64,000 nt of DNA from assembly GCA_021827205.1 (NCBI GenBank), contig JAKAWV010000009.1:1-64000 (forward strand), in the 5' to 3' direction. Both the position numbers and the translations under genes were made by a program. Positions 1-64,000 of this stretch are shown one piece after another; positions within the stretch are counted from its first letter, which is position 1; every line of letters starts with the position of its first letter. The DNA is from Pseudomonadota bacterium. Its GTDB lineage: Bacteria > Pseudomonadota > Gammaproteobacteria > Xanthomonadales > Rhodanobacteraceae. The notes beneath the pieces are model-generated. The model made no database searches, was not told the DNA's origin, and saw nothing but the letters and a program-made list of their open reading frames with translations.

Positions 1-579
1 AGGCCATCGATGCAAAACGCACCCAGCCGACGCCAGGCACCTGAGTAGGCGACCGGCGCACCCGAACCACTATCTGACTGCGGTGCTTCCGACATGACTT
101 CCCCCCCTTGGAGTCAAACGTGCCGCATGATTACCGTTGCAGTCTATCTCCCCCGGCCATCACGCCGGGCGCGTTCCGAAAAACATCAATGTCGACGCCA
201 GTGCCGGCTTCGGGCCGCACTGTGCCACTCCGGAGAATGCGGCGCCAGTGGCCGCTGGGATCTCCCTCCCGATGTCGGAAGACTCCGCACAGCAGTCGAC
301 TCGATCGATCGGATGGATGATCCGCGCCCTGCCGCGACGCAGTGCTTGATGCGCGTGCCGGTCGTGCTTGCCAGCACGGGCGCCGATGCGCCGTGCCCCT
401 CATACCCCTGCGCCGCTGCCCGGACCGCGGCGCGCATTGTTTCGTTTTGGCGACACAACCCCGAAATCAGCGACATTTTTTGCGGGCCGAACATGGCCGG
501 AGTAGCTGTTCACATTCGCGACGGCTGATCCGACCGCAATTCCGCGCCCGGGCGCGCCGCGTGTGTGGGGAGTCGCACC

Positions 580-1356
580 ATGAACAAGAACAATGCAGTG
601 CGTCGATGGCTCGTCGTGGTGGGTTTGGCAATGGCGGCGGCGGCCGGCGCCGTGCACGCCGAGGACAGCGGAGCGGTATCGCGGATGTGGCTGGCCGAGG
701 TGACGCCAGCGCAGGATCAGGCCTTCCGCGAAGGCATCAAGACCTACGCGCAGTGCCTGCATCAGCACGGTGCCAGGCAAACCGTGTGGGCCTGGAGCGC
801 GCAGACCGGCGATGTCGGTCGCTATGCCTTTGTGGTCGACGCCAAGACCTGGGCCGGCCTCGACTTCATGGACCCGGCCGACAAGGGCTGCGATCCCGTG
901 TTCAATGCCAGCGTCCTGCCGCATACCGGCAAGTGGACCAGTTGGGTCGCCGAACGCATGCCCAAGCTCAGTCACATGGCCGCGGATGGCGAGGCCGTTC
1001 CCGCTTTCGCGTACGTATACTACGTGCGCATCAAGCCCGGATACGGCCCGGCGCTGATGCAAGCCATGGAGAAATACGCCAGCGCCGCGCGTAGCAGCAA
1101 GTGGCAGGGGCAGTGGTTCGTGCGCCAGAACAGCGGCGGCGGACGCGGCATGTCCGACTTCAGCATCATCTGGCCCAACGCGTCCTGGGCCGAGATCGGC
1201 AAGGAGCCCAATCCGTCGCTGAAGGCGATGATGGAAAAGGTCTACGGCAAGGCGCAGGCGGCGGCCATTCGCAAGCAATTCATGGACGCCATCGCCGAAC
1301 AGTGGGACGGCGTCTGGCGCGCCAGCAAGGAACTCAGCTACATCCCCGCCAGTTGA
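580..1356 (+). CDS. Hypothetical secreted protein
   Basis: ORF with N-terminal signal peptide (MNKNNAVRRWLVVVGLAMAAAAGAVHAED); no family recognised. Start moved to the internal ATG of MNKNN. Confidence 0.7.
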   Translation: MNKNNAVRRWLVVVGLAMAAAAGAVHAEDSGAVSRMWLAEVTPAQDQAFREGIKTYAQCLHQHGARQTVWAWSAQTGDVGRYAFVVDAKTWAGLDFMDPADKGCDPVFNASVLPHTGKWTSWVAERMPKLSHMAADGEAVPAFAYVYYVRIKPGYGPALMQAMEKYASAARSSKWQGQWFVRQNSGGGRGMSDFSIIWPNASWAEIGKEPNPSLKAMMEKVYGKAQAAAIRKQFMDAIAEQWDGVWRASKELSYIPAS

Positions 1357-1416
1357 GTACGGCGACAGCACGCGCACTCTGAAACTTTCGACGCGACGCC
1401 GGGCCGAAGCACGGCG

Positions 1417-1821
1417 TCAGTCCTCACCGAGGATCTGCTTGAAGGCGTGGATGCGGCGCCGATCGCGCTTGCCGGGACGCGCGGGCGGCGGCCGCGGCGT
1501 GCCGGCTTGCTGCAGGCGCCGCTGCTCGCGCTGCGCGGCACGCGCGGCGAGGCTGGCTTCGGTTTCGCGATACAGCGTTTGCGCCACGGCGGCAGGGCCG
1601 CGCGTGTTGTCCAGCGCCAGCACCTCGATCTCGAAACGTTCATCGCCACGCGCGATGTGCAACATCTCGCCCGCGCGCAGCGTGCGCGCCGGCTTGCAGG
1701 CCACGCCGGCACAGGTGATCTTGCCGGCACCCAGCGCCCGCTTGGCCAGTGCACGGGTTTTGAAGAACCGCGCCGCCCACAGCCAGATGTCGGCGCGCAC
1801 ACCGGGCGGCGCGGTGTCCAT
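1417..1821 (-). CDS. hslR: Heat shock protein 15 / S4-domain RNA-binding protein
   Basis: S4 domain RADIWLWAARFFKTRALAKRAL..G.I...G with basic C-terminus; adjacent to htpG. Confidence 0.88.
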   Translation of the reverse strand: MDTAPPGVRADIWLWAARFFKTRALAKRALGAGKITCAGVACKPARTLRAGEMLHIARGDERFEIEVLALDNTRGPAAVAQTLYRETEASLAARAAQREQRRLQQAGTPRPPPARPGKRDRRRIHAFKQILGED

Positions 1822-1823
1822 GT

Positions 1824-3710
1824 TTATGCGGTCGTGCCCAGCAGCAGCCGGTTCACGCGCTTGATGAAGGCAGCCGGATCATCGAGTTGCGCGCCTTCGG
1901 CTACCTCGGCCTGTTCCAGCAGCAGCAGCGCCAGATCCGCGCCGCGCGCGCTGTCGGTTTCCGCCGCATAGCGCTGCAGCAACGGATGCGCGGCGTTGAT
2001 CTCCAGCACCGGCTTGGCCGTCGGCATGGCGTGCCCGGCCTCGGCCATCAGCCGTCGGGTATGCAAGGCCATGTCGTGCGCTTCCAGCACCAGACAGGCC
2101 GGCGACTCGGTCAGACGATGGCTGAGGCGCACCGCCGACACGCGCTCGCCCAGCGCCTGCTTGAGCTTGTCCAGCAGCGGTGCGGCGTCTTTTTCGGCGG
2201 CCTCGCGGCGTTCCTTCTCGGCGGCGTCCAGCGGCAGGTCCAGTTCGCCCTTGCCGGCGTGGCGGAAGGTCTTGCCCTGGTATTCGCTGAGGTAACCCAT
2301 CATCCACTCGTCGATGCGTTCGCTCATCAGCAGCACCTCGATGCCGCGCGCGGCCAGCGCCTCGATCTGCGCGCTGTGGCGCGCCGCCACCCAGGATTCG
2401 GCGGTGAGGTAGTAAATGGACTCCTGCCCGACCTGCATGCGACCGATGTAGTCATCCAGCGACACGTTCTGCGTGGCGTCGCTGTGATGCGTGGAGGCGA
2501 AGCGCAACAGCCCGGCGATGCGCTCGCGATTGTCGTTGTCCTCGACGATGCCTTCCTTGAGCACGTTGCCGAAGGATTGGTAGAACCCGGCGTAGCGCGG
2601 CGCCTCGTCGCTGGCCAGCTTGCCCAGCAAATCCAGCGTGCGCTTGCTGCAGGCGGCGCGGATCTGGCTGACCAGGCGGTTCTCCTGCAGGATCTCGCGA
2701 CTGACATTCAGCGGCAGGTCGTCGGAATCGACCACGCCGCGCACGAAGCGCAGGTAGGCCGGCAGCAGTTGCTCGCTGGCGTCCATGATGAACACGCGAC
2801 GGATATACAGCTTGAGTCCCTTGCGCTCGTCGCGGCCGCTGAACATGGCCTCGAACGGCGGCTTCTCCGGCACGTACAGCAGCAGCGTGTAGCTCTGCTT
2901 GCCCTCGACGCGGTTGTGCGTCCACGCCAGCGGCGCGTTGAAGTCGTGGGTGAGGGTCTTGTAGAAGTTCTGGTAATCCTCGTCCTGCAGCTCGCTCTTC
3001 GGCTGCGTCCACAACGCGCTGGCGTGGTTGACCGTTTCCAGCTCGTCGCCGGGCTTGCCATCAACGAGCCTCGGCATGCGGATCGGAAAGCCGATGTGCT
3101 CGGAGTATTTCTTGACCAGCTCGCGCAGGTGCCAGGGCTCGACGAATTCGTCTTCATCGGGCTTGAGGTGCAGCGTCAGGGTGGTGCCGCGCGCGGCGCG
3201 TTCGGTGCTTTCCAGCGTGTACGCGCTGCTGCCGTCCGAAACCCAGCGCACGCCCTCCGCGGCAGGCGCGCTGGCGCGGCGAGTTTCCAGGGTGACGCGA
3301 TCGGCCACCACGAAGGCCGAGTAGAAGCCCACGCCGAACTGGCCGATCAGGCGCGAATCCTGGCGCGCATCGCCGGACAGCGCCTCGAGAAACTTGCGCG
3401 TCCCCGAACGCGCGATGGTGCCGATGTTCTCGATCACCTCATCGCGGCTCATGCCGATGCCGTTGTCGCTGATGCGCAGCGTGCGCGCGTCGGCATCCCA
3501 GCGAATCTCGATGCCCAGCTCGCCGCCCTCGCCCATCAGTTCGGGCTTGGCGATGGCCTCGAAGCGCAGCTTGTCGCAGGCGTCCGAGGCATTGGAGATC
3601 AACTCGCGCAGGAATACTTCCTTGTGCGAGTACAGCGCGTGCGTGACCAGGTGCAGCACCTGGCTGACTTCGGCTTCAAAACTGCGGGTTTCGGTGGCGG
3701 TGTCGGTCAT
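1824..3710 (-). CDS. htpG: Molecular chaperone HtpG (Hsp90)
   Basis: Full-length 628 aa with LRELISNASDACDKLRFEA, GVGFYSAFVVAD, NVSREILQEN motifs. Confidence 0.98.
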   Translation of the reverse strand: MTDTATETRSFEAEVSQVLHLVTHALYSHKEVFLRELISNASDACDKLRFEAIAKPELMGEGGELGIEIRWDADARTLRISDNGIGMSRDEVIENIGTIARSGTRKFLEALSGDARQDSRLIGQFGVGFYSAFVVADRVTLETRRASAPAAEGVRWVSDGSSAYTLESTERAARGTTLTLHLKPDEDEFVEPWHLRELVKKYSEHIGFPIRMPRLVDGKPGDELETVNHASALWTQPKSELQDEDYQNFYKTLTHDFNAPLAWTHNRVEGKQSYTLLLYVPEKPPFEAMFSGRDERKGLKLYIRRVFIMDASEQLLPAYLRFVRGVVDSDDLPLNVSREILQENRLVSQIRAACSKRTLDLLGKLASDEAPRYAGFYQSFGNVLKEGIVEDNDNRERIAGLLRFASTHHSDATQNVSLDDYIGRMQVGQESIYYLTAESWVAARHSAQIEALAARGIEVLLMSERIDEWMMGYLSEYQGKTFRHAGKGELDLPLDAAEKERREAAEKDAAPLLDKLKQALGERVSAVRLSHRLTESPACLVLEAHDMALHTRRLMAEAGHAMPTAKPVLEINAAHPLLQRYAAETDSARGADLALLLLEQAEVAEGAQLDDPAAFIKRVNRLLLGTTA

Positions 3711-3777
3711 GCTCGGGCTCCAAAAAGAAAGCCGCGCTTGCGCGCGGCATCATGCAAGGTGACTGGCAAGTGGGGGC

Positions 3778-4668
3778 TCAGCCGGCGACACGCAAGGCCG
3801 CGATGCGCTCCTCGATCGGTGGGTGGCTCATGAACAGGCGCTTCAAGCCGTGCGCCACGCGCCCGGAGATGCCGAAAGCCTGGATGGTCTTGGGCAGGGT
3901 CGATTCGCCATAAGTGGCGCTGAGCCGCTGCAGCGCCGAGATCATCGCGCCGCGGCCGGCCAGCCGGGCGCCGGCGGCATCGGCGCGGAATTCGCGCCAG
4001 CGCGAGAACGCCATCACGATCATCGAGGCAAAGATGCCGAACACGATCTCCAGCACCAGCACGGTGACGAAATAACCGATGCCGACGCCACTGTTTTCGC
4101 GCTCGCGCCCGCCCGACATCCACGAATCGACGATACGCCCGACGATGCGCGCGGCCACGATGACGAAGGTGTTGAGCACGCCCTGGATCAGGGTCAGCGT
4201 GACCATGTCGCCATTGGCGACGTGGCCGATCTCGTGGCCCAGCACCGCGCGCACCTGCTCACGGTCCATGTCCTGCAGCAACCCGGTGCTGACCGCAACC
4301 AGCGCGTGGTTGCGATTCATGCCGGTGGCGAAGGCGTTCATTTCCGGACCTTCGTAAATGGCCACCTCGGGCATGCCGATGCCGGCCGCGCGCGCGTGCT
4401 CGGCCACGGTCGCCAGCAACCAGCGTTCGGCCTCGCTCTGCGGCTCGGCGATGATCCTGGCATGGGTCTGCCACTTGGCGATGGTCTTGGACAAGGCCAG
4501 GGAAATGAACGCGCCACCCATGCCGAACACCGCGGCAAACACCAGCAGGCCGCCGAAACTGACGCCATTGGCCGCGGCGTATTGATCGATGCCGAAGATC
4601 CGGGCGATGAGGGTGAACAACACCAGGACCGCGAGATTGGTGGCAACAAACAGCAAGACGCGCTTCAT
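3778..4668 (-). CDS. htpX: Protease HtpX
   Basis: Membrane M48 metalloprotease; [15 protein letters not shown] zinc motif; start at [11 protein letters not shown]. Confidence 0.97.
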
Positions 4669-4760
4669 GCAGATGGGTTCCCGCAAAACGGCACATGCCG
4701 CTGGCTGATTCTCGGGATGCCATGGCCGGTTTCAAGAGTGACCAATGGCATGATGAAGCC

Positions 4761-5690
4761 ATGGTTTATGTCGGCCGTTTCGCGCCTTCGCCCACCGGCG
4801 CCCTGCATCTCGGCTCGCTGCTGGCGGCGCTGGGCAGTTGGCTGGATGCGCGTGCGGCCGGCGGATGCTGGCTGCTGCGCATCGAGGACATCGACCCGCC
4901 ACGCGCAGTCCGCGGCGCGGCGCGCGCGCAGTTGCAAACCCTGCGGCGATTCGGGCTGCTGCCCGATGCCGATCCCTGGCGGCAAAGCGCACGCGCGGCT
5001 GCTTACGCGGTTGCGCTGCGGCAACTGGCCGCTGCCGGTCACGCCTATCCCTGTGCCTGCACGCGCGCCGATCTGGAGGCGCACGGTGGCATCCATCCGC
5101 CGCGCTGCGTGCGTCCGGCGCGCGCGGATGGCGCGCACGCCTGGCGTCTGCGCGTGCCGCGCGGCGTGATCGCATTCGCAGATCGTCTGCAGGGACCACG
5201 GCAGCAGGACGTACACGCCGAGGTCGGCGACTTCGTGCTGCGCCGCGCCGACGGCCTGTGGGCCTACCAGCTCGCGGTGGTGGTGGATGACGCCGCGCAA
5301 GGCGTCAGCGACGTGGTGCGCGGCGCCGATCTGCTCGACTCCACGCCGCGGCAAATCATGCTGCAGCGCTTGCTGATGTTGCCCACGCCGCGTTATCTGC
5401 ATCTGCCGGTGGTCGTCGACACCGCGGGTCTGAAGCTGTCCAAAGCGCGCGGCTCCGCGGCGCTGCCATCCGACGCGCTGGACGCGCTGCGTCAGGCGCT
5501 GACGCTGCTGGGGCAACGCGAGTCGGCCGCGCGTCCCGCACGCAGCACCACGCACTTGCTGGAGCACGCGCTCACCCACTACCGCGCCGATCTGTTGCCG
5601 CGCAGCCGTGCGATTGCTGCGCCGCAATCCGCTGACGCGGGTGCCCCGCGTACACTCGCCGACGATCATTCCACGAGGAGCGCAACATGA
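4761..5690 (+). CDS. gluQ: Glutamyl-Q tRNA(Asp) synthetase
   Basis: [27 protein letters not shown], CxC zinc-site element (YPCACTR), KLSKARGS motif; truncated GluRS without anticodon domain. Stop overlaps the next ATG. Confidence 0.93.
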
Positions 5691-6427
5691 CTGCACGCAT
5701 TGCCCTGGTCACCGGCGGAACCGGCGGCATCGGGACCGCCATCGTGCAGCGTCTGGTGCGTGAAGGACACCGCGTCGCCACCAATTACCGCGACGCCGAC
5801 AAGGCCGAGGCGTGGCGCCAGAAAATGATCGCCGCCGGTTGTCCGGTGACCCTGGTACCCGGCGATGTCAGCAATCCCGAGACCGCCGCGGACATGGTGC
5901 GTGCGATCGAGAAGGCACTCGGCCATGTCGACATTCTGGTCAACAATGCCGGCATCACCCGCGACACCACTTTCCACAAGATGACCTACCAGCAGTGGAT
6001 GGACGTGGTGAACACCAATCTCAATGCGTGCTTCAACGTCACCCGCCCGGTGATCGAATCGATGCGCGAACGCAAGTGGGGGCGCATCGTGCAGATCAGC
6101 TCGATCAACGGCCAGAAGGGCCAGTATGGCCAGGCCAACTACGCCGCGGCCAAGGCCGGCATGCACGGCTTCACCATTTCGCTGGCGCAGGAAAACGCGC
6201 GCTTCGGCATCACCGTCAATACCGTATCGCCCGGCTACGTGGGCACCGACATGGTGATGGCCGTGCCCGAGGACGTGCGCGCCAAGATCGTCGCGCAGAT
6301 TCCGCTGGGACGCCTCGGCAAGCCGGAGGAAATCGCCTATGCGGTGAACTTCTTCCTCAGCGAGGAAGCCGCCTGGATCACCGGTGCCAACCTCGCCATC
6401 AACGGCGGCCACTACATGGGTTGGTAA
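5687..6427 (+). CDS. phaB: Acetoacetyl-CoA reductase (SDR family, PhaB/PhbB-type)
   Basis: TGGTGGIG Rossmann motif, [15 protein letters not shown] active site, C-terminal INGGHYMGW; next to phaR. Confidence 0.88.
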
Positions 6428-6429
6428 TG

Positions 6430-6576
6430 CGCATGCCCTGAAGCTGCCAGTGGCAGCTTCAATGCGCGTTACCAGGTGAGGCATGGATGCCGAACGGGCC
6501 GCGTTCCAAGGACGGCTGCTTGCCCAACCCTCCGGGCCGCGCATGCGACATGCCATGAATGGCATGTCGCGCGGCG
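6430..6576. repeat. 147-bp direct repeat, copy 1
   Basis: Identical by eye to 6647-6793 (offset 217 nt); contains hairpins at 6439-6461 and 6545-6570. Confidence 0.95.
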
Positions 6577-6646
6577 TTCACCAGGTGAGGCAGGATGCCG
6601 AACGGGCCGCGCCCCAGGGACGGCTGCTTGCACCACCCTCCGTGGA
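6577..6646. repeat. Diverged partial copy of the same repeat
   Basis: ttcaccaggtgaggcaggatgccgaacgggccgcgccccagggacggctgcttgc... matches the middle of the 147-bp unit with substitutions. Confidence 0.85.
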
Positions 6647-6793
6647 CGCATGCCCTGAAGCTGCCAGTGGCAGCTTCAATGCGCGTTACCAGGTGAGGCA
6701 TGGATGCCGAACGGGCCGCGTTCCAAGGACGGCTGCTTGCCCAACCCTCCGGGCCGCGCATGCGACATGCCATGAATGGCATGTCGCGCGGCG
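6647..6793. repeat. 147-bp direct repeat, copy 2
   Basis: Identical by eye to 6430-6576. Confidence 0.95.
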
Positions 6794-6838
6794 CTGCCGG
6801 GATAGAGGTTCGCTCGACAGGCATGGATTCGCGCGCAT

Positions 6839-6850
6839 TGCTGCGCAGCA
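6839..6850. promoter_or_regulatory. Perfect 12-bp palindrome upstream of phaR (candidate operator)
   Basis: TGCTGCGCAGCA, about 42 bp before the phaR ATG. Confidence 0.35.
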
Positions 6851-6892
6851 TCGTAAGTGGTGCATCGCAAAACAATCTGCTAAGTTTGCCGC

Positions 6893-7465
6893 ATGGCAAC
6901 ATCCAATCGCATCATCAAGAAATACCCCAACCGGCGTCTGTACGACACCGAGATCTCCAGTTACATCACGCTGGAAGAGGTACGCCAGCTGGTACTCGAC
7001 GGCGAGATCTTCGAGGTGCGCGACGCCAAGACCAACGACGACCTCACGCGCAGCGTGCTCTTGCAGATCATCGCCGAACATGAGCAGCAGGGCGCGCCGA
7101 TGTTCTCGGTGCCGTTGCTGACGCAGATCATCCGCTTCTACGGCGATGCCCTGCAGGGCCTGATGGGGCCTTACCTCGAGCGCAGCATGCAGGTGTTCCT
7201 GGAACAGCAGCAGCAGTTCCGCAAACAGCTCACCAGCGTGGTCGGGCAAACGCCCTGGGCCATGCTCAACGATCTGACCACGCGCAACATGGACCTGTGG
7301 CAGAACCTGCAGCGCAGTCTGGTGGAAAGCGCCAACGCGCGCACCGCCGCCAAGCCGGCGCCCGATGGCAACGCCGCCGCCGGCAACAGCGGTGCGGGTC
7401 ACGCGCACGGCGGCGCCCCGCCGCGTCCGGTCGGCGCGAAGTCCGGCGGCAAATCCCCGCGCTGA
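6893..7465 (+). CDS. phaR: Polyhydroxyalkanoate synthesis repressor PhaR
   Basis: N-terminal IIKKYPNRRLYDTEISSYITLEEVRQLVLDG motif typical of PhaR. Confidence 0.96.
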   Translation: MATSNRIIKKYPNRRLYDTEISSYITLEEVRQLVLDGEIFEVRDAKTNDDLTRSVLLQIIAEHEQQGAPMFSVPLLTQIIRFYGDALQGLMGPYLERSMQVFLEQQQQFRKQLTSVVGQTPWAMLNDLTTRNMDLWQNLQRSLVESANARTAAKPAPDGNAAAGNSGAGHAHGGAPPRPVGAKSGGKSPR

Positions 7466-7540
7466 GTTTGTTCCTCCGTTTGATCTTTTCTCACCGCCCG
7501 CGCGGCGCGTGTGTGCCCGCGTCTTGTCCAGGAGTCAGCC

Positions 7541-8287
7541 ATGAGTGAACGCATCGCCATCGTCACCGGCGGTATCGGCGGCCTCGGCAGCGCCATCTGC
7601 CGCCAGTTGGCCCGCCAGGGCGCGCGCGTGATCGCCGCCGATCTGCCCAACCGCAGCGAGCGTCTGGCCGCCTTCCGTCAGGAAATGGCCGAGTTCGGCG
7701 AGCGCGTCTCTTTCAGCACGCTCGATGTCACCGATTTCGAGTCCTGCAAGCACCTCATCGCCGAAACCGAAGCCAGCCACGACCGCGTCGACATCCTGAT
7801 CAACGTCGCCGGCATCACCCGCGATGCCAGCCTGCGCAAGATGGAAAAAGCGCAGTGGGACCAGTTGATGGCGGTCAATCTGGACGGCATCTTCCACATG
7901 AGCCGCGCGGTGATCGAGGGCATGCTGGCGCGCGGTTTCGGACGCATCGTCAACATCAGCTCGGTCAACGGCCAGACCGGCCAGTTCGGGCAGACCAACT
8001 ACTCGGCGGCCAAGGCCGGCGTGCACGGCTTCAGCATGGCGCTGGCGCGCGAAGTCGCGGCCAAGGGCATCACCGTCAATACCGTGTCGCCGGGCTATTG
8101 TCAGACCGAGTTGGTGATGGCGGTACCGGAGGTCATCCGCGAAAAGATCGTCGCGCAGATCCCGGTCGGGCGCCTCGGCGCACCGGACGACATCGGCCGC
8201 GCCGTGGCGTTTCTGGCCGCCGATGACAATGGCTACATCACCGGCGCCAACCTGCCCGTGAACGGCGGCTATTTCATGAGTTTTTAA
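7541..8287 (+). CDS. phaB: Second acetoacetyl-CoA reductase-type SDR
   Basis: TGGIGGLGS, NVAGITRD, YSAAKAG, VNGGYFMSF; paralog of 5687-6427. Confidence 0.86.
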   Translation: MSERIAIVTGGIGGLGSAICRQLARQGARVIAADLPNRSERLAAFRQEMAEFGERVSFSTLDVTDFESCKHLIAETEASHDRVDILINVAGITRDASLRKMEKAQWDQLMAVNLDGIFHMSRAVIEGMLARGFGRIVNISSVNGQTGQFGQTNYSAAKAGVHGFSMALAREVAAKGITVNTVSPGYCQTELVMAVPEVIREKIVAQIPVGRLGAPDDIGRAVAFLAADDNGYITGANLPVNGGYFMSF

Positions 8288-8394
8288 TGACAGTGCGGTC
8301 ATACCCCGGATGGTGCGGGGCAGTCGCCAAGTGTTCATGCTTCGCTGCGACAAGATGCGTATAACGGCCGCTCTCCTCTGGACACTTCAGCCCA

Positions 8395-9756
8395 ATGAGC
8401 ACCCAGGCCACGGCGGTTGATCGGTTGACTCGTGCCGACTCACACGACTATCACGCCATGCCGGGCGATCGCTACTACCGGCTGGCGATATTGCTGGGCC
8501 TGGGGCTGCTGATCCTGGCGAGTTGGCATCTGCAGGTCTTCCACGGCGTGATCCACATGGCGCGCGAGTACGGCTGGGCCTCGCTCATCGTGCGCCCGGC
8601 GATACTGTGGGCGGCGATGGGCTCGCTGATGCTGCTGTTTCGCACCCTGCTCTGGTATCGCTACCGCACACCACCTAGCGCGGATATGCAACAGGCGCCG
8701 CCGTTGACCGTGATCATCCCCGCCTACAACGAGGGGCCGATGGTGGCGCGTTCGATCCATTCGGTGGCGCAGGCTCATTACCCGCGTGAACGGCTGGAAA
8801 TCATCGTCGTCGACGATGGCAGCAATGACGACACCTGGTTGCACATCGAACAGACCGCGGCACTGTACCCGGGCCTGGTCACCACGCTGCGTTTCGAGCG
8901 CAACCGGGGCAAACGCGCCGCGCTGGAAGCCGGATTCCGCCGCGCCCGCGGCGAGGTGCTGGTGACGATCGATTCCGACAGCGTGATCGAGCCGGGCACC
9001 TTGCTGGCCATGGCCGGTCCGTTCCGTGATCCGCGCATCGGCGCGGTCGCCGGCAAGGTCAGCGTGTACAACCGCGAACAAGGCCTGATCCCGCGCATGC
9101 TCAAGGTGCGCTACGCGCTGTCGTTCGATTTCCTGCGCGCGGTGCAAAGCACCTACGGCACCGTCTATTGCTGCCCGGGCGCGCTCGCGGCCTATCGCGC
9201 CGCGGTGGTGCATCGCGTGCTCGATGCCTGGATCGGGCAGCGCTTTCTCGGCCGCGCCTGCACCTTCGGCGAGGATCGCGCGCTGACCAACGCCATCCTC
9301 GAACAGGGCCACGACTGCGTCTATCAGCGCGCCGCCATCGTGCATACCCTGGTGCCGACGCGCTATCGCCAGTTATGCAAGATGTTTTTGCGCTGGGACC
9401 GCAGCTACGTGCGCGAGGAACTGCGTTTCGCGCGCCATATCGTCTGGAAGCGGCCGCTGCGGGCACGGCTGATCGCGCTGCTGGATCTGGTCATCACCAA
9501 CCTGCGCTATCCCGTCGGCTGGGCGGTTCTGACGCTGCTCGTGGTCATGCTGCCGGGCCACCCGGATCTGCTGCTGAGATTCTGCTCCGTGCTGATGCTG
9601 GTGTCCGCGTTCAACATGCTGTACTACCTGCGCGGCGAGCGCTCATGGGATTTCGTCTACGGCATCGGCTACTCGTATTTCTCCGCATTCGCGCTGTTCT
9701 GGATTTTCCCCTACGCGTTGCTCACCGCGCGCACGCAGGGCTGGTTGACGCGCTAA
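8395..9756 (+). CDS. Glycosyltransferase family 2, membrane processive type (PgaC/NodC/hyaluronan synthase-like)
   Basis: TVIIPAYNEG, DDGSNDDT, DSDS, ED, QxxRW-like FLRWDRSYVREE; flanking TM segments. Confidence 0.85.
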   Translation: MSTQATAVDRLTRADSHDYHAMPGDRYYRLAILLGLGLLILASWHLQVFHGVIHMAREYGWASLIVRPAILWAAMGSLMLLFRTLLWYRYRTPPSADMQQAPPLTVIIPAYNEGPMVARSIHSVAQAHYPRERLEIIVVDDGSNDDTWLHIEQTAALYPGLVTTLRFERNRGKRAALEAGFRRARGEVLVTIDSDSVIEPGTLLAMAGPFRDPRIGAVAGKVSVYNREQGLIPRMLKVRYALSFDFLRAVQSTYGTVYCCPGALAAYRAAVVHRVLDAWIGQRFLGRACTFGEDRALTNAILEQGHDCVYQRAAIVHTLVPTRYRQLCKMFLRWDRSYVREELRFARHIVWKRPLRARLIALLDLVITNLRYPVGWAVLTLLVVMLPGHPDLLLRFCSVLMLVSAFNMLYYLRGERSWDFVYGIGYSYFSAFALFWIFPYALLTARTQGWLTR

Positions 9757-11477
9757 TCCGGCAATCCGACGGCGCCTTGCTGGCGGCACTGGAGCGCCGC
9801 CGCAACCGTTGCGGCCGGCGCCGCCTGCCGCTGCGCCGGCAGAGCCAGCAGCGCCGCCGGATCCAGACCACGCTGGATCGCCGGCGCCCACAGCAGCAGA
9901 TACGGGCCGGCCTGTGGCACTTCCAGCGTGTGGCAACCACGCGTCAAGGCCACCGCGCCAGCGACGGCGCGCCCATCGATGCGCGCGGCGACGCTGCGGC
10001 CCTGTGCATCCAGCAGCACGTAACGCTGCGGGATCGCGATCGGCAGCAGCACCGGCTGCCGCGCCCGCGCCACCGTGAAGCGTTGGCCCAGCACGCGCAC
10101 GTTGCCCAGCAGCGGCAGATAGTTGCGCGCGATGAATGGTTCGGCGCTGTCCGGCATGCGGTGGTCGATCACCATGGACGTGCCGGTGCGCTCAAGATGG
10201 GCACGTACCCGCGGGTGCAGCAGCCCATGCGCGATGCGGAACTCGGCGATGTCCTCGAATACCCAGAACACCGGACGCTTGCGGAAGATGGCCGCGCCCT
10301 TGGCGTCCATCACGAAATCATCCGGACGCGTTAGGCGCAGCACCAGCGCCAGTTCGCGCTCCTGCCGCTGCAACAGCAGGTCGCGCCAAGGGGGACGCGT
10401 CGCCAGGATCGTCAGCAGTTCCAGCGCCAATGCCAGCGCAAAGCCCCATCCGATACGCCGCGTGTGGACAAGCCGCGTGCCGCTCGCTCCGAGCATCAGC
10501 AACGGCACTACCGGCAGCAGATCCTGCAGGGTCAGTAGCGGCCAATAGCTGAGCAGCGCCGCGAGGTACAACGCCGCGCCATCGAACATCGCCAACCGGC
10601 GCAACGTCAACGCGGCATCGGTGCTGGCGCGCAGCCGCCGCCAGGACACCATCGCCACCAGCGCGGACACCGTCGGAAACAGCAGATATTGCAAACGGCT
10701 GCCGGTCCATGGCCCCATCCCCGGCACGATGTTGTACGTCACCCAGAAGTACCACGCCTGGGGCAGCGCATCGTGCAACGCGAAGAACACCGCGAAAGCG
10801 CCCAGTGGCAGGATCAGACCCAGAAGCCAGCCCGGCGTGGCGCGCAACCACACACGCCAGGCGATGGCGCGACCCTGCAATCGCCAGAACAACGCCAGCA
10901 TGGCCAACGCCAGCAACTGGGTGATGAGCAGCGGCGTGGTCTTCATCGATACCGCGAAGCTCAGTCCCATCAGCATCCCTGCCGCGGCCAGCCGGCGGCG
11001 ATCCGGCGCTCCCAGCACCGCGACCGCGACACCCGCCACCCACATCACCCACCACAGATCGTCGGTGCGGAACTGCACGCTGGACAGATAGGTCAGCGGA
11101 AACAGTGCCGTCAGCACCATCGCGGTCCACGCCACGCGGACGTTCCACAGCCGCCGTCCCAGCCACCAGGTCAGCGCTAGACCCAGCGCCCAGATCGGAA
11201 TCGTCGCGGTGCGCATGCACGGCACGATATCGGCGCGCGCGCCCAGCAGCGCCAGCAGCGGCGACATCAGCAACTGGAACAGCGGCGTATGGTTGTCGAA
11301 CACGTTGCGGTAAGGCAGCAAACCCTGCGTCCACGCCCACACCACATGCAAGTGCTGCGGCTCATCCGAGTCCACGCGCAGCGACCAGGCCGAGGCCAGA
11401 CGCAACGCCAGCAGAGCCAGCACGCCGAGCACGGCGTAAGCAAACTGCGCGCGGCGGCGCCTGATGCGCTGATTCAT
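9753..11477 (-). CDS. GT39/ArnT-like polytopic membrane glycosyltransferase
   Basis: Multiple TM segments; DSDEPQHLHVVW near the N-terminus (GT-C type acidic motif). Confidence 0.65.
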   Translation of the reverse strand: MNQRIRRRRAQFAYAVLGVLALLALRLASAWSLRVDSDEPQHLHVVWAWTQGLLPYRNVFDNHTPLFQLLMSPLLALLGARADIVPCMRTATIPIWALGLALTWWLGRRLWNVRVAWTAMVLTALFPLTYLSSVQFRTDDLWWVMWVAGVAVAVLGAPDRRRLAAAGMLMGLSFAVSMKTTPLLITQLLALAMLALFWRLQGRAIAWRVWLRATPGWLLGLILPLGAFAVFFALHDALPQAWYFWVTYNIVPGMGPWTGSRLQYLLFPTVSALVAMVSWRRLRASTDAALTLRRLAMFDGAALYLAALLSYWPLLTLQDLLPVVPLLMLGASGTRLVHTRRIGWGFALALALELLTILATRPPWRDLLLQRQERELALVLRLTRPDDFVMDAKGAAIFRKRPVFWVFEDIAEFRIAHGLLHPRVRAHLERTGTSMVIDHRMPDSAEPFIARNYLPLLGNVRVLGQRFTVARARQPVLLPIAIPQRYVLLDAQGRSVAARIDGRAVAGAVALTRGCHTLEVPQAGPYLLLWAPAIQRGLDPAALLALPAQRQAAPAATVAAALQCRQQGAVGLPD

Positions 11478-11678
11478 GGAGTATCGCTTGGTATAAGTAC
11501 GCATTGGACCGCGCCGGCAAGGTCAACGCTTCGCCGGTGGCTTGCGGGTCTTGAACAATTGCCCAAGGCTGGACCTGCGCCGTGCCCGGACGGGTCGATT
11601 ATCGGACAGCACGCGCCCTCTGAACAGCCGCGCCCGGTACGTCTGTTGCCCTCGCGTTTAGCGCCACATGCGCGCGCA

Positions 11679-11696
11679 GGCTTGACAAGTCAAGCC
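11679..11696. promoter_or_regulatory. Inverted repeat/operator-like site upstream of the thr leader
   Basis: ggcttgac-aa-gtcaagcc perfect 8-bp arms, includes TTGACA; 20 bp upstream of the leader ATG. Confidence 0.35.
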
Positions 11697-11716
11697 GACA
11701 CCGCTTGACTGCGGCC

Positions 11717-11866
11717 ATGCCCATGCGCACCGCCCCGTCCAAATCCAGCCGAAAAGTTCGTGTCGCGGGCTTGCCGCACAGTGGCGCGGCGACGCTCCAC
11801 AACCGCACCACCACGACCACCACGATGACTACCGTGAACCGCGGCGGTCGCTGGTGCATGCCTTGA
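11717..11866 (+). CDS. thrL: thr operon leader peptide (49 aa, Thr-rich)
   Basis: Translated directly: MPMRTAPSKSSRKVRVAGLPHSGAATLHNRTTTTTTMTTVNRGGRWCMP*. Eight Thr in nine codons (11807-11833), followed by an attenuator-like hairpin and thrA. Below the ORF track length cutoff. Confidence 0.85.
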   Translation: MPMRTAPSKSSRKVRVAGLPHSGAATLHNRTTTTTTMTTVNRGGRWCMP

Positions 11867-11887
11867 GTTGAACTGAACCATGCCCCC

Positions 11888-11940
11888 GACCCCGCCGATC
11901 TGCGCAGCGGGGTTCGGCGCCGCGGCGCAGCGGCGGGGTC
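11888..11940 (+). promoter_or_regulatory. Candidate thr attenuator hairpin
   Basis: GACCCCGCCG (11888-11897) pairs with CGGCGGGGTC (11931-11940), with inner TGCGC/GCGCA; no clear U-tract after it. Confidence 0.65.
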
Positions 11941-11956
11941 TCTGCGGAGATCCATC

Positions 11957-14422
11957 ATGTCCTCGACGTTCCCGGCATCGCTGCCGCAAGGCAGTCCCTG
12001 CGTACACAAATTCGGCGGATCAAGCCTTGCCGATGCCGCCTGCCTGGCGCGCGTCAGCCGCATCCTGGGCGAGGCGGCCGAGCCGGCGCAGCTCATCGTG
12101 GTGTCCGCGCTGCAGGGCGTGACCAACGCGCTGGTGGCACTGACGGATAGCATCGACGACCCCAGCCCAGCGCTCGCGGCCTTGCTCCAGCGCCATCTCG
12201 CGCTGGCTGCAGCGATCGGCGACGCCGAGTTGCACGCCTGGCTGGAACTGGACTTCGGCGCCTGCGCGACGCAATTGGCGCTGGCGCGTGCCGCGGGCTG
12301 GAGCGCGGCGACGCGTGCGCAGATCCATGGCCGCGGCGAGCTGTGGAGCGCGCGCTGTCTGCACTCGCGCCTGCGCCATGATGGCCGCGATTGCGCCCTG
12401 CTCGATGCGCGCGCGGTGCTTACGGTGCGTCAGCACGACCTTGGCGCGCAGGTCGACTGGCCGCGCAGCCAGGCGGCGTGGGCGGCATGGCGCGGGCAAC
12501 ACGCACAGGTGCATGTCGTGGTCACCGGCTTCATCGCTCGCGATGCAAGTGGCGCCGACACCACGCTCGGCCGCAACGGCAGCGATTACTCCGCGGCGAT
12601 CTTCGCCGCACTGTCCGGCGCGCGCGAACTCACCCTGTGGGGCGACACCGATGGCGTGCTCAGCGCCGATCCGCGCCTGGTGGACGAAGCCGTGTCGTTG
12701 CCGCGACTCAGCTACGCCGAAGCCTGCGAGCTGGCCTATTTCGGCGCCCAGGTCATTCACCCGCAAACCATGATCCCGGCGATGCAGCGCGCGCTGCCGA
12801 TCCGCATCCGCAACAGCTTCAAGCCCGCGCATCCGGGCACACGCATCGACCAGAGCAGCCAGCGCGAGGTCGCGGTCAAGGGCTTGAGCGCGATGCTCGG
12901 CATGGCGCTTGTCAATCTCGAGGGCGCCGGCATGCTCGGCGTGCCCGGCACCGCCGAGCGCGTGTTCGGCGCGCTGCGCGCAGCGGGTGTTTCAGTAAGC
13001 ATGATCTCGCAAGGCTCGTCCGAGCATTCGATCTGCTGCGTGATCCGCGACGCCGACGCCGCGCGCGCGCAGCATGCCCTGACCCAGGCCTTCGCCACCG
13101 AAATCGCCGCTGGCAGCATCCAGGGCGTGGCGCTGACCCGCGACATCGGCGTGCTCGCCGCGGTCGGCGACGGCATGATCGGCCGGCCCGGCGTGGCCGC
13201 GCGCCTGCTGTCCGGCATCGCGCGCGCGCAGGTCAGCGTGCGCGCCATCGCGCAGGGCGCCAGCGAACGCAGCATCTCGGTCGCGATCGGCGCCGACGAA
13301 ACCACGCGCGCGTTGCGCGCCGCGCACGCGGCGTTTCTGCTCTCCGAGCAAACCCTCAGCATCGGCATCATCGGCCCCGGACAGATCGGCGCCGCGTTGC
13401 TGGAGCAACTGCGCGCAGCGCAGCCGCGCCTGCGCTGCGCGCACCGCATCGACCTGCGCGTGCGCGCCATCGCCGACAGTCGCCGGCAGTGGCTGGACGC
13501 GGGCACGGAACTGCCCGCCGACTGGCGCCTGCGCGTGCATGAAGGCGCGGCCACGGACCTTGCCGCCTTCGCCGCGCACGTGCATCCCGGCCACCTGCCG
13601 CATGCCGTGATCATCGACTGCAGCGCCAGCGATGCGCTGGCCGATGCTTACCCCGGTTGGCTGCGCGCCGGCATCCACGTGATCACCCCGAGCAAGCGCG
13701 CCGCCTCAGGACCAGTCGCGCGCTGGCTGAACATTCGCGCCGCGGCGGCGGCCAGCGGCGCGCAACTGCGCTACGAAGCCAGCGTCGGCGCCGGTCTGCC
13801 GGTGGTGCAGACCCTGCGCGATCTGATCGACACCGGCGATGCGTTGCTCGCCATCGAAGGCATTCTCTCCGGCACGCTGTCGTGGCTGTTCAACCACTAT
13901 GACGGCAGCCGACCGTTTTCCGCGCTGCTGCGCGAGGCGCACGCGCTGGGCTATACCGAGCCCGATCCGCGCGACGACCTTGCCGGCATGGATGTGGCGC
14001 GCAAACTGGTGATCCTCGCGCGCGAGGCCGGACTGACACTGGAAGTCGAGCAGGTCGCGGTCGAAAGTCTGGTGCCCGCGGCACTGATGGACCTTGAGCG
14101 CGCGCAGTTCATGGCGCGACTCGATGAGCTCGACGCGGCCATGGCCGCGCGCCATGCGCAGGCGCGGCGCAACGCCTGCCGGCTGCGCTATCTGGCGCGC
14201 CTCGACGCGCACGGCGCGGCGACGGTGAGCTTGCTGGAGGTCGCGGAAACGCACGCCGCGGCGCACCTGCGCGCCACCGACAATCTCGTGCAGTTCAGCA
14301 CGCGCCGCTACTGCGACAATCCGCTGATCGTGCAAGGCCCCGGCGCCGGACCTGAAGTGACCGCAGCCGGGGTCTTCGCCGATTTGCTGCGCGTGGCGGG
14401 CAATCTGCGGAGCAGCCCATGA
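11957..14422 (+). CDS. thrA: Bifunctional aspartate kinase / homoserine dehydrogenase I
   Basis: KFGGSSLADA kinase motif, two ACT regions, GPGQIGAALLEQL and HSDH domain (GTLSWLFNHYDG, EPDPRDDLAGMDVARKLVILAREAG). Confidence 0.97.
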   Translation: MSSTFPASLPQGSPCVHKFGGSSLADAACLARVSRILGEAAEPAQLIVVSALQGVTNALVALTDSIDDPSPALAALLQRHLALAAAIGDAELHAWLELDFGACATQLALARAAGWSAATRAQIHGRGELWSARCLHSRLRHDGRDCALLDARAVLTVRQHDLGAQVDWPRSQAAWAAWRGQHAQVHVVVTGFIARDASGADTTLGRNGSDYSAAIFAALSGARELTLWGDTDGVLSADPRLVDEAVSLPRLSYAEACELAYFGAQVIHPQTMIPAMQRALPIRIRNSFKPAHPGTRIDQSSQREVAVKGLSAMLGMALVNLEGAGMLGVPGTAERVFGALRAAGVSVSMISQGSSEHSICCVIRDADAARAQHALTQAFATEIAAGSIQGVALTRDIGVLAAVGDGMIGRPGVAARLLSGIARAQVSVRAIAQGASERSISVAIGADETTRALRAAHAAFLLSEQTLSIGIIGPGQIGAALLEQLRAAQPRLRCAHRIDLRVRAIADSRRQWLDAGTELPADWRLRVHEGAATDLAAFAAHVHPGHLPHAVIIDCSASDALADAYPGWLRAGIHVITPSKRAASGPVARWLNIRAAAAASGAQLRYEASVGAGLPVVQTLRDLIDTGDALLAIEGILSGTLSWLFNHYDGSRPFSALLREAHALGYTEPDPRDDLAGMDVARKLVILAREAGLTLEVEQVAVESLVPAALMDLERAQFMARLDELDAAMAARHAQARRNACRLRYLARLDAHGAATVSLLEVAETHAAAHLRATDNLVQFSTRRYCDNPLIVQGPGAGPEVTAAGVFADLLRVAGNLRSSP

Positions 14423-15369
14423 ACGGAGCGGCCTCGATGAATACCTGGGCGCGCGCGCGCGCGCCGGCCAGCGTCGGCAACGTCGCCGCAGGCTTCGACC
14501 TGCTCGGCCACACTTTCGCCGGACCCGCCGACGAAGTTCTGGTGCGGCGCGTGCCGACGCCGGGCGTGCGCATCCACGCGATCCACGGCAGCGCGGCGCC
14601 GCTGCCGCGCGACGCCGCGCGCAATACCGCGGGCGCCGCGCTGCTGGCGTTGGGCACGGCCTTGCACCTGGATTTCGGTTTCGAGATCGAGATCCACAAG
14701 GGCATCGCCTACGCCGCGGGTCTGGGCGGCTCGGCGGCATCGAGCGTGGCCGCCGTGGTCGCCGCCAATGCGCTGCTGCCCGCGCCACTGACGCCGCAGC
14801 GGTTGTATCCGCACGCGGTTAGCGGCGAGGCGGTCGCCAGCGGCGCGCGCCACGGTGACAACGTCGGTCCGATGCTGCTGGGCGGACTGGTGCTGGCCAG
14901 CGCCGAGCGCTTGCTGCGCGTGCCGGTGCCCACTGGCCTGCACTGCGCGGTGGTGCATCCGCGGTGCGTGCTGGAAACGCGCGCCGCGCGCGCGGTGCTG
15001 GCCGCGCCATATGCGCTGCATGACTTCGTCGCGCAAAGCACTTATCTGGCGCTGCTGCTGGCGGCTTGTTATCGCGGCGAGATCGAGCTGCTGCGCGAGG
15101 GCCTGCACGATGTGCTGGTCGAGCCGCGCCGCGCCGCGCTGATCCCGGGCTTTGCCAGCGTGCGCGCGGCGCTGCTCGATGCCGGCGCGCTCGGCGGCAG
15201 TCTGTCCGGCGCCGGCCCCAGCGTGTTCGCCTGGTGCCGCGATACCGCCTCGGCGCACACGGTGCTGGCGGCCATGCGCGCCGCCTTCGCCGGCCACGGC
15301 ATCGACAGCGAGGGCTGGGTGGCACCGGTCGACGGCCCCTGCGCGGAGGTTGTCGAATGCGGTTCCTGA
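14419..15369 (+). CDS. thrB: Homoserine kinase
   Basis: GHMP kinase: ASVGNVAAGFDLLGH, GLGGSAASSVAAVVAAN. Confidence 0.96.
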   Translation: MNGAASMNTWARARAPASVGNVAAGFDLLGHTFAGPADEVLVRRVPTPGVRIHAIHGSAAPLPRDAARNTAGAALLALGTALHLDFGFEIEIHKGIAYAAGLGGSAASSVAAVVAANALLPAPLTPQRLYPHAVSGEAVASGARHGDNVGPMLLGGLVLASAERLLRVPVPTGLHCAVVHPRCVLETRAARAVLAAPYALHDFVAQSTYLALLLAACYRGEIELLREGLHDVLVEPRRAALIPGFASVRAALLDAGALGGSLSGAGPSVFAWCRDTASAHTVLAAMRAAFAGHGIDSEGWVAPVDGPCAEVVECGS

Positions 15370-16664
15370 GCACGCGCGGCGCGGCGCCGGCAGCCGATCT
15401 CGTGCACGCGCTGGCGGTCGGGCTGGCGCCCGATGGCGGTCTGTATCTGCCCGCAACGCTGCCGCGCATCGACCTCGCGACGCTGGCCGCCGCGCCCACG
15501 CCGGCCGCGGTCTGCGCCGAATTGCTGCGACCCTTTTTCGCCGACAGCCCTCTCGCAACTGATCTGCCCGCGCTGTGTGGCGAAGCCTATGCACAGGTGC
15601 TGCCGCTACGCGCGCTGGCCGCTGCGGATGACTACGTGCTGGAGTTGTTTCACGGACCGACCGCAGCGTTCAAGGACATCGGCGCGCGCTTTCTGGCCGC
15701 CGCCCTGCAGCGCTTGCGCGCACCCGGCACGCCGCCGCTGACCATTCTCGTGGCCACCTCGGGCGACACCGGCGCCGCCGTGGCCGCGGCCTTCCATCAC
15801 CGCAGCGGCTTTCGCGTGGTGATCCTGTATCCGCGGGACGGCGTGTCCGCGCGCCAGGCGCACCAGCTCGGCGCCTTCGGCGACAACGTGCTCACGCTGC
15901 GCGTCGCCGGCAGCTTCGACGACTGCCAGCGCATGGCCAAGCGCGCGCTGGGCGATGCGGCGCTGCGCGCGGCGCTACCGCTGGCTTCGGCCAACAGCAT
16001 CAGCCTTGGCCGGCTGCTGCCGCAGGCCGGCTATTACGCCTGGGCCGCGCTGCAATACTGGCGCCAGCACGCGCGCGCGCTGTCCTTCATCGTGCCCACC
16101 GGCAATCTCGGCAACGCGTTGGCCTGCGTCATCGCGCGGCGCATGGGCCTGCCCATCGGCCGCATCGTGCTGGCCTGCAACGCCAACGACACCTTGCCGC
16201 GCTATTTCGCCGGCGAACCCTATGCCGCGCAGCCCAGCCGCCGCACCCTGGCCAACGCCATGGACGTGGGCGCGCCGAGCAATTTCGAACGCCTGCGCGC
16301 GTTGTATGCCGACGATGCAGCGCTGCGCGCGGATCTCACCGCGCACGCGGTCAGCGATGCCGACATCCGCGCCACGCTGCGCACCGCGCACGCGCGCCAC
16401 GGCTTGCTGCCTTGTCCGCATACCGCCACCGCGCTGCACGTGCTGCAACGGCTGCGCGCCGCCGGCGACACGCAGCCGTTCGCGATCGTCGCCACCGCGC
16501 ATGCGGCCAAGTTTGCCGAGGTCGTCGAGCCCGAATTCGGACACGCCGCCGCCATACCCAAGCCGCTGGCCGCGCTGCTCGCGCGCCCCAGCCACAGCGA
16601 AACGCTCACCGCCGGCGACGACGCGCTGCTCGCGCGCCTGCGGCAGTTGCATCACATCGGCTGA
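15357..16664 (+). CDS. thrC: Threonine synthase
   Basis: MRFLSTRGAAPAADLVHALAVGLAPDGGLYLP, FHGPTAAFKDIGARFLAA (PLP lysine), ATSGDTGAAVAAAF. Confidence 0.96.
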   Translation: MRFLSTRGAAPAADLVHALAVGLAPDGGLYLPATLPRIDLATLAAAPTPAAVCAELLRPFFADSPLATDLPALCGEAYAQVLPLRALAAADDYVLELFHGPTAAFKDIGARFLAAALQRLRAPGTPPLTILVATSGDTGAAVAAAFHHRSGFRVVILYPRDGVSARQAHQLGAFGDNVLTLRVAGSFDDCQRMAKRALGDAALRAALPLASANSISLGRLLPQAGYYAWAALQYWRQHARALSFIVPTGNLGNALACVIARRMGLPIGRIVLACNANDTLPRYFAGEPYAAQPSRRTLANAMDVGAPSNFERLRALYADDAALRADLTAHAVSDADIRATLRTAHARHGLLPCPHTATALHVLQRLRAAGDTQPFAIVATAHAAKFAEVVEPEFGHAAAIPKPLAALLARPSHSETLTAGDDALLARLRQLHHIG

Positions 16665-16675
16665 CTCGATACTGC

Positions 16676-17935
16676 TCAGCCGCGCGGTCGCACCTGACCG
16701 GTGCCGCGCACCACGTAGCGCTCGATGGTCAGCGCCTCGGCACCCATCGGGCCGTAGGCGTGCAGGCGCGTGGTGGAAATGCCGATCTCCGCGCCCAGGC
16801 CCAGCTCGCCGCCATCATTGAAGCGCGACGAGGCATTGACCATCACCGCCGCGCTGCGCGTGCCCTGCACGAAACGCTCGGCGGCGGCGGCATCGGCCGT
16901 GACGATGACCTCGGTGTGGTCCGAGCCGTACTGCGCGATATGCGCCAACGCGGCATCGAGGTCATCGACCACGCGCACGGCGAGGATCAGATCGAGAAAC
17001 TCGGCGGCGTAGTCGTCGTCGCCGGCGGCGCGCACCGCGTCGGCATAGGCACGGGTGCGCGCGCAACCGCGCACTTCCACGCCATGCGCGGCAAGCGCGG
17101 TCAATGCCGCGGGCAGGAACCGCGGCGCGATGTCGGCGTGCACCAGCAACGTTTCGATGGCGTTGCACACGCCGGGGCGCGAGGTCTTGCCATCCAGCAG
17201 CAGCGCCAGCGCCCGCGCCGGATCGGCGGCGCGGTCCACGTACAGATGACACACGCCCTGGTAGTGCTTGATCACCGGCACGCGCGCATGTTCGGCGACG
17301 AAGCGGATCAGGCTCTCGCCACCACGCGGAATGGCCAGATCGATCAAATCGCTGAGCTGCAGCAATTCCAGCACGTGCTCGCGCGCGGGGTCGCCGATCA
17401 CGCTCACCGCCGCCTCGGGCAAACCAGCCCCGCGCAATGCCGCGTGCAGGCAGGCGGCGATGGCGGCATTGCTGGCGCGCGCCTCACTGCCACCACGCAA
17501 CAACACCGCGTTGCCAGCCTTGAGGCACAGCGCGGCGGCATCGGCGGTGACGTTGGGACGCGCCTCGTAGATCATCGCCACCAAACCCAGAGCAATGCGC
17601 TGGCGTTCGACGACCAGACCGTTGGGCCGCGTCTCGCGGCGCGTGATCTGACCCAGCGGATCGGGCTGCGCGGCGATCGCGTCCAGTGCGCGCGCAACGG
17701 CCTCGACGCGCGCGGCATCGAGGCGCAAGCGGTCACGCGCGACCGCGGACAATCCCGTCGCATCAGCACGCGCAAGATCCTCGCGGTTGGCCGTCAGCAC
17801 CGCCGCGACACTGGCGCGCAGTTGCGCGGCCATGGCCTCGAGCAAGTCGCGCCGCGCGACGGGCGTGAGCGCGGCAATGGCCGGCTGCGCCGCGCGCGCG
17901 GCCAACGCCAGCGCGCGCACCGGAGCGGCGCTCAT
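16676..17935 (-). CDS. proA: Gamma-glutamyl phosphate reductase
   Basis: [65 protein letters not shown]. Confidence 0.97.
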
Positions 17936-19098
17936 GGCATCGGTCCGTGCACCAGCAACACCAGATCGTCGCGATGGATCACCGCCTCGCCGTAGCGGAA
18001 GCCGAGGATGCTCTCGATGTCACCGCTCTTGCGTCCGGCGATGCGCCGCAGTTCGGCGGCGTTGTACTGGGCGAGGCCGCGCGCCAGCGGCTGCGCTGGA
18101 TGCGCGGAAGCACGCACCTCGATCACATCACCGCGGTGGAACTCGCCCGCGACCGCAACCACGCCACCGGGCAACAGCGAGGCGCCTTGCGCGCACAGCG
18201 CGGCAGCCGCACCGGCATCCACCGTCAGTTGCCCCGTCGCGGGTGCGTGCCGCAACCATTGCTTGCGCGCGCTGAGCGTGTTGTCGGCGCGCTCGATCAG
18301 CGTGCCATGCAGGCGATCTGCGCGCAGCGCCGCCACGACCTCGGCATCGCGGCCACAGAACAGCGCGGTGGCGATGCCGGCCGTGGCCGCCTTGGCCGCA
18401 GCTTCGAGCTTGGTGCGCATGCCGCCGGTACCGATGCGCCCGGCAGCGCCGGCCGCGGCCAGCAAGTGCGGCGTGATGTGCGCGATGCGCGGCTGCGGCG
18501 CGGCCCGCGCGTCGCGCGCCGGATCGGCGCTGTACAAGCCGCCGATGTCGGTGGCGATCAACAGCAGGTCGGCATCGACCAGCGAGGCTGTGGCGGCGGC
18601 AAGGTTGTCGTTGTCGCCCAGCTTGAGTTCGTCCACCGCCACGGTGTCGTTTTCGTTGATCAGCGGCAGCGCGCCCAGGCGCAGCAGCTCGCGCAACGTG
18701 GCGCGCGCGTTGAGATAGCGACGGCGATCGCGCAGGTCGTCGTGACTGAGCAGCACCTGCGCCACCGGCACGCTCAGCAACGCCTGCCAGAACCCGATCA
18801 ACTGCGTCTGGCCCAGCGCAGCCAGCGCTTGACGCAACACCAGACCTTCACCTGCGGAGGCGACGCGCGCGCGCCCGGCCGCGACCGCGCCCGAGGACAC
18901 CAGCACCACTTCGCGCCCGGCCGCGCGCGCGGCCTGCACGAAATGCGCAAGATCACGCGCGTGGTGCGCGTCTAGACCGCCATCGCCATCGGCAAAACCC
19001 GCCAGCAGGCTGCTGCCTACTTTCAGCACGGCGCGCCGCCACGGCGGCAGCGGCTGCGCGGGGAAGTCGCGCAACGGATTACGCTCCACGTGGCTCAT
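17932..19098 (-). CDS. proB: Glutamate 5-kinase (with PUA domain)
   Basis: [54 protein letters not shown]-terminal PUA. Confidence 0.97.
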
Positions 19099-19186
19099 GG
19101 CACAGACTCGCGGACGTTCATCGTCGCCTCGGCACATGCTGATCGCGCCACACGCACGCGCAGCCATCACCCATCGCCTGGCCGCC

Positions 19187-19247
19187 ATGCCCGCGCAGGC
19201 GGGCATCCAGCGCATTGCGGATTCTGGATGCCCGCCTGCGCGGGCAT
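19187..19247. repeat. Long perfect inverted repeat (REP-like/terminator-like)
   Basis: ATGCCCGCGCAGGCGGGCATCCAG (19187-19210) and its exact reverse complement (19224-19247), 13-nt spacer; each arm itself contains GCCCGC-GCAG-GCGGGC. Confidence 0.95.
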
Positions 19248-19269
19248 GACGAGGGCGAAAGGTGCGGTT

Positions 19270-20577
19270 TCATGACGCGCGACGACTGGCCAGTTGCGCG
19301 AGGCGCTGCTGCAATTCATCCAGGCGCAGATCGCCCGCCGCGCCCGGCGAGACGCGTGCGGCGAGGCTTTGCTCGGGCGTGCGTCCGGCGCCGGCGCCGG
19401 CGGCGTCCCGCGCGGCCTTGCGATAAGCATCGCGGAATGGCACGCCGCTGGCGGCGGCCTCGATGGCGACATCGGTGGCATGCATCGACGGCTCGATCGC
19501 GGCGCGCATGCGCGCCGCGTTCCACTCGAGCCGCGCCAGCAAATCGGGCAGCAGCGCCAGCGCCGGCAGGCCCTGGCCGAAGCCGTGGAACAGCGCGCCC
19601 TTGCTGATCTGCAGATCGCGCTGGTAGCCCGATGGCAAGGACAGCAGTTGCTCGATCTCGGTGCGCGCCGCGGCCACGCTGGCGTAGCGCGCGCGCATCA
19701 GTTCGATCACGTCCGGGTTGCGCTTGTTGGGCATGATCGAGCTGCCGGTGGTGTACTCCACGGGCAGCGTGACGAAGCCGAACTCGGCGGTGGTGAACAG
19801 ACTGAGATCCCAGGCCAGGCGGCGCAGGTCGAGCATGGCCGAAGCCAGCGCCTCCAGCGCCGCCAGCTCGAACTTGCCGCGCGAGAGCTGCGCGTAGGTG
19901 ACCGCGACCTGCAGCCGCGCGAAGCCCAGCGCACGCGTGGTGTGCTCGCGATCCAGCGGCAGATTGACGCCGTAGCCGGCGGCGCTGCCCAGCGGGTTGG
20001 CGTCGATCCAGATGCGCGTGTCCAGCGCGCGTTGCGCGTCGTCGATGAAGGCCTCGGCATAGCCTGCCCACCACATCGCGGTGGAGGACACCACCGCGCG
20101 CTGCAAGTGCGTGTAGCCGGGCATCGGCAACGCTTCGCGACCGGCGCGCGCCAGGCACACCGCGGCGATGGCATGACCATGCGCGGCCAGCTCGGCCAGG
20201 CGCTGCTTCAGCCACAGGCGCGTGGCGACGAGGATCTGGTCGTTGCGGCTGCGCCCGGTGTGCACCTTGCGCCCGGCATCACCCAAGCGCTCGGTGAGAC
20301 GCGCCTCGATGGCGCTGTGGCCGTCCTCGTGACGCGCATCGAGCACGAAGGCGCCGCTGCGGAAATCCGCGGCCAGTGCGTCCAGCTCGCGCAGCAGCGC
20401 GACGCATTCGTCATCACCCAGCAAACCGATGCGCGCCAAGCCCTCGACGTGCGCCTTGCTGGCGGTGATGTCGTACAGAAAAAACTCGCGGTCCAGCAGC
20501 ACGTCGTCGCCGGCGGTGAACTGCATGATGCGCGCATCGATCTGCGCGCCATCCTTGCTCCACAAAACATCGCTCAT
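19270..20577 (-). CDS. argH: Argininosuccinate lyase
   Basis: [28 protein letters not shown] signature. Confidence 0.96.
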
Positions 20578-20682
20578 GGTTCGGTCCTGCCGGTGATGGA
20601 GTTCGTTGCTGCTTGTTCAAGCGAGATCCGTCGCTGCGCCCAGCGACAACGTAGCGCGGAAGTCATATCGCCCGCTCCCTGC

Positions 20683-21657
20683 TCACGTCTCAGCCAACGG
20701 CGGAATTCCATCGAACTCCGCCAACCCCAGCGCCAGATTGAGATTCTGCAGCGCCTGCGTGGCGGCGCCCTTGAGCAGATTGTCCAGTATCACCACCAGC
20801 ACCGCGCGGCGTCCATCGGCGCCCAGCGCGAAGCCGCCGATCTCGACGTGATGCCGGCCGGCGATGCGGCTGACCCATGGCGCCGCATCCAGCACGTGCA
20901 ACAGTGGCTCGCGCGCATAGCGCGCTCGATACAGCGCGCGCAGCGTTTCCACATCCGCCAGCGCCCGCGCCAGCGACACGTGCGCGGTCAGGGTGATGCC
21001 GCGAAAGTACGCCGCGACGTGCGGCATGAGCGCCACCGGCAGCCCTAACTGATGGCTGGCCTCGCGCTCGTGCACGTGTCCGGTGAGCTGATACGGCATC
21101 AGATTGTCGCGCAACTTGTCCGCGTCGTTCTTGTCCGAGGGCGTGGTGCCGGCACCGGAATAGCCCGACACGCCGAAGCACACCGGCATGCCGGCCAGAT
21201 GCTCGCGCAGCGGCGCCAGCGCCAGTTGCATCGCTGTGGCGTAGCAGCCGGGGTTGCTGATGCGGCGCTGCCCGGCGTAGCGCGCGCGGGTCAACTCGGG
21301 CAGGCCGTAATACCAGGCGTCGTCGAAGCGATGGTCGGCGCTGAGATCGACGATCACGGTCCGCGGCGCCTGCGCATCGATCGCCGCGACATACGGCGCG
21401 GCCTTGCCGTTGGGCAAGGCCAGAATCACCGCGTCGGCACCACGCGCGGCCGTCGCCGCGGCATCGAGATTTTCGTAGCGCAGCGCGCCGGCGAATTCCG
21501 GCACGTGCTCGGCTACGCGCTGACCGCCCAGTTCGCGCGAGGACACGAACGCCAGCTGCAGGCGCGGATGCGCGGCGAGCAAGCGGATCAGCTCCGCCCC
21601 CGTGTAACCGCGCGCGCCGATGAGGCCGATGCGCTTGCGTGTCCGTGGTTCACTCAT
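20683..21657 (-). CDS. argC: N-acetyl-gamma-glutamyl-phosphate reductase
   Basis: [33 protein letters not shown] signature. Confidence 0.96.
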
Positions 21658-21838
21658 GCTGTCGTTGCTCGTCATAACGCCCTGCACAAAACCGGTCTTT
21701 CAGTTGTCATCCCGAGCGCAGCGATGGATCTCGGCGCCATGCTGACGCCATGTGCTGCAAACCGCGCTGCACTGGTGGGTAGCGCCGATCCTTCGCCATG
21801 CCCAGTAACAGCAACACTCCCGAGTCCCGAGTTCCTGC

Positions 21839-23158
21839 CTAGCTTTTCAGCGTCGCCGGTCGCGTGCGGCAGTGCTCGACGCAGGCCGCGATCGCCTCCC
21901 AGCCTTCGATGCCATACCAGAACGCGGTCCAGCGCGATTCCTTGAAACAGCCATCGGCCTCGGCGAAGTAAAACTCGTTGTTGACCGGATTGCCGTGGCG
22001 CGAGCGCCAGAACAGGCGCGGATTGTCGGCGCGCATCACCTGCCACGCGGCGCGGCCGAGGCCCTCGCCCTGCGCGTCCTCGGCCACCGCGAATTTGTCC
22101 AGATACGGCACGCCATTTTCCTGGGTGAGAATCAGCGCGGCGCGGTAGTTGGTGCTGAGGTAGGCGCGATACAGACGCGTGCGCTCGAAATAATCCGGCA
22201 GCAACTTGCGGCCGAAGCTGGATTCGATCAGCGCGCGCAGGCGCGGCGTATCGATCTGGCTCCAGCGCGTCACCCGGCGCACGCGCTCGCCGCGGCGCAC
22301 CAGCGTGCCCGAACCGCGATGCGTGAACAGCTCCTTGGCCAGCTCGGCGGGCTTGGTGATCGAAACCGAGGAAGTCAACGGCAGGCGATCCAGCAGTGCC
22401 TTGATCTGCTCGATCTTGACGCGCATGCCCGAGTGCAGCCACGGCTGCGCCATGAGGTTGGCGTAATCGGTGCCGAGGTTGATCGAGTCGATCACGTGCC
22501 CGCCATCGTCCAGCAGCCCGCCGGTGCCGGTGAGGAAAATGATCTTGTACGGCTGCAGCGCCTGCACCAGCTCGTTGGCGGCGAAATCGGCATTGACGTT
22601 GAGGATCTGCCCGCCCGCGGTTTCGCCCAGCGAGGCGATCACCGGAATCGACTCGGCGTTGAGGCTGGCCTCGATCGGCGCCAGGTTCACGCGCGTCACC
22701 TTGCCGACCAGACCATAGCTGCGGCGGCCAAGGAAATCGGACTCGAACACGCCGGACAGCACCGAGGTGGCGCGTGCGCCGAACTGCTGCAGTGCCTCGA
22801 CCAGGCGCAGGTTCTCGCCCTGCGTCACGCGGCGCACGATGGCCAGCGCTGCCGGCGAGGTCACGCGCAAACCCTTGACGGTTTTCTTGACGATGCCGGC
22901 GGCGCCCAGTTCGACATCGAGCTGCGGCCCGGCGCCGTGCACCACGATCGGGGTCAGCCCGACCTGCTGCAGAAACGCCAGCGAGCTGGTCAGTGCCTCG
23001 AGATCGTCGCGCAGCACCGCACCGCCGACCTTGACCACGGCGAAGCGCTTGGCGTCGAGCTGGCTGAAGCGCTTGAGGTACTGCTGGATCTCCTTGGCGC
23101 TGGCCATGTTCGAGAGCAGGCGCACGATGGTCTGGCGCAGATTCTTGTGCGCGTCCAT
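21839..23158 (-). CDS. argB: Bifunctional N-acetylglutamate synthase-kinase (AAK + GNAT-like domain)
   Basis: Acetylglutamate kinase domain ([32 protein letters not shown]) followed by a C-terminal acetyltransferase domain; matches the Xanthomonas NAGS/K architecture. Confidence 0.92.
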
Positions 23159-24537
23159 CAGGCCAGTCCTCGCGCGATGATGCGCTGTACGTGGGCGGCA
23201 TAGGCCGCGAGCTGCTCCAGCGCCACCCATTCGTCGGCGCCGTGCGCCTGGGCGATGTCGCCGGGTCCGAACACGAAGCTGGTGTAACCGGCCTGCGAAA
23301 ACAGCGCGGCCTCGGTCCAGAAATCCACCGCGTTGCCCACCGGAAGATCCAGCTCGTCGGCGAGATCGCGCGCGGCCAGGCGTCGCGCCTCGGCGTCGGC
23401 GATATCGCCAGCCGGCAGCGGCGCGCCGCGGAAGGTTTCCTCGAACTGCGCCGGCGCCGGATCGGCCAGCGCGCGCAACTGCGCCAGGATCGCATCGCTA
23501 TCCATCGATGGCAGCGGGCGCAAGCCGAAGCGTAGCTCGGTGCTGGGCGCGATCACGTTGGCCTTGATGCCACCCTCGACGCGGCCGATGTTGAAGCGCA
23601 GCCCGGTGAGCCCGGCGAAGCGCTGATGGGCTTGCGTGTCTACCCAATCCAGCGCGCGCGATCCCCAGCGCAAGGCCTGATGCAGCGCGCTGCTGGATGC
23701 CTGTTGCACGCCCGCGGCGTGACCGGCCACGCCGGCGAAACGCAGCAGCACCGAGCTGATGCCGCGATGCGCCAGCACCACTTCGCCGCGCGTGGGCTCG
23801 GCCACGATGATTGCTGCAAAGCCCCTCTCCCGCCGGGAGATGGGTTGGGGTGAGGGTCGAGGTTGCTGTGCTGACGCGATGCCTTGAGTGGCATCGCGTG
23901 CAGCGACCGAGCAGGAGGTAGGATGCCGACTGGTGTCTGCTCCATGGATGGAAGCTTGCGGCGTCCCCGAACCCTCGCCCGCCCTGCGCGCATCCTTCGA
24001 CGAGCTCAGGACGGGCTCCTCTCCCGGTGGGCGGGGGGAACAAGCGCGCAGGAACGCGGGCACGCAGCGCGCATCGTTGGCTTCCTCATCGCTGCTGAAC
24101 AGGAACGCGCAGGCGCCGTCGCTGTGTGCCGCCGCGGCCAGCAGCGCCGCCGCAGCGCCCTTGATGTCGCAGGCGCCGAGGCCGATGGCGCGGTCGCCGG
24201 TCACGCGCAATGCAAATGGGCTGGCGCTCCACTGCGGCGAATCGGGCACGGTATCCAGATGCACGTTGAACAGCAGCCGCGGCGCGCCGCGCACCGCCAG
24301 CAGGCTGACCGCGCCGGCGCCATGGTCGGTCAGCGTGCAATCGAATCCTGGTAGTTGCGCCTGCAGGTAGGCGAAGATGCCGCCACCGTCGATCGCGCGC
24401 GGCGGATTGCGCGTGTCGAAAGCGACCAGGGCGCGCAGGTGACCGAGGGTCGCGGCGAGCAATGCCGGGACTCGGGACTCGGGACTCGGGACTCGGGAAG
24501 AGCCCCCTCCGTGCGCGGGTGTTTCTTGGTGGGTCAT
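23158..24537 (-). CDS. argE: ArgE-type deacetylase (acetylornithine or N-acetylcitrulline deacetylase), with internal insertion
   Basis: M20 peptidase motifs [40 protein letters not shown]. Start codon uncertain because of heptamer repeats near the 5' end. Confidence 0.88.
23821..24040. repeat. Repeat-like insertion inside the argE-like CDS
   Basis: CCCTCTCCCGCCGGGAGATGGGTTGGGGTGAGGG..., GCGATGCC-actcaa hairpin, and TCCTTCGACGAGCTCAGGACGGGCTC, all in-frame; low-complexity translation ([24 protein letters not shown]...). Boundaries approximate. Confidence 0.75.
24467..24498. repeat. Heptanucleotide tandem repeat (gggactc)x4+ in argE 5' end
   Basis: gggactcgggactcgggactcgggactcggga. Confidence 0.97.
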
Positions 24538-24609
24538 ATCGACAAGGCCAGACGGCAGCCGGACGACGTGTGAAATGCGGCCATATCCTTTCCCTTTCGC
24601 CCTTTGCCT

Positions 24610-25869
24610 TCAGCCGAGTCCCGAGTCCCGAGTCCCGAGTCCCGATGTTGTCGAGCCCCGAGTCCCGGCTTTCCCCGCTTCCCGATTCACTTCCGCCCAC
24701 AGCGTGCTGCTCATGCCGTACAGGCGGATGAAACCTTCGGCTTCGGCCACGCCCCAGTCGGCCGACTGCGCGTAGGTGGCGCCCTTGGCGTTGAGCAGAT
24801 GCGGCGAGCGCACCGCCACCGCCTGCACGCTGCCACCGTGGGTTTCCAGCACGACCTCGCCGTTGACCATGCGCTGGCTGCTGGCCAAAAACGCTTCAAG
24901 ATCGGTCTTCAAGGGATCGTGGAAGAAGCCTTCGTAGACCAGCTCCACCCACTTGCGCGCGGCTTCGGGCTTGAAACGGTTTTGCGCCTTGCTCAGCACG
25001 GCCTCTTCCAGCGCGCGGTGCGCGGCCAGCAGCGCGGTCAGCCCCGGCGCCTCGAACACGATGCGGCCCTTGAGGCCGATGGTGGTGTCACCGGTGTACA
25101 TGCCACGGCCCACGCCATACGCCGCGAACAGCCTGTTGAGCCTGGCTAGCAGCGTGTGGCCAGGCATGACCTCGCCATCGAGCGCCACCGTTTCGCCATG
25201 GACGAAACGCAGCGTCGCGCGCAGCGGTCGCGGCGGCCATTCCGCGCGCGGCGCGCACCATCCGCGCGCTTCCGCGCCCGGCGCTTCCCAGCGGTCGATC
25301 TCGGCGCCGGACATGGTCAGGCCGAGCAGGTTCTCGTTGATGGTGTACTGCTTTTGTTTGGCGCGCACGGCGTAGCCGCGCTGCTCCAGATAGGCCTGCT
25401 CCCAAGCGCGCGTCTGCGTGTGCTCCTTCTGGATTTCACGAATCGGCGCCACGATGGTCAGATCGGACAGCGCCTTCACCGTCAGATCGAAGCGCACTTG
25501 ATCGTTGCCCATGCCGGTGCAGCCGTGCGCGATGGCGCGCGCGCCCAATTCCCGCGCGCGACGCAACGTCGCGGCGACAATCAGATAGCGATCGGATACC
25601 AGCAGCGGGTACTGACCTTGATAGCCTTCGCCGGCCCACACGAACGGCTTGACGAAGCCCTCCCATAGCGCCGGTCCACCGTCGATGGTGACGTGGCTGG
25701 CCACGCCCAGCTCCCGCGCGCGCGCCTCGATGGTGGCGCGCTCGGCGGCATCCACGCCGCCGGTATCGGCGAACACGGTATGCACCGCATAACCCTGCTC
25801 GCGCAGATACGGCACGCAGAAACTGGTGTCGAGGCCACCGGAGAAGGCGAGGACGATGTCTTGGCTCAT
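24610..25869 (-). CDS. argG: Argininosuccinate synthase
   Basis: [52 protein letters not shown]-terminal tail [12 protein letters not shown] is encoded by heptamer repeats. Confidence 0.96.
24616..24643. repeat. Heptanucleotide tandem repeat (gagtccc)x4 in argG 3' end
   Basis: gagtcccgagtcccgagtcccgagtccc; same unit (reverse complement) as 24467-24498. Confidence 0.97.
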
Positions 25870-25900
25870 GGCTGTTGAAATCCTGCGGGGAAAAGAAGCG

Positions 25901-26374
25901 TCAAACGGGGGCAACCACGATGCGCGGGTGGCAGCGCACCGGGAAATTCACGGAGTTGGCGATGAAGCAGGCGTGATGCGCCGCCTCGTGCGCGGTTTCG
26001 GCCTTGGCCGGGTCGCTGGCGGCGCTGACCGTCACCGTGGGACGCAGCACCACTTCGACGAAGCGGCCGCCATCGCCTTCGGTGGCCATCGTGCCTTCGG
26101 CGGCATCGATGTACGCCGTCACCACGACGCCGGCCACGGTGGCCATGTGCAGATACGACAGCATGTGGCAGGTCGACAGGGCGGCCACCAGCATGTCCTC
26201 GGGATTGTGCTTCGCGGCATCACCGCGGAACGTGGGGTCGGAGGAACCGGCGATCACCGGCTTGCCGTCGATGCGGATCACGTGGTCGCGGCTGTAGTTG
26301 CGATAGCCGTCCGTGCCGCCGCCGAGATTGCCGGTCCATTCCACGTCGACGCGATAGCGATGCCGATGGTTCAC
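25901..26374 (-). CDS. OsmC family protein
   Basis: [23 protein letters not shown] and C-terminal [18 protein letters not shown] motifs; GTG start overlapping the upstream gene stop. Confidence 0.88.
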
Positions 26375-26997
26375 GCTTTCGATGCCTCTTGCTGAGTCAT
26401 CCATGCGGCCAGTTCCGCGTCGCCGTCGGCATCGCGCTGCCGCAGGCCGTGAATCACGCCCAGGCGATTGGCTTCGGGATGGTTCTGGCTCAGCTTGAAC
26501 TTGCCCTCGATGCGATCGATCGAGACTTCGAGGCCGACGATCGCGCGCAGCGACTTCTCGATGTGGTCTTCCGGCGCATCGCCGATCTTCCACGGCTGCG
26601 GCTGGCCCGCTTCATGGCGATCGGTCAAAGTTTCCAGCAGGCGACGCAGCCAGGTCGCGTCATCGATCACGCGCAGGCGGCCGCGCACCTCGACCACGGC
26701 GTAATTCCAGGTCGGCACCTCGCGTCCGCTGGCGTGTTTGCCGGGGTACCAGTTGGGGCTGACATAGCCTTGCGGGCCGTGGAACAGCAGCAGCACATCG
26801 GCACCGTCGGCTCGAGCCAGTTCGTTGCCGCGCGCGACATGGCCGAACAATCGTTGCGCTCCATCCAGCTCGAACGGCACCCAGTTGGCCACGACCCCGT
26901 CCGCGCCACCCAGCAACACCGTCGCCAACGGATAGGCGCGCAACAAGGCATCGAGCACGTCGCGTCGATTCTCGGCAAATGCTTTCGGCAGATACAT
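26371..26997 (-). CDS. PaiB-type FMN-binding negative transcriptional regulator
   Basis: MYLPKAFAENR, GHVARGNELAR, YVSPNWYPGKHASGREVPTWNYAVVEVRG. Confidence 0.9.
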   Translation of the reverse strand: MYLPKAFAENRRDVLDALLRAYPLATVLLGGADGVVANWVPFELDGAQRLFGHVARGNELARADGADVLLLFHGPQGYVSPNWYPGKHASGREVPTWNYAVVEVRGRLRVIDDATWLRRLLETLTDRHEAGQPQPWKIGDAPEDHIEKSLRAIVGLEVSIDRIEGKFKLSQNHPEANRLGVIHGLRQRDADGDAELAAWMTQQEASKA

Positions 26998-27010
26998 CAG
27001 GGCGCTCCGC

Positions 27011-28018
27011 TCAGGCCTGCGCGACCAGCCTGGCCATCACTGCTTTTTGCACGTGCAGGCGATTTTCGGCTTCGTCGATGGCCATGCAATACGGTGCGTC
27101 CATGACCGCGTCGGTGGCCTTGACGTTGCGCCGCAGCGGCAGGCAGTGGCTGAACAGACCGTGGTCGGTCAGCGCCATCTTGGCTTCATCGACGATGAAG
27201 TGCCGGTGCGCGTCGCGGATGGGCTTTTCCTGCTCCCAGCGGCCGAAATACGGCAGCGCGCCCCAGCTCTTGGCATACACCACCTGCGCGCCGCGGTAGG
27301 CGGATTCGATGTCGTGCGAGACCTGCAGCGAGCCGCCGTTCGCGGCGGCGTTCTGGCGCGCAGCGTCCATGTAACGCGGGTCCAGCACATACTCGGGCGT
27401 GGGACACAGCAGGGTCACGTCCATGCCCATGCGCGTGGCGATCAGCAGGGCCGAGTTGGCCACGGCGGTGTTCAGCGCCCTGGGGTGATAAGTCCAGGTG
27501 AGCACGTACTTGCGCCCGCGCAGTTCGCCCAGGCGCTCGCGCATGGCCATGGCATGCGCCAGTTCCTGGCAGGGGTGCGTGATCGTCTCCAGGTTGATCA
27601 CCGGCACGCTGGCGTGCTTGGCGAAGCCCTGCAGCACGCGGTCCTGACGGTCCACGTTCCAATCCTGAAACTTCGGGAACGCGCGCACGCCGATCAGGTT
27701 CACGTAGCGGCTGAGCACGCGCGCGACCTCGGCGATGTGCTCCTCGGCCTCGCCGTCCATCACCGTGCCGACGTCGAACTCGATCGGCCAGGCGTCGCGC
27801 CCGGGACTGAGCACGATGGCGAGCCCGCCCATCTGCTGCGCGCCCAGTTCGAAGCTGGTGCGGGTGCGCATCGAGTTGTTGAAAAACAGCAGCGCGATCG
27901 ACTTGCCGCGCAATTCGTGGCCCAGACGCTGGCGCTTGCAGGCCTCGGCCTGCAGCAGCAGGTCATCGAGTTCCGCGCGGCTCCAGTCCTGGGTGCTCAG
28001 AAAATGGCGCAGGCTCAT
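27011..28018 (-). CDS. argF': N-acetylornithine carbamoyltransferase
   Basis: SMRTRTSFELGAQQMGG, DAWPIEFDVGTVMDGEAEEHIAEVARVL, HCLPLRRNVKATDAVMD; matches the Xanthomonas AOTCase pattern rather than classical OTCase. Confidence 0.88.
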   Translation of the reverse strand: MSLRHFLSTQDWSRAELDDLLLQAEACKRQRLGHELRGKSIALLFFNNSMRTRTSFELGAQQMGGLAIVLSPGRDAWPIEFDVGTVMDGEAEEHIAEVARVLSRYVNLIGVRAFPKFQDWNVDRQDRVLQGFAKHASVPVINLETITHPCQELAHAMAMRERLGELRGRKYVLTWTYHPRALNTAVANSALLIATRMGMDVTLLCPTPEYVLDPRYMDAARQNAAANGGSLQVSHDIESAYRGAQVVYAKSWGALPYFGRWEQEKPIRDAHRHFIVDEAKMALTDHGLFSHCLPLRRNVKATDAVMDAPYCMAIDEAENRLHVQKAVMARLVAQA

Positions 28019-28351
28019 GGCGTTGCCTCGGTGGGTGCCGGCGTGACCGGCGCGAGTGGAAGGGAATCGGCGTCCTGCCGGAATTCGTGCAGCGGTGAAA
28101 CGCAAAAGCCCGGCGCGGGGCCGGGCTTGATGCTGCTTGCGTCGTGTGGCAACGCGGGCACTAGCCGGCCGGGAATGCGGATTCCGGTCGGCGCGCGCGG
28201 GAGGTCATGCCAGCCGCCATGCGGGCGCTGGTCAGGACATCGGCGGTGCATGCATGCGAGGACATGGGCTAGAGCGTGGGGCGACCGGGCGGATCATGGC
28301 ACGGCACGATTGTGCCCCGCAACACGCGCGCGGCGCGACGTGTTGTCCCGC

Positions 28352-28888
28352 TTACTCGGCGGGGTTGATGCTGATGCGGATACGCAGGCGATCGCCCGGA
28401 TCGTAGTTCAGGCGCGACACGTACACGTCGCCGTGGTAGCGGTATTCGACGGTGTAGCCGGCAATGCGACGCTGCTCGGACACGCGCTCGCCGACCTGCT
28501 CGCAGCGCGTCTGATCGACCGTGCGTTCACCGGAACTGGCGTTGTTGCCAACCAGGCCGCCGACCACCGCGCCACCGATGGTGGCCGCGGCATTGCCGCG
28601 CCCCTGCCCGATCTGGTGGCCCAGCGCGCCGCCGATGACGGCGCCCAACAAGGTGCCGGCCGTGCTGCCGCCGCTCTGCTGCACGACTTGCTGCTGGTAG
28701 CAACGCTGCTGCGGGTAGCTGTTCCGCACCACGTCGTAGATCGGGTCGACGCGCAGCACGTCGGCCCATGCGTAATGCACGTTACCGCGCTCGGGCGGCG
28801 GTGTGTCGCGGTAATAGCCGCCATTCTGGGCGAAGGCCGTGGTCGTCAACAGACTGAGCAGAAGAACCGGAAGCATTGATTTGCGCAT
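28352..28888 (-). CDS. Glycine-zipper 2TM domain outer membrane protein
   Basis: Signal peptide; AGTLLGAVIGGALGHQIGQGRGNAAATIGGAVVGGLVGN glycine zipper. Confidence 0.85.
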   Translation of the reverse strand: MRKSMLPVLLLSLLTTTAFAQNGGYYRDTPPPERGNVHYAWADVLRVDPIYDVVRNSYPQQRCYQQQVVQQSGGSTAGTLLGAVIGGALGHQIGQGRGNAAATIGGAVVGGLVGNNASSGERTVDQTRCEQVGERVSEQRRIAGYTVEYRYHGDVYVSRLNYDPGDRLRIRISINPAE

Positions 28889-29014
28889 GACAACCTCTCG
28901 GGGCATGGGCCACTGCTGCGGCCTCTATACACGGATTTAAGCAAAGCGCGGCTGAATCGCGGCGTAAAGGAACACCGCTGATAAACTCGAAAACCCCGGA
29001 CTTGCACGCGTTCC

Positions 29015-30454
29015 ATGGCCTTGCATCTGCACAACAGCCTCACCCGTCGCAGCGAACCCTTCGTGCCGCTGGACCCGGCGCGCGTCAGCATGTATCTGTG
29101 CGGACCCACCGTTTACAGCTACGTGCACATCGGCAACGCGCGCCCGGCGGTGGTGTTCGACCTGCTGGCGAGGCTGCTGCGCCGGCAGTACCCACAGGTG
29201 CTGTTCGCGCGCAACATCACCGACGTCGACGACAAGATCAACGCCGCCGCGCAGGCCGCCGGCGTGCCCATCGCCACGATCACCACACGCTACGCCGAGG
29301 CTTGGCGCGCGGACATCGCGCGCCTGGGCGTGGCCGCGCCGGACATTGAACCCTGTGCCACCGCGCATATCGTGCCGATCATCGCCATGTGCCAGCGCCT
29401 GATCGGCAGCGGTCATGCCTATGCGGCCGCGGGCCACGTGCTGTTCGATGTCGCCAGTTTCACCGATTACGGCAAGTTGGCCGGGCGCAGCGTGGACGAG
29501 CTGATCGCCGGCGCGCGCGTCGAGGTGGCGCCGTACAAACGCAACCCCGCCGACTTCGTGTTGTGGAAGCCGTCCCCGCCCGAACTGCCGGGCTGGGACA
29601 GCCCCTGGGGCCGCGGTCGCCCGGGATGGCACATCGAGTGCTCGGCCATGGCCGAAACACATTTGGGCGAGACCATCGACATCCATGCCGGCGGCATCGA
29701 CCTGCAGTTTCCGCACCACGAGAACGAGATCGCGCAGAGCACCTGCGCGCATCCCGACCCGGAGCATCCCGGCAAAGGCAAGCCCCTGGCGCGCTACTGG
29801 CTGCACAACGGCATGCTCACCCTCGACGGGCGCAAGATGTCCAAATCGCTGGGCAATGTGCTGGTGTTGCATGATCTGCTGCAACAACACCCGCCCGAGG
29901 TGCTGCGCCTGGTGCTGCTCAAGGCGCATTACCGGCAGCCGCTGGACTGGTCCGACGCCGCCGTGCAGCAGGCGCGCGCCACGCTGGATGGCTGGTATGG
30001 CGTGCTGCGCGATCTTGGCGATGTGGACGCAGCCGAGATCGGCGATGCCGACGCGCTGTGGACGGATCACGATGGGCTTGCCCGCCTCTACGCCGCGCTG
30101 TGCGACGACCTCAATACGCCCGAGGCGTTCGTCGCCATGGCGAACCTCGCCAGCAACGCACGTTGGGCCGTCTCCGCCACGACCGAACACCGACGCGCGG
30201 CGAAAGCCCCGCTGCTCGCTGCCGGCCGTCTGCTGGGTTTTCTGCAGCAAGACCCGGAAACCTGGTTCAAGCAGGCCGCGCCGGGCAGCACGCTGGATGC
30301 GGCGCGCATCGAGGCGCTGATCGCACAACGCAACACCGCCCGCGCCGCGCGCGACTTTGCCCGCGCCGATGCCGTGCGCGGCGAGTTGGCCGCGCTGGGC
30401 ATCGCCATCGAGGACGGCCCGCAAGGCACGCGCTGGAAAGTGACCGCGTCCTGA
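29015..30454 (+). CDS. cysS: Cysteinyl-tRNA synthetase
   Basis: [41 protein letters not shown]. Confidence 0.98.
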
Positions 30455-30481
30455 TTTCCTTGCTCGGAACCCCTGCCTACC

Positions 30482-30934
30482 ATGACATCGCCGACACCAC
30501 CCGCCCCGCAAGAATCCACCGCAGCAGCCGCCGCGCAAGCCATCGTCGAGGAGTTCGCCCTGTTCGGCGACTGGTCCGAGCGCTATCAGTACCTGATCGA
30601 CCTTGGCAAGAAACTGCCGGACTTGCCCGCGGAGCTGAAGACCGAGGAGCACCGCGTGCAGGGCTGCCAGTCGCTGGTGTGGATGCAGGGCCACGGCGAT
30701 GCCACGCGCCTGGACTTCGAGGCGATCAGCGATTCAGCCATCGTCTCCGGCCTGATCGCGCTGCTGCTGCGCGTGTATTCGGGGCGCTGCGCGCGCGAAA
30801 TCATGAACACCGAACCCGAGTTCATCCGCGCGATCGGTCTGGCCAAGGCGCTGTCACCCACGCGCGCCAATGGCCTGGCGGCGATGCTGAAGAAAATCCG
30901 CGCGCAGGCCGCGGCGCAATTGCAATCGAATTGA
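30482..30934 (+). CDS. sufE: SufE family Fe-S metabolism protein
   Basis: DWSERYQYLIDLGKKLPDLP, HRVQGCQSLVW. Confidence 0.92.
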   Translation: MTSPTPPAPQESTAAAAAQAIVEEFALFGDWSERYQYLIDLGKKLPDLPAELKTEEHRVQGCQSLVWMQGHGDATRLDFEAISDSAIVSGLIALLLRVYSGRCAREIMNTEPEFIRAIGLAKALSPTRANGLAAMLKKIRAQAAAQLQSN

Positions 30935-30980
30935 CCGAGCCCCGCGCACACCCGCATCGCCATGCGCGCGCGCATCATCG

Positions 30981-31052
30981 TCATGCCCGCGCAGAGCCTG
31001 CCCCCACAGAACACCGGATCCCCGGTTCGCGCAAGCACGTCCGCGAATGACG
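30981..31052. repeat. REP-like dispersed repeat
   Basis: tcatgcccgcgcagagcctgccccc...; shares the CCGCGCAGAGCCTGCCCCC core with 33234-33278, 46419-46550, 55097-55142. Confidence 0.65.
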
Positions 31053-31221
31053 ATGCGGCGTAATCGATCGCCACGGGCTCGCCACGAGTCACGCATCACA
31101 AGTCCCGGCTACCGGCGGTGCCGTCCGCGCCTCGACGTCCCATCACGGCGCGCTGACAGGATCGCAAAGCCGGGGCATGCAAACGCATGCCATCATGCGC
31201 CGCCTGCATCGAGGAGCGACC

Positions 31222-33231
31222 ATGTCCAGCCTGCCGCCTGAAAAGCCGCTGCTGCCCGAACGCTGGTGGGCGCCGCTGGGTCTGCTCGCGGTGCTGCTGA
31301 TCGCGCTGTGGGCCTACTGGCCGGGCCTCAAGGGGCCGTTTCTGTTCGATGATTTCGGCACCCTGCCCGCGCTGGGCGAATTCGGCCCGGTGCATACCTG
31401 GGCCATTTTCTGGCGCTATCTCACCTCCGGCGGCGGTGATCCCACCGGGCGGCCGATCGCGTTGCTGAGTTTTCTCATCGACGCGCGCAACTGGCCGGCC
31501 GCGCCGTGGCCGTTCAAGTTCACCAACCTGCTGCTGCAACTGATCAACGGCACGCTGCTGGCGACGCTGTTGTGGAGGTTGGGTCGCGTGATCGAGCCGC
31601 AGGGTACGCGCGCGGTGCGCGCGGCGGTACTGGGCGCGGCGCTGTGGCTGCTGCATCCGCTACTGGTTTCAACCACGTTGTACGTGGTGCAGCGCGAGGC
31701 CATGCTGGCGGCGTTTTTCGTCCTGCTGGGCCTGCTGGCCTACACGCGCGGGCGGCGTCTGATGCTCGCCGGGCGCAACAAACGCGGCATCGCCTGGGCA
31801 CTGCTCGGGCTGGTGGGCTGCACGTTTCTGGCGACGTTTTCCAAGGCCAACGGCGCGCTGCTGCCGGCGCTGGCGCTGGTGCTGGAAGCGACCCTGTTCA
31901 CCCGCGCGCCGATGATCGGCACGCAACGCCGCGACTGGCGCCTGATGCTGTGGATTTTCGCGGCGCTGCCGGCGCTGCTGCTGCTGGCTTATCTGCTGTG
32001 GACCGGCGTGCAGGCCACCTTGCATCACCCCGAGGTGCGCCGCTGGACCGAGCTGCAGCGCCTGCTCACCGAGCCGCGCGCGCTGTTCGATTATCTGAAG
32101 CTGCTGTGGCTGCCGCGGCCGTTCACGACCGGGCTGTTCAACGATGCCTTCGTGGTCTCGCGCAATCTGTGGCATCCGGCGGATACGCTGCCCGCGCTGC
32201 TCGGCATCATCGCGCTGATCGTGCTCGGCTGGCGCTGGCGCATCACCCATCCGCTGCTGGCGCTGGCCATCCTGTTCTATTTCACCGGCATGGCCATGGA
32301 ATCGACCACGATTCCGCTGGAGTTGTACTTCGAACACCGCAATTACCTGCCGGCACTGCCGATGTTCTGGCCGCTGGCGTGGTGGCTCAGCGATCTGCGC
32401 CGCCTGCGCGGCTTCAAGGCCACGCTGACCCTGGCGTTGCCTGTGCTGCTGGCGCTGCTGACCCTGCAGCGCGCCACGTTGTGGGGCCACGCCGACCAGC
32501 AGGCCATGTTGTGGGCGAAAATCAATCCTGCTTCCGCGCGCGCGCAGGCTTACGCCGCGCAGTTCGAGGCCGGCAACGGCCAGCCCGCGGATGCGCAGCG
32601 GCGTCTGCTGCCGCTGCTGGCCGCGCATCCCGATCAAGTGCAACTGGCGTTCAACCTGCTCAACGTGCAGTGCCAACTGGGTGGCGTGACCGCCGCCGCC
32701 GCGCAGAGCGCGCGCACGGCGATGGCCACCATGCGCAACCCCGGCACGCTGCTGACCAGTTGGTTCGGGCGCGCGCTGGGCGTGGCGCAGGCCGCGCACT
32801 GTCCGGGTTTTGATGTGCCGCTGTTGCAAAGCCTGGTGGATGCCGGCCTGGGCAACACGCGGCTGCGCGGCAATCCGGGGCGCCAGCAGGATCTCTATTA
32901 CATCGACGGCCAGATCGCGCTGGCGCGCGGTGCCGCCGCCGCGGCGCAGGGCGATTTCGAGCGTGCGCTGGGCTTCGACGTGCGCCCCGGATTCGCCGCC
33001 GAGGCCGCCGCGCAACTGGGCTCGGCGGGTCATCCGCGCCGTGCGCTGGCGCTGCTCGATCGCTACCGGCGAGTCGCCGCGCAAGCGCCTGCGCCCGGCC
33101 TCGGCATGGGCATGATCCACGCCTGGGTGCTGCGCGAGCAGGACTACTGGCCACGCGAACTGGCGCACCTGCGCGCGGCGCTTGCAGCCGCTGCCGCACG
33201 GCCCGATGTCGATGTGCATTCAACCCAATGA
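31222..33231 (+). CDS. Polytopic membrane protein, GT-C/TMTC-like with C-terminal TPR-like region
   Basis: Multiple TM helices, GPFLFDDFGTLPALG motif, helical-repeat C-terminus; paralog of the next gene. Confidence 0.7.
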   Translation: MSSLPPEKPLLPERWWAPLGLLAVLLIALWAYWPGLKGPFLFDDFGTLPALGEFGPVHTWAIFWRYLTSGGGDPTGRPIALLSFLIDARNWPAAPWPFKFTNLLLQLINGTLLATLLWRLGRVIEPQGTRAVRAAVLGAALWLLHPLLVSTTLYVVQREAMLAAFFVLLGLLAYTRGRRLMLAGRNKRGIAWALLGLVGCTFLATFSKANGALLPALALVLEATLFTRAPMIGTQRRDWRLMLWIFAALPALLLLAYLLWTGVQATLHHPEVRRWTELQRLLTEPRALFDYLKLLWLPRPFTTGLFNDAFVVSRNLWHPADTLPALLGIIALIVLGWRWRITHPLLALAILFYFTGMAMESTTIPLELYFEHRNYLPALPMFWPLAWWLSDLRRLRGFKATLTLALPVLLALLTLQRATLWGHADQQAMLWAKINPASARAQAYAAQFEAGNGQPADAQRRLLPLLAAHPDQVQLAFNLLNVQCQLGGVTAAAAQSARTAMATMRNPGTLLTSWFGRALGVAQAAHCPGFDVPLLQSLVDAGLGNTRLRGNPGRQQDLYYIDGQIALARGAAAAAQGDFERALGFDVRPGFAAEAAAQLGSAGHPRRALALLDRYRRVAAQAPAPGLGMGMIHAWVLREQDYWPRELAHLRAALAAAAARPDVDVHSTQ

Positions 33232-33233
33232 GA

Positions 33234-33278
33234 TTCATCCCCCGCCTGCGCGGGGGCAGGCTCTGCGCGGGAATGACG
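33234..33278. repeat. REP-like dispersed repeat
   Basis: catcccccgcctgcgcgggggcaggctctgcgcgggaatgacg. Confidence 0.7.
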
Positions 33279-33393
33279 AAAGCGACACGGCCATGTGTCC
33301 GATGGCAGCGCAAGCGCTCGCGATCGGCGCGTGCCGCATGGCACACTTGAGTCCACACACGCCTGCGCGCGTACCGGTCTTCGGAGCCCCGCC

Positions 33394-35334
33394 TTGAGTT
33401 CGCACAACAGCCTGCGCCAGCGCCTGACCCCGTTCCTGTTTCCGCTGTTCATGCTGCTGACGCTGGCGGTGTACTGGCCGGGTTTGTACGGCGGCTACAC
33501 CTTCGACGACTACCCCAATATCGTCGACAACAGCGCGCTGCGTCCGGCGCATGTGGACTTCAAATCCCTGCTGGCGGCGGCGTTGTCCTCGCCATCCAGC
33601 CAGTTCAAGCGTCCGCTGTCCTCGCTGACCTTTACCGCCAATTGGCTGCTGACCGGCATGGACCCGTTCTGGTTCAAGCTGACCAACGTGCTGATCCACC
33701 TCGGCAACGGCGTGCTGCTGTTCTGGCTGACGCGGCGTCTGCTGCGCGCGGCCAGGCCCAGCATCGAACCACTGCATGAGATGTGGGTGGCGGCGCTGAT
33801 CGCCGGCGGCTGGCTGCTGCTGCCGATCAACCTCACCGCGGTGCTGTACGTGGTGCAGCGCATGGAGAGCCTAGGCAACCTGTTCGTGCTGGCCGCGTTG
33901 CTGGGTTATGTGCGCGGGCGCATGCGCATGCAGCGCGACGGACGCGGCTTCTGGGGCGCGGCGATCGCGCTGGCGGTGTTCACCGCGATCGGTTTCACCG
34001 CCAAGGAAGACGCGGCGATGGCGCCGTTCTACGCGCTGCTGATCGAATGGCTGTTGTTCCACGGCCGCAGTTTCACGGACCAGCGCCGCGATCACCGCGT
34101 GGACTGGCTATTCGTGGTCGTGCTGGTGCTGCCCGGCGTGATCGGCCTGGCCTGGCTGCTGCCCGGGATCATGGACCCGGTGACCTGGGCCACGCGCGAT
34201 TTCACCCTCAGCCAGCGCCTGATGACCGAAGCGCGCATCGTCATGGATTACATCGGCTGGATCATCGTGCCGACGCCGCACGGACTGAGCTTCTACCACG
34301 ACGACATCCACATCTCGGCCGGACTGCTCAGCCCGTGGACCACGCTGGCGTCGATGGCCGGCATCGCCGCGCTGATCGCCTTCGCGTTGGCGGTGCGCAA
34401 GCGCCTGCCGCTGCTCGCGCTGGGCATCGCGCTGTTTTTCGGCGCGCAGTTGATGACCGGCACGGTGATTCCGCTGGAACTGGTGTTCGAGCAGCGCAAC
34501 TACTTCGCCAGCTTCGCCGTGCTGCTGGCCATCGTGCCGCTGCTGGCCGCGCGCGGTGCGCCGCTGCCGCTGGCGCGCGGCGCCCTGCTGGGCGCGCTGT
34601 TCGCGCTGTGGATCGGCATGACCGCGCTCACATCCTGGGCCTGGGGCAATCCGCTGCGCCTCGCGCAACAACTGGTGCTGCGCGCGCCGGATTCACCGCG
34701 CGCCCAGTACGAACTGGGCCGCACCTACATCGTGATGTCCAACTACAACCCCGACTCGCCCTACACGCCGCTGGCCTACGCGCCGCTGGAACGCGCCATG
34801 CGCCTGCCGGATTCGTCGATCCTGCCCGAGCAGGCGCTGATCTTTTTCAACGCGCGCCTGCACCGCCCGATCCGGCAGGAATGGTGGACGCGCATGATCA
34901 CGCATCTTACCGATCACACCCCCGGCGTGCAGGAGGAAAGCTCGCTGCAGGCGCTTACGACGTGCGCGCGCCAGAGCCTGTGCGACCTACCCAAACATGA
35001 GATGGTGGCCGCGTTCAACGCCGCGCTCAACCACCACCGCCAGTCCGGGCGCATCTTGGAGGTTTATGGCGATTACACCCTCAACGTGTTGCGCGACACG
35101 CCCGCAGCACTGGCGTTGTTCCGGCGCGCGGTGCGGGTATCGCCCGGCGAACCGATTTACCGCGTGACCCTGGTGCGTCTGCTGGCCGTCACCGGACACC
35201 TCGATGCCGCGCGCAGCGAGTTCGGCAAGATTCGCTCCGATCAGCGCCTGATGCTCGGCCCCAGCACCGTGCACCAGCTCGAACGCTGCCTGGCGCCGGA
35301 ACAAAACGGCGCGGGCTGCGCCAATGCCAACTGA
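33394..35334 (+). CDS. Polytopic membrane protein, GT-C/TMTC-like with C-terminal TPR-like region (paralog)
   Basis: YGGYTFDDYPNIVDNSAL motif and TM pattern as in 31222-33231. Start uncertain (TTG at 33394 or ATG at 33295). Confidence 0.7.
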   Translation: MSSHNSLRQRLTPFLFPLFMLLTLAVYWPGLYGGYTFDDYPNIVDNSALRPAHVDFKSLLAAALSSPSSQFKRPLSSLTFTANWLLTGMDPFWFKLTNVLIHLGNGVLLFWLTRRLLRAARPSIEPLHEMWVAALIAGGWLLLPINLTAVLYVVQRMESLGNLFVLAALLGYVRGRMRMQRDGRGFWGAAIALAVFTAIGFTAKEDAAMAPFYALLIEWLLFHGRSFTDQRRDHRVDWLFVVVLVLPGVIGLAWLLPGIMDPVTWATRDFTLSQRLMTEARIVMDYIGWIIVPTPHGLSFYHDDIHISAGLLSPWTTLASMAGIAALIAFALAVRKRLPLLALGIALFFGAQLMTGTVIPLELVFEQRNYFASFAVLLAIVPLLAARGAPLPLARGALLGALFALWIGMTALTSWAWGNPLRLAQQLVLRAPDSPRAQYELGRTYIVMSNYNPDSPYTPLAYAPLERAMRLPDSSILPEQALIFFNARLHRPIRQEWWTRMITHLTDHTPGVQEESSLQALTTCARQSLCDLPKHEMVAAFNAALNHHRQSGRILEVYGDYTLNVLRDTPAALALFRRAVRVSPGEPIYRVTLVRLLAVTGHLDAARSEFGKIRSDQRLMLGPSTVHQLERCLAPEQNGAGCANAN

Positions 35335-36493
35335 GGCAAACCGCGTGACGGAGACCAGCGCTGCCACGCGGCGACTCTCCGTCCTGATGGTTGCCACCTC
35401 CTATCCCGCGAACCTCGGCGACTGGCGCGGGTTGTTCATCCGCCATCTGGCCGACGCGCTGGGGCGGCGCCGTGATCTGCGCGTGGCTTTGTGGGCACCA
35501 CCGGGCGAGCGCACTGCCGCGGTGACCGATGCCGCCACGCCGGATGAATCGCGCTGGCTGGGCGATTTGATGCAGTCCGGGGGCATTGCCCATGTCCTGC
35601 GCAGCAACCGTCTGCGCGGTGGCTGGCTGGCGCTGAGGCTGCTGCGGCATTTGCGCCGGGCCTGCAAACGCCACGCCGGACAACTCGACCTGCTGCACTG
35701 CAACTGGCTGCAGACCATGCTGCCGGCACCGCGCAAGCTGCCGGTGCTGGTCACGGTACTGGGCACCGACATGCAGTTGCTCAAGCTGCCGCTGATGCCC
35801 GCCTTGCTGCGCTGGGCCATGCGCGCGAGACCGGTTGCCATCTGCCCCAATGCCGACTGGATGGAGGCGCCGCTGCGCACGCTGTTCGGCAAGGTGGCGC
35901 GCGTGCAAACCGTGCCCTTCGGCATCGATGCGGCGTGGTTCAATCTGCAGCGCCGCGTCGATTTCACAGCGGCCTCGCGCTGGCTGGTGGTGTCGCGGCT
36001 GACCCGCGACAAGCTCGGCTCGCTGCTGGAATGGGGCGAGCCGCTGTTCAAGGATCAATTGCGCGAACTGCACCTGTTCGGCCCCATGCAGGAACAGATC
36101 GACCTGCCGCCCTGGGTGCGCTACCACGGCCCCGCTACTCCCGCGGAGCTTTGCGAAACCTGGTTTCCGCTGGCGCACGGCCTCATCACGCTCAGCCGTC
36201 ACAGCGAAGGCCGCCCGCAGGTGATGCTCGAGTCCATGGCCGCCGGGCTGCCCATCATCGCCTCGCAACTGCCCGCCCACGCCGATCTGATCTCGCACGA
36301 GAACACCGGCTTGCTGTGCGACAGTCCAACGACCTTCCAAGCCTGCATCGAACGGCTGGAAAACCTCGACCAGAACAAGCGCATCGGTGCCGCCGCGCGT
36401 GCCTGGGTGCGCGCAAGCATCGGTACCTGGGACGATTGCGCCACGCGCTATGTCACGCTGTATCGCAAACTCGTCGCGGAGGCGGCAAAGTGA
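35324..36493 (+). CDS. Glycosyltransferase (GT4-like)
   Basis: VATSYPANLGDWRGLFIRHLADAL and C-terminal HSEGRPQVMLESMAAGLPIIAS E-x7-E-like motif. Confidence 0.9.
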   Translation: MPTEANRVTETSAATRRLSVLMVATSYPANLGDWRGLFIRHLADALGRRRDLRVALWAPPGERTAAVTDAATPDESRWLGDLMQSGGIAHVLRSNRLRGGWLALRLLRHLRRACKRHAGQLDLLHCNWLQTMLPAPRKLPVLVTVLGTDMQLLKLPLMPALLRWAMRARPVAICPNADWMEAPLRTLFGKVARVQTVPFGIDAAWFNLQRRVDFTAASRWLVVSRLTRDKLGSLLEWGEPLFKDQLRELHLFGPMQEQIDLPPWVRYHGPATPAELCETWFPLAHGLITLSRHSEGRPQVMLESMAAGLPIIASQLPAHADLISHENTGLLCDSPTTFQACIERLENLDQNKRIGAAARAWVRASIGTWDDCATRYVTLYRKLVAEAAK

Positions 36494-37401
36494 TGCGCAA
36501 AGTGCTCGTGGTGGGTGCGGCGGGGTTCATCGGCCAGCATCTGGTGCGCGCGCTCGCGGCTGGCGGAGTGAGCGTGATCGCGCAGGTTCACCAGCGGCAG
36601 GGCGACTTCGGTCCCGGCGTGCAAACCGTCATCGCCGACACTGCCGCGGAGACGCTGCTGCAGGGCTGCGATGCGGTGGCGTGGTTGGCGTCCGGCACCA
36701 CGCCAGCGGGCTCGGCGTCCGACCCGCTGCTGGAACTGCGCAGCAACCTCGCTCCCCTGCTCAAGCTGTTGCATACCCTGCAATCGCGGCCCGATTGCCA
36801 TCTGCTGTATGTGTCCTCCGGCGGCACGCTGTATGGCGATGTGGATCGACCGGCATCGGAGTCGCTGGCCGCGCACCCGCGCTCGTACTACGCCGCGGGC
36901 AAGGCGGCAGCGGAGCATTTCATCGAAGCCTGGTGCCAGCAACATTCCGGCACCGCCACGGTGCTGCGCCCGTCCAACGTATACGGGCCGGGGCAAACGC
37001 TGCACGGCGGCTTCGGCGTCATTCCGGCGGCGATGGCCTGTCTGCGTGACGGCAAACCCATGACCCTGTGGGGCGATGGCGAAAGCTTGCGCGACTATCT
37101 CTACATCGACGACTTCATCGCCGCCTGCATGGCTGTGCTGCAGCGGCCGTCACCCCAAGGCCTGCGCGTGTTCAACGTCTGCAGCGGGCAGGCCACCAGC
37201 CTCCGGCAGTTGCTCGCGCTCATCGAACAAGTCGCCGGTCGCACCCTGCAGCGCGACCAGCGCCCGGCGCGCGCGGTGGATCTGCGCCGCGTACTGCTCG
37301 ATGGCACACGCATCCGGGAGGCACTGGGCTGGGCGCCGCGCACCAGCCTGCATGATGGTTTGCAACGCACCTGGCGATGGCTCAACGCGGCCCAGCCTTG
37401 A
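36493..37401 (+). CDS. NAD-dependent epimerase/dehydratase
   Basis: VVGAAGFIGQHLVRAL, YYAAGKAAAEHF, RPSNVYGPGQ, DGESLRDYLYIDDF; start overlaps the upstream stop. Confidence 0.92.
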   Translation: MRKVLVVGAAGFIGQHLVRALAAGGVSVIAQVHQRQGDFGPGVQTVIADTAAETLLQGCDAVAWLASGTTPAGSASDPLLELRSNLAPLLKLLHTLQSRPDCHLLYVSSGGTLYGDVDRPASESLAAHPRSYYAAGKAAAEHFIEAWCQQHSGTATVLRPSNVYGPGQTLHGGFGVIPAAMACLRDGKPMTLWGDGESLRDYLYIDDFIAACMAVLQRPSPQGLRVFNVCSGQATSLRQLLALIEQVAGRTLQRDQRPARAVDLRRVLLDGTRIREALGWAPRTSLHDGLQRTWRWLNAAQP

Positions 37402-38420
37402 ACCCCGACCTGCCGCCGCGCATTTCCGTGTGCATCGCCAACTACAACGGCGTGAACGTGCTTGGCGATTGCATCGATTCGGTGCTGGCGCAAACGACGG
37501 ATGCGCCCGTCGAAATCATCGTGCACGACGACGCCTCCACCGATGGCTCGCTGCAACTGCTGCACGAGCGTTATCCGCAAGTCGCGCTCATCGCCAGCAG
37601 TGCCAACGTCGGCTTCTGTATCGCCAACAACCGCATGGTGGCGCAGGCGCAAGGCGAGTTCGTGCTGCTGCTCAACAACGACGCCGCGCTCGCGCCCGAC
37701 GCACTCGCCACCCTGCTGCGCGAAGCCGGTCAGCAGCAACCGCAAGGCATTCTCGCCCTGCCCCAGTACGACTGGGAAAGCAGCGCACTGGTCGATCGCG
37801 GCTGCCTGCTCGATCCGTTCTACAACCCCGTGCCCAACACCGACCCGCAGCGGCGTGACGTGGCCATGGTCATCGGCGCCTGCCTGTGGATACCGCGCGT
37901 CCTGTGGCACGAACTCGGCGGTTTTCCCGAGTGGTTCGAGTCCATCGGCGAAGACCTGTACCTGTGCTGCCGCGCGCGATTGGCGGGCTACCCGGTGCAA
38001 GTGCCCGCCGCCAGCGGCTACCGCCATCGCCAGGGCGCCAGTTTCGGCGGCAACCGCGCCGATGCTCGCGGGCTATCCACCACGTATCGCCGCCGTCGCC
38101 TGAGCGAGCGCAACAAGACCTTCGCCATGGCCATCTGTACGCCCGGCGCGGCACTCTGGCTGCTGCTGCCGCTGCACTTGCTCGCACTCACCCTGGAGGG
38201 CTTCGTGCTCAGCCTGCTGCGCCGCGATGCACGCCTGTGGCGCGAGGTCTATGCGGGTGTATGGCGGGCTTCGTGGGCGCAGCGAAAGCAACTCCACACG
38301 CAGCGCCACGCCGTTCAGTCGGCGCCGCATCCATTGCCCCGCCGCTATTTCAGCGGTTTTGTCCTACGCCTGCGCAAGCTCGACATGCTGCTGCGCCACG
38401 GTGCGCCGGACATCCGCTGA
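37377..38420 (+). CDS. Glycosyltransferase family 2
   Basis: ISVCIANYNGVNVLGDCIDSVLAQ, HDDASTDGS, LLNNDAAL. Confidence 0.92.
   Translation: MAQRGPALNPDLPPRISVCIANYNGVNVLGDCIDSVLAQTTDAPVEIIVHDDASTDGSLQLLHERYPQVALIASSANVGFCIANNRMVAQAQGEFVLLLNNDAALAPDALATLLREAGQQQPQGILALPQYDWESSALVDRGCLLDPFYNPVPNTDPQRRDVAMVIGACLWIPRVLWHELGGFPEWFESIGEDLYLCCRARLAGYPVQVPAASGYRHRQGASFGGNRADARGLSTTYRRRRLSERNKTFAMAICTPGAALWLLLPLHLLALTLEGFVLSLLRRDARLWREVYAGVWRASWAQRKQLHTQRHAVQSAPHPLPRRYFSGFVLRLRKLDMLLRHGAPDIR
38367..38420. repeat. Direct repeat copy A (3' end of GT2 gene)
   Basis: 54 bp, about 50/54 identical by eye to 39254-39307, both ending in ATCCGCTGA. Confidence 0.9.
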
Positions 38421-38427
38421 TGCAGCC

Positions 38428-38862
38428 TCACTCGTCCATGGTTTGCAAAAACGCGGCGGGCGTCAAAATGGGCACACCGTGCCAGGGGTGCAAGACGAGC
38501 AGATCGGCATCGCTGGTCATCAAGGCCACGGCCTGACACGCCAGCGCAAGTGCCAGAAACTTGGCATCCTTGGCGTCTCGACACGCGCCAGAAGCGGTCT
38601 GCTCGCTCGCTGCATCAACTTCTACAAGGCGCGAGTGCCTTGAGATCAAAGCCAAAAAATCCAGCCGGGCTTGCAAAGGCGCGTAGTTGTCGAACTTGGG
38701 GCGCTGCAAAACCTCGCGCAGCTCCTCCAAGGTGGCAACGCAAGCACAAAGTTCGTAGCTGCTGAGCGCAGTCAGCAGCGCCTGCCGCGGCAGCGAGTCA
38801 GGGCGCAGGAGGGCGCCAATCAGTGTGCTGGTATCGATGACGACCCGTTGCCGGTCGCTCAC
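38428..38862 (-). CDS. PIN-domain toxin (VapC/COG1569-like)
   Basis: VVIDTSTLIGALL, ELREVL, DAKDAKFLALAL, TSDADLL. Confidence 0.88.
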   Translation of the reverse strand: MSDRQRVVIDTSTLIGALLRPDSLPRQALLTALSSYELCACVATLEELREVLQRPKFDNYAPLQARLDFLALISRHSRLVEVDAASEQTASGACRDAKDAKFLALALACQAVALMTSDADLLVLHPWHGVPILTPAAFLQTMDE

Positions 38863-39143
38863 CGCGATTTTTTGACCAGGCGCAGCACGTCTTCATCGGT
38901 CAACGACCGCGCGGCGGGTGTGATCTGGGCATCGCTCTTGGCGAATGCGGCCTCGAACTCCGCCACCGCAGCGCTGCGCTTGCGCCGCGCTACCTGCAGC
39001 GCCTGCAAATCCTGCATGTCTTGCGGCGACACGATGAACGCCGCTGCACGCCCGTGCCGGGTGATGACCACCGGCTCGCGCTGCACGGTATCCAGCAACT
39101 GCCCAAAGCGGCTCTGGGCTTCGACCGAAGTGACGGTGATCAT
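38859..39143 (-). CDS. Phd/YefM family antitoxin
   Basis: MITVTSVEAQSRFGQLLDTVQREPVVITRHGRAAAFIVSPQD; 4-nt overlap with PIN toxin. Confidence 0.88.
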   Translation of the reverse strand: MITVTSVEAQSRFGQLLDTVQREPVVITRHGRAAAFIVSPQDMQDLQALQVARRKRSAAVAEFEAAFAKSDAQITPAARSLTDEDVLRLVKKSR

Positions 39144-39253
39144 GGCAAGGCTCCCACATGAATTGGCTAATATGCTCAGTATAGCTATGTTGGGCGGTAT
39201 GGTTGCCTACACGACACGGAGGCCGCGCTGTGATCGTCATGGCATCGGCTTTC

Positions 39254-39307
39254 CGCCTGCGCAAGCTCGACATGCTGCTGCGTCACGGCACGCCGGAAAT
39301 CCGCTGA
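39254..39307. repeat. Direct repeat copy B (orphan GT 3'-end-like fragment)
   Basis: cgcctgcgcaagctcgacatgctgctgcgtcacggcacgccggaaatccgctga. Confidence 0.9.
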
Positions 39308-39393
39308 ATCCGCGGGTCGCTCAGCCTTCATCCACGGATTCTTTCAAACTGAATCCGGCCACTGCGGTTGAAACGGGGCGGTTTCGTCCATAA

Positions 39394-39411
39394 CATACAG
39401 AAATCTGTATG
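39394..39411. promoter_or_regulatory. Palindrome upstream of vapB-like gene (candidate operator)
   Basis: CATACAGA-AA-TCTGTATG, perfect 8-bp arms, 14 bp before the antitoxin ATG. Confidence 0.6.
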
Positions 39412-39425
39412 CTGCTGGCAGGCCG

Positions 39426-39671
39426 ATGAAAACCACACTCAATTTGAAAGATGCCCTGCTGACGCAGGCCAAGACGCTGGCGGCGCAGCAGCGCACCAGT
39501 CTAACGCGCTTGATCGAGGAGGGGCTGCAATTGCGTTTGCGCGAGGATCGGGCTCCGACCAAGGCCAAGGCCATCCGCATCCCGGTCTATCGCGGCAAAG
39601 GCGGGTTGACTCCGGGGCTCGACGGACTGAGCAACAAGGCCCTGCTGGATGCCGCGGACCGTGACGCCTGA
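39426..39671 (+). CDS. VapB-type antitoxin
   Basis: MKTTLNLKDALLTQAKTLAAQQRTSLTRLIEEGLQLRL ribbon-helix-helix-like; overlaps PIN gene. Confidence 0.85.
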   Translation: MKTTLNLKDALLTQAKTLAAQQRTSLTRLIEEGLQLRLREDRAPTKAKAIRIPVYRGKGGLTPGLDGLSNKALLDAADRDA

Positions 39672-40098
39672 CGTCAACGTGCTGGTCGCCGCCTCGCGCA
39701 GCGACCATCCGCATTACGACGTGGCCCGGTCCTGGCTCGAGCGGGCAGTCGCCAACGCCACGCATGGGGTCGTGCTGACGCTGCAACCCATGGTGATCGC
39801 AAGCTTCCTGCGGCTGGTGACGCATCCGAAAGTGTTCGTGCAACCGACCCCGATGCTTGATGCCCTGCGCTTCATCGATGCTCTGCTCGCCGCGCCCGGC
39901 GTGCAGCAGTCCACTTTGGGCGGCGAATGGCAGGCGCTGCGCAAACTGTGCGCCGACAAGACCCTCAGCGCCAACGACGTGCCCGATGCCTGGCTGGCGG
40001 CTGCCGTCGTGCATCAGGGCGAGCATCTGGTCAGCTTTGACGCCGACTTCAAACATCTATTGCCGCGCAACCAGTTCACCCGGCTTGCAGCGGCGTGA
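39649..40098 (+). CDS. PIN-domain toxin (VapC)
   Basis: TPDVNVLVAASRSDHPHYDVARSWLE, NDVPDAWLAAAVVHQGEHLVSFDADF. Confidence 0.9.
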   Translation: MPRTVTPDVNVLVAASRSDHPHYDVARSWLERAVANATHGVVLTLQPMVIASFLRLVTHPKVFVQPTPMLDALRFIDALLAAPGVQQSTLGGEWQALRKLCADKTLSANDVPDAWLAAAVVHQGEHLVSFDADFKHLLPRNQFTRLAAA

Positions 40099-40152
40099 CG
40101 CTGGCGTGATCACGCCGCTTGACAAGCGTAGCTTGTGGGCTACACTTGCCGC

Positions 40153-40446
40153 ATGCGCGTCGACGAGACAGAAACCTACCGCGAATGGATCAATGCGCTC
40201 AAGGATCGCGCGGGCAGAGCCAGAATCCAGGTTCGTGTGGACCGTTTGATCCACGGAAACCCAGGCCAACATCGCGCCCTGACAGGCGGCGTATCGGAAC
40301 TGAAAATCGACTTTGGGCCTGGATACCGCGTGTACTACACACAGCGAGGATCCCGACTCCTGCTATTGCTTGCTGGCGGAGACAAGTCAACGCAGCAGAG
40401 CGACATCGAGATGGCGATCGATTTGGCCAGGAATTTTCAGGAGTAG
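40153..40446 (+). CDS. RelE/ParE-family (HigB-like) toxin
   Basis: YREWINALKDRAGRARIQVRVDRLIHGNPGQHRALTGGVSELKIDFGPGYRVYYTQRG, LLLAGGDKSTQQSDIEMA. Confidence 0.9.
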   Translation: MRVDETETYREWINALKDRAGRARIQVRVDRLIHGNPGQHRALTGGVSELKIDFGPGYRVYYTQRGSRLLLLLAGGDKSTQQSDIEMAIDLARNFQE

Positions 40447-40452
40447 CACTTC

Positions 40453-40770
40453 ATGCCCAAGACTGTAACGAAGAAACCCATGAAAACCAGAACCATGCCC
40501 TACGATGTTGCGCAACAACTTCGCACCGCCGAAGAAATGGCCGCCTATCTCGATGCCTGGCTGAACGAGGCACCTGATGATGCCGCCGGGATTGCCCGGG
40601 CCCTTGGCGACATCGCGCGTGCAAAAGGAATGACCCAAGTCGCCAAGGATGCCGGGCTCAGTCGCGAAAGTCTGTATCGGGCACTCAGCGCCGACGGCAA
40701 TCCGAGCTTCGCGACCGTACTCAAGGTGGCACGCGCGCTGGGGGTCAAACTTCACGCCGAGGCGGCTTAG
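40453..40770 (+). CDS. Addiction-module antidote (HigA-like HTH)
   Basis: HTH GMTQVAKDAGLSRESLYRALSADGNPSFATVLKVARALGVKL; directly after toxin. Confidence 0.9.
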   Translation: MPKTVTKKPMKTRTMPYDVAQQLRTAEEMAAYLDAWLNEAPDDAAGIARALGDIARAKGMTQVAKDAGLSRESLYRALSADGNPSFATVLKVARALGVKLHAEAA

Positions 40771-40812
40771 GCCGAGCGGCCACTGCGGTTGTTGCTGTAG
40801 ATCGAGCTGGCC

Positions 40813-41733
40813 TCACCCCCGCCACGGCCCCATGCGACCGCGCAGGCCGTCCCAAAGACCGCGCGCGGCCATGCGCAAGGCCGCCAGGCGCTGCTGGCCG
40901 AACACGGTTTGCGTGTAGACAACGCCAACGATGTACCAGCCATTGCGCAACTTCCAGCGCCAACGGATGGATGGCAGGCGGCACAGCGCCACGAAGTTGC
41001 GAATGCGGTAGTAAACGCGCACCGGGCTGTACGCGCTCTCCTGCCGCCAGCCGAAATACCACACCCGCAGCGCGTGCTCGCCCATGCTGTGAAACATCAC
41101 CGCCGCGCCCACGCCGAACAGTGAAAAACCCGCCGCACGGGCGCGGTGACTCCATTCGATGTCCACGTGGTCGATGAAAAAATCCTCGCGCATGGGTCCG
41201 ACTTCGCGCAGCACCGACGCGGGAATCAGGGTGCCGGAAGTGATCAACGTCAATGCCTCGATGGTGGGATGCGTCGCATCGGGTCGCCGGTGGCCGTAGA
41301 AAAACTTGCCCTGCACCTCGGTCTGGAAGGGAAAGGTGATACCGGTATGGCGGTCGGTGTAGGTGGGGCCGACGGCACCAACGCGCCGCCCCGCACGCGT
41401 CAGCGCATCCTGCGCGCGCAGTAATTCGGCCACCATGTCGGGCGCGGGCAGGCTGTCCTGATCGCTCAGCAGCACATGCGTGGCCTCCGCGGCCAAGGCC
41501 GCGTCGATGCCCACGTTCAATGCATGGGCGATACCAAGGTTTTCTCCCAGACGGATCAAGCGCAGCGCATCTTGGGGGAATGCCGCGCACAACGTCTCCA
41601 CGCGCCGGTCGTCCGCTGGTGTGTTGTCCACCACGAGCACCCCCGCGGTTTGCGCAAGCAGCGCATCGAGCAGTGCGCGCAACACCTCGGTGTCGGGTTG
41701 ATACGAAACGACGACTGGAAATACACGTGGCAT
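40813..41733 (-). CDS. Glycosyltransferase family 2 (rhamnosyltransferase-like)
   Basis: VVVSYQPDTEVLRALLDALLAQ, VVDNTPADDR, GENLGIAHALNVGI, LSDQDS. Confidence 0.9.
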   Translation of the reverse strand: MPRVFPVVVSYQPDTEVLRALLDALLAQTAGVLVVDNTPADDRRVETLCAAFPQDALRLIRLGENLGIAHALNVGIDAALAAEATHVLLSDQDSLPAPDMVAELLRAQDALTRAGRRVGAVGPTYTDRHTGITFPFQTEVQGKFFYGHRRPDATHPTIEALTLITSGTLIPASVLREVGPMREDFFIDHVDIEWSHRARAAGFSLFGVGAAVMFHSMGEHALRVWYFGWRQESAYSPVRVYYRIRNFVALCRLPSIRWRWKLRNGWYIVGVVYTQTVFGQQRLAALRMAARGLWDGLRGRMGPWRG

Positions 41734-41741
41734 GGCAATGA

Positions 41742-42359
41742 TTACCTTGAAACCACACGTGCTGGATTGCCGGCGACAACAGCGCCCGACTCAACGCTTT
41801 TTGTAACTACAGCGTTCGCTCCAATTACTGCCCCAACGCCGATGGATACTCCAGGCATGATACAAACGCCATCGCCTATCCAAACCCTTTCTCCGATGGT
41901 GACCCTACCGTGAGAATTCAAGTCGCGCAATGCAGGATGTGTATCTTTGGCTTGTGGCTCATCAAAACCTGGTTTCCCGTGGAAATGATCGGTTATCAGA
42001 ACATTACTGCCAATCAAGACATCGTCCGCAATTTCAATATTGTTGATTGCTGCAATGTGAACGCGGTTCATGAAAATTACGTTGCTGCCGATCACTATTT
42101 GAGGGTTGTATATTATACGCCCATACGCGGAAATCGCTTCTATCCAAAAATCATCGCCAGCTCTAAAATTACGCCCCAAACTGATAAACTTAACGCCCCT
42201 GATTTTGGATTTCCTGCCGATGGAAATATTATCCGAAGCAAAAACTTTGGAGTAAATTGCTGATCTCAATGACTCGGCGAATATCTCCTTGGCGCGTATA
42301 AGAGTCATTAATGCACCATTTTCGGCGCTGAAGCCTCTCAATCGTTTATATATGCCCAT
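41742..42359 (-). CDS. Hexapeptide-repeat (LbH) acyltransferase
   Basis: Left-handed beta helix repeats ending VWIGDGVCIMPGVSIGVGAVIGANAVVTKSVESGAVVAGNPARVV; AT-rich. Confidence 0.9.
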   Translation of the reverse strand: MGIYKRLRGFSAENGALMTLIRAKEIFAESLRSAIYSKVFASDNISIGRKSKIRGVKFISLGRNFRAGDDFWIEAISAYGRIIYNPQIVIGSNVIFMNRVHIAAINNIEIADDVLIGSNVLITDHFHGKPGFDEPQAKDTHPALRDLNSHGRVTIGERVWIGDGVCIMPGVSIGVGAVIGANAVVTKSVESGAVVAGNPARVVSR

Positions 42360-42364
42360 ATGAC

Positions 42365-43816
42365 TCAGCCAGTTCCAGACTTGCGAAAAACAACTAATAA
42401 AACGCGTAGAAATGTAGCGGCGGAATAAATAACAACTAGGCACACTAGCGCAATTTGCACTATTCCGTGAAGTACATAAATTGCAAATAATAGAATTGTC
42501 GTCGCCAGGCACAGCAACCCCGCGCCTCTCGCCAGCACCGCGCGCTGTGGGCGATGCAGCCACCACGCGGTGAAGTACAGCAGCGCGGTATCCAGTGCCA
42601 CGCGCAGCGTCCACGCCAGCGCTGCACCGGTGATGCCGAACCAGTGCACGCCAGCGACCAGCAGCGCAGCGAACACCGGCAATTCCAGCAGGTGCAGTTT
42701 GGCGGTCAGGTCCGAACGGCCATGCGCTTGCAGCAGGGCATAGGGCAGATGTGCTGCGCTGTTGAGGAAAATGCCGATCAGCAGCAGTTGCAGCACGGGG
42801 GCGGCGGGACCTGCGAAATGCACGTTCAGCCACAAGGCCAGCAGGGGGTGTGCGAATACCGCCACCACGAGCACCGCCGGCAACACCAGCACGACCACGG
42901 CGCGCATGGCCAGCGCCAGCAGCCGAGCAGAGTCGTCGGACCGTGCCTGTGTTTCCGCCAGCGCCGGGAACAACGCGTTCATCGCGGTTTGCGGCAGCGA
43001 CGTGGCGCGAAACGAGGTATCGAACGGCACCGTGTAATACGCCACCATCGCCGGCGGAAACAGACTGGCCAGATAAAAACGGTCGGCGTAGACCATCAGC
43101 GGGCCGATCAGGTTGCTCACCGACAGCCAGCCGCCGAAGTGCAACGCATGGCGCAGGTCCGCGCGGCTGGACGTTACGCCCGGCTCGCGCGGCAACAGGC
43201 GGTGCAATTGCGTGAGCCACAGCAGCATCCACACCACGCGCGTGACGGCCAGCGCCGCGATTACCCAGCCCACATCGGGGCGAATCAGCGCCACCAGTAC
43301 CGGCAGGCCGAACTGCAGCACGCTCATCGGCATGCGCCACAGGCTGAGCAGGCGGAATTGCTGCAAGCCTTCCAGCGTGCCCATGGCCCCGGTGGCGGCC
43401 AGCGCGAACGGAATGGACAGCGCCAGCGCGCGCAAACCGAAGATGGTTTCGCGCGCCATCTCGCCACTGAGCGAAAACAGCCGGTCCACCAGGAACGGCG
43501 CCGCCCACCACAGCGCGACCAGCCAAAACACGCCAAAGCCCGCGAGTAGACCGATGACGCGCCACACCAGCGCCGCCATCTGGGCACGCGAGCGCCCCAT
43601 TCCCAGGCTGCTGGAGACGGTTTGCGTGAGCGCACGGCTGAGGCCCAGATCGAACAGCCCGGAAAATCCGATCAACCCCAGCGCCAGGGTGAACACGCCC
43701 AGCCGCGCCGCGCCCAGCGCGTGCAGCAGGATGGGCAACGCCACCAGCCCCACGCCCAGCGACACCAGTTGCCCGCCGACGTTCCACAGGGCGTTATGGG
43801 CGACCTTGCGGCTCAT
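42365..43816 (-). CDS. Polysaccharide flippase (Wzx-like, MOP superfamily)
   Basis: MSRKVAHNALWNVGGQLVSLGVGLVALPILLHALGAARLGVFTLALGLIGFSGLFDLGLSRAL; many TM segments. Confidence 0.88.
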   Translation of the reverse strand: MSRKVAHNALWNVGGQLVSLGVGLVALPILLHALGAARLGVFTLALGLIGFSGLFDLGLSRALTQTVSSSLGMGRSRAQMAALVWRVIGLLAGFGVFWLVALWWAAPFLVDRLFSLSGEMARETIFGLRALALSIPFALAATGAMGTLEGLQQFRLLSLWRMPMSVLQFGLPVLVALIRPDVGWVIAALAVTRVVWMLLWLTQLHRLLPREPGVTSSRADLRHALHFGGWLSVSNLIGPLMVYADRFYLASLFPPAMVAYYTVPFDTSFRATSLPQTAMNALFPALAETQARSDDSARLLALAMRAVVVLVLPAVLVVAVFAHPLLALWLNVHFAGPAAPVLQLLLIGIFLNSAAHLPYALLQAHGRSDLTAKLHLLELPVFAALLVAGVHWFGITGAALAWTLRVALDTALLYFTAWWLHRPQRAVLARGAGLLCLATTILLFAIYVLHGIVQIALVCLVVIYSAATFLRVLLVVFRKSGTG

Positions 43817-43853
43817 GGCCTGGAGACGTCGGTGGCGTGCTGTGCCACCCGGT

Positions 43854-44330
43854 TTACGCCCAACCCCGGCGCCCAGCCTCGTCAAGGAGACGCTGGGCCG
43901 TTTCAAGCAGCACCGGGACATAACGATGCCCAGCTTGGAGATTGCCGGCCAGCACATGCAGATCGTCGACGTATTCGTGAATCATCTGGTTGCGCAAGCG
44001 GCGTGCTTCGATCCATGCGTCTGCGGATATGACCCAGCCCAGGCGCTCTGCGCGGTCCAGGTTGTCGATCACTGCCCCGACGGGCTCCTGCAAGGCTTGC
44101 AGCAGCGCCGGCACGAGCTTGTCGCCCAACGTGTCCTGCAGGCGTGCAAAGCGTGCCACGAATGCATCCATCTGCTCTGCCTGCGCAGGATCGCTATCCA
44201 TCGACTGCAGGCGCTCCGGCGTCAGCGGCGAGGCAAAAAGCCGCTCGTCGGTGGCGCGCAGGTGCAGGGACTCGCGTTGCACGATTTTCACCAGGAATCG
44301 CAGGCGTTCCAGATTGCCGGGCACATTCAC
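43854..44330 (-). CDS. HepT-like toxin
   Basis: RNQMIHEY = R-x4-H-x-Y motif; 4-nt overlap with the MntA-like gene. Confidence 0.78.
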   Translation of the reverse strand: MNVPGNLERLRFLVKIVQRESLHLRATDERLFASPLTPERLQSMDSDPAQAEQMDAFVARFARLQDTLGDKLVPALLQALQEPVGAVIDNLDRAERLGWVISADAWIEARRLRNQMIHEYVDDLHVLAGNLQAGHRYVPVLLETAQRLLDEAGRRGWA

Positions 44331-44626
44331 AGCAGCACCCCTTCGCGCCGAGCGACCTCATGGATCGATTGCGTGCGCAGGTTGGGCGCAGCCAGCAGCA
44401 CGTCGACCTTGCGCCCGTTCATCGCGCGGCTCACGCGCACTGAAAACCTTGCACTGGCCACGCCAGGCTCGGCCACCGGCGCATCAAGCTCGACCAGCAG
44501 ATCCACGTCGCCGCCGCGCGCGGCGTCATCCACGCGCGAACCGAACAGCCGTACCCGCACGTCGGCGCCGAATTGCTCGGCGGCCAGTTGCTTGATCGCG
44601 GCGACGTGTTGCGGGTTCAGGCGCAT
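44327..44626 (-). CDS. MntA-like nucleotidyltransferase antitoxin
   Basis: VRLFGSRVDDAARGGDVDLLVEL nucleotidyltransferase motif. Confidence 0.82.
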   Translation of the reverse strand: MRLNPQHVAAIKQLAAEQFGADVRVRLFGSRVDDAARGGDVDLLVELDAPVAEPGVASARFSVRVSRAMNGRKVDVLLAAPNLRTQSIHEVARREGVLL

Positions 44627-44791
44627 CGGAATCCGATCGGTGGGGCGAGCAGCGCGCAAGTCAATTCGGCAGGGCGCCGCCGCAAGCGTAATGTGTCACC
44701 CGGCGCGGAGCCACCAACTCGCTCCGTGGCCAGGGTGAAAGATCGCCTTGCCTGCTCTCATGCATCTTCCGGCGCGATCAGCCGCAGCGTT

Positions 44792-45178
44792 CTATGCCAG
44801 AACCTCGATCCCGAATTCGGGCATGACGGCATCGACGCTGATGAGCGGCACGCGCTCGACGCTGGCTTGTGCTGCAAGCAGGCGGTCGAACGGGTCGCGG
44901 TGCGTGATGGCCCAGCTCCCGGCTTTGAGCGCATGCGCGGCGGTGATGGGGAGTTCGCAGACGCCGAGCTCTCCCAGGACGAAGGCGTACTGCTTCAACA
45001 ACTGCGCGGCACCGGGGAGCTTGCCCAGGCGGTGTTTGGTGGCAATTTCGAAGGCCGACGCCGCGCTGGTCAGCAGGGTGTTGTCGGCATTTTCGAGCAT
45101 GTCGCGCAGATGCGGGCGCAGTCGTGCGGGCTCCAGGGCGGCCCAGAGCAGGATGTGCGTGTCGAGCAGCAGCCTCAT
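44792..45178 (-). CDS. PIN-domain toxin (VapC)
   Basis: MRLLLDTHILLWAALEP, SAASAFEIATKHRLGKL, HRDPFDRLLAAQA. Confidence 0.92.
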   Translation of the reverse strand: MRLLLDTHILLWAALEPARLRPHLRDMLENADNTLLTSAASAFEIATKHRLGKLPGAAQLLKQYAFVLGELGVCELPITAAHALKAGSWAITHRDPFDRLLAAQASVERVPLISVDAVMPEFGIEVLA

Positions 45179-45402
45179 GCCTCCCATGCCTTGAGTTCTG
45201 CTTCCGGCAAGGGATCGAAGAAGCTGTCGTCCACATGTCCCGGGAGGATGCCCAGGCGGCGCTTTGCGGGAGCCGCCAGCGGCATGAGCCGCGCATAGGG
45301 CTTGCCCGCCTTGGCGAGAATGATTTCTTCACCCGCGTGAGCCTGATCGATCAGGCGCGACAGATGGGTTTTGGCGTCGTGGACGTTGACGATCTGCGAC
45401 AT
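45175..45402 (-). CDS. Phd/YefM family antitoxin
   Basis: MSQIVNVHDAKTHLSRLIDQAHAGEEIILAKAGKPYARLMPL. Confidence 0.92.
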   Translation of the reverse strand: MSQIVNVHDAKTHLSRLIDQAHAGEEIILAKAGKPYARLMPLAAPAKRRLGILPGHVDDSFFDPLPEAELKAWEA

Positions 45403-45456
45403 GGCATTGTCTTGGCTAAATTGCTTGGCTAAGTCTAGCGCGTAGGGGGGCAGGTG

Positions 45457-46305
45457 TCAGCCATCGCGCTTGTACGTGAGGTTGGTGATCTGCTCGGAGA
45501 TCAGCCCGATCAGGAACACGATGACCGCGGCGCTCCACAGCAGCGTACTCATGTTGGTCAGGCGGCCGGTGTCGATGTAGGTGTGCAGGTAGTTGATCAG
45601 GCCGAGCACGAAAAACAGCGCGCTGACCGGCAGGAACAGCTTCAGCGGCGAGTACAGCGTGGCGATCTTGAAGATGATCAGCAGGAAGCGCACGCCGTCG
45701 CGCAGCGGTTTGATGTGGCTTTTGCCGACGCGCCTGGCGACCGCGATCGGCTCGTAGGCCACGGCGTAAGCGCTGCGAAAAAACGCCATGGTGCTGGTGG
45801 TCGGGTACGAAAATCCATTCGGCAGCAGGTGCAGGAACTCGCGAAACTTGTCCGCGCGCACGGCACGGAATCCGCTGGTCAGGTCCAGCACCTTGTGCCC
45901 GGTCATCCAACTGGCCATGCGGTTGTAGAAGCCGTTAGCCAGGCCGCGCCCGACCCCGGCCTGACCGGACCAGGCGCGCGCGCCCACGACCATGTCGTAG
46001 CCTGCGTCGAGACGCGCGAGCAGGCGCGCGATGTCGGCGGGATCGTGCTGGCCATCGCCGTCCATGAACACCAGCAGGTCGCCGCGCGCCGCGCGCGCGC
46101 CGCGCTTGATCGCGGCGCCGTTGCCCATCGAGTAGGGCGAACTGAGGCAAGTCACGCCGTGCTGTGCGCACAGCGCGCGGGTAGCGTCGGTGGAGCCGTC
46201 GTCGATGACCAGGATTTCGGCCGCGGGCTGCGCCGCGCGCAGGCGCGGCAACAAGTCGGCGAGCGCCGGCGCCTCGTTCTTGGCGGGCAGGATGATGCTG
46301 AGCAA
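45457..46305 (-). CDS. Glycosyltransferase family 2 (dolichyl-P-mannose synthase/GtrB-like)
   Basis: LSIILPAKNEAPALADLLP, DDGSTDAT, MDGDGQHDP, C-terminal TM helices. Confidence 0.92.
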   Translation of the reverse strand: MLSIILPAKNEAPALADLLPRLRAAQPAAEILVIDDGSTDATRALCAQHGVTCLSSPYSMGNGAAIKRGARAARGDLLVFMDGDGQHDPADIARLLARLDAGYDMVVGARAWSGQAGVGRGLANGFYNRMASWMTGHKVLDLTSGFRAVRADKFREFLHLLPNGFSYPTTSTMAFFRSAYAVAYEPIAVARRVGKSHIKPLRDGVRFLLIIFKIATLYSPLKLFLPVSALFFVLGLINYLHTYIDTGRLTNMSTLLWSAAVIVFLIGLISEQITNLTYKRDG

Positions 46306-46418
46306 GACGATCCCCGGTGGCAGGCGCGGCGATGATACGCGATGACCGCCCGGATCGGCGCACGCAAGCGTCGCCGCCAGCCTGCGAACCGGTGCCGCGC
46401 GCGCGGACGGCGCTTGCC

Positions 46419-46550
46419 GTCATCCCCGCGCAGAGCCTGCCCCCGCGAAGGCAGGGTTGACTCGTCATCCCCGCGAAAGCGGGGCTCCAGTGACTTCAGC
46501 AAGCGCTGGATTCCCGCGCAGAGCCTGTCCCCGCGAAGGCGGGGGCGGGG
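46419..46550. repeat. Cluster of REP-like repeats
   Basis: gtcatccccgcgcagagcctgcccccgcgaaggcagg...gtcatccccgcgaaagcggggctccag...ttcccgcgcagagcctgtccccgcgaaggcgggggcgggg. Confidence 0.8.
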
Positions 46551-46760
46551 ATCGCCTCATCGGCAAAACGTGCACGTCATCGCACACGAGTGAGGCCCGT
46601 CTGCATCCCGGCTCGGCGCTGCGCGCCGTCCGGGATGACGAGTGACAAGACCACGCCGCCCATGGATGACGAATCAGGGCGTGATTCGCGTTGCATAAGG
46701 TGACGCGCATCATGCTTGCGCGGCGATCTTGGAAAAAGTCGGGGGTGCGGGATGCCCCAG

Positions 46761-46776
46761 TGGCCTGCGTTTTGCG
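46761..46776 (+). promoter_or_regulatory. Candidate sigma-54 promoter upstream of pilB
   Basis: TGGC-N7-TTGC (TGGCCTGCGTTTTGCG), GG-N10-GC spacing, about 40 nt before the ATG. Confidence 0.5.
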
Positions 46777-46816
46777 GTAGATTCGCAGCAACGACGGGGG
46801 GTTAGACCGGATTCTT

Positions 46817-48562
<1,746 letters not shown>

Positions 48563-48573
48563 GGGGAACACCG

Positions 48574-49839
48574 ATGGCCACCGCAGCAACCGCAAAAAAA
48601 CGCCCGGACATGGGTGCCGCGCGCGCCGAAATCTCGCGCCTGACCACCTACTCATGGGAAGCGCTGGACAAGCGCGGCCAGAAGATGCGCGGCGAGATGC
48701 CGTCCAAGAACGCCAGCCTGGTCAAGGCCGAGTTGCGCCGTCAGGGCATGAACCCGCAGAAGGTGAAGGAAAAAGCCAAGCCGCTGTTCGGCGCCGCCGG
48801 CAGCAGCATCAAGCCGCGCGACATCTCCATCTTCAGCCGCCAGATCGCGACGATGATGAAATCGGGCGTGCCCATGGTGCAGGCCTTCGAGATCATCGCC
48901 GGCGGCCAGCGCAACGTGCGCATGAAAAACCTGCTGATCGACATCAAGACCTCGCTCGAAGGCGGCATTTCGCTGCACGAGGCACTGGCGCGACATCCAG
49001 TGCAGTTCGACGAACTGTATTGCAATCTGGTCAAGGCCGGCGAGGCGGCCGGCGTGCTCGATACCGTGCTGGATACGGTCGCCACCTACAAGGAACGCAT
49101 GGAGGCGATGAAGTCCAAGATCAAGAAAGCCCTGTTTTATCCGGCCATGGTGTTCTCGGTGGCGATCATCGTCAGCCTGGTGCTGCTGATCTTCGTGGTG
49201 CCGGTGTTCTCGAAGGTGTTCAAGGACGCCGGCGCGGCCATGCCGGCGTTCACGCAGATGATCATCAACGCCTCGGATTTCGTGAAAAACAACGGCATCT
49301 TCATCCTGCTGGTCCTGGTCGCGACCATTGTCGGACTGGTGATGCTGTACAAGCGTTCGACGGCCTTCGCGCAAAACCTGGATCGCCTGTCGCTGAAGCT
49401 CCCGATCATCGGCAACATCCTGCGCGAATCGGCCATCGCGCGCTTCGCGCGCACGCTCGGCGTCACCTTCAAGGCCGGCGTGCCGCTGGTCGAGGCGCTG
49501 GATGCCGTGGCCGGCGCCACCGGCAGCGTGGTGTACGGCAACGCGGTCAGGAAAATGCGCGAGGACATCTCGGTGGGCCACAAGCTGGAACTGGCCATGC
49601 GCCAGACCGACCTGTTCCCCAACATGGTGGTGCAGATGACCGCCATCGGTGAGGAATCCGGCGCGCTGGACACCATGCTGTACAAGATCGCCGAGTTCTA
49701 CGAGGAAGAGGTGAACAACGCCGTCGATACCCTGAGCACGCTGCTGGAACCGCTGATCATGGTGGTCATCGGCATCCTCGTCGGCGGCATGGTGATCGGC
49801 TTGTACCTGCCCATCTTCAAGCTGGCCGGCACGTTCTGA
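48574..49839 (+). CDS. pilC: Type IV pilus inner-membrane platform protein PilC
   Basis: DISIFSRQIATMMKSGVPMVQAFEII, C-terminal LLEPLIMVVIGILVGGMVIGLYLPIFKL. Confidence 0.97.
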   Translation: MATAATAKKRPDMGAARAEISRLTTYSWEALDKRGQKMRGEMPSKNASLVKAELRRQGMNPQKVKEKAKPLFGAAGSSIKPRDISIFSRQIATMMKSGVPMVQAFEIIAGGQRNVRMKNLLIDIKTSLEGGISLHEALARHPVQFDELYCNLVKAGEAAGVLDTVLDTVATYKERMEAMKSKIKKALFYPAMVFSVAIIVSLVLLIFVVPVFSKVFKDAGAAMPAFTQMIINASDFVKNNGIFILLVLVATIVGLVMLYKRSTAFAQNLDRLSLKLPIIGNILRESAIARFARTLGVTFKAGVPLVEALDAVAGATGSVVYGNAVRKMREDISVGHKLELAMRQTDLFPNMVVQMTAIGEESGALDTMLYKIAEFYEEEVNNAVDTLSTLLEPLIMVVIGILVGGMVIGLYLPIFKLAGTF

Positions 49840-49903
49840 TTCGCCGCCTCGCTCAACCTTTCCGGGCCCGCCGCGCGCGGGCCCGCGCTTTTGGAGCGCA
49901 TGC

Positions 49904-50800
49904 ATGACCTCGCTCGATGCCCTGCCCACCGTTGACTGGATTGTCGCTGCCGGCGTGCTCGGACTGCTGGTCGGCAGTTTCCTCAATGTGGTGATCCTGC
50001 GCCTGCCCGAACGACTGCTGCACGGCTGGCGCCGCGAGGCCGAGGCGATCCTCGCCGAAGCGCGCGGCGAAACCGAGTCGCCGGCGGCGCCGGAACCCGC
50101 CGCCGACAGGCCGCCCGGCATCGTGCGTGAGCCCTCGCATTGCCCGCAGTGCAAGCATCGCCTCGCCGCGCGGGACAACATCCCGCTGCTGTCCTGGCTG
50201 CTGCTGCGCGGGCGTTGCCGTTACTGCAAGGCGCCGATCTCCATTCAGTATCCGCTGGTCGAATTGCTCACCGGCGTGCTCAGCGCCGTGACTCTGTGGC
50301 ATTTCGGCGCCAATGCACAGGGCGCGGCCGCGGTGGTGTTCACCTGGGTGCTGATCGCGGCGTCCGGCATCGACCTGCGCACGCAGTTGCTGCCCGATCA
50401 GCTCACCCTGCCGTTGCTGTGGCTGGGCCTGCTGCTGGCGCTGGCGCCGGTGTTCGTGGCACCTGAGCAGGCGATCCTCGGCGCGGCGCTGGGTTATCTG
50501 GCGCTGTGGGGTGTGTACTGGGCGTTCAAGCTGCTCACCGGCAAGGAAGGCATGGGCTACGGCGATTTCAAGCTGCTCGCCGCGCTGGGCGCGTGGATGG
50601 GTGCATGGGCGCTGCTGCCGATCGTGCTGATCTCGTCCATCGTTGGCGCGCTGATCGGCTCGCTGTATCTGGCGCTCAGCCGCAAAGGCCATGGCGTGCC
50701 GATTCCGTTCGGTCCGTATCTGGCCATCGCCGGCTGGATCTGGCTGCTGGCCGGCACCATGCTCACGCACTGGTATCTGGGCTTTTTCATGCATGGTTGA
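49904..50800 (+). CDS. pilD: Prepilin peptidase/N-methyltransferase PilD
   Basis: GSFLNVVILRLP, CPQCKHRLAARDNIPLLSWLLLRGRCRYCKAPIS, GIDLRTQLLPD, GMGYGDFKLLAALGAW. Confidence 0.97.
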   Translation: MTSLDALPTVDWIVAAGVLGLLVGSFLNVVILRLPERLLHGWRREAEAILAEARGETESPAAPEPAADRPPGIVREPSHCPQCKHRLAARDNIPLLSWLLLRGRCRYCKAPISIQYPLVELLTGVLSAVTLWHFGANAQGAAAVVFTWVLIAASGIDLRTQLLPDQLTLPLLWLGLLLALAPVFVAPEQAILGAALGYLALWGVYWAFKLLTGKEGMGYGDFKLLAALGAWMGAWALLPIVLISSIVGALIGSLYLALSRKGHGVPIPFGPYLAIAGWIWLLAGTMLTHWYLGFFMHG

Positions 50801-51428
50801 ACGCAGCGCGCTGGCGGCTTCACGTCCCTGGGCCGTGGGCCTGACCGGGGGCGTCGCCGCGGGCAAGAGCACCGTGGCGGCGGCCTTCGCCGCGCTGGAC
50901 GTGCCGGTGCTGGATGCCGATCACGCCGCGCGCGAGGTACTGACGCCGGGCAGCGCCGGCCTTGACGCCGTCATCGAGCGCTTCGGCGCTGACGTGCTGC
51001 GCGGCGACGGCAGCCTCGACCGCGCCGCGTTGCGCCGCCAGGTGTTCGCCGATGCCGAAGCGCGGCGCGCGCTGGAAGCCATCGTGCATCCGCGCGTGCG
51101 CATCTGGCTGCATGAACATCTGCGGGCCGTCGATGCGCCGTACGCGCTGCTGGCGATCCCGCTGCTGCGCGAGACCTGGCCTGCTTATGACTGGCTGGAC
51201 CGCGTGCTGGTGGTGGATGCGCCCGAGGCGCTGCAACGCGCACGGCTGCTGCTGCGCGACGGCATCGACGCGGCGCTGGCCGAGGCCATGCTGGCCGCCC
51301 AAGCCGATCGCAGCACGCGCCTGGCGCTGGCCCACGACGTGCTCGATAACCGCGGCACGCGCGCGGACTTGCGGGCGCGCGTGGCCGCGCTGCACGTCGA
51401 CTACCTGCACCGCGCCGCCGCGCGCTGA
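50793..51428 (+). CDS. coaE: Dephospho-CoA kinase
   Basis: VGLTGGVAAGKSTVAAAFAALDVPVLDADHAAREV. Confidence 0.95.
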   Translation: MVERSALAASRPWAVGLTGGVAAGKSTVAAAFAALDVPVLDADHAAREVLTPGSAGLDAVIERFGADVLRGDGSLDRAALRRQVFADAEARRALEAIVHPRVRIWLHEHLRAVDAPYALLAIPLLRETWPAYDWLDRVLVVDAPEALQRARLLLRDGIDAALAEAMLAAQADRSTRLALAHDVLDNRGTRADLRARVAALHVDYLHRAAAR

Positions 51429-51431
51429 ACC

Positions 51432-51600
51432 ATGTGCCTGGCCTTGCTCGCCATTCATGCGCTGCCCGATACACCGCTGCTGGTGCTGGGCAATCGCGAC
51501 GAGTTTCACGCGCGCCCCAGGGTATCCGCGGCGCCATGGCGCGAGGATGCGCGCATCCTCGGCGGCCGCGATTTCGTATGCGCGGGGTATTTGCCGAAAT
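51432..51600 (+). pseudogene. Truncated NRDE/TANGO2-family gene (5' fragment)
   Basis: MCLALLAIHALPDTPLLVLGNRDEFHARPRVSAAPWREDARILGGRD matches the N-terminus of NRDE proteins, then similarity ends. Confidence 0.7.
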
Positions 51601-51618
51601 GCGCAAGCCACGCCGCAA

Positions 51619-52569
51619 TCAGGCCGCAGCCATGCCTGGCCAGAAACCGCGAATCCCGGCCACGCCCTGCGCCCCGAGCGCGCGCACGCGCTCGTGATCG
51701 GCGGGTGTCAGGCCACCGAGGGCGTACACCGGCAACGCGGCCGTGGCGCACAGCGCGGCAAAGCGCGGCCAGCCCAGCGCCGGGGCGCCCGGATGGCTCG
51801 GCGTCGGCAGCACCGGACCCAGCACGGCGAAGTCGCAGTCCAGCACCGTGGCACGCGCCAGATCCTGCGCGTTGTGACACGACGCCCCGCACAATTGTGA
51901 TTCCGGCAGCGGCCGCGCGCTCAGCGTCGCCAGTTGCCGTGCGCTCAATTGCAGCCCGCAACCGAGCCGCTGCGCGCCGTCGATATCGCCGCCCAGCAAC
52001 ACGTCGCCATGGCGGGCCTGCGCGCGTGCCAGCAACTGCGCTGCGAGCGCACGCGACTCGACCTGCGGCAGTCGCGGCAGGCGCAGGCGCAACAGGCAGC
52101 GTGGCCCGGCCAGCGCGCGCTGCGCGGCGTCGGCCAACGCGCGCAGATCGCTGCTGTCGGGCGTGATCAGCAATCGCGGCGGCAGGCGCAAGGCGCGCAC
52201 CGCCGACCAGTCGGCCGCCGGCATGCTGTCGCGCGTCAGCGCCGCCAGCGGCGACCAGCGCAGCGCCTGGCCCTCCTGCGCCTGTACCGTGCCTTGCCAG
52301 CGCTCAACCGTGTACACATCGAGCCGCACCGCCTTGTGCGCGTATTGCCAAGACACGCGGATCAACGGCGAGCATTCCCGCGCGCCGACACCCAATTCCT
52401 CGCGCAGCTCGCGCACCAACGCCGACTCGGCGGATTCATCAGCCTCGCGCTTGCCGCCGGGAAACTCCCACAGACCGGCCAGATCGCCGCCCGGCCTGCG
52501 CTGCGCCAGCAGTACCTGACCCTGGGGATTGCGCAGCACGCCGGCGACGACTTCAAGCGCCGCGCTCAT
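51619..52569 (-). CDS. mutT: Nudix hydrolase (MutT) fused to thiamine-phosphate-synthase-like domain
   Basis: GGKREADESAESALVRELREELG Nudix box; C-terminal TMP-synthase-like half (ASCHNAQDL, GPVLPTPSHPGAPALGWPRFA, PVYALGGLTP). Confidence 0.9.
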   Translation of the reverse strand: MSAALEVVAGVLRNPQGQVLLAQRRPGGDLAGLWEFPGGKREADESAESALVRELREELGVGARECSPLIRVSWQYAHKAVRLDVYTVERWQGTVQAQEGQALRWSPLAALTRDSMPAADWSAVRALRLPPRLLITPDSSDLRALADAAQRALAGPRCLLRLRLPRLPQVESRALAAQLLARAQARHGDVLLGGDIDGAQRLGCGLQLSARQLATLSARPLPESQLCGASCHNAQDLARATVLDCDFAVLGPVLPTPSHPGAPALGWPRFAALCATAALPVYALGGLTPADHERVRALGAQGVAGIRGFWPGMAAA

Positions 52570-53075
52570 GCCCCGCATCGCATGCAATCGACAAAACTGA
52601 AAGCCCAGCGATGACGCGCATCCGGCGCGTGCGCGATGCGGCCCACCTCGATCCAGTCCCCGTGCGCAAGCGCGGGAAAGTGCGCATCGGCACCTTCGAT
52701 CTCGGTGTCGATCTCGGTCAGATGCAGGACGCGCGCATGCGGCAGCGCCAGCGCAAATACCTCGCCGCCACCGATCACGCACAGATCGCGCTCGGCGGCG
52801 CACACGGCATCGAAATCGCGCACGATCTCCTGCCCGGCGAACGGCGCGTCGTGCATGCGGCTCAGTACCAGATTGCGCCGCCCCGGCAACGCGCGGCCGA
52901 TGGACAACGCGGTGCGGTAACCCATCAGCAGCGGGCGGCCCAGGGTCAGCGCCTTGAAGCGTTTGAGGTCATCCGGCAGATGCCAGGGCAATGTGTCACC
53001 ACGCCCGATCGCGCGTCTGCGGTCGTAGGCCGCGATCACGCTCAGCCCCAGCGCACTCAACACCGGCGCGCTCAT
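52566..53075 (-). CDS. folA: Dihydrofolate reductase
   Basis: [44 protein letters not shown]. Confidence 0.95.
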
Positions 53076-53866
53076 ACCGCCACCGACGCCCTGATCGCGG
53101 GATGCGGCGCGTAATCGTGCAGCACGATGTCCTCGGCGCTGAACGCAAACAGATCGCGCACATCGGGATTCAACGCCAGACGCGGCAGCGGCCTGGGCGT
53201 GCGTGTGAGTTGCTCGCGCGCCTGATCGAGATGATTGAGGTACAGGTGCGCGTCGCCCAGCGTGTGCACGAAGGTGCCCGGTCGCAAGCCAGTGACCTGC
53301 GCGATCAAATGCGTGAGCAACGCGTAGCTGGCGATGTTGAAGGGCACGCCGAGAAACACATCGCCCGAACGCTGATAAAGCTGGCACGACAGCTTGCCCT
53401 CGGCCACATAAAACTGGAACAACGCGTGACAGGGCGCCAGCGCCATTTGCGGCAGCTCGCCCACGTTCCAGGCACTGACCAGGAGCCGACGCGAATCGGG
53501 ATTGCGGCGAATTTCCTGCACCACGCCGGCGATCTGATCGACCACGCCACCCTCGGCGCAGCCCCATGCACGCCACTGCTTGCCATACACCGGACCCAGC
53601 TCGCCGGTGGCGTCGGCCCACTCATTCCAGATGCTCACGCCGTGCTGCTGCAAGTAGGCAATGTTGGTATCGCCGCGCAGGAACCACAGCAACTCGTGCA
53701 GCACCGATTTCCAGTGCACGCGTTTGGTGGTGACCAGCGGGAACCCGGCGTCCAGATCGAAACGCATCTGCCAGCCGAACAGGCTGAGTGTTCCGGTGCC
53801 GGTGCGGTCGTGCTTGCGCGTGCCGCGCGTCAGCACCTGATCGAGCAATTCGAGGTAGGCCTGCAT
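53072..53866 (-). CDS. thyA: Thymidylate synthase
   Basis: [73 protein letters not shown]. Confidence 0.97.
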
Positions 53867-53929
53867 GCGTCGATTATCGCCTATCGACCGGGCTCGGGTC
53901 CGCCTTGGTGTCATGCTCGCGCAGTGCGC

Positions 53930-54925
53930 TCAGGCCTCCGTCACCGGCACGCTCGCCAAAACCGGAACCGGAACCGGTGGCGCCGGTTGCCGCCGCGACA
54001 GCCACAGCAGGAACAGACCCGCCACGATCAGCGGCATCGACAGCAGTTGACCCATGGTCATCCAGCCGGTGCCCAGCAGATAACCAAGCTGCGGGTCGGG
54101 ATCGCGGATGAACTCGACGCTGAAACGGAACACGCCGTACAACAGCGCGAACCAGCCCGAGATCGCATAGCGCTTGCGCGGCTTGCGCGAGTAGATCCAC
54201 AAAAACACGAACAACACGAAACCTTCGAGAAAGCACTCCATCAACTGCGAGGGCTCGCGCGCGAAACTGTTGAGCGCGCCGGTGCGCCATAGCGCGCGAA
54301 ACTGGGCATCGCTGAACCCGGCGAACTGCCCCGCCTCGTGCAACTGCGCCGGCGTGTAGTGCGCGCACACCCAGTTCTTGGCGATCTGCCGCGGACTCAT
54401 CGCCGCGCATTGCGAGGCCTCGCGCAACGCGCGCGGAAAAATCATGCCCCAGGGCTTGTCGGTCAAGTGTCCCCACAGCTCACCGTTGATGAAGTTGCCG
54501 ATGCGCCCCAGACCGAGGCCGATCGGCACCAGCGGCGCGATGAAATCCACCGCGTCAAAAAATGGCACGCGGTATTTGTGCGACCAGTACAGTCCGCCGG
54601 CCAGCACGCCCAGCAAGCCGCCGTGAAAGCTCATGCCGCCGTCCCACAGCGCGAACATCTGCAGCGGATGCGCCATGTACAGCGGCAGGTTGTAAAACAC
54701 GATGTAGCCGATGCGTCCGCCCAGGATCACACCGAGCATGCCGAAGAACAGCAGGTCGGCGAAGCCGTCGCGACTGACCGGCAGCCGGCCCTGCTTGCGC
54801 CGATGCTCGCCCAGCAACCAGGCAGCGATGAACCCGCCCAGATACATCAGCCCATACCAGTGCACCGGGATCGGGCCGATGTGGAAGGCGATGGCGTCGA
54901 ACGCGTCGAAATAGGGCAAGTGCAT
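53930..54925 (-). CDS. lgt: Prolipoprotein diacylglyceryl transferase
   Basis: HWYGLMYLGGFIAAW, GGRIGYIVFYN, LGLGRIGNFINGELWG. Confidence 0.97.
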   Translation of the reverse strand: MHLPYFDAFDAIAFHIGPIPVHWYGLMYLGGFIAAWLLGEHRRKQGRLPVSRDGFADLLFFGMLGVILGGRIGYIVFYNLPLYMAHPLQMFALWDGGMSFHGGLLGVLAGGLYWSHKYRVPFFDAVDFIAPLVPIGLGLGRIGNFINGELWGHLTDKPWGMIFPRALREASQCAAMSPRQIAKNWVCAHYTPAQLHEAGQFAGFSDAQFRALWRTGALNSFAREPSQLMECFLEGFVLFVFLWIYSRKPRKRYAISGWFALLYGVFRFSVEFIRDPDPQLGYLLGTGWMTMGQLLSMPLIVAGLFLLWLSRRQPAPPVPVPVLASVPVTEA

Positions 54926-55096
54926 GGATACGGGCTGGGTCAGGAAGGGAATCAGGGAATCGGACCACGGCGACGGCCGAAAGTGCCGCAGAGATGCCGG
55001 GAGCGGGTAATCGGTAACGGAAGTTGGGCGTTTGAAGTCGGTGTCGCAAGGCGAGCGATCCTGGCGCTGTCATTCCGAGCACGCCGCTCTTCTTGT

Positions 55097-55142
55097 CGTC
55101 ATTGCCGCGCAAAGCCTGCCCCCGCGAAGGCGCGGGCGGGGA
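55097..55142. repeat. REP-like dispersed repeat
   Basis: gtcattgccgcgcaaagcctgcccccgcgaaggcgcgggcgggga. Confidence 0.7.
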
Positions 55143-55216
55143 GTGCTTCACAACAGCGAAGCTGGTGATCCAGTCGCGGGTCGGTTACCCACTACCGGTT
55201 ACCAGTTGACAGGCGC

Positions 55217-56431
55217 TCAAGCCGGCAGCACCCGGCACAGGTAACCCTTGAGGTAATCGGTCTCGGGGATGGCCGGGTGGATCGGATGGTCCGGCCCTTG
55301 CTGCAGCACTTCCAGCACCTGCACCTGGCGCTCCAGTTCGCGCGCCCCGGCCTGGATCGCGCCCAGCAATTCGCCGCGCGCAAGGTGATGCGAGCACGAA
55401 CAACTCACCAGAATGCCATCGGGCGCCAGCAACTGCATCGCCGCCATGTTGATGCGGCGGTAGGCCAGCCGGCCTTGCGCGAGGTCTTTCTTGCGCTTGA
55501 CGAAGGCCGGCGGATCGACCACCACCACATCAAAGCGCTCGCGCGCGGCGCGCAGCGCCTTGAGCACATCGAACGCATCGCCGTGCGCGCTGTGCATGCG
55601 CTGGGCCAGGCCATTCGCGGCGGCCGCCGCATCGAGCCTGTGCAATGCCGCCTGCGATGCATCCACGCACAGCACTTCGCGCGCGCCGCTGGCCGCCGCG
55701 CGCAGACCCCAGGCACCGAGATAACTGAACACATCGAGCACGCGCTTGCCGGCCACGTAATGCACGAAGCGATCGCGGTTGGCATGTTGATCGTAAAACC
55801 AGCCGGTCTTCTGCCCGCCCAGCACATCGAGCTCGAAACGCAGCTCGCCCTCGCGCGCGATCACCGGCGCCTGCAGGTCGCCGAAAGCAATGTCGGCGTA
55901 CAGGGGCAGATTCTCCAGCACGCGGATGCCGGCGTCGTTTTTCCAGATCATGGCGCGCGGCTTGAGCACTTTTTGCACCGCGGCCTCGACCTCGGGCTTC
56001 AGTCGCTCGATGCCGGCCGTGGTGGCCTGCGCCACGATCACGTCATCGAAACGATCCAGCGTGAGCCCCGGCACACCGTCGCTCTCGCCATACAGCAGCC
56101 GATAAAACGGCTCGGCATACAGGCGCTGGCGCAAAGCCAGCGCCACATTGAGCCGGTGCACCAGCAGAGATCGATCGAGCGCATGCGCGCTGCCACGCAC
56201 CATCAGTCGCGCCGTGATCAATGAGGCTGGATTGGCGTAGCCCACACCCAGCGCGCGATCCGCGGCATCAACGATCACGCAGGGCACGCCCGGCTCGAAC
56301 GCAGTCAGCGGACTGCGCTTGGTATCCACCTCGTTGGAGAACACCCACAGGTGCCCGGCGCGCAGGCGCGCATCCTCGCCGCGCTTGAGATAAAGCGGCG
56401 GCAAGGTGGTATCGTCACTGGCAGGCTGCAT
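55217..56431 (-). CDS. rlmI: Class I SAM-dependent rRNA methyltransferase (RlmI-like)
   Basis: N-terminal PUA-like LYLKRGEDARLRAGHLWVFSNEVD; VLDVFSYLGAWGL; VVVDPPAFVKRKKDL; SCSCSHHL. Confidence 0.92.
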   Translation of the reverse strand: MQPASDDTTLPPLYLKRGEDARLRAGHLWVFSNEVDTKRSPLTAFEPGVPCVIVDAADRALGVGYANPASLITARLMVRGSAHALDRSLLVHRLNVALALRQRLYAEPFYRLLYGESDGVPGLTLDRFDDVIVAQATTAGIERLKPEVEAAVQKVLKPRAMIWKNDAGIRVLENLPLYADIAFGDLQAPVIAREGELRFELDVLGGQKTGWFYDQHANRDRFVHYVAGKRVLDVFSYLGAWGLRAAASGAREVLCVDASQAALHRLDAAAAANGLAQRMHSAHGDAFDVLKALRAARERFDVVVVDPPAFVKRKKDLAQGRLAYRRINMAAMQLLAPDGILVSCSCSHHLARGELLGAIQAGARELERQVQVLEVLQQGPDHPIHPAIPETDYLKGYLCRVLPA

Positions 56432-56614
56432 CGGCAATACGAATTCCCATGTACGCTCGAGCGTAACAGGTGCGGCACACGGCACCGTGATCGCCAATCC
56501 GCCATGACGGTCGTTTCAAAGAGCTTGATATTACGCAAAGGTAAGAAACGAAGAAGACCGCGTGCGGTCTATGCATGGACGGCCCGAGGGGGCTGCACGG
56601 AGCGCAAAGTCGCC

Positions 56615-58681
56615 ATGAAGACACATCATTCCACCCTTTTCGCCCTGGGTATGGGCCTCGCCATGTGCTTGGGTACGATTGCGCCGAGTCTGGCCGCCGA
56701 CGCACCGGTCGTGGCACCGGTACCGCAACTGCCCGTCAATGATTTCGCCCGGTTCCCGTTACTGCGCGACGTGGTGATGTCGCCGGATGGCAAGTACCTG
56801 GCTGGATCGTACGAAGTGGATCAAACCGCTGGCACCAACAGCAAGTTCCAGTTGATCGTATTTGCCTTGCCCAGTCTCAAGGTCACGGCGCGCCTGAACT
56901 TTGCGCCATGGCACATGCCCGGACTGATCACCTGGGTCGGCTCCACGCGGCTGGTCGTGTCCGAGAACAAGGTGACAGGTTCGCTGGCGGCGGAACAGCC
57001 AACCGGGGACATCATCGCGTTGAACGCCGACGGTTCGCAGCAACGCACGCTGTACAGCATCGCCGCGCGCGGCACCCCGGGGGCTTCATTCAACATGATG
57101 GACATGGTCGACGGCAACCCGACCGTGGTCGGTCCCACGCACGGGATGAACGGACATGTGTTCATCGAACTGCATCCGTTCCCGATGAACGTCAGCACGC
57201 GCAACGAGAGCGCGCACCGCACCATTCTCTATGACGTCGACAGTATTAGCGGCTATCCCAGGCAGGTAGCCGAAATCGGCCATGGTCAGGCACAGTTCTT
57301 CATGCACGGCGACCAGCCGATCTACGCACTGGGCCATGACCGGCGGCTACGGGAAGTGGTGTATCTGCCGAATGGCCACGGCGGCTGGAAGCCGGCGCCC
57401 GCCGGTGTCTTCGGAAAAGTGTTCGATCCGCTCTGGGTTACGCCTGGCGGTCGCGGCGTGTATGCGCAGTACAGCGCCGATGGCGGGCCGAACGAGCTGA
57501 TCCGCTGCAAGCTCGATGGTAGCGACAAGCAGGTGTTGGCCGGCGATGCCTACGGCTCGGTCAACCGCATCCTGTGGAGTCCACGCGATCACCGCGTGCC
57601 GATCGGCGTGACCTTCACCGCCACCTTCAAGGGCGGCGTACCGGCGGTGGACTACCTCAGCAACGATCGCTGGGCGCAGATCCACCGGGCGCTGATGCAA
57701 GCCTTTCCCGGCGAATACATCGACTTCGCCGGCATGAGCACGCATGGCAACACGATCCTGCTGTTCGCCTTCAGCAACAGCGACCCCGGCGAGTATGCGC
57801 TGTTCGACAGCAAGACCATGCACGTGCAGCCGCTGATGCAAGTGATGCCATGGTTCAAGCCCGGACAGTTGGCGGCGCGCGAACCGATCCGCTTCAAAAA
57901 CAGCGTCGGCATGGAGTTGGACGGCTATCTCAGCTTTCCAGTCGGTGTGCCGCACAAGAACCTGCCGCTGGTGCTGCTGCCCCATGGCGGACCCATCGGT
58001 ATCCGCGATCGCTGGGCCTATCTCGATGATGCCGAGCAACTGGCCGGATTTCTGGCCAATCGCGGTTATGCGGTGCTGCAGGTCAACTATCGCGGCTCGG
58101 GCGGGCGCGGGCAGAACTTCGCGCGCCTGGGCTGGCGGCAATTCGCCACCGGCATACAAAGCGACCTGGTCGACGGCGTGAAGTGGGCCATCGCCAAAGG
58201 CTATGTCGATCCGCACCGCATCTGTGTGTTCGGCGCCAGTTTCGGCGGTTATTCCTCGCTGATGCAGCCCATCGTGGCGCCAAAGCTCTACAAGTGCGCC
58301 ATCGATTATGCCGGTGTATCCGACTGGCGCATCGAGATGGATCGCAGCGTGTACTCGCATCTGCGCAGCGGCAACACGTCCTTCGCGCAGTACGTCGGCG
58401 ATCGCGCCGACGCCAAGGCGATCTCGCCGCTATTCATGCTCGATCGCTTCAATGTCCCGGTGCTGATCATGCAGGGCGGCGCCGACAATATCGTGCCGCC
58501 ACAGAATGCCGAACGCTTGCGCGACAAACTCGAAGCCATGCACAAGCCCTACGAATGGCTGTGGTTCGGCAACGAGTACCACGGCTTCCAGACCGAGCCG
58601 CATCTCGTGGCCATGTTCAACAAGGTGCAAGCTTTCCTCGCGCGTTACCTCGGCCCCGGCGCAGGCACTACCACGCACTGA
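56615..58681 (+). CDS. S9 family prolyl oligopeptidase-like peptidase
   Basis: Signal peptide; GASFGGYSSLMQPI catalytic serine motif; alpha/beta hydrolase C-terminus. Confidence 0.92.
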   Translation: MKTHHSTLFALGMGLAMCLGTIAPSLAADAPVVAPVPQLPVNDFARFPLLRDVVMSPDGKYLAGSYEVDQTAGTNSKFQLIVFALPSLKVTARLNFAPWHMPGLITWVGSTRLVVSENKVTGSLAAEQPTGDIIALNADGSQQRTLYSIAARGTPGASFNMMDMVDGNPTVVGPTHGMNGHVFIELHPFPMNVSTRNESAHRTILYDVDSISGYPRQVAEIGHGQAQFFMHGDQPIYALGHDRRLREVVYLPNGHGGWKPAPAGVFGKVFDPLWVTPGGRGVYAQYSADGGPNELIRCKLDGSDKQVLAGDAYGSVNRILWSPRDHRVPIGVTFTATFKGGVPAVDYLSNDRWAQIHRALMQAFPGEYIDFAGMSTHGNTILLFAFSNSDPGEYALFDSKTMHVQPLMQVMPWFKPGQLAAREPIRFKNSVGMELDGYLSFPVGVPHKNLPLVLLPHGGPIGIRDRWAYLDDAEQLAGFLANRGYAVLQVNYRGSGGRGQNFARLGWRQFATGIQSDLVDGVKWAIAKGYVDPHRICVFGASFGGYSSLMQPIVAPKLYKCAIDYAGVSDWRIEMDRSVYSHLRSGNTSFAQYVGDRADAKAISPLFMLDRFNVPVLIMQGGADNIVPPQNAERLRDKLEAMHKPYEWLWFGNEYHGFQTEPHLVAMFNKVQAFLARYLGPGAGTTTH

Positions 58682-58854
58682 GCCGATGCTTTGCGCGGCG
58701 GCGATGCGCGCCGCCGCGCAGGACGCATGACTTTCGACCCGGGCCGCGCCCGCGGGCGACACCTAGACTGATTTCCTGATGCAGGCGACGGCGGGGACCG
58801 TTGTCTGCCATGGCGGGCCGCAAGGCCCAGGGAAACTCGCAAGGGGAGATCGTC

Positions 58855-60888
58855 ATGCTGCGCCATTACCGCCTGCTGCTGGGCGTCATTCTGATGTGCG
58901 CCGGCTTTGCCGCCAGCGCCGCCGGGCTGCTGCCGGCCATGGATTTCGCGCGCCATCCGCCGATCCGCAATCCGGTGATCTCGCCGGACGGCAAGCACCT
59001 GGCCGTGTCGTTGACCGTGGACGAAGGCAAGAGCGATGCCGTCCGCCACGAACTGGCGATCATGCAGTTGCCCAGCCTGCGCATCACCGCGCGCCTCGGT
59101 TTCGCCGCGCACACGCTGGCCGGGCAGATGGTGTGGGTCGGCGACAAGCGCCTGCTGGTGTCCGAGGCGCGCGAGTCCGGCTCGCTGGATGCGCCGGGTT
59201 TGATCGGCGAGCTGGTGGCCATCGACGCCGACGGCAAGAACCAGCGCGTGATCTACAGTTTTCTGGATCGCGGCAAGTCGATCCGCGCGCAGATGAACAT
59301 CCTGGCGCTACCACGCGCCTACCCGGACATCGCCGGACTGCCGCGCGAACTCAACGGGCACGTGTTCCTGTCGTTCTCGATCATGCCCGAGAACACCAAC
59401 GGCCAGTCCCATGACGCCGTGCGCACCGAGCTGTACGATGTGGATACCGCCACCGGCAAGCCGACCAAGGTCGCCCGGATCGATCGCGGCGACATGAGTT
59501 TTCTGGTGCACAGGGATCGCGCGTTATTCGCCTATGGCGCTGATGACGAATTCAACCCCCTGATCTACGCGCGCGATGCCCAGGGCGGCTGGACCCAGCT
59601 CGATTCCACGCAGTTCGGCAAGGAATTCCGCCCGCTGGACGTGGCTCCGGACGACACCCATCTGTACGCCATGTACAGCGCGCAGGGTGGGCCCGTGCAG
59701 CTGGTCGAAACCGATCTCAGCGGCGCCCATCGCAAGCTGCTGGCCGGCAACGACTTCGGCTCGGTCGACGGTGTGTTATCCACGCCACGCAATGCGCGTC
59801 AGCCTTTTGCGGTGGCGTTTACCGATGTGTTCGATGGCCAGCGCCCGGCTGTCACCTATCTCGACGACAGCCGCTGGACGCGGATGCACCAGCAATTGAT
59901 GCGCCAGTTCCCGGATTTCTTCATCGACTTCGCCGGCATGAGCCGCGACGGCAGCGTGGTGCTGGTGCATGCCTACAGCGGGCGCGATCCGGGCACCTGG
60001 GCGCTGCTGGATACCGCCAGCATGAGGCTGACGCCGCTGTTTCAGACCCTGCCGTGGATCAAGGCCATGGACATTGGCGAGCGCAAGCCGATCCGCTTCA
60101 AGAATCGCGGCGGCACCGAGTTGGCCGGTTATCTCACCCTGCCGCGGGGCGGGACGGCGAAGAACCTGCCGCTGGTGCTGATCCCGCACGGCGGCCCGCT
60201 AGGCCCCAGCGATGCGTGGACCTACGATTCCGACGCCGCGTTCCTGGCCAATCGCGGCTACGCGGTGCTGCAGATCAATTACCGTGGCTCCGGTGGGCGC
60301 GGTTTCAACTTCCTGCACTCCGGTTACGGCCAGTTCGCCAGCGGCATCCAGGACGATCTGATCGACGGCGTGAAGTGGACCATCGCGCAGGGCTACGTGG
60401 ACCCGAATCGCATCGGTGTGTATGGCGGCAGCTTCGGCGGCTACTCCGCGCTGATGCAACCGATCCTGGCGCCCGATCTGTACAAGGCGGCCATCGATTA
60501 CGTCGGCGTTTCGGACTGGACCATCGAGTTCGACCGCGCCGACACGCGCCGCACCAAGGGTGGGCGCATCTTCTATGCGCAAGCCATCGGCAACGAGACC
60601 GAGGCGCGCGCGCAGTCACCCATCACCCTGCTGGACAAGTTCAATGTGCCGGTGCTGATCGTGCACGGCGGCTCCGACCCGCGTGTGCCGATCCAGAACG
60701 CCGATGTGTTGCGCGACAAGCTGGAAAAAATGGGCAAGCCCTACGAGTGGCTGGTGTATCCCAAGGAAGGCCACGGCTTCTACACCGAGGAACACCGCGA
60801 GGCGCTGTACCAGAAAATGGAGGCCTTCCTCGGGCGCTATCTCGGCGGCGGCGCCAGCGCGGAGCCCGCGGCTGCCAGCTCACCCTGA
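58855..60888 (+). CDS. S9 family prolyl oligopeptidase-like peptidase (paralog)
   Basis: Signal peptide; YGGSFGGYSALMQPI motif; tandem paralog of the preceding gene. Confidence 0.92.
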   Translation: MLRHYRLLLGVILMCAGFAASAAGLLPAMDFARHPPIRNPVISPDGKHLAVSLTVDEGKSDAVRHELAIMQLPSLRITARLGFAAHTLAGQMVWVGDKRLLVSEARESGSLDAPGLIGELVAIDADGKNQRVIYSFLDRGKSIRAQMNILALPRAYPDIAGLPRELNGHVFLSFSIMPENTNGQSHDAVRTELYDVDTATGKPTKVARIDRGDMSFLVHRDRALFAYGADDEFNPLIYARDAQGGWTQLDSTQFGKEFRPLDVAPDDTHLYAMYSAQGGPVQLVETDLSGAHRKLLAGNDFGSVDGVLSTPRNARQPFAVAFTDVFDGQRPAVTYLDDSRWTRMHQQLMRQFPDFFIDFAGMSRDGSVVLVHAYSGRDPGTWALLDTASMRLTPLFQTLPWIKAMDIGERKPIRFKNRGGTELAGYLTLPRGGTAKNLPLVLIPHGGPLGPSDAWTYDSDAAFLANRGYAVLQINYRGSGGRGFNFLHSGYGQFASGIQDDLIDGVKWTIAQGYVDPNRIGVYGGSFGGYSALMQPILAPDLYKAAIDYVGVSDWTIEFDRADTRRTKGGRIFYAQAIGNETEARAQSPITLLDKFNVPVLIVHGGSDPRVPIQNADVLRDKLEKMGKPYEWLVYPKEGHGFYTEEHREALYQKMEAFLGRYLGGGASAEPAAASSP

Positions 60889-60976
60889 GGTTCGCTTCCA
60901 GTCGCGCCCAATAACGCCCGGCCGCGCGCCGGGCGTTTTGCTTTTTACCTCACGCCAACTGTGCGAGGCTTGGGGC

Positions 60977-62992
<2,016 letters not shown>

Positions 62993-62995
62993 GCC

Positions 62996-63391
62996 TCACC
63001 GCACCAGCAGGCGCGGCCCGAGGATCAGCGCCCAGGTGGCGATGACGTTGAGCATCAGCACGAACACCGCGGCCGAACCCATGTCCTTGGCGCGACCGGC
63101 CAGTTCGTGGTGTTCGGCGCCGTAGCGCTCGATCACGGCCTCGATCGCGGAATTCAGCAGTTCGGCGGCCAGCACCAGCAACAGACAGCCAAGCAGCAGC
63201 GCCTTCTGCACGCCACCCTGCCCCAGCCACAGCGCCAGCGGCGCCAGCACCACGAACAGATACACCTCGAGCCGGAACGAGCTTTCCACTTTCCAGGTGA
63301 TGGCCAGCCCTTGCAGCGACCAGCGCAGCGCACGCCACATGCCACGCGGACCGCGCGGCAGCAGGCTCGCGCCCGAACGCAGATCAGGCAT
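62996..63391 (-). CDS. dgkA: Diacylglycerol kinase
   Basis: AAELLNSAIEAVIERYGAEHHELAGRAKDMGSAAVFVLMLN signature. Confidence 0.95.
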   Translation of the reverse strand: MPDLRSGASLLPRGPRGMWRALRWSLQGLAITWKVESSFRLEVYLFVVLAPLALWLGQGGVQKALLLGCLLLVLAAELLNSAIEAVIERYGAEHHELAGRAKDMGSAAVFVLMLNVIATWALILGPRLLVR

Positions 63392-63402
63392 GCCGCGCGT
63401 GC

Positions 63403-64000
63403 TCAGGCGGCAGCCGGGCCACGCCAGGCGACGTCAAGTTCCTTCACCGCCTTGACGTCATCCAGCCGGCGCACCGGCGTGGTGCGCGGCGCCTGCTGCA
63501 GCGCCTCGGGGTCGTCCTTGGCCTGCGCCAGCAGACTCGCCATGACCGCAACGAACCGATCCAGCGTGTCCTTGCTCTCGGTCTCGGTCGGCTCGATCAG
63601 CAGGCACTCGGGCACCAGCAGCGGAAAATAATTGGTCGGCGCATGGATGCCGTGGTCGAGCAGCGCCTTGCTGAAGTCCAGCGCGGTGACGCCGCTGCGT
63701 TTTTTCTGCGGCGCCACGGTGACGATGAACTCATGGCTGGCGCGGCGCGCCGGATAGGCCAGGGTAAAACCGGCCTTGCGCAGCTCGACCGCCAGATAGT
63801 TGGCGTTGAGCGTGGCGTATTCGGCCACGCGGCGCATGCCTTCGCGACCCAACAAGCGCGCGTAGATGTAGGCGCGCAGCAGCACGCCGGCGTTGCCGGC
63901 GAAGGCCGACAAACGTCCGATGGTCAGCGGGCGATCCTTCTTGCGCGCGTAGCCATAGCGGCCATCGGCGCGCTTCTCCACGATGGGAATGGGCAGGAAC
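63403..64000 (-). CDS. gcvPB: Glycine dehydrogenase (decarboxylating) subunit 2, C-terminal part; runs off the window
   Basis: GNAGVLLRAYIYARLLGREGMRRVAEYATLNANYLAVELRKAGF, HEFIVTVAPQKK, GIHAPTNYFPLLVPECLLIEPTETESKDTLDRF. Confidence 0.93.
   Translation of the reverse strand, partial: FLPIPIVEKRADGRYGYARKKDRPLTIGRLSAFAGNAGVLLRAYIYARLLGREGMRRVAEYATLNANYLAVELRKAGFTLAYPARRASHEFIVTVAPQKKRSGVTALDFSKALLDHGIHAPTNYFPLLVPECLLIEPTETESKDTLDRFVAVMASLLAQAKDDPEALQQAPRTTPVRRLDDVKAVKELDVAWRGPAAA

Follow-up and report, generated by a model that had tools for sequence, protein, structure and literature searches.

In a genome of the gammaproteobacterial family Rhodanobacteraceae (assembly GCA_021827205.1), a threonine-rich open reading frame and a strong hairpin lie directly upstream of the threonine operon thrABC. 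The thr operon is a textbook case of transcription attenuation, and the locus raises the question of whether it too is an attenuator, and whether control would act on transcription or on translation. We analyzed a 64,000-nt stretch of contig JAKAWV010000009.1 (hereafter the window), in which the original prediction had placed a threonine leader peptide and an attenuator with the logic of E. coli thrL. Its coordinates for the ORF, the Thr codon run, the 90-nt gap and GACCCCGCCG, CGGCGGGGTC and CGGCGGTCG all proved correct. Our analysis points to a threonine attenuator in which the ribosome on the leader controls how thrA translation is initiated, a reading to which we assign a probability of roughly 0.6.

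The leader ORF, its promoter and its relatives

The leader ORF had no prior annotation. The operon and the elements upstream of it are as follows:

11682-11687, + strand: -35 element TTGACA, supported by the TTGA[CT] spacing in homologs and a whole-genome pattern match (11682-11719)
11705-11710, + strand: candidate -10 hexamer TTGACT, located 12 to 7 nt before the leader ATG, from position-specific conservation
11717-11866, + strand: leader peptide ORF of 49 aa, putatively leaderless; homologs conserve a Thr-rich leader
11807-11833, + strand: control codons, eight Thr in nine positions, from codon reading and a shuffle test
11957-14422, + strand: thrA, bifunctional aspartate kinase/homoserine dehydrogenase I (NF006959, 911 bits)
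14419-15369, + strand: thrB, homoserine kinase (NF002288, 326 bits)
15363-16664, + strand: thrC, threonine synthase (TIGR00260, 226 bits)

The leader ORF ends at a TGA (11864-11866) located 90 nt before the thrA ATG at 11957, and has an alternative in-frame start at ATG 11723. Its control codons read six Thr, one Met and two Thr. This run exceeds chance expectation: when the upstream region was dinucleotide-shuffled 2000 times, the best nine-codon window contained at most six Thr and never reached eight. Runs of six ACN codons occur at just five sites in the 3.04 Mb assembly.

We gathered orthologous thrA upstream regions through genus-, family- and order-level searches and further stretches, selecting homologs with at least six Thr plus Ile in the best 12-codon window. 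A Thr- or Thr/Ile-rich leader ORF was present in 82 of these regions, bearing out the proposal of a threonine leader peptide before thrABC. The best 12-codon windows contain 6-12 Thr plus Ile in the 82 homologs (selected at the cut-off of 6), versus 3-7 in shuffles. Most carriers belong to the window's family and to the family of Xanthomonas, Stenotrophomonas and Lysobacter, with two from a third family; we inferred these family assignments, the nearest named records being Rhodanobacter sp. and Mizugakiibacter sp. MAGs. Most of the order's remaining families showed no such leader, and their upstream regions look unrelated; it is also missing from one sampled genome of the Xanthomonas family (L215). 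A covariance model built from the relatives (R1) matched 2 of 274 genomes in a class sample, both of them Xanthomonadaceae, and scored just 12.3 bits on the window, a poor score for which we set the model aside as evidence there. As for the operon itself, 148 genomes of the window's family were sampled, and just 43 of them contain this fused thrA at E <= 1e-150. In five Silanimonas and Lysobacteraceae MAGs (L073, L074, L076, L079 and L086), we observed a differently composed Thr-rich frame before thrA (for example, LTLTVTTTALGG...VTTTTG...PGWPN*) with a CCCCGCG/CGCGGGG hairpin past its stop; this frame may be a diverged form of the window's leader.

Across the homolog leaders, threonine is encoded by ACC (317), ACG (195) and ACT (88), and this synonymous variation indicates that what is conserved is the encoded residue and not the nucleotide sequence. 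The absence of Ile codons had suggested sensing of threonine only. The window and its closest relatives fit this picture, whereas the leaders of most other relatives have both Thr and Ile; just 10 of the 82 are free of Ile. Judged by its anatomy, the locus is very probably a real threonine-responsive leader.

Of the 82 homologs, 78 have TTGA[CT], nearly always TTGACA, at a distance of 35-38 nt before a leader ATG in frame with the Thr run. A -10-like hexamer at -12 to -7 is also conserved (T at -12 in 52 of 78, T at -7 in 58 of 78), and the window's own -10 element matches TATAAT weakly. These distances between promoter elements and ATG are the usual geometry for a promoter with +1 at the A of the ATG. 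None of the 78 homologs has a Shine-Dalgarno (SD)-like 4-mer before the leader ATG, versus 80 of 82 before the thrA start. E. coli thrL likewise has no SD-like 4-mer under the same test, so a missing SD alone is no proof of a leaderless start, and it is the fixed promoter-to-ATG spacing that carries the argument. This spacing suggests that the leader mRNA probably begins at its own ATG (11717). In a search of three genomes for this spacing, no leaderless leader with an amino-acid run was found besides thr. The same spacing precedes a 129-aa GntR-type-looking regulator, both in the window's own genome (L248, C17:91532) and in a second one (L270, G001 C2:627480), and the start of this protein may also be leaderless.

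Competing helices between the leader and thrA

The region from the Thr codons to the thrA start contains five segments in a fixed order, with segment 1 after the Thr codons, segments 2 and 3 past the leader stop, segment 4 before the SD and segment 5 containing it:

11842-11850, + strand: segment 1 (CGGCGGTCG); 11842-11847 pairs with 11892-11897 of segment 2, all six pairs standard
11888-11905, + strand: segment 2, comprising GACCCCGCCG (11888-11897) and the extension CTGCGC; partners are segment 1, 3 or 4
11907-11914, + strand: segment 3 (GCGGGGTT); local pairing with segment 2 (11888-11895/11907-11914)
11925-11942, + strand: segment 4, including CGGCGGGGTC (11931-11940); 11925-11940 pairs with segment 2, 11936-11942 with segment 5
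11946-11953, + strand: segment 5, with the thrA SD GGAG (11946-11949); 11947-11953 pairs with 11936-11942

In the window, all pairs of the 1:2, 2:3, 2:4 and 4:5 helices are standard. The 2:4 helix (11888-11897/11931-11940 plus 11900-11905/11925-11930) reaches 16 bp including the extension, and 4:5 is a 7-bp hairpin (11936-11942/11947-11953) of -8.5 kcal/mol. Both use 11936-11940 and are thus mutually exclusive. The 261-nt leader as a whole has ordinary overall stability (z -1.35), so that stability alone is no evidence and the conserved alternative pairings are what counts.

A tree-aware column-pair test for covariation yielded no significant pair, probably because each segment has two partners and the window's clade aligns poorly. 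We then adopted a swapped-partner test with control combinations, in which the duplex energy of each segment with its species' own partner is compared to that with partners from other species, across 81 sequences. Own partners gave a gain for all four helices (1:2, z -9.7; 2:3, z -12.2; 2:4, z -8.4; 4:5, z -5.6), while six control segment combinations showed no gain (z -1.4 to +1.8); these z-scores treat related species as independent, making the control combinations the fair yardstick. The gain drops among closer relatives, as expected, and that of 4:5, the weakest of the four, vanishes there. Column counts agree, with 84-90% of cells paired in the stated alignment of the segments versus 32-57% when the register is slid. 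By the swapped-partner test, then, four mutually competing helices co-vary, including the predicted competition of segment 1 for segment 2; given the negative tree-aware test, we do not call this strong covariation.

Folding did not show a clean switch at equilibrium. In the window, 2:4 is favored with or without segment 1 masked, at -78.2 kcal/mol versus -74.1 to -68.2 kcal/mol for folds with 4:5, so that kinetic trapping would be required for an OFF state at this locus. In the 81 homologs, masking segment 1 had a modest effect, lowering 4:5 in 25 and raising it in 9, and mean SD opening in the homologs shifted by about 0.5 kcal/mol. A ribosome stalled at the first Thr codons would fall short of segment 1. 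The direction of switching that we propose below would follow from the logic of the control codons and the occlusion of the SD, with equilibrium folding adding weak support.

Terminator or Shine-Dalgarno sequestration

The original prediction read the strong 11888/11931 hairpin as a terminator and segment 1 as an antiterminator, while remarking that without a clear U-tract the mechanism may differ. That remark was apt. No hairpin in the leader region of the window is followed by the U-tract of an intrinsic terminator, and in 75 of 82 homologs no 8-nt stretch from the leader stop to the thrA start contains more than 4 T, whereas in E. coli all 8 positions of such a stretch are T. Elsewhere in the window, stem-loops with T-rich tails are present in about the number expected from shuffles; candidate ordinary intrinsic terminators are found at 3748-3722 and 28128-28100, both on the - strand. 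The 11888-11940 hairpin reaches to within 6 nt of the thrA SD and shares 11936-11940 with the 4:5 hairpin, which covers the SD GGAG in the window. The missing U-tract and this overlap led us to reject the 11888/11931 hairpin as an intrinsic terminator. Its competition with the SD hairpin makes 2:4 most plausibly the ON (anti-sequestor) fold, which would keep the SD open. Segment 1 works against 2:4, and hence would be no antiterminator if 2:4 keeps the SD open. Compared with shuffles that leave the SD fixed, the native context closes the SD more tightly in 72 of 79 homologs, opening it costing 6.8 kcal/mol on average versus 4.0 kcal/mol; in the window the values are 5.3 versus 3.5 kcal/mol, and 20% of shuffles are equally closed.

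We propose the following mechanism. Transcription would start at or near the leader ATG (11717), and the peptide would be translated off a leaderless message. With Thr-tRNA plentiful, the ribosome would pass the Thr run and depart, allowing 1:2 (or 2:3) to form; with segment 2 occupied by 1 or 3, segment 4 would fold onto 5 and hide the thrA SD, turning the operon OFF. When Thr-tRNA is scarce, the ribosome would stall within the Thr codons and cover segment 1 or its vicinity, so that 2:4 could form and block the 4:5 hairpin, and thrA, along with thrBC, would be translated (ON).

Three other explanations have to be weighed against this one. Classical transcription attenuation, with 11888-11940 as intrinsic terminator and segment 1 aiding an antiterminator, has in its favor the Thr-codon leader with a strong G+C-rich hairpin past its stop, and is the mechanism of the homologous E. 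coli operon, where Thr_leader matches. The scarcity of T after the hairpins, the nearness of the SD and the conserved SD hairpin that competes with 11888-11940 all speak against it, and we consider it unlikely here. We view with equal reserve a mixed control, in which hiding of the SD halts thrA translation and Rho then ends the untranslated message inside thrA, so that excess threonine would lower both translation and transcription. Such a scheme fits every structural result and makes a U-tract unnecessary, and in E. coli poorly translated messages are known to be subject to Rho termination.

Less probable still is an action of the leader peptide mainly through translation coupling or re-initiation, with the downstream hairpins as incidental structure. 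The G+C-rich region does fold easily to an ordinary total stability, and equilibrium switching is weak. However, the co-variation is confined to four specific segment pairs and missing from six others, and the leader stop lies far from thrA for re-initiation. We favor an attenuator governed by the ribosome on the leader, and we infer that control is translational rather than transcriptional.

Relation to known attenuators

The Rfam family Thr_leader (RF00506) had been suggested as a check on the locus. Its covariance model matched neither the window nor any of 20 relatives, whereas an E. coli positive control scored 122 bits. With no match and no U-tract terminator, we rejected membership in this family. 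The locus resembles E. coli thrL and Thr_leader in its Thr-codon-rich leader, its alternative hairpins and its position directly before thrABC with a fused thrA. It differs in the missing U-tract, the SD-covering hairpin, the putatively leaderless start, the longer peptide and, in the window's clade, the lack of Ile.

Single elements of the arrangement have counterparts in other systems. TrpL of Sinorhizobium meliloti (peTrpL) is a leaderless attenuator ORF with control codons (PMC7298713); there the transcript begins at the ORF's own ATG, as it probably does here, and the ORF holds the control codons, but this alphaproteobacterial system responds to tryptophan and uses a transcription terminator. 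In actinobacterial ileS T-boxes, a hairpin over the SD regulates in place of a terminator (PMC1262725), giving an SD-hiding leader of an amino-acid gene like the one proposed here; T-boxes read the tRNA directly without a leader peptide, whereas the proposed sensor here is ribosome stalling. In the open literature, we found no description of a leaderless peptide combined with SD hiding in a threonine operon. An earlier notice for Xanthomonas is possible in the comparative genomics of proteobacterial amino-acid attenuators by Vitreschak et al (2004; FEMS Microbiol Lett 234:357; cited in PMC1262725), which includes threonine.

Taken together, the locus most likely works like a ribosome-mediated attenuator that is translational and leaderless, and by the tests made it falls outside Thr_leader. 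We give even odds to the broader proposal that thrABC of the Xanthomonadaceae and Rhodanobacteraceae is under a distinct, uncatalogued attenuator class, defined by a leaderless Thr/Ile-rich peptide and ribosome-governed SD hiding and free of a terminator. These results annotate a previously unrecorded regulator before the threonine operon in two families. They also bear on how attenuators evolve, with a relative of the thr system that keeps the attenuator logic but apparently uses a leaderless sensor ORF and has shifted control to the start of translation.
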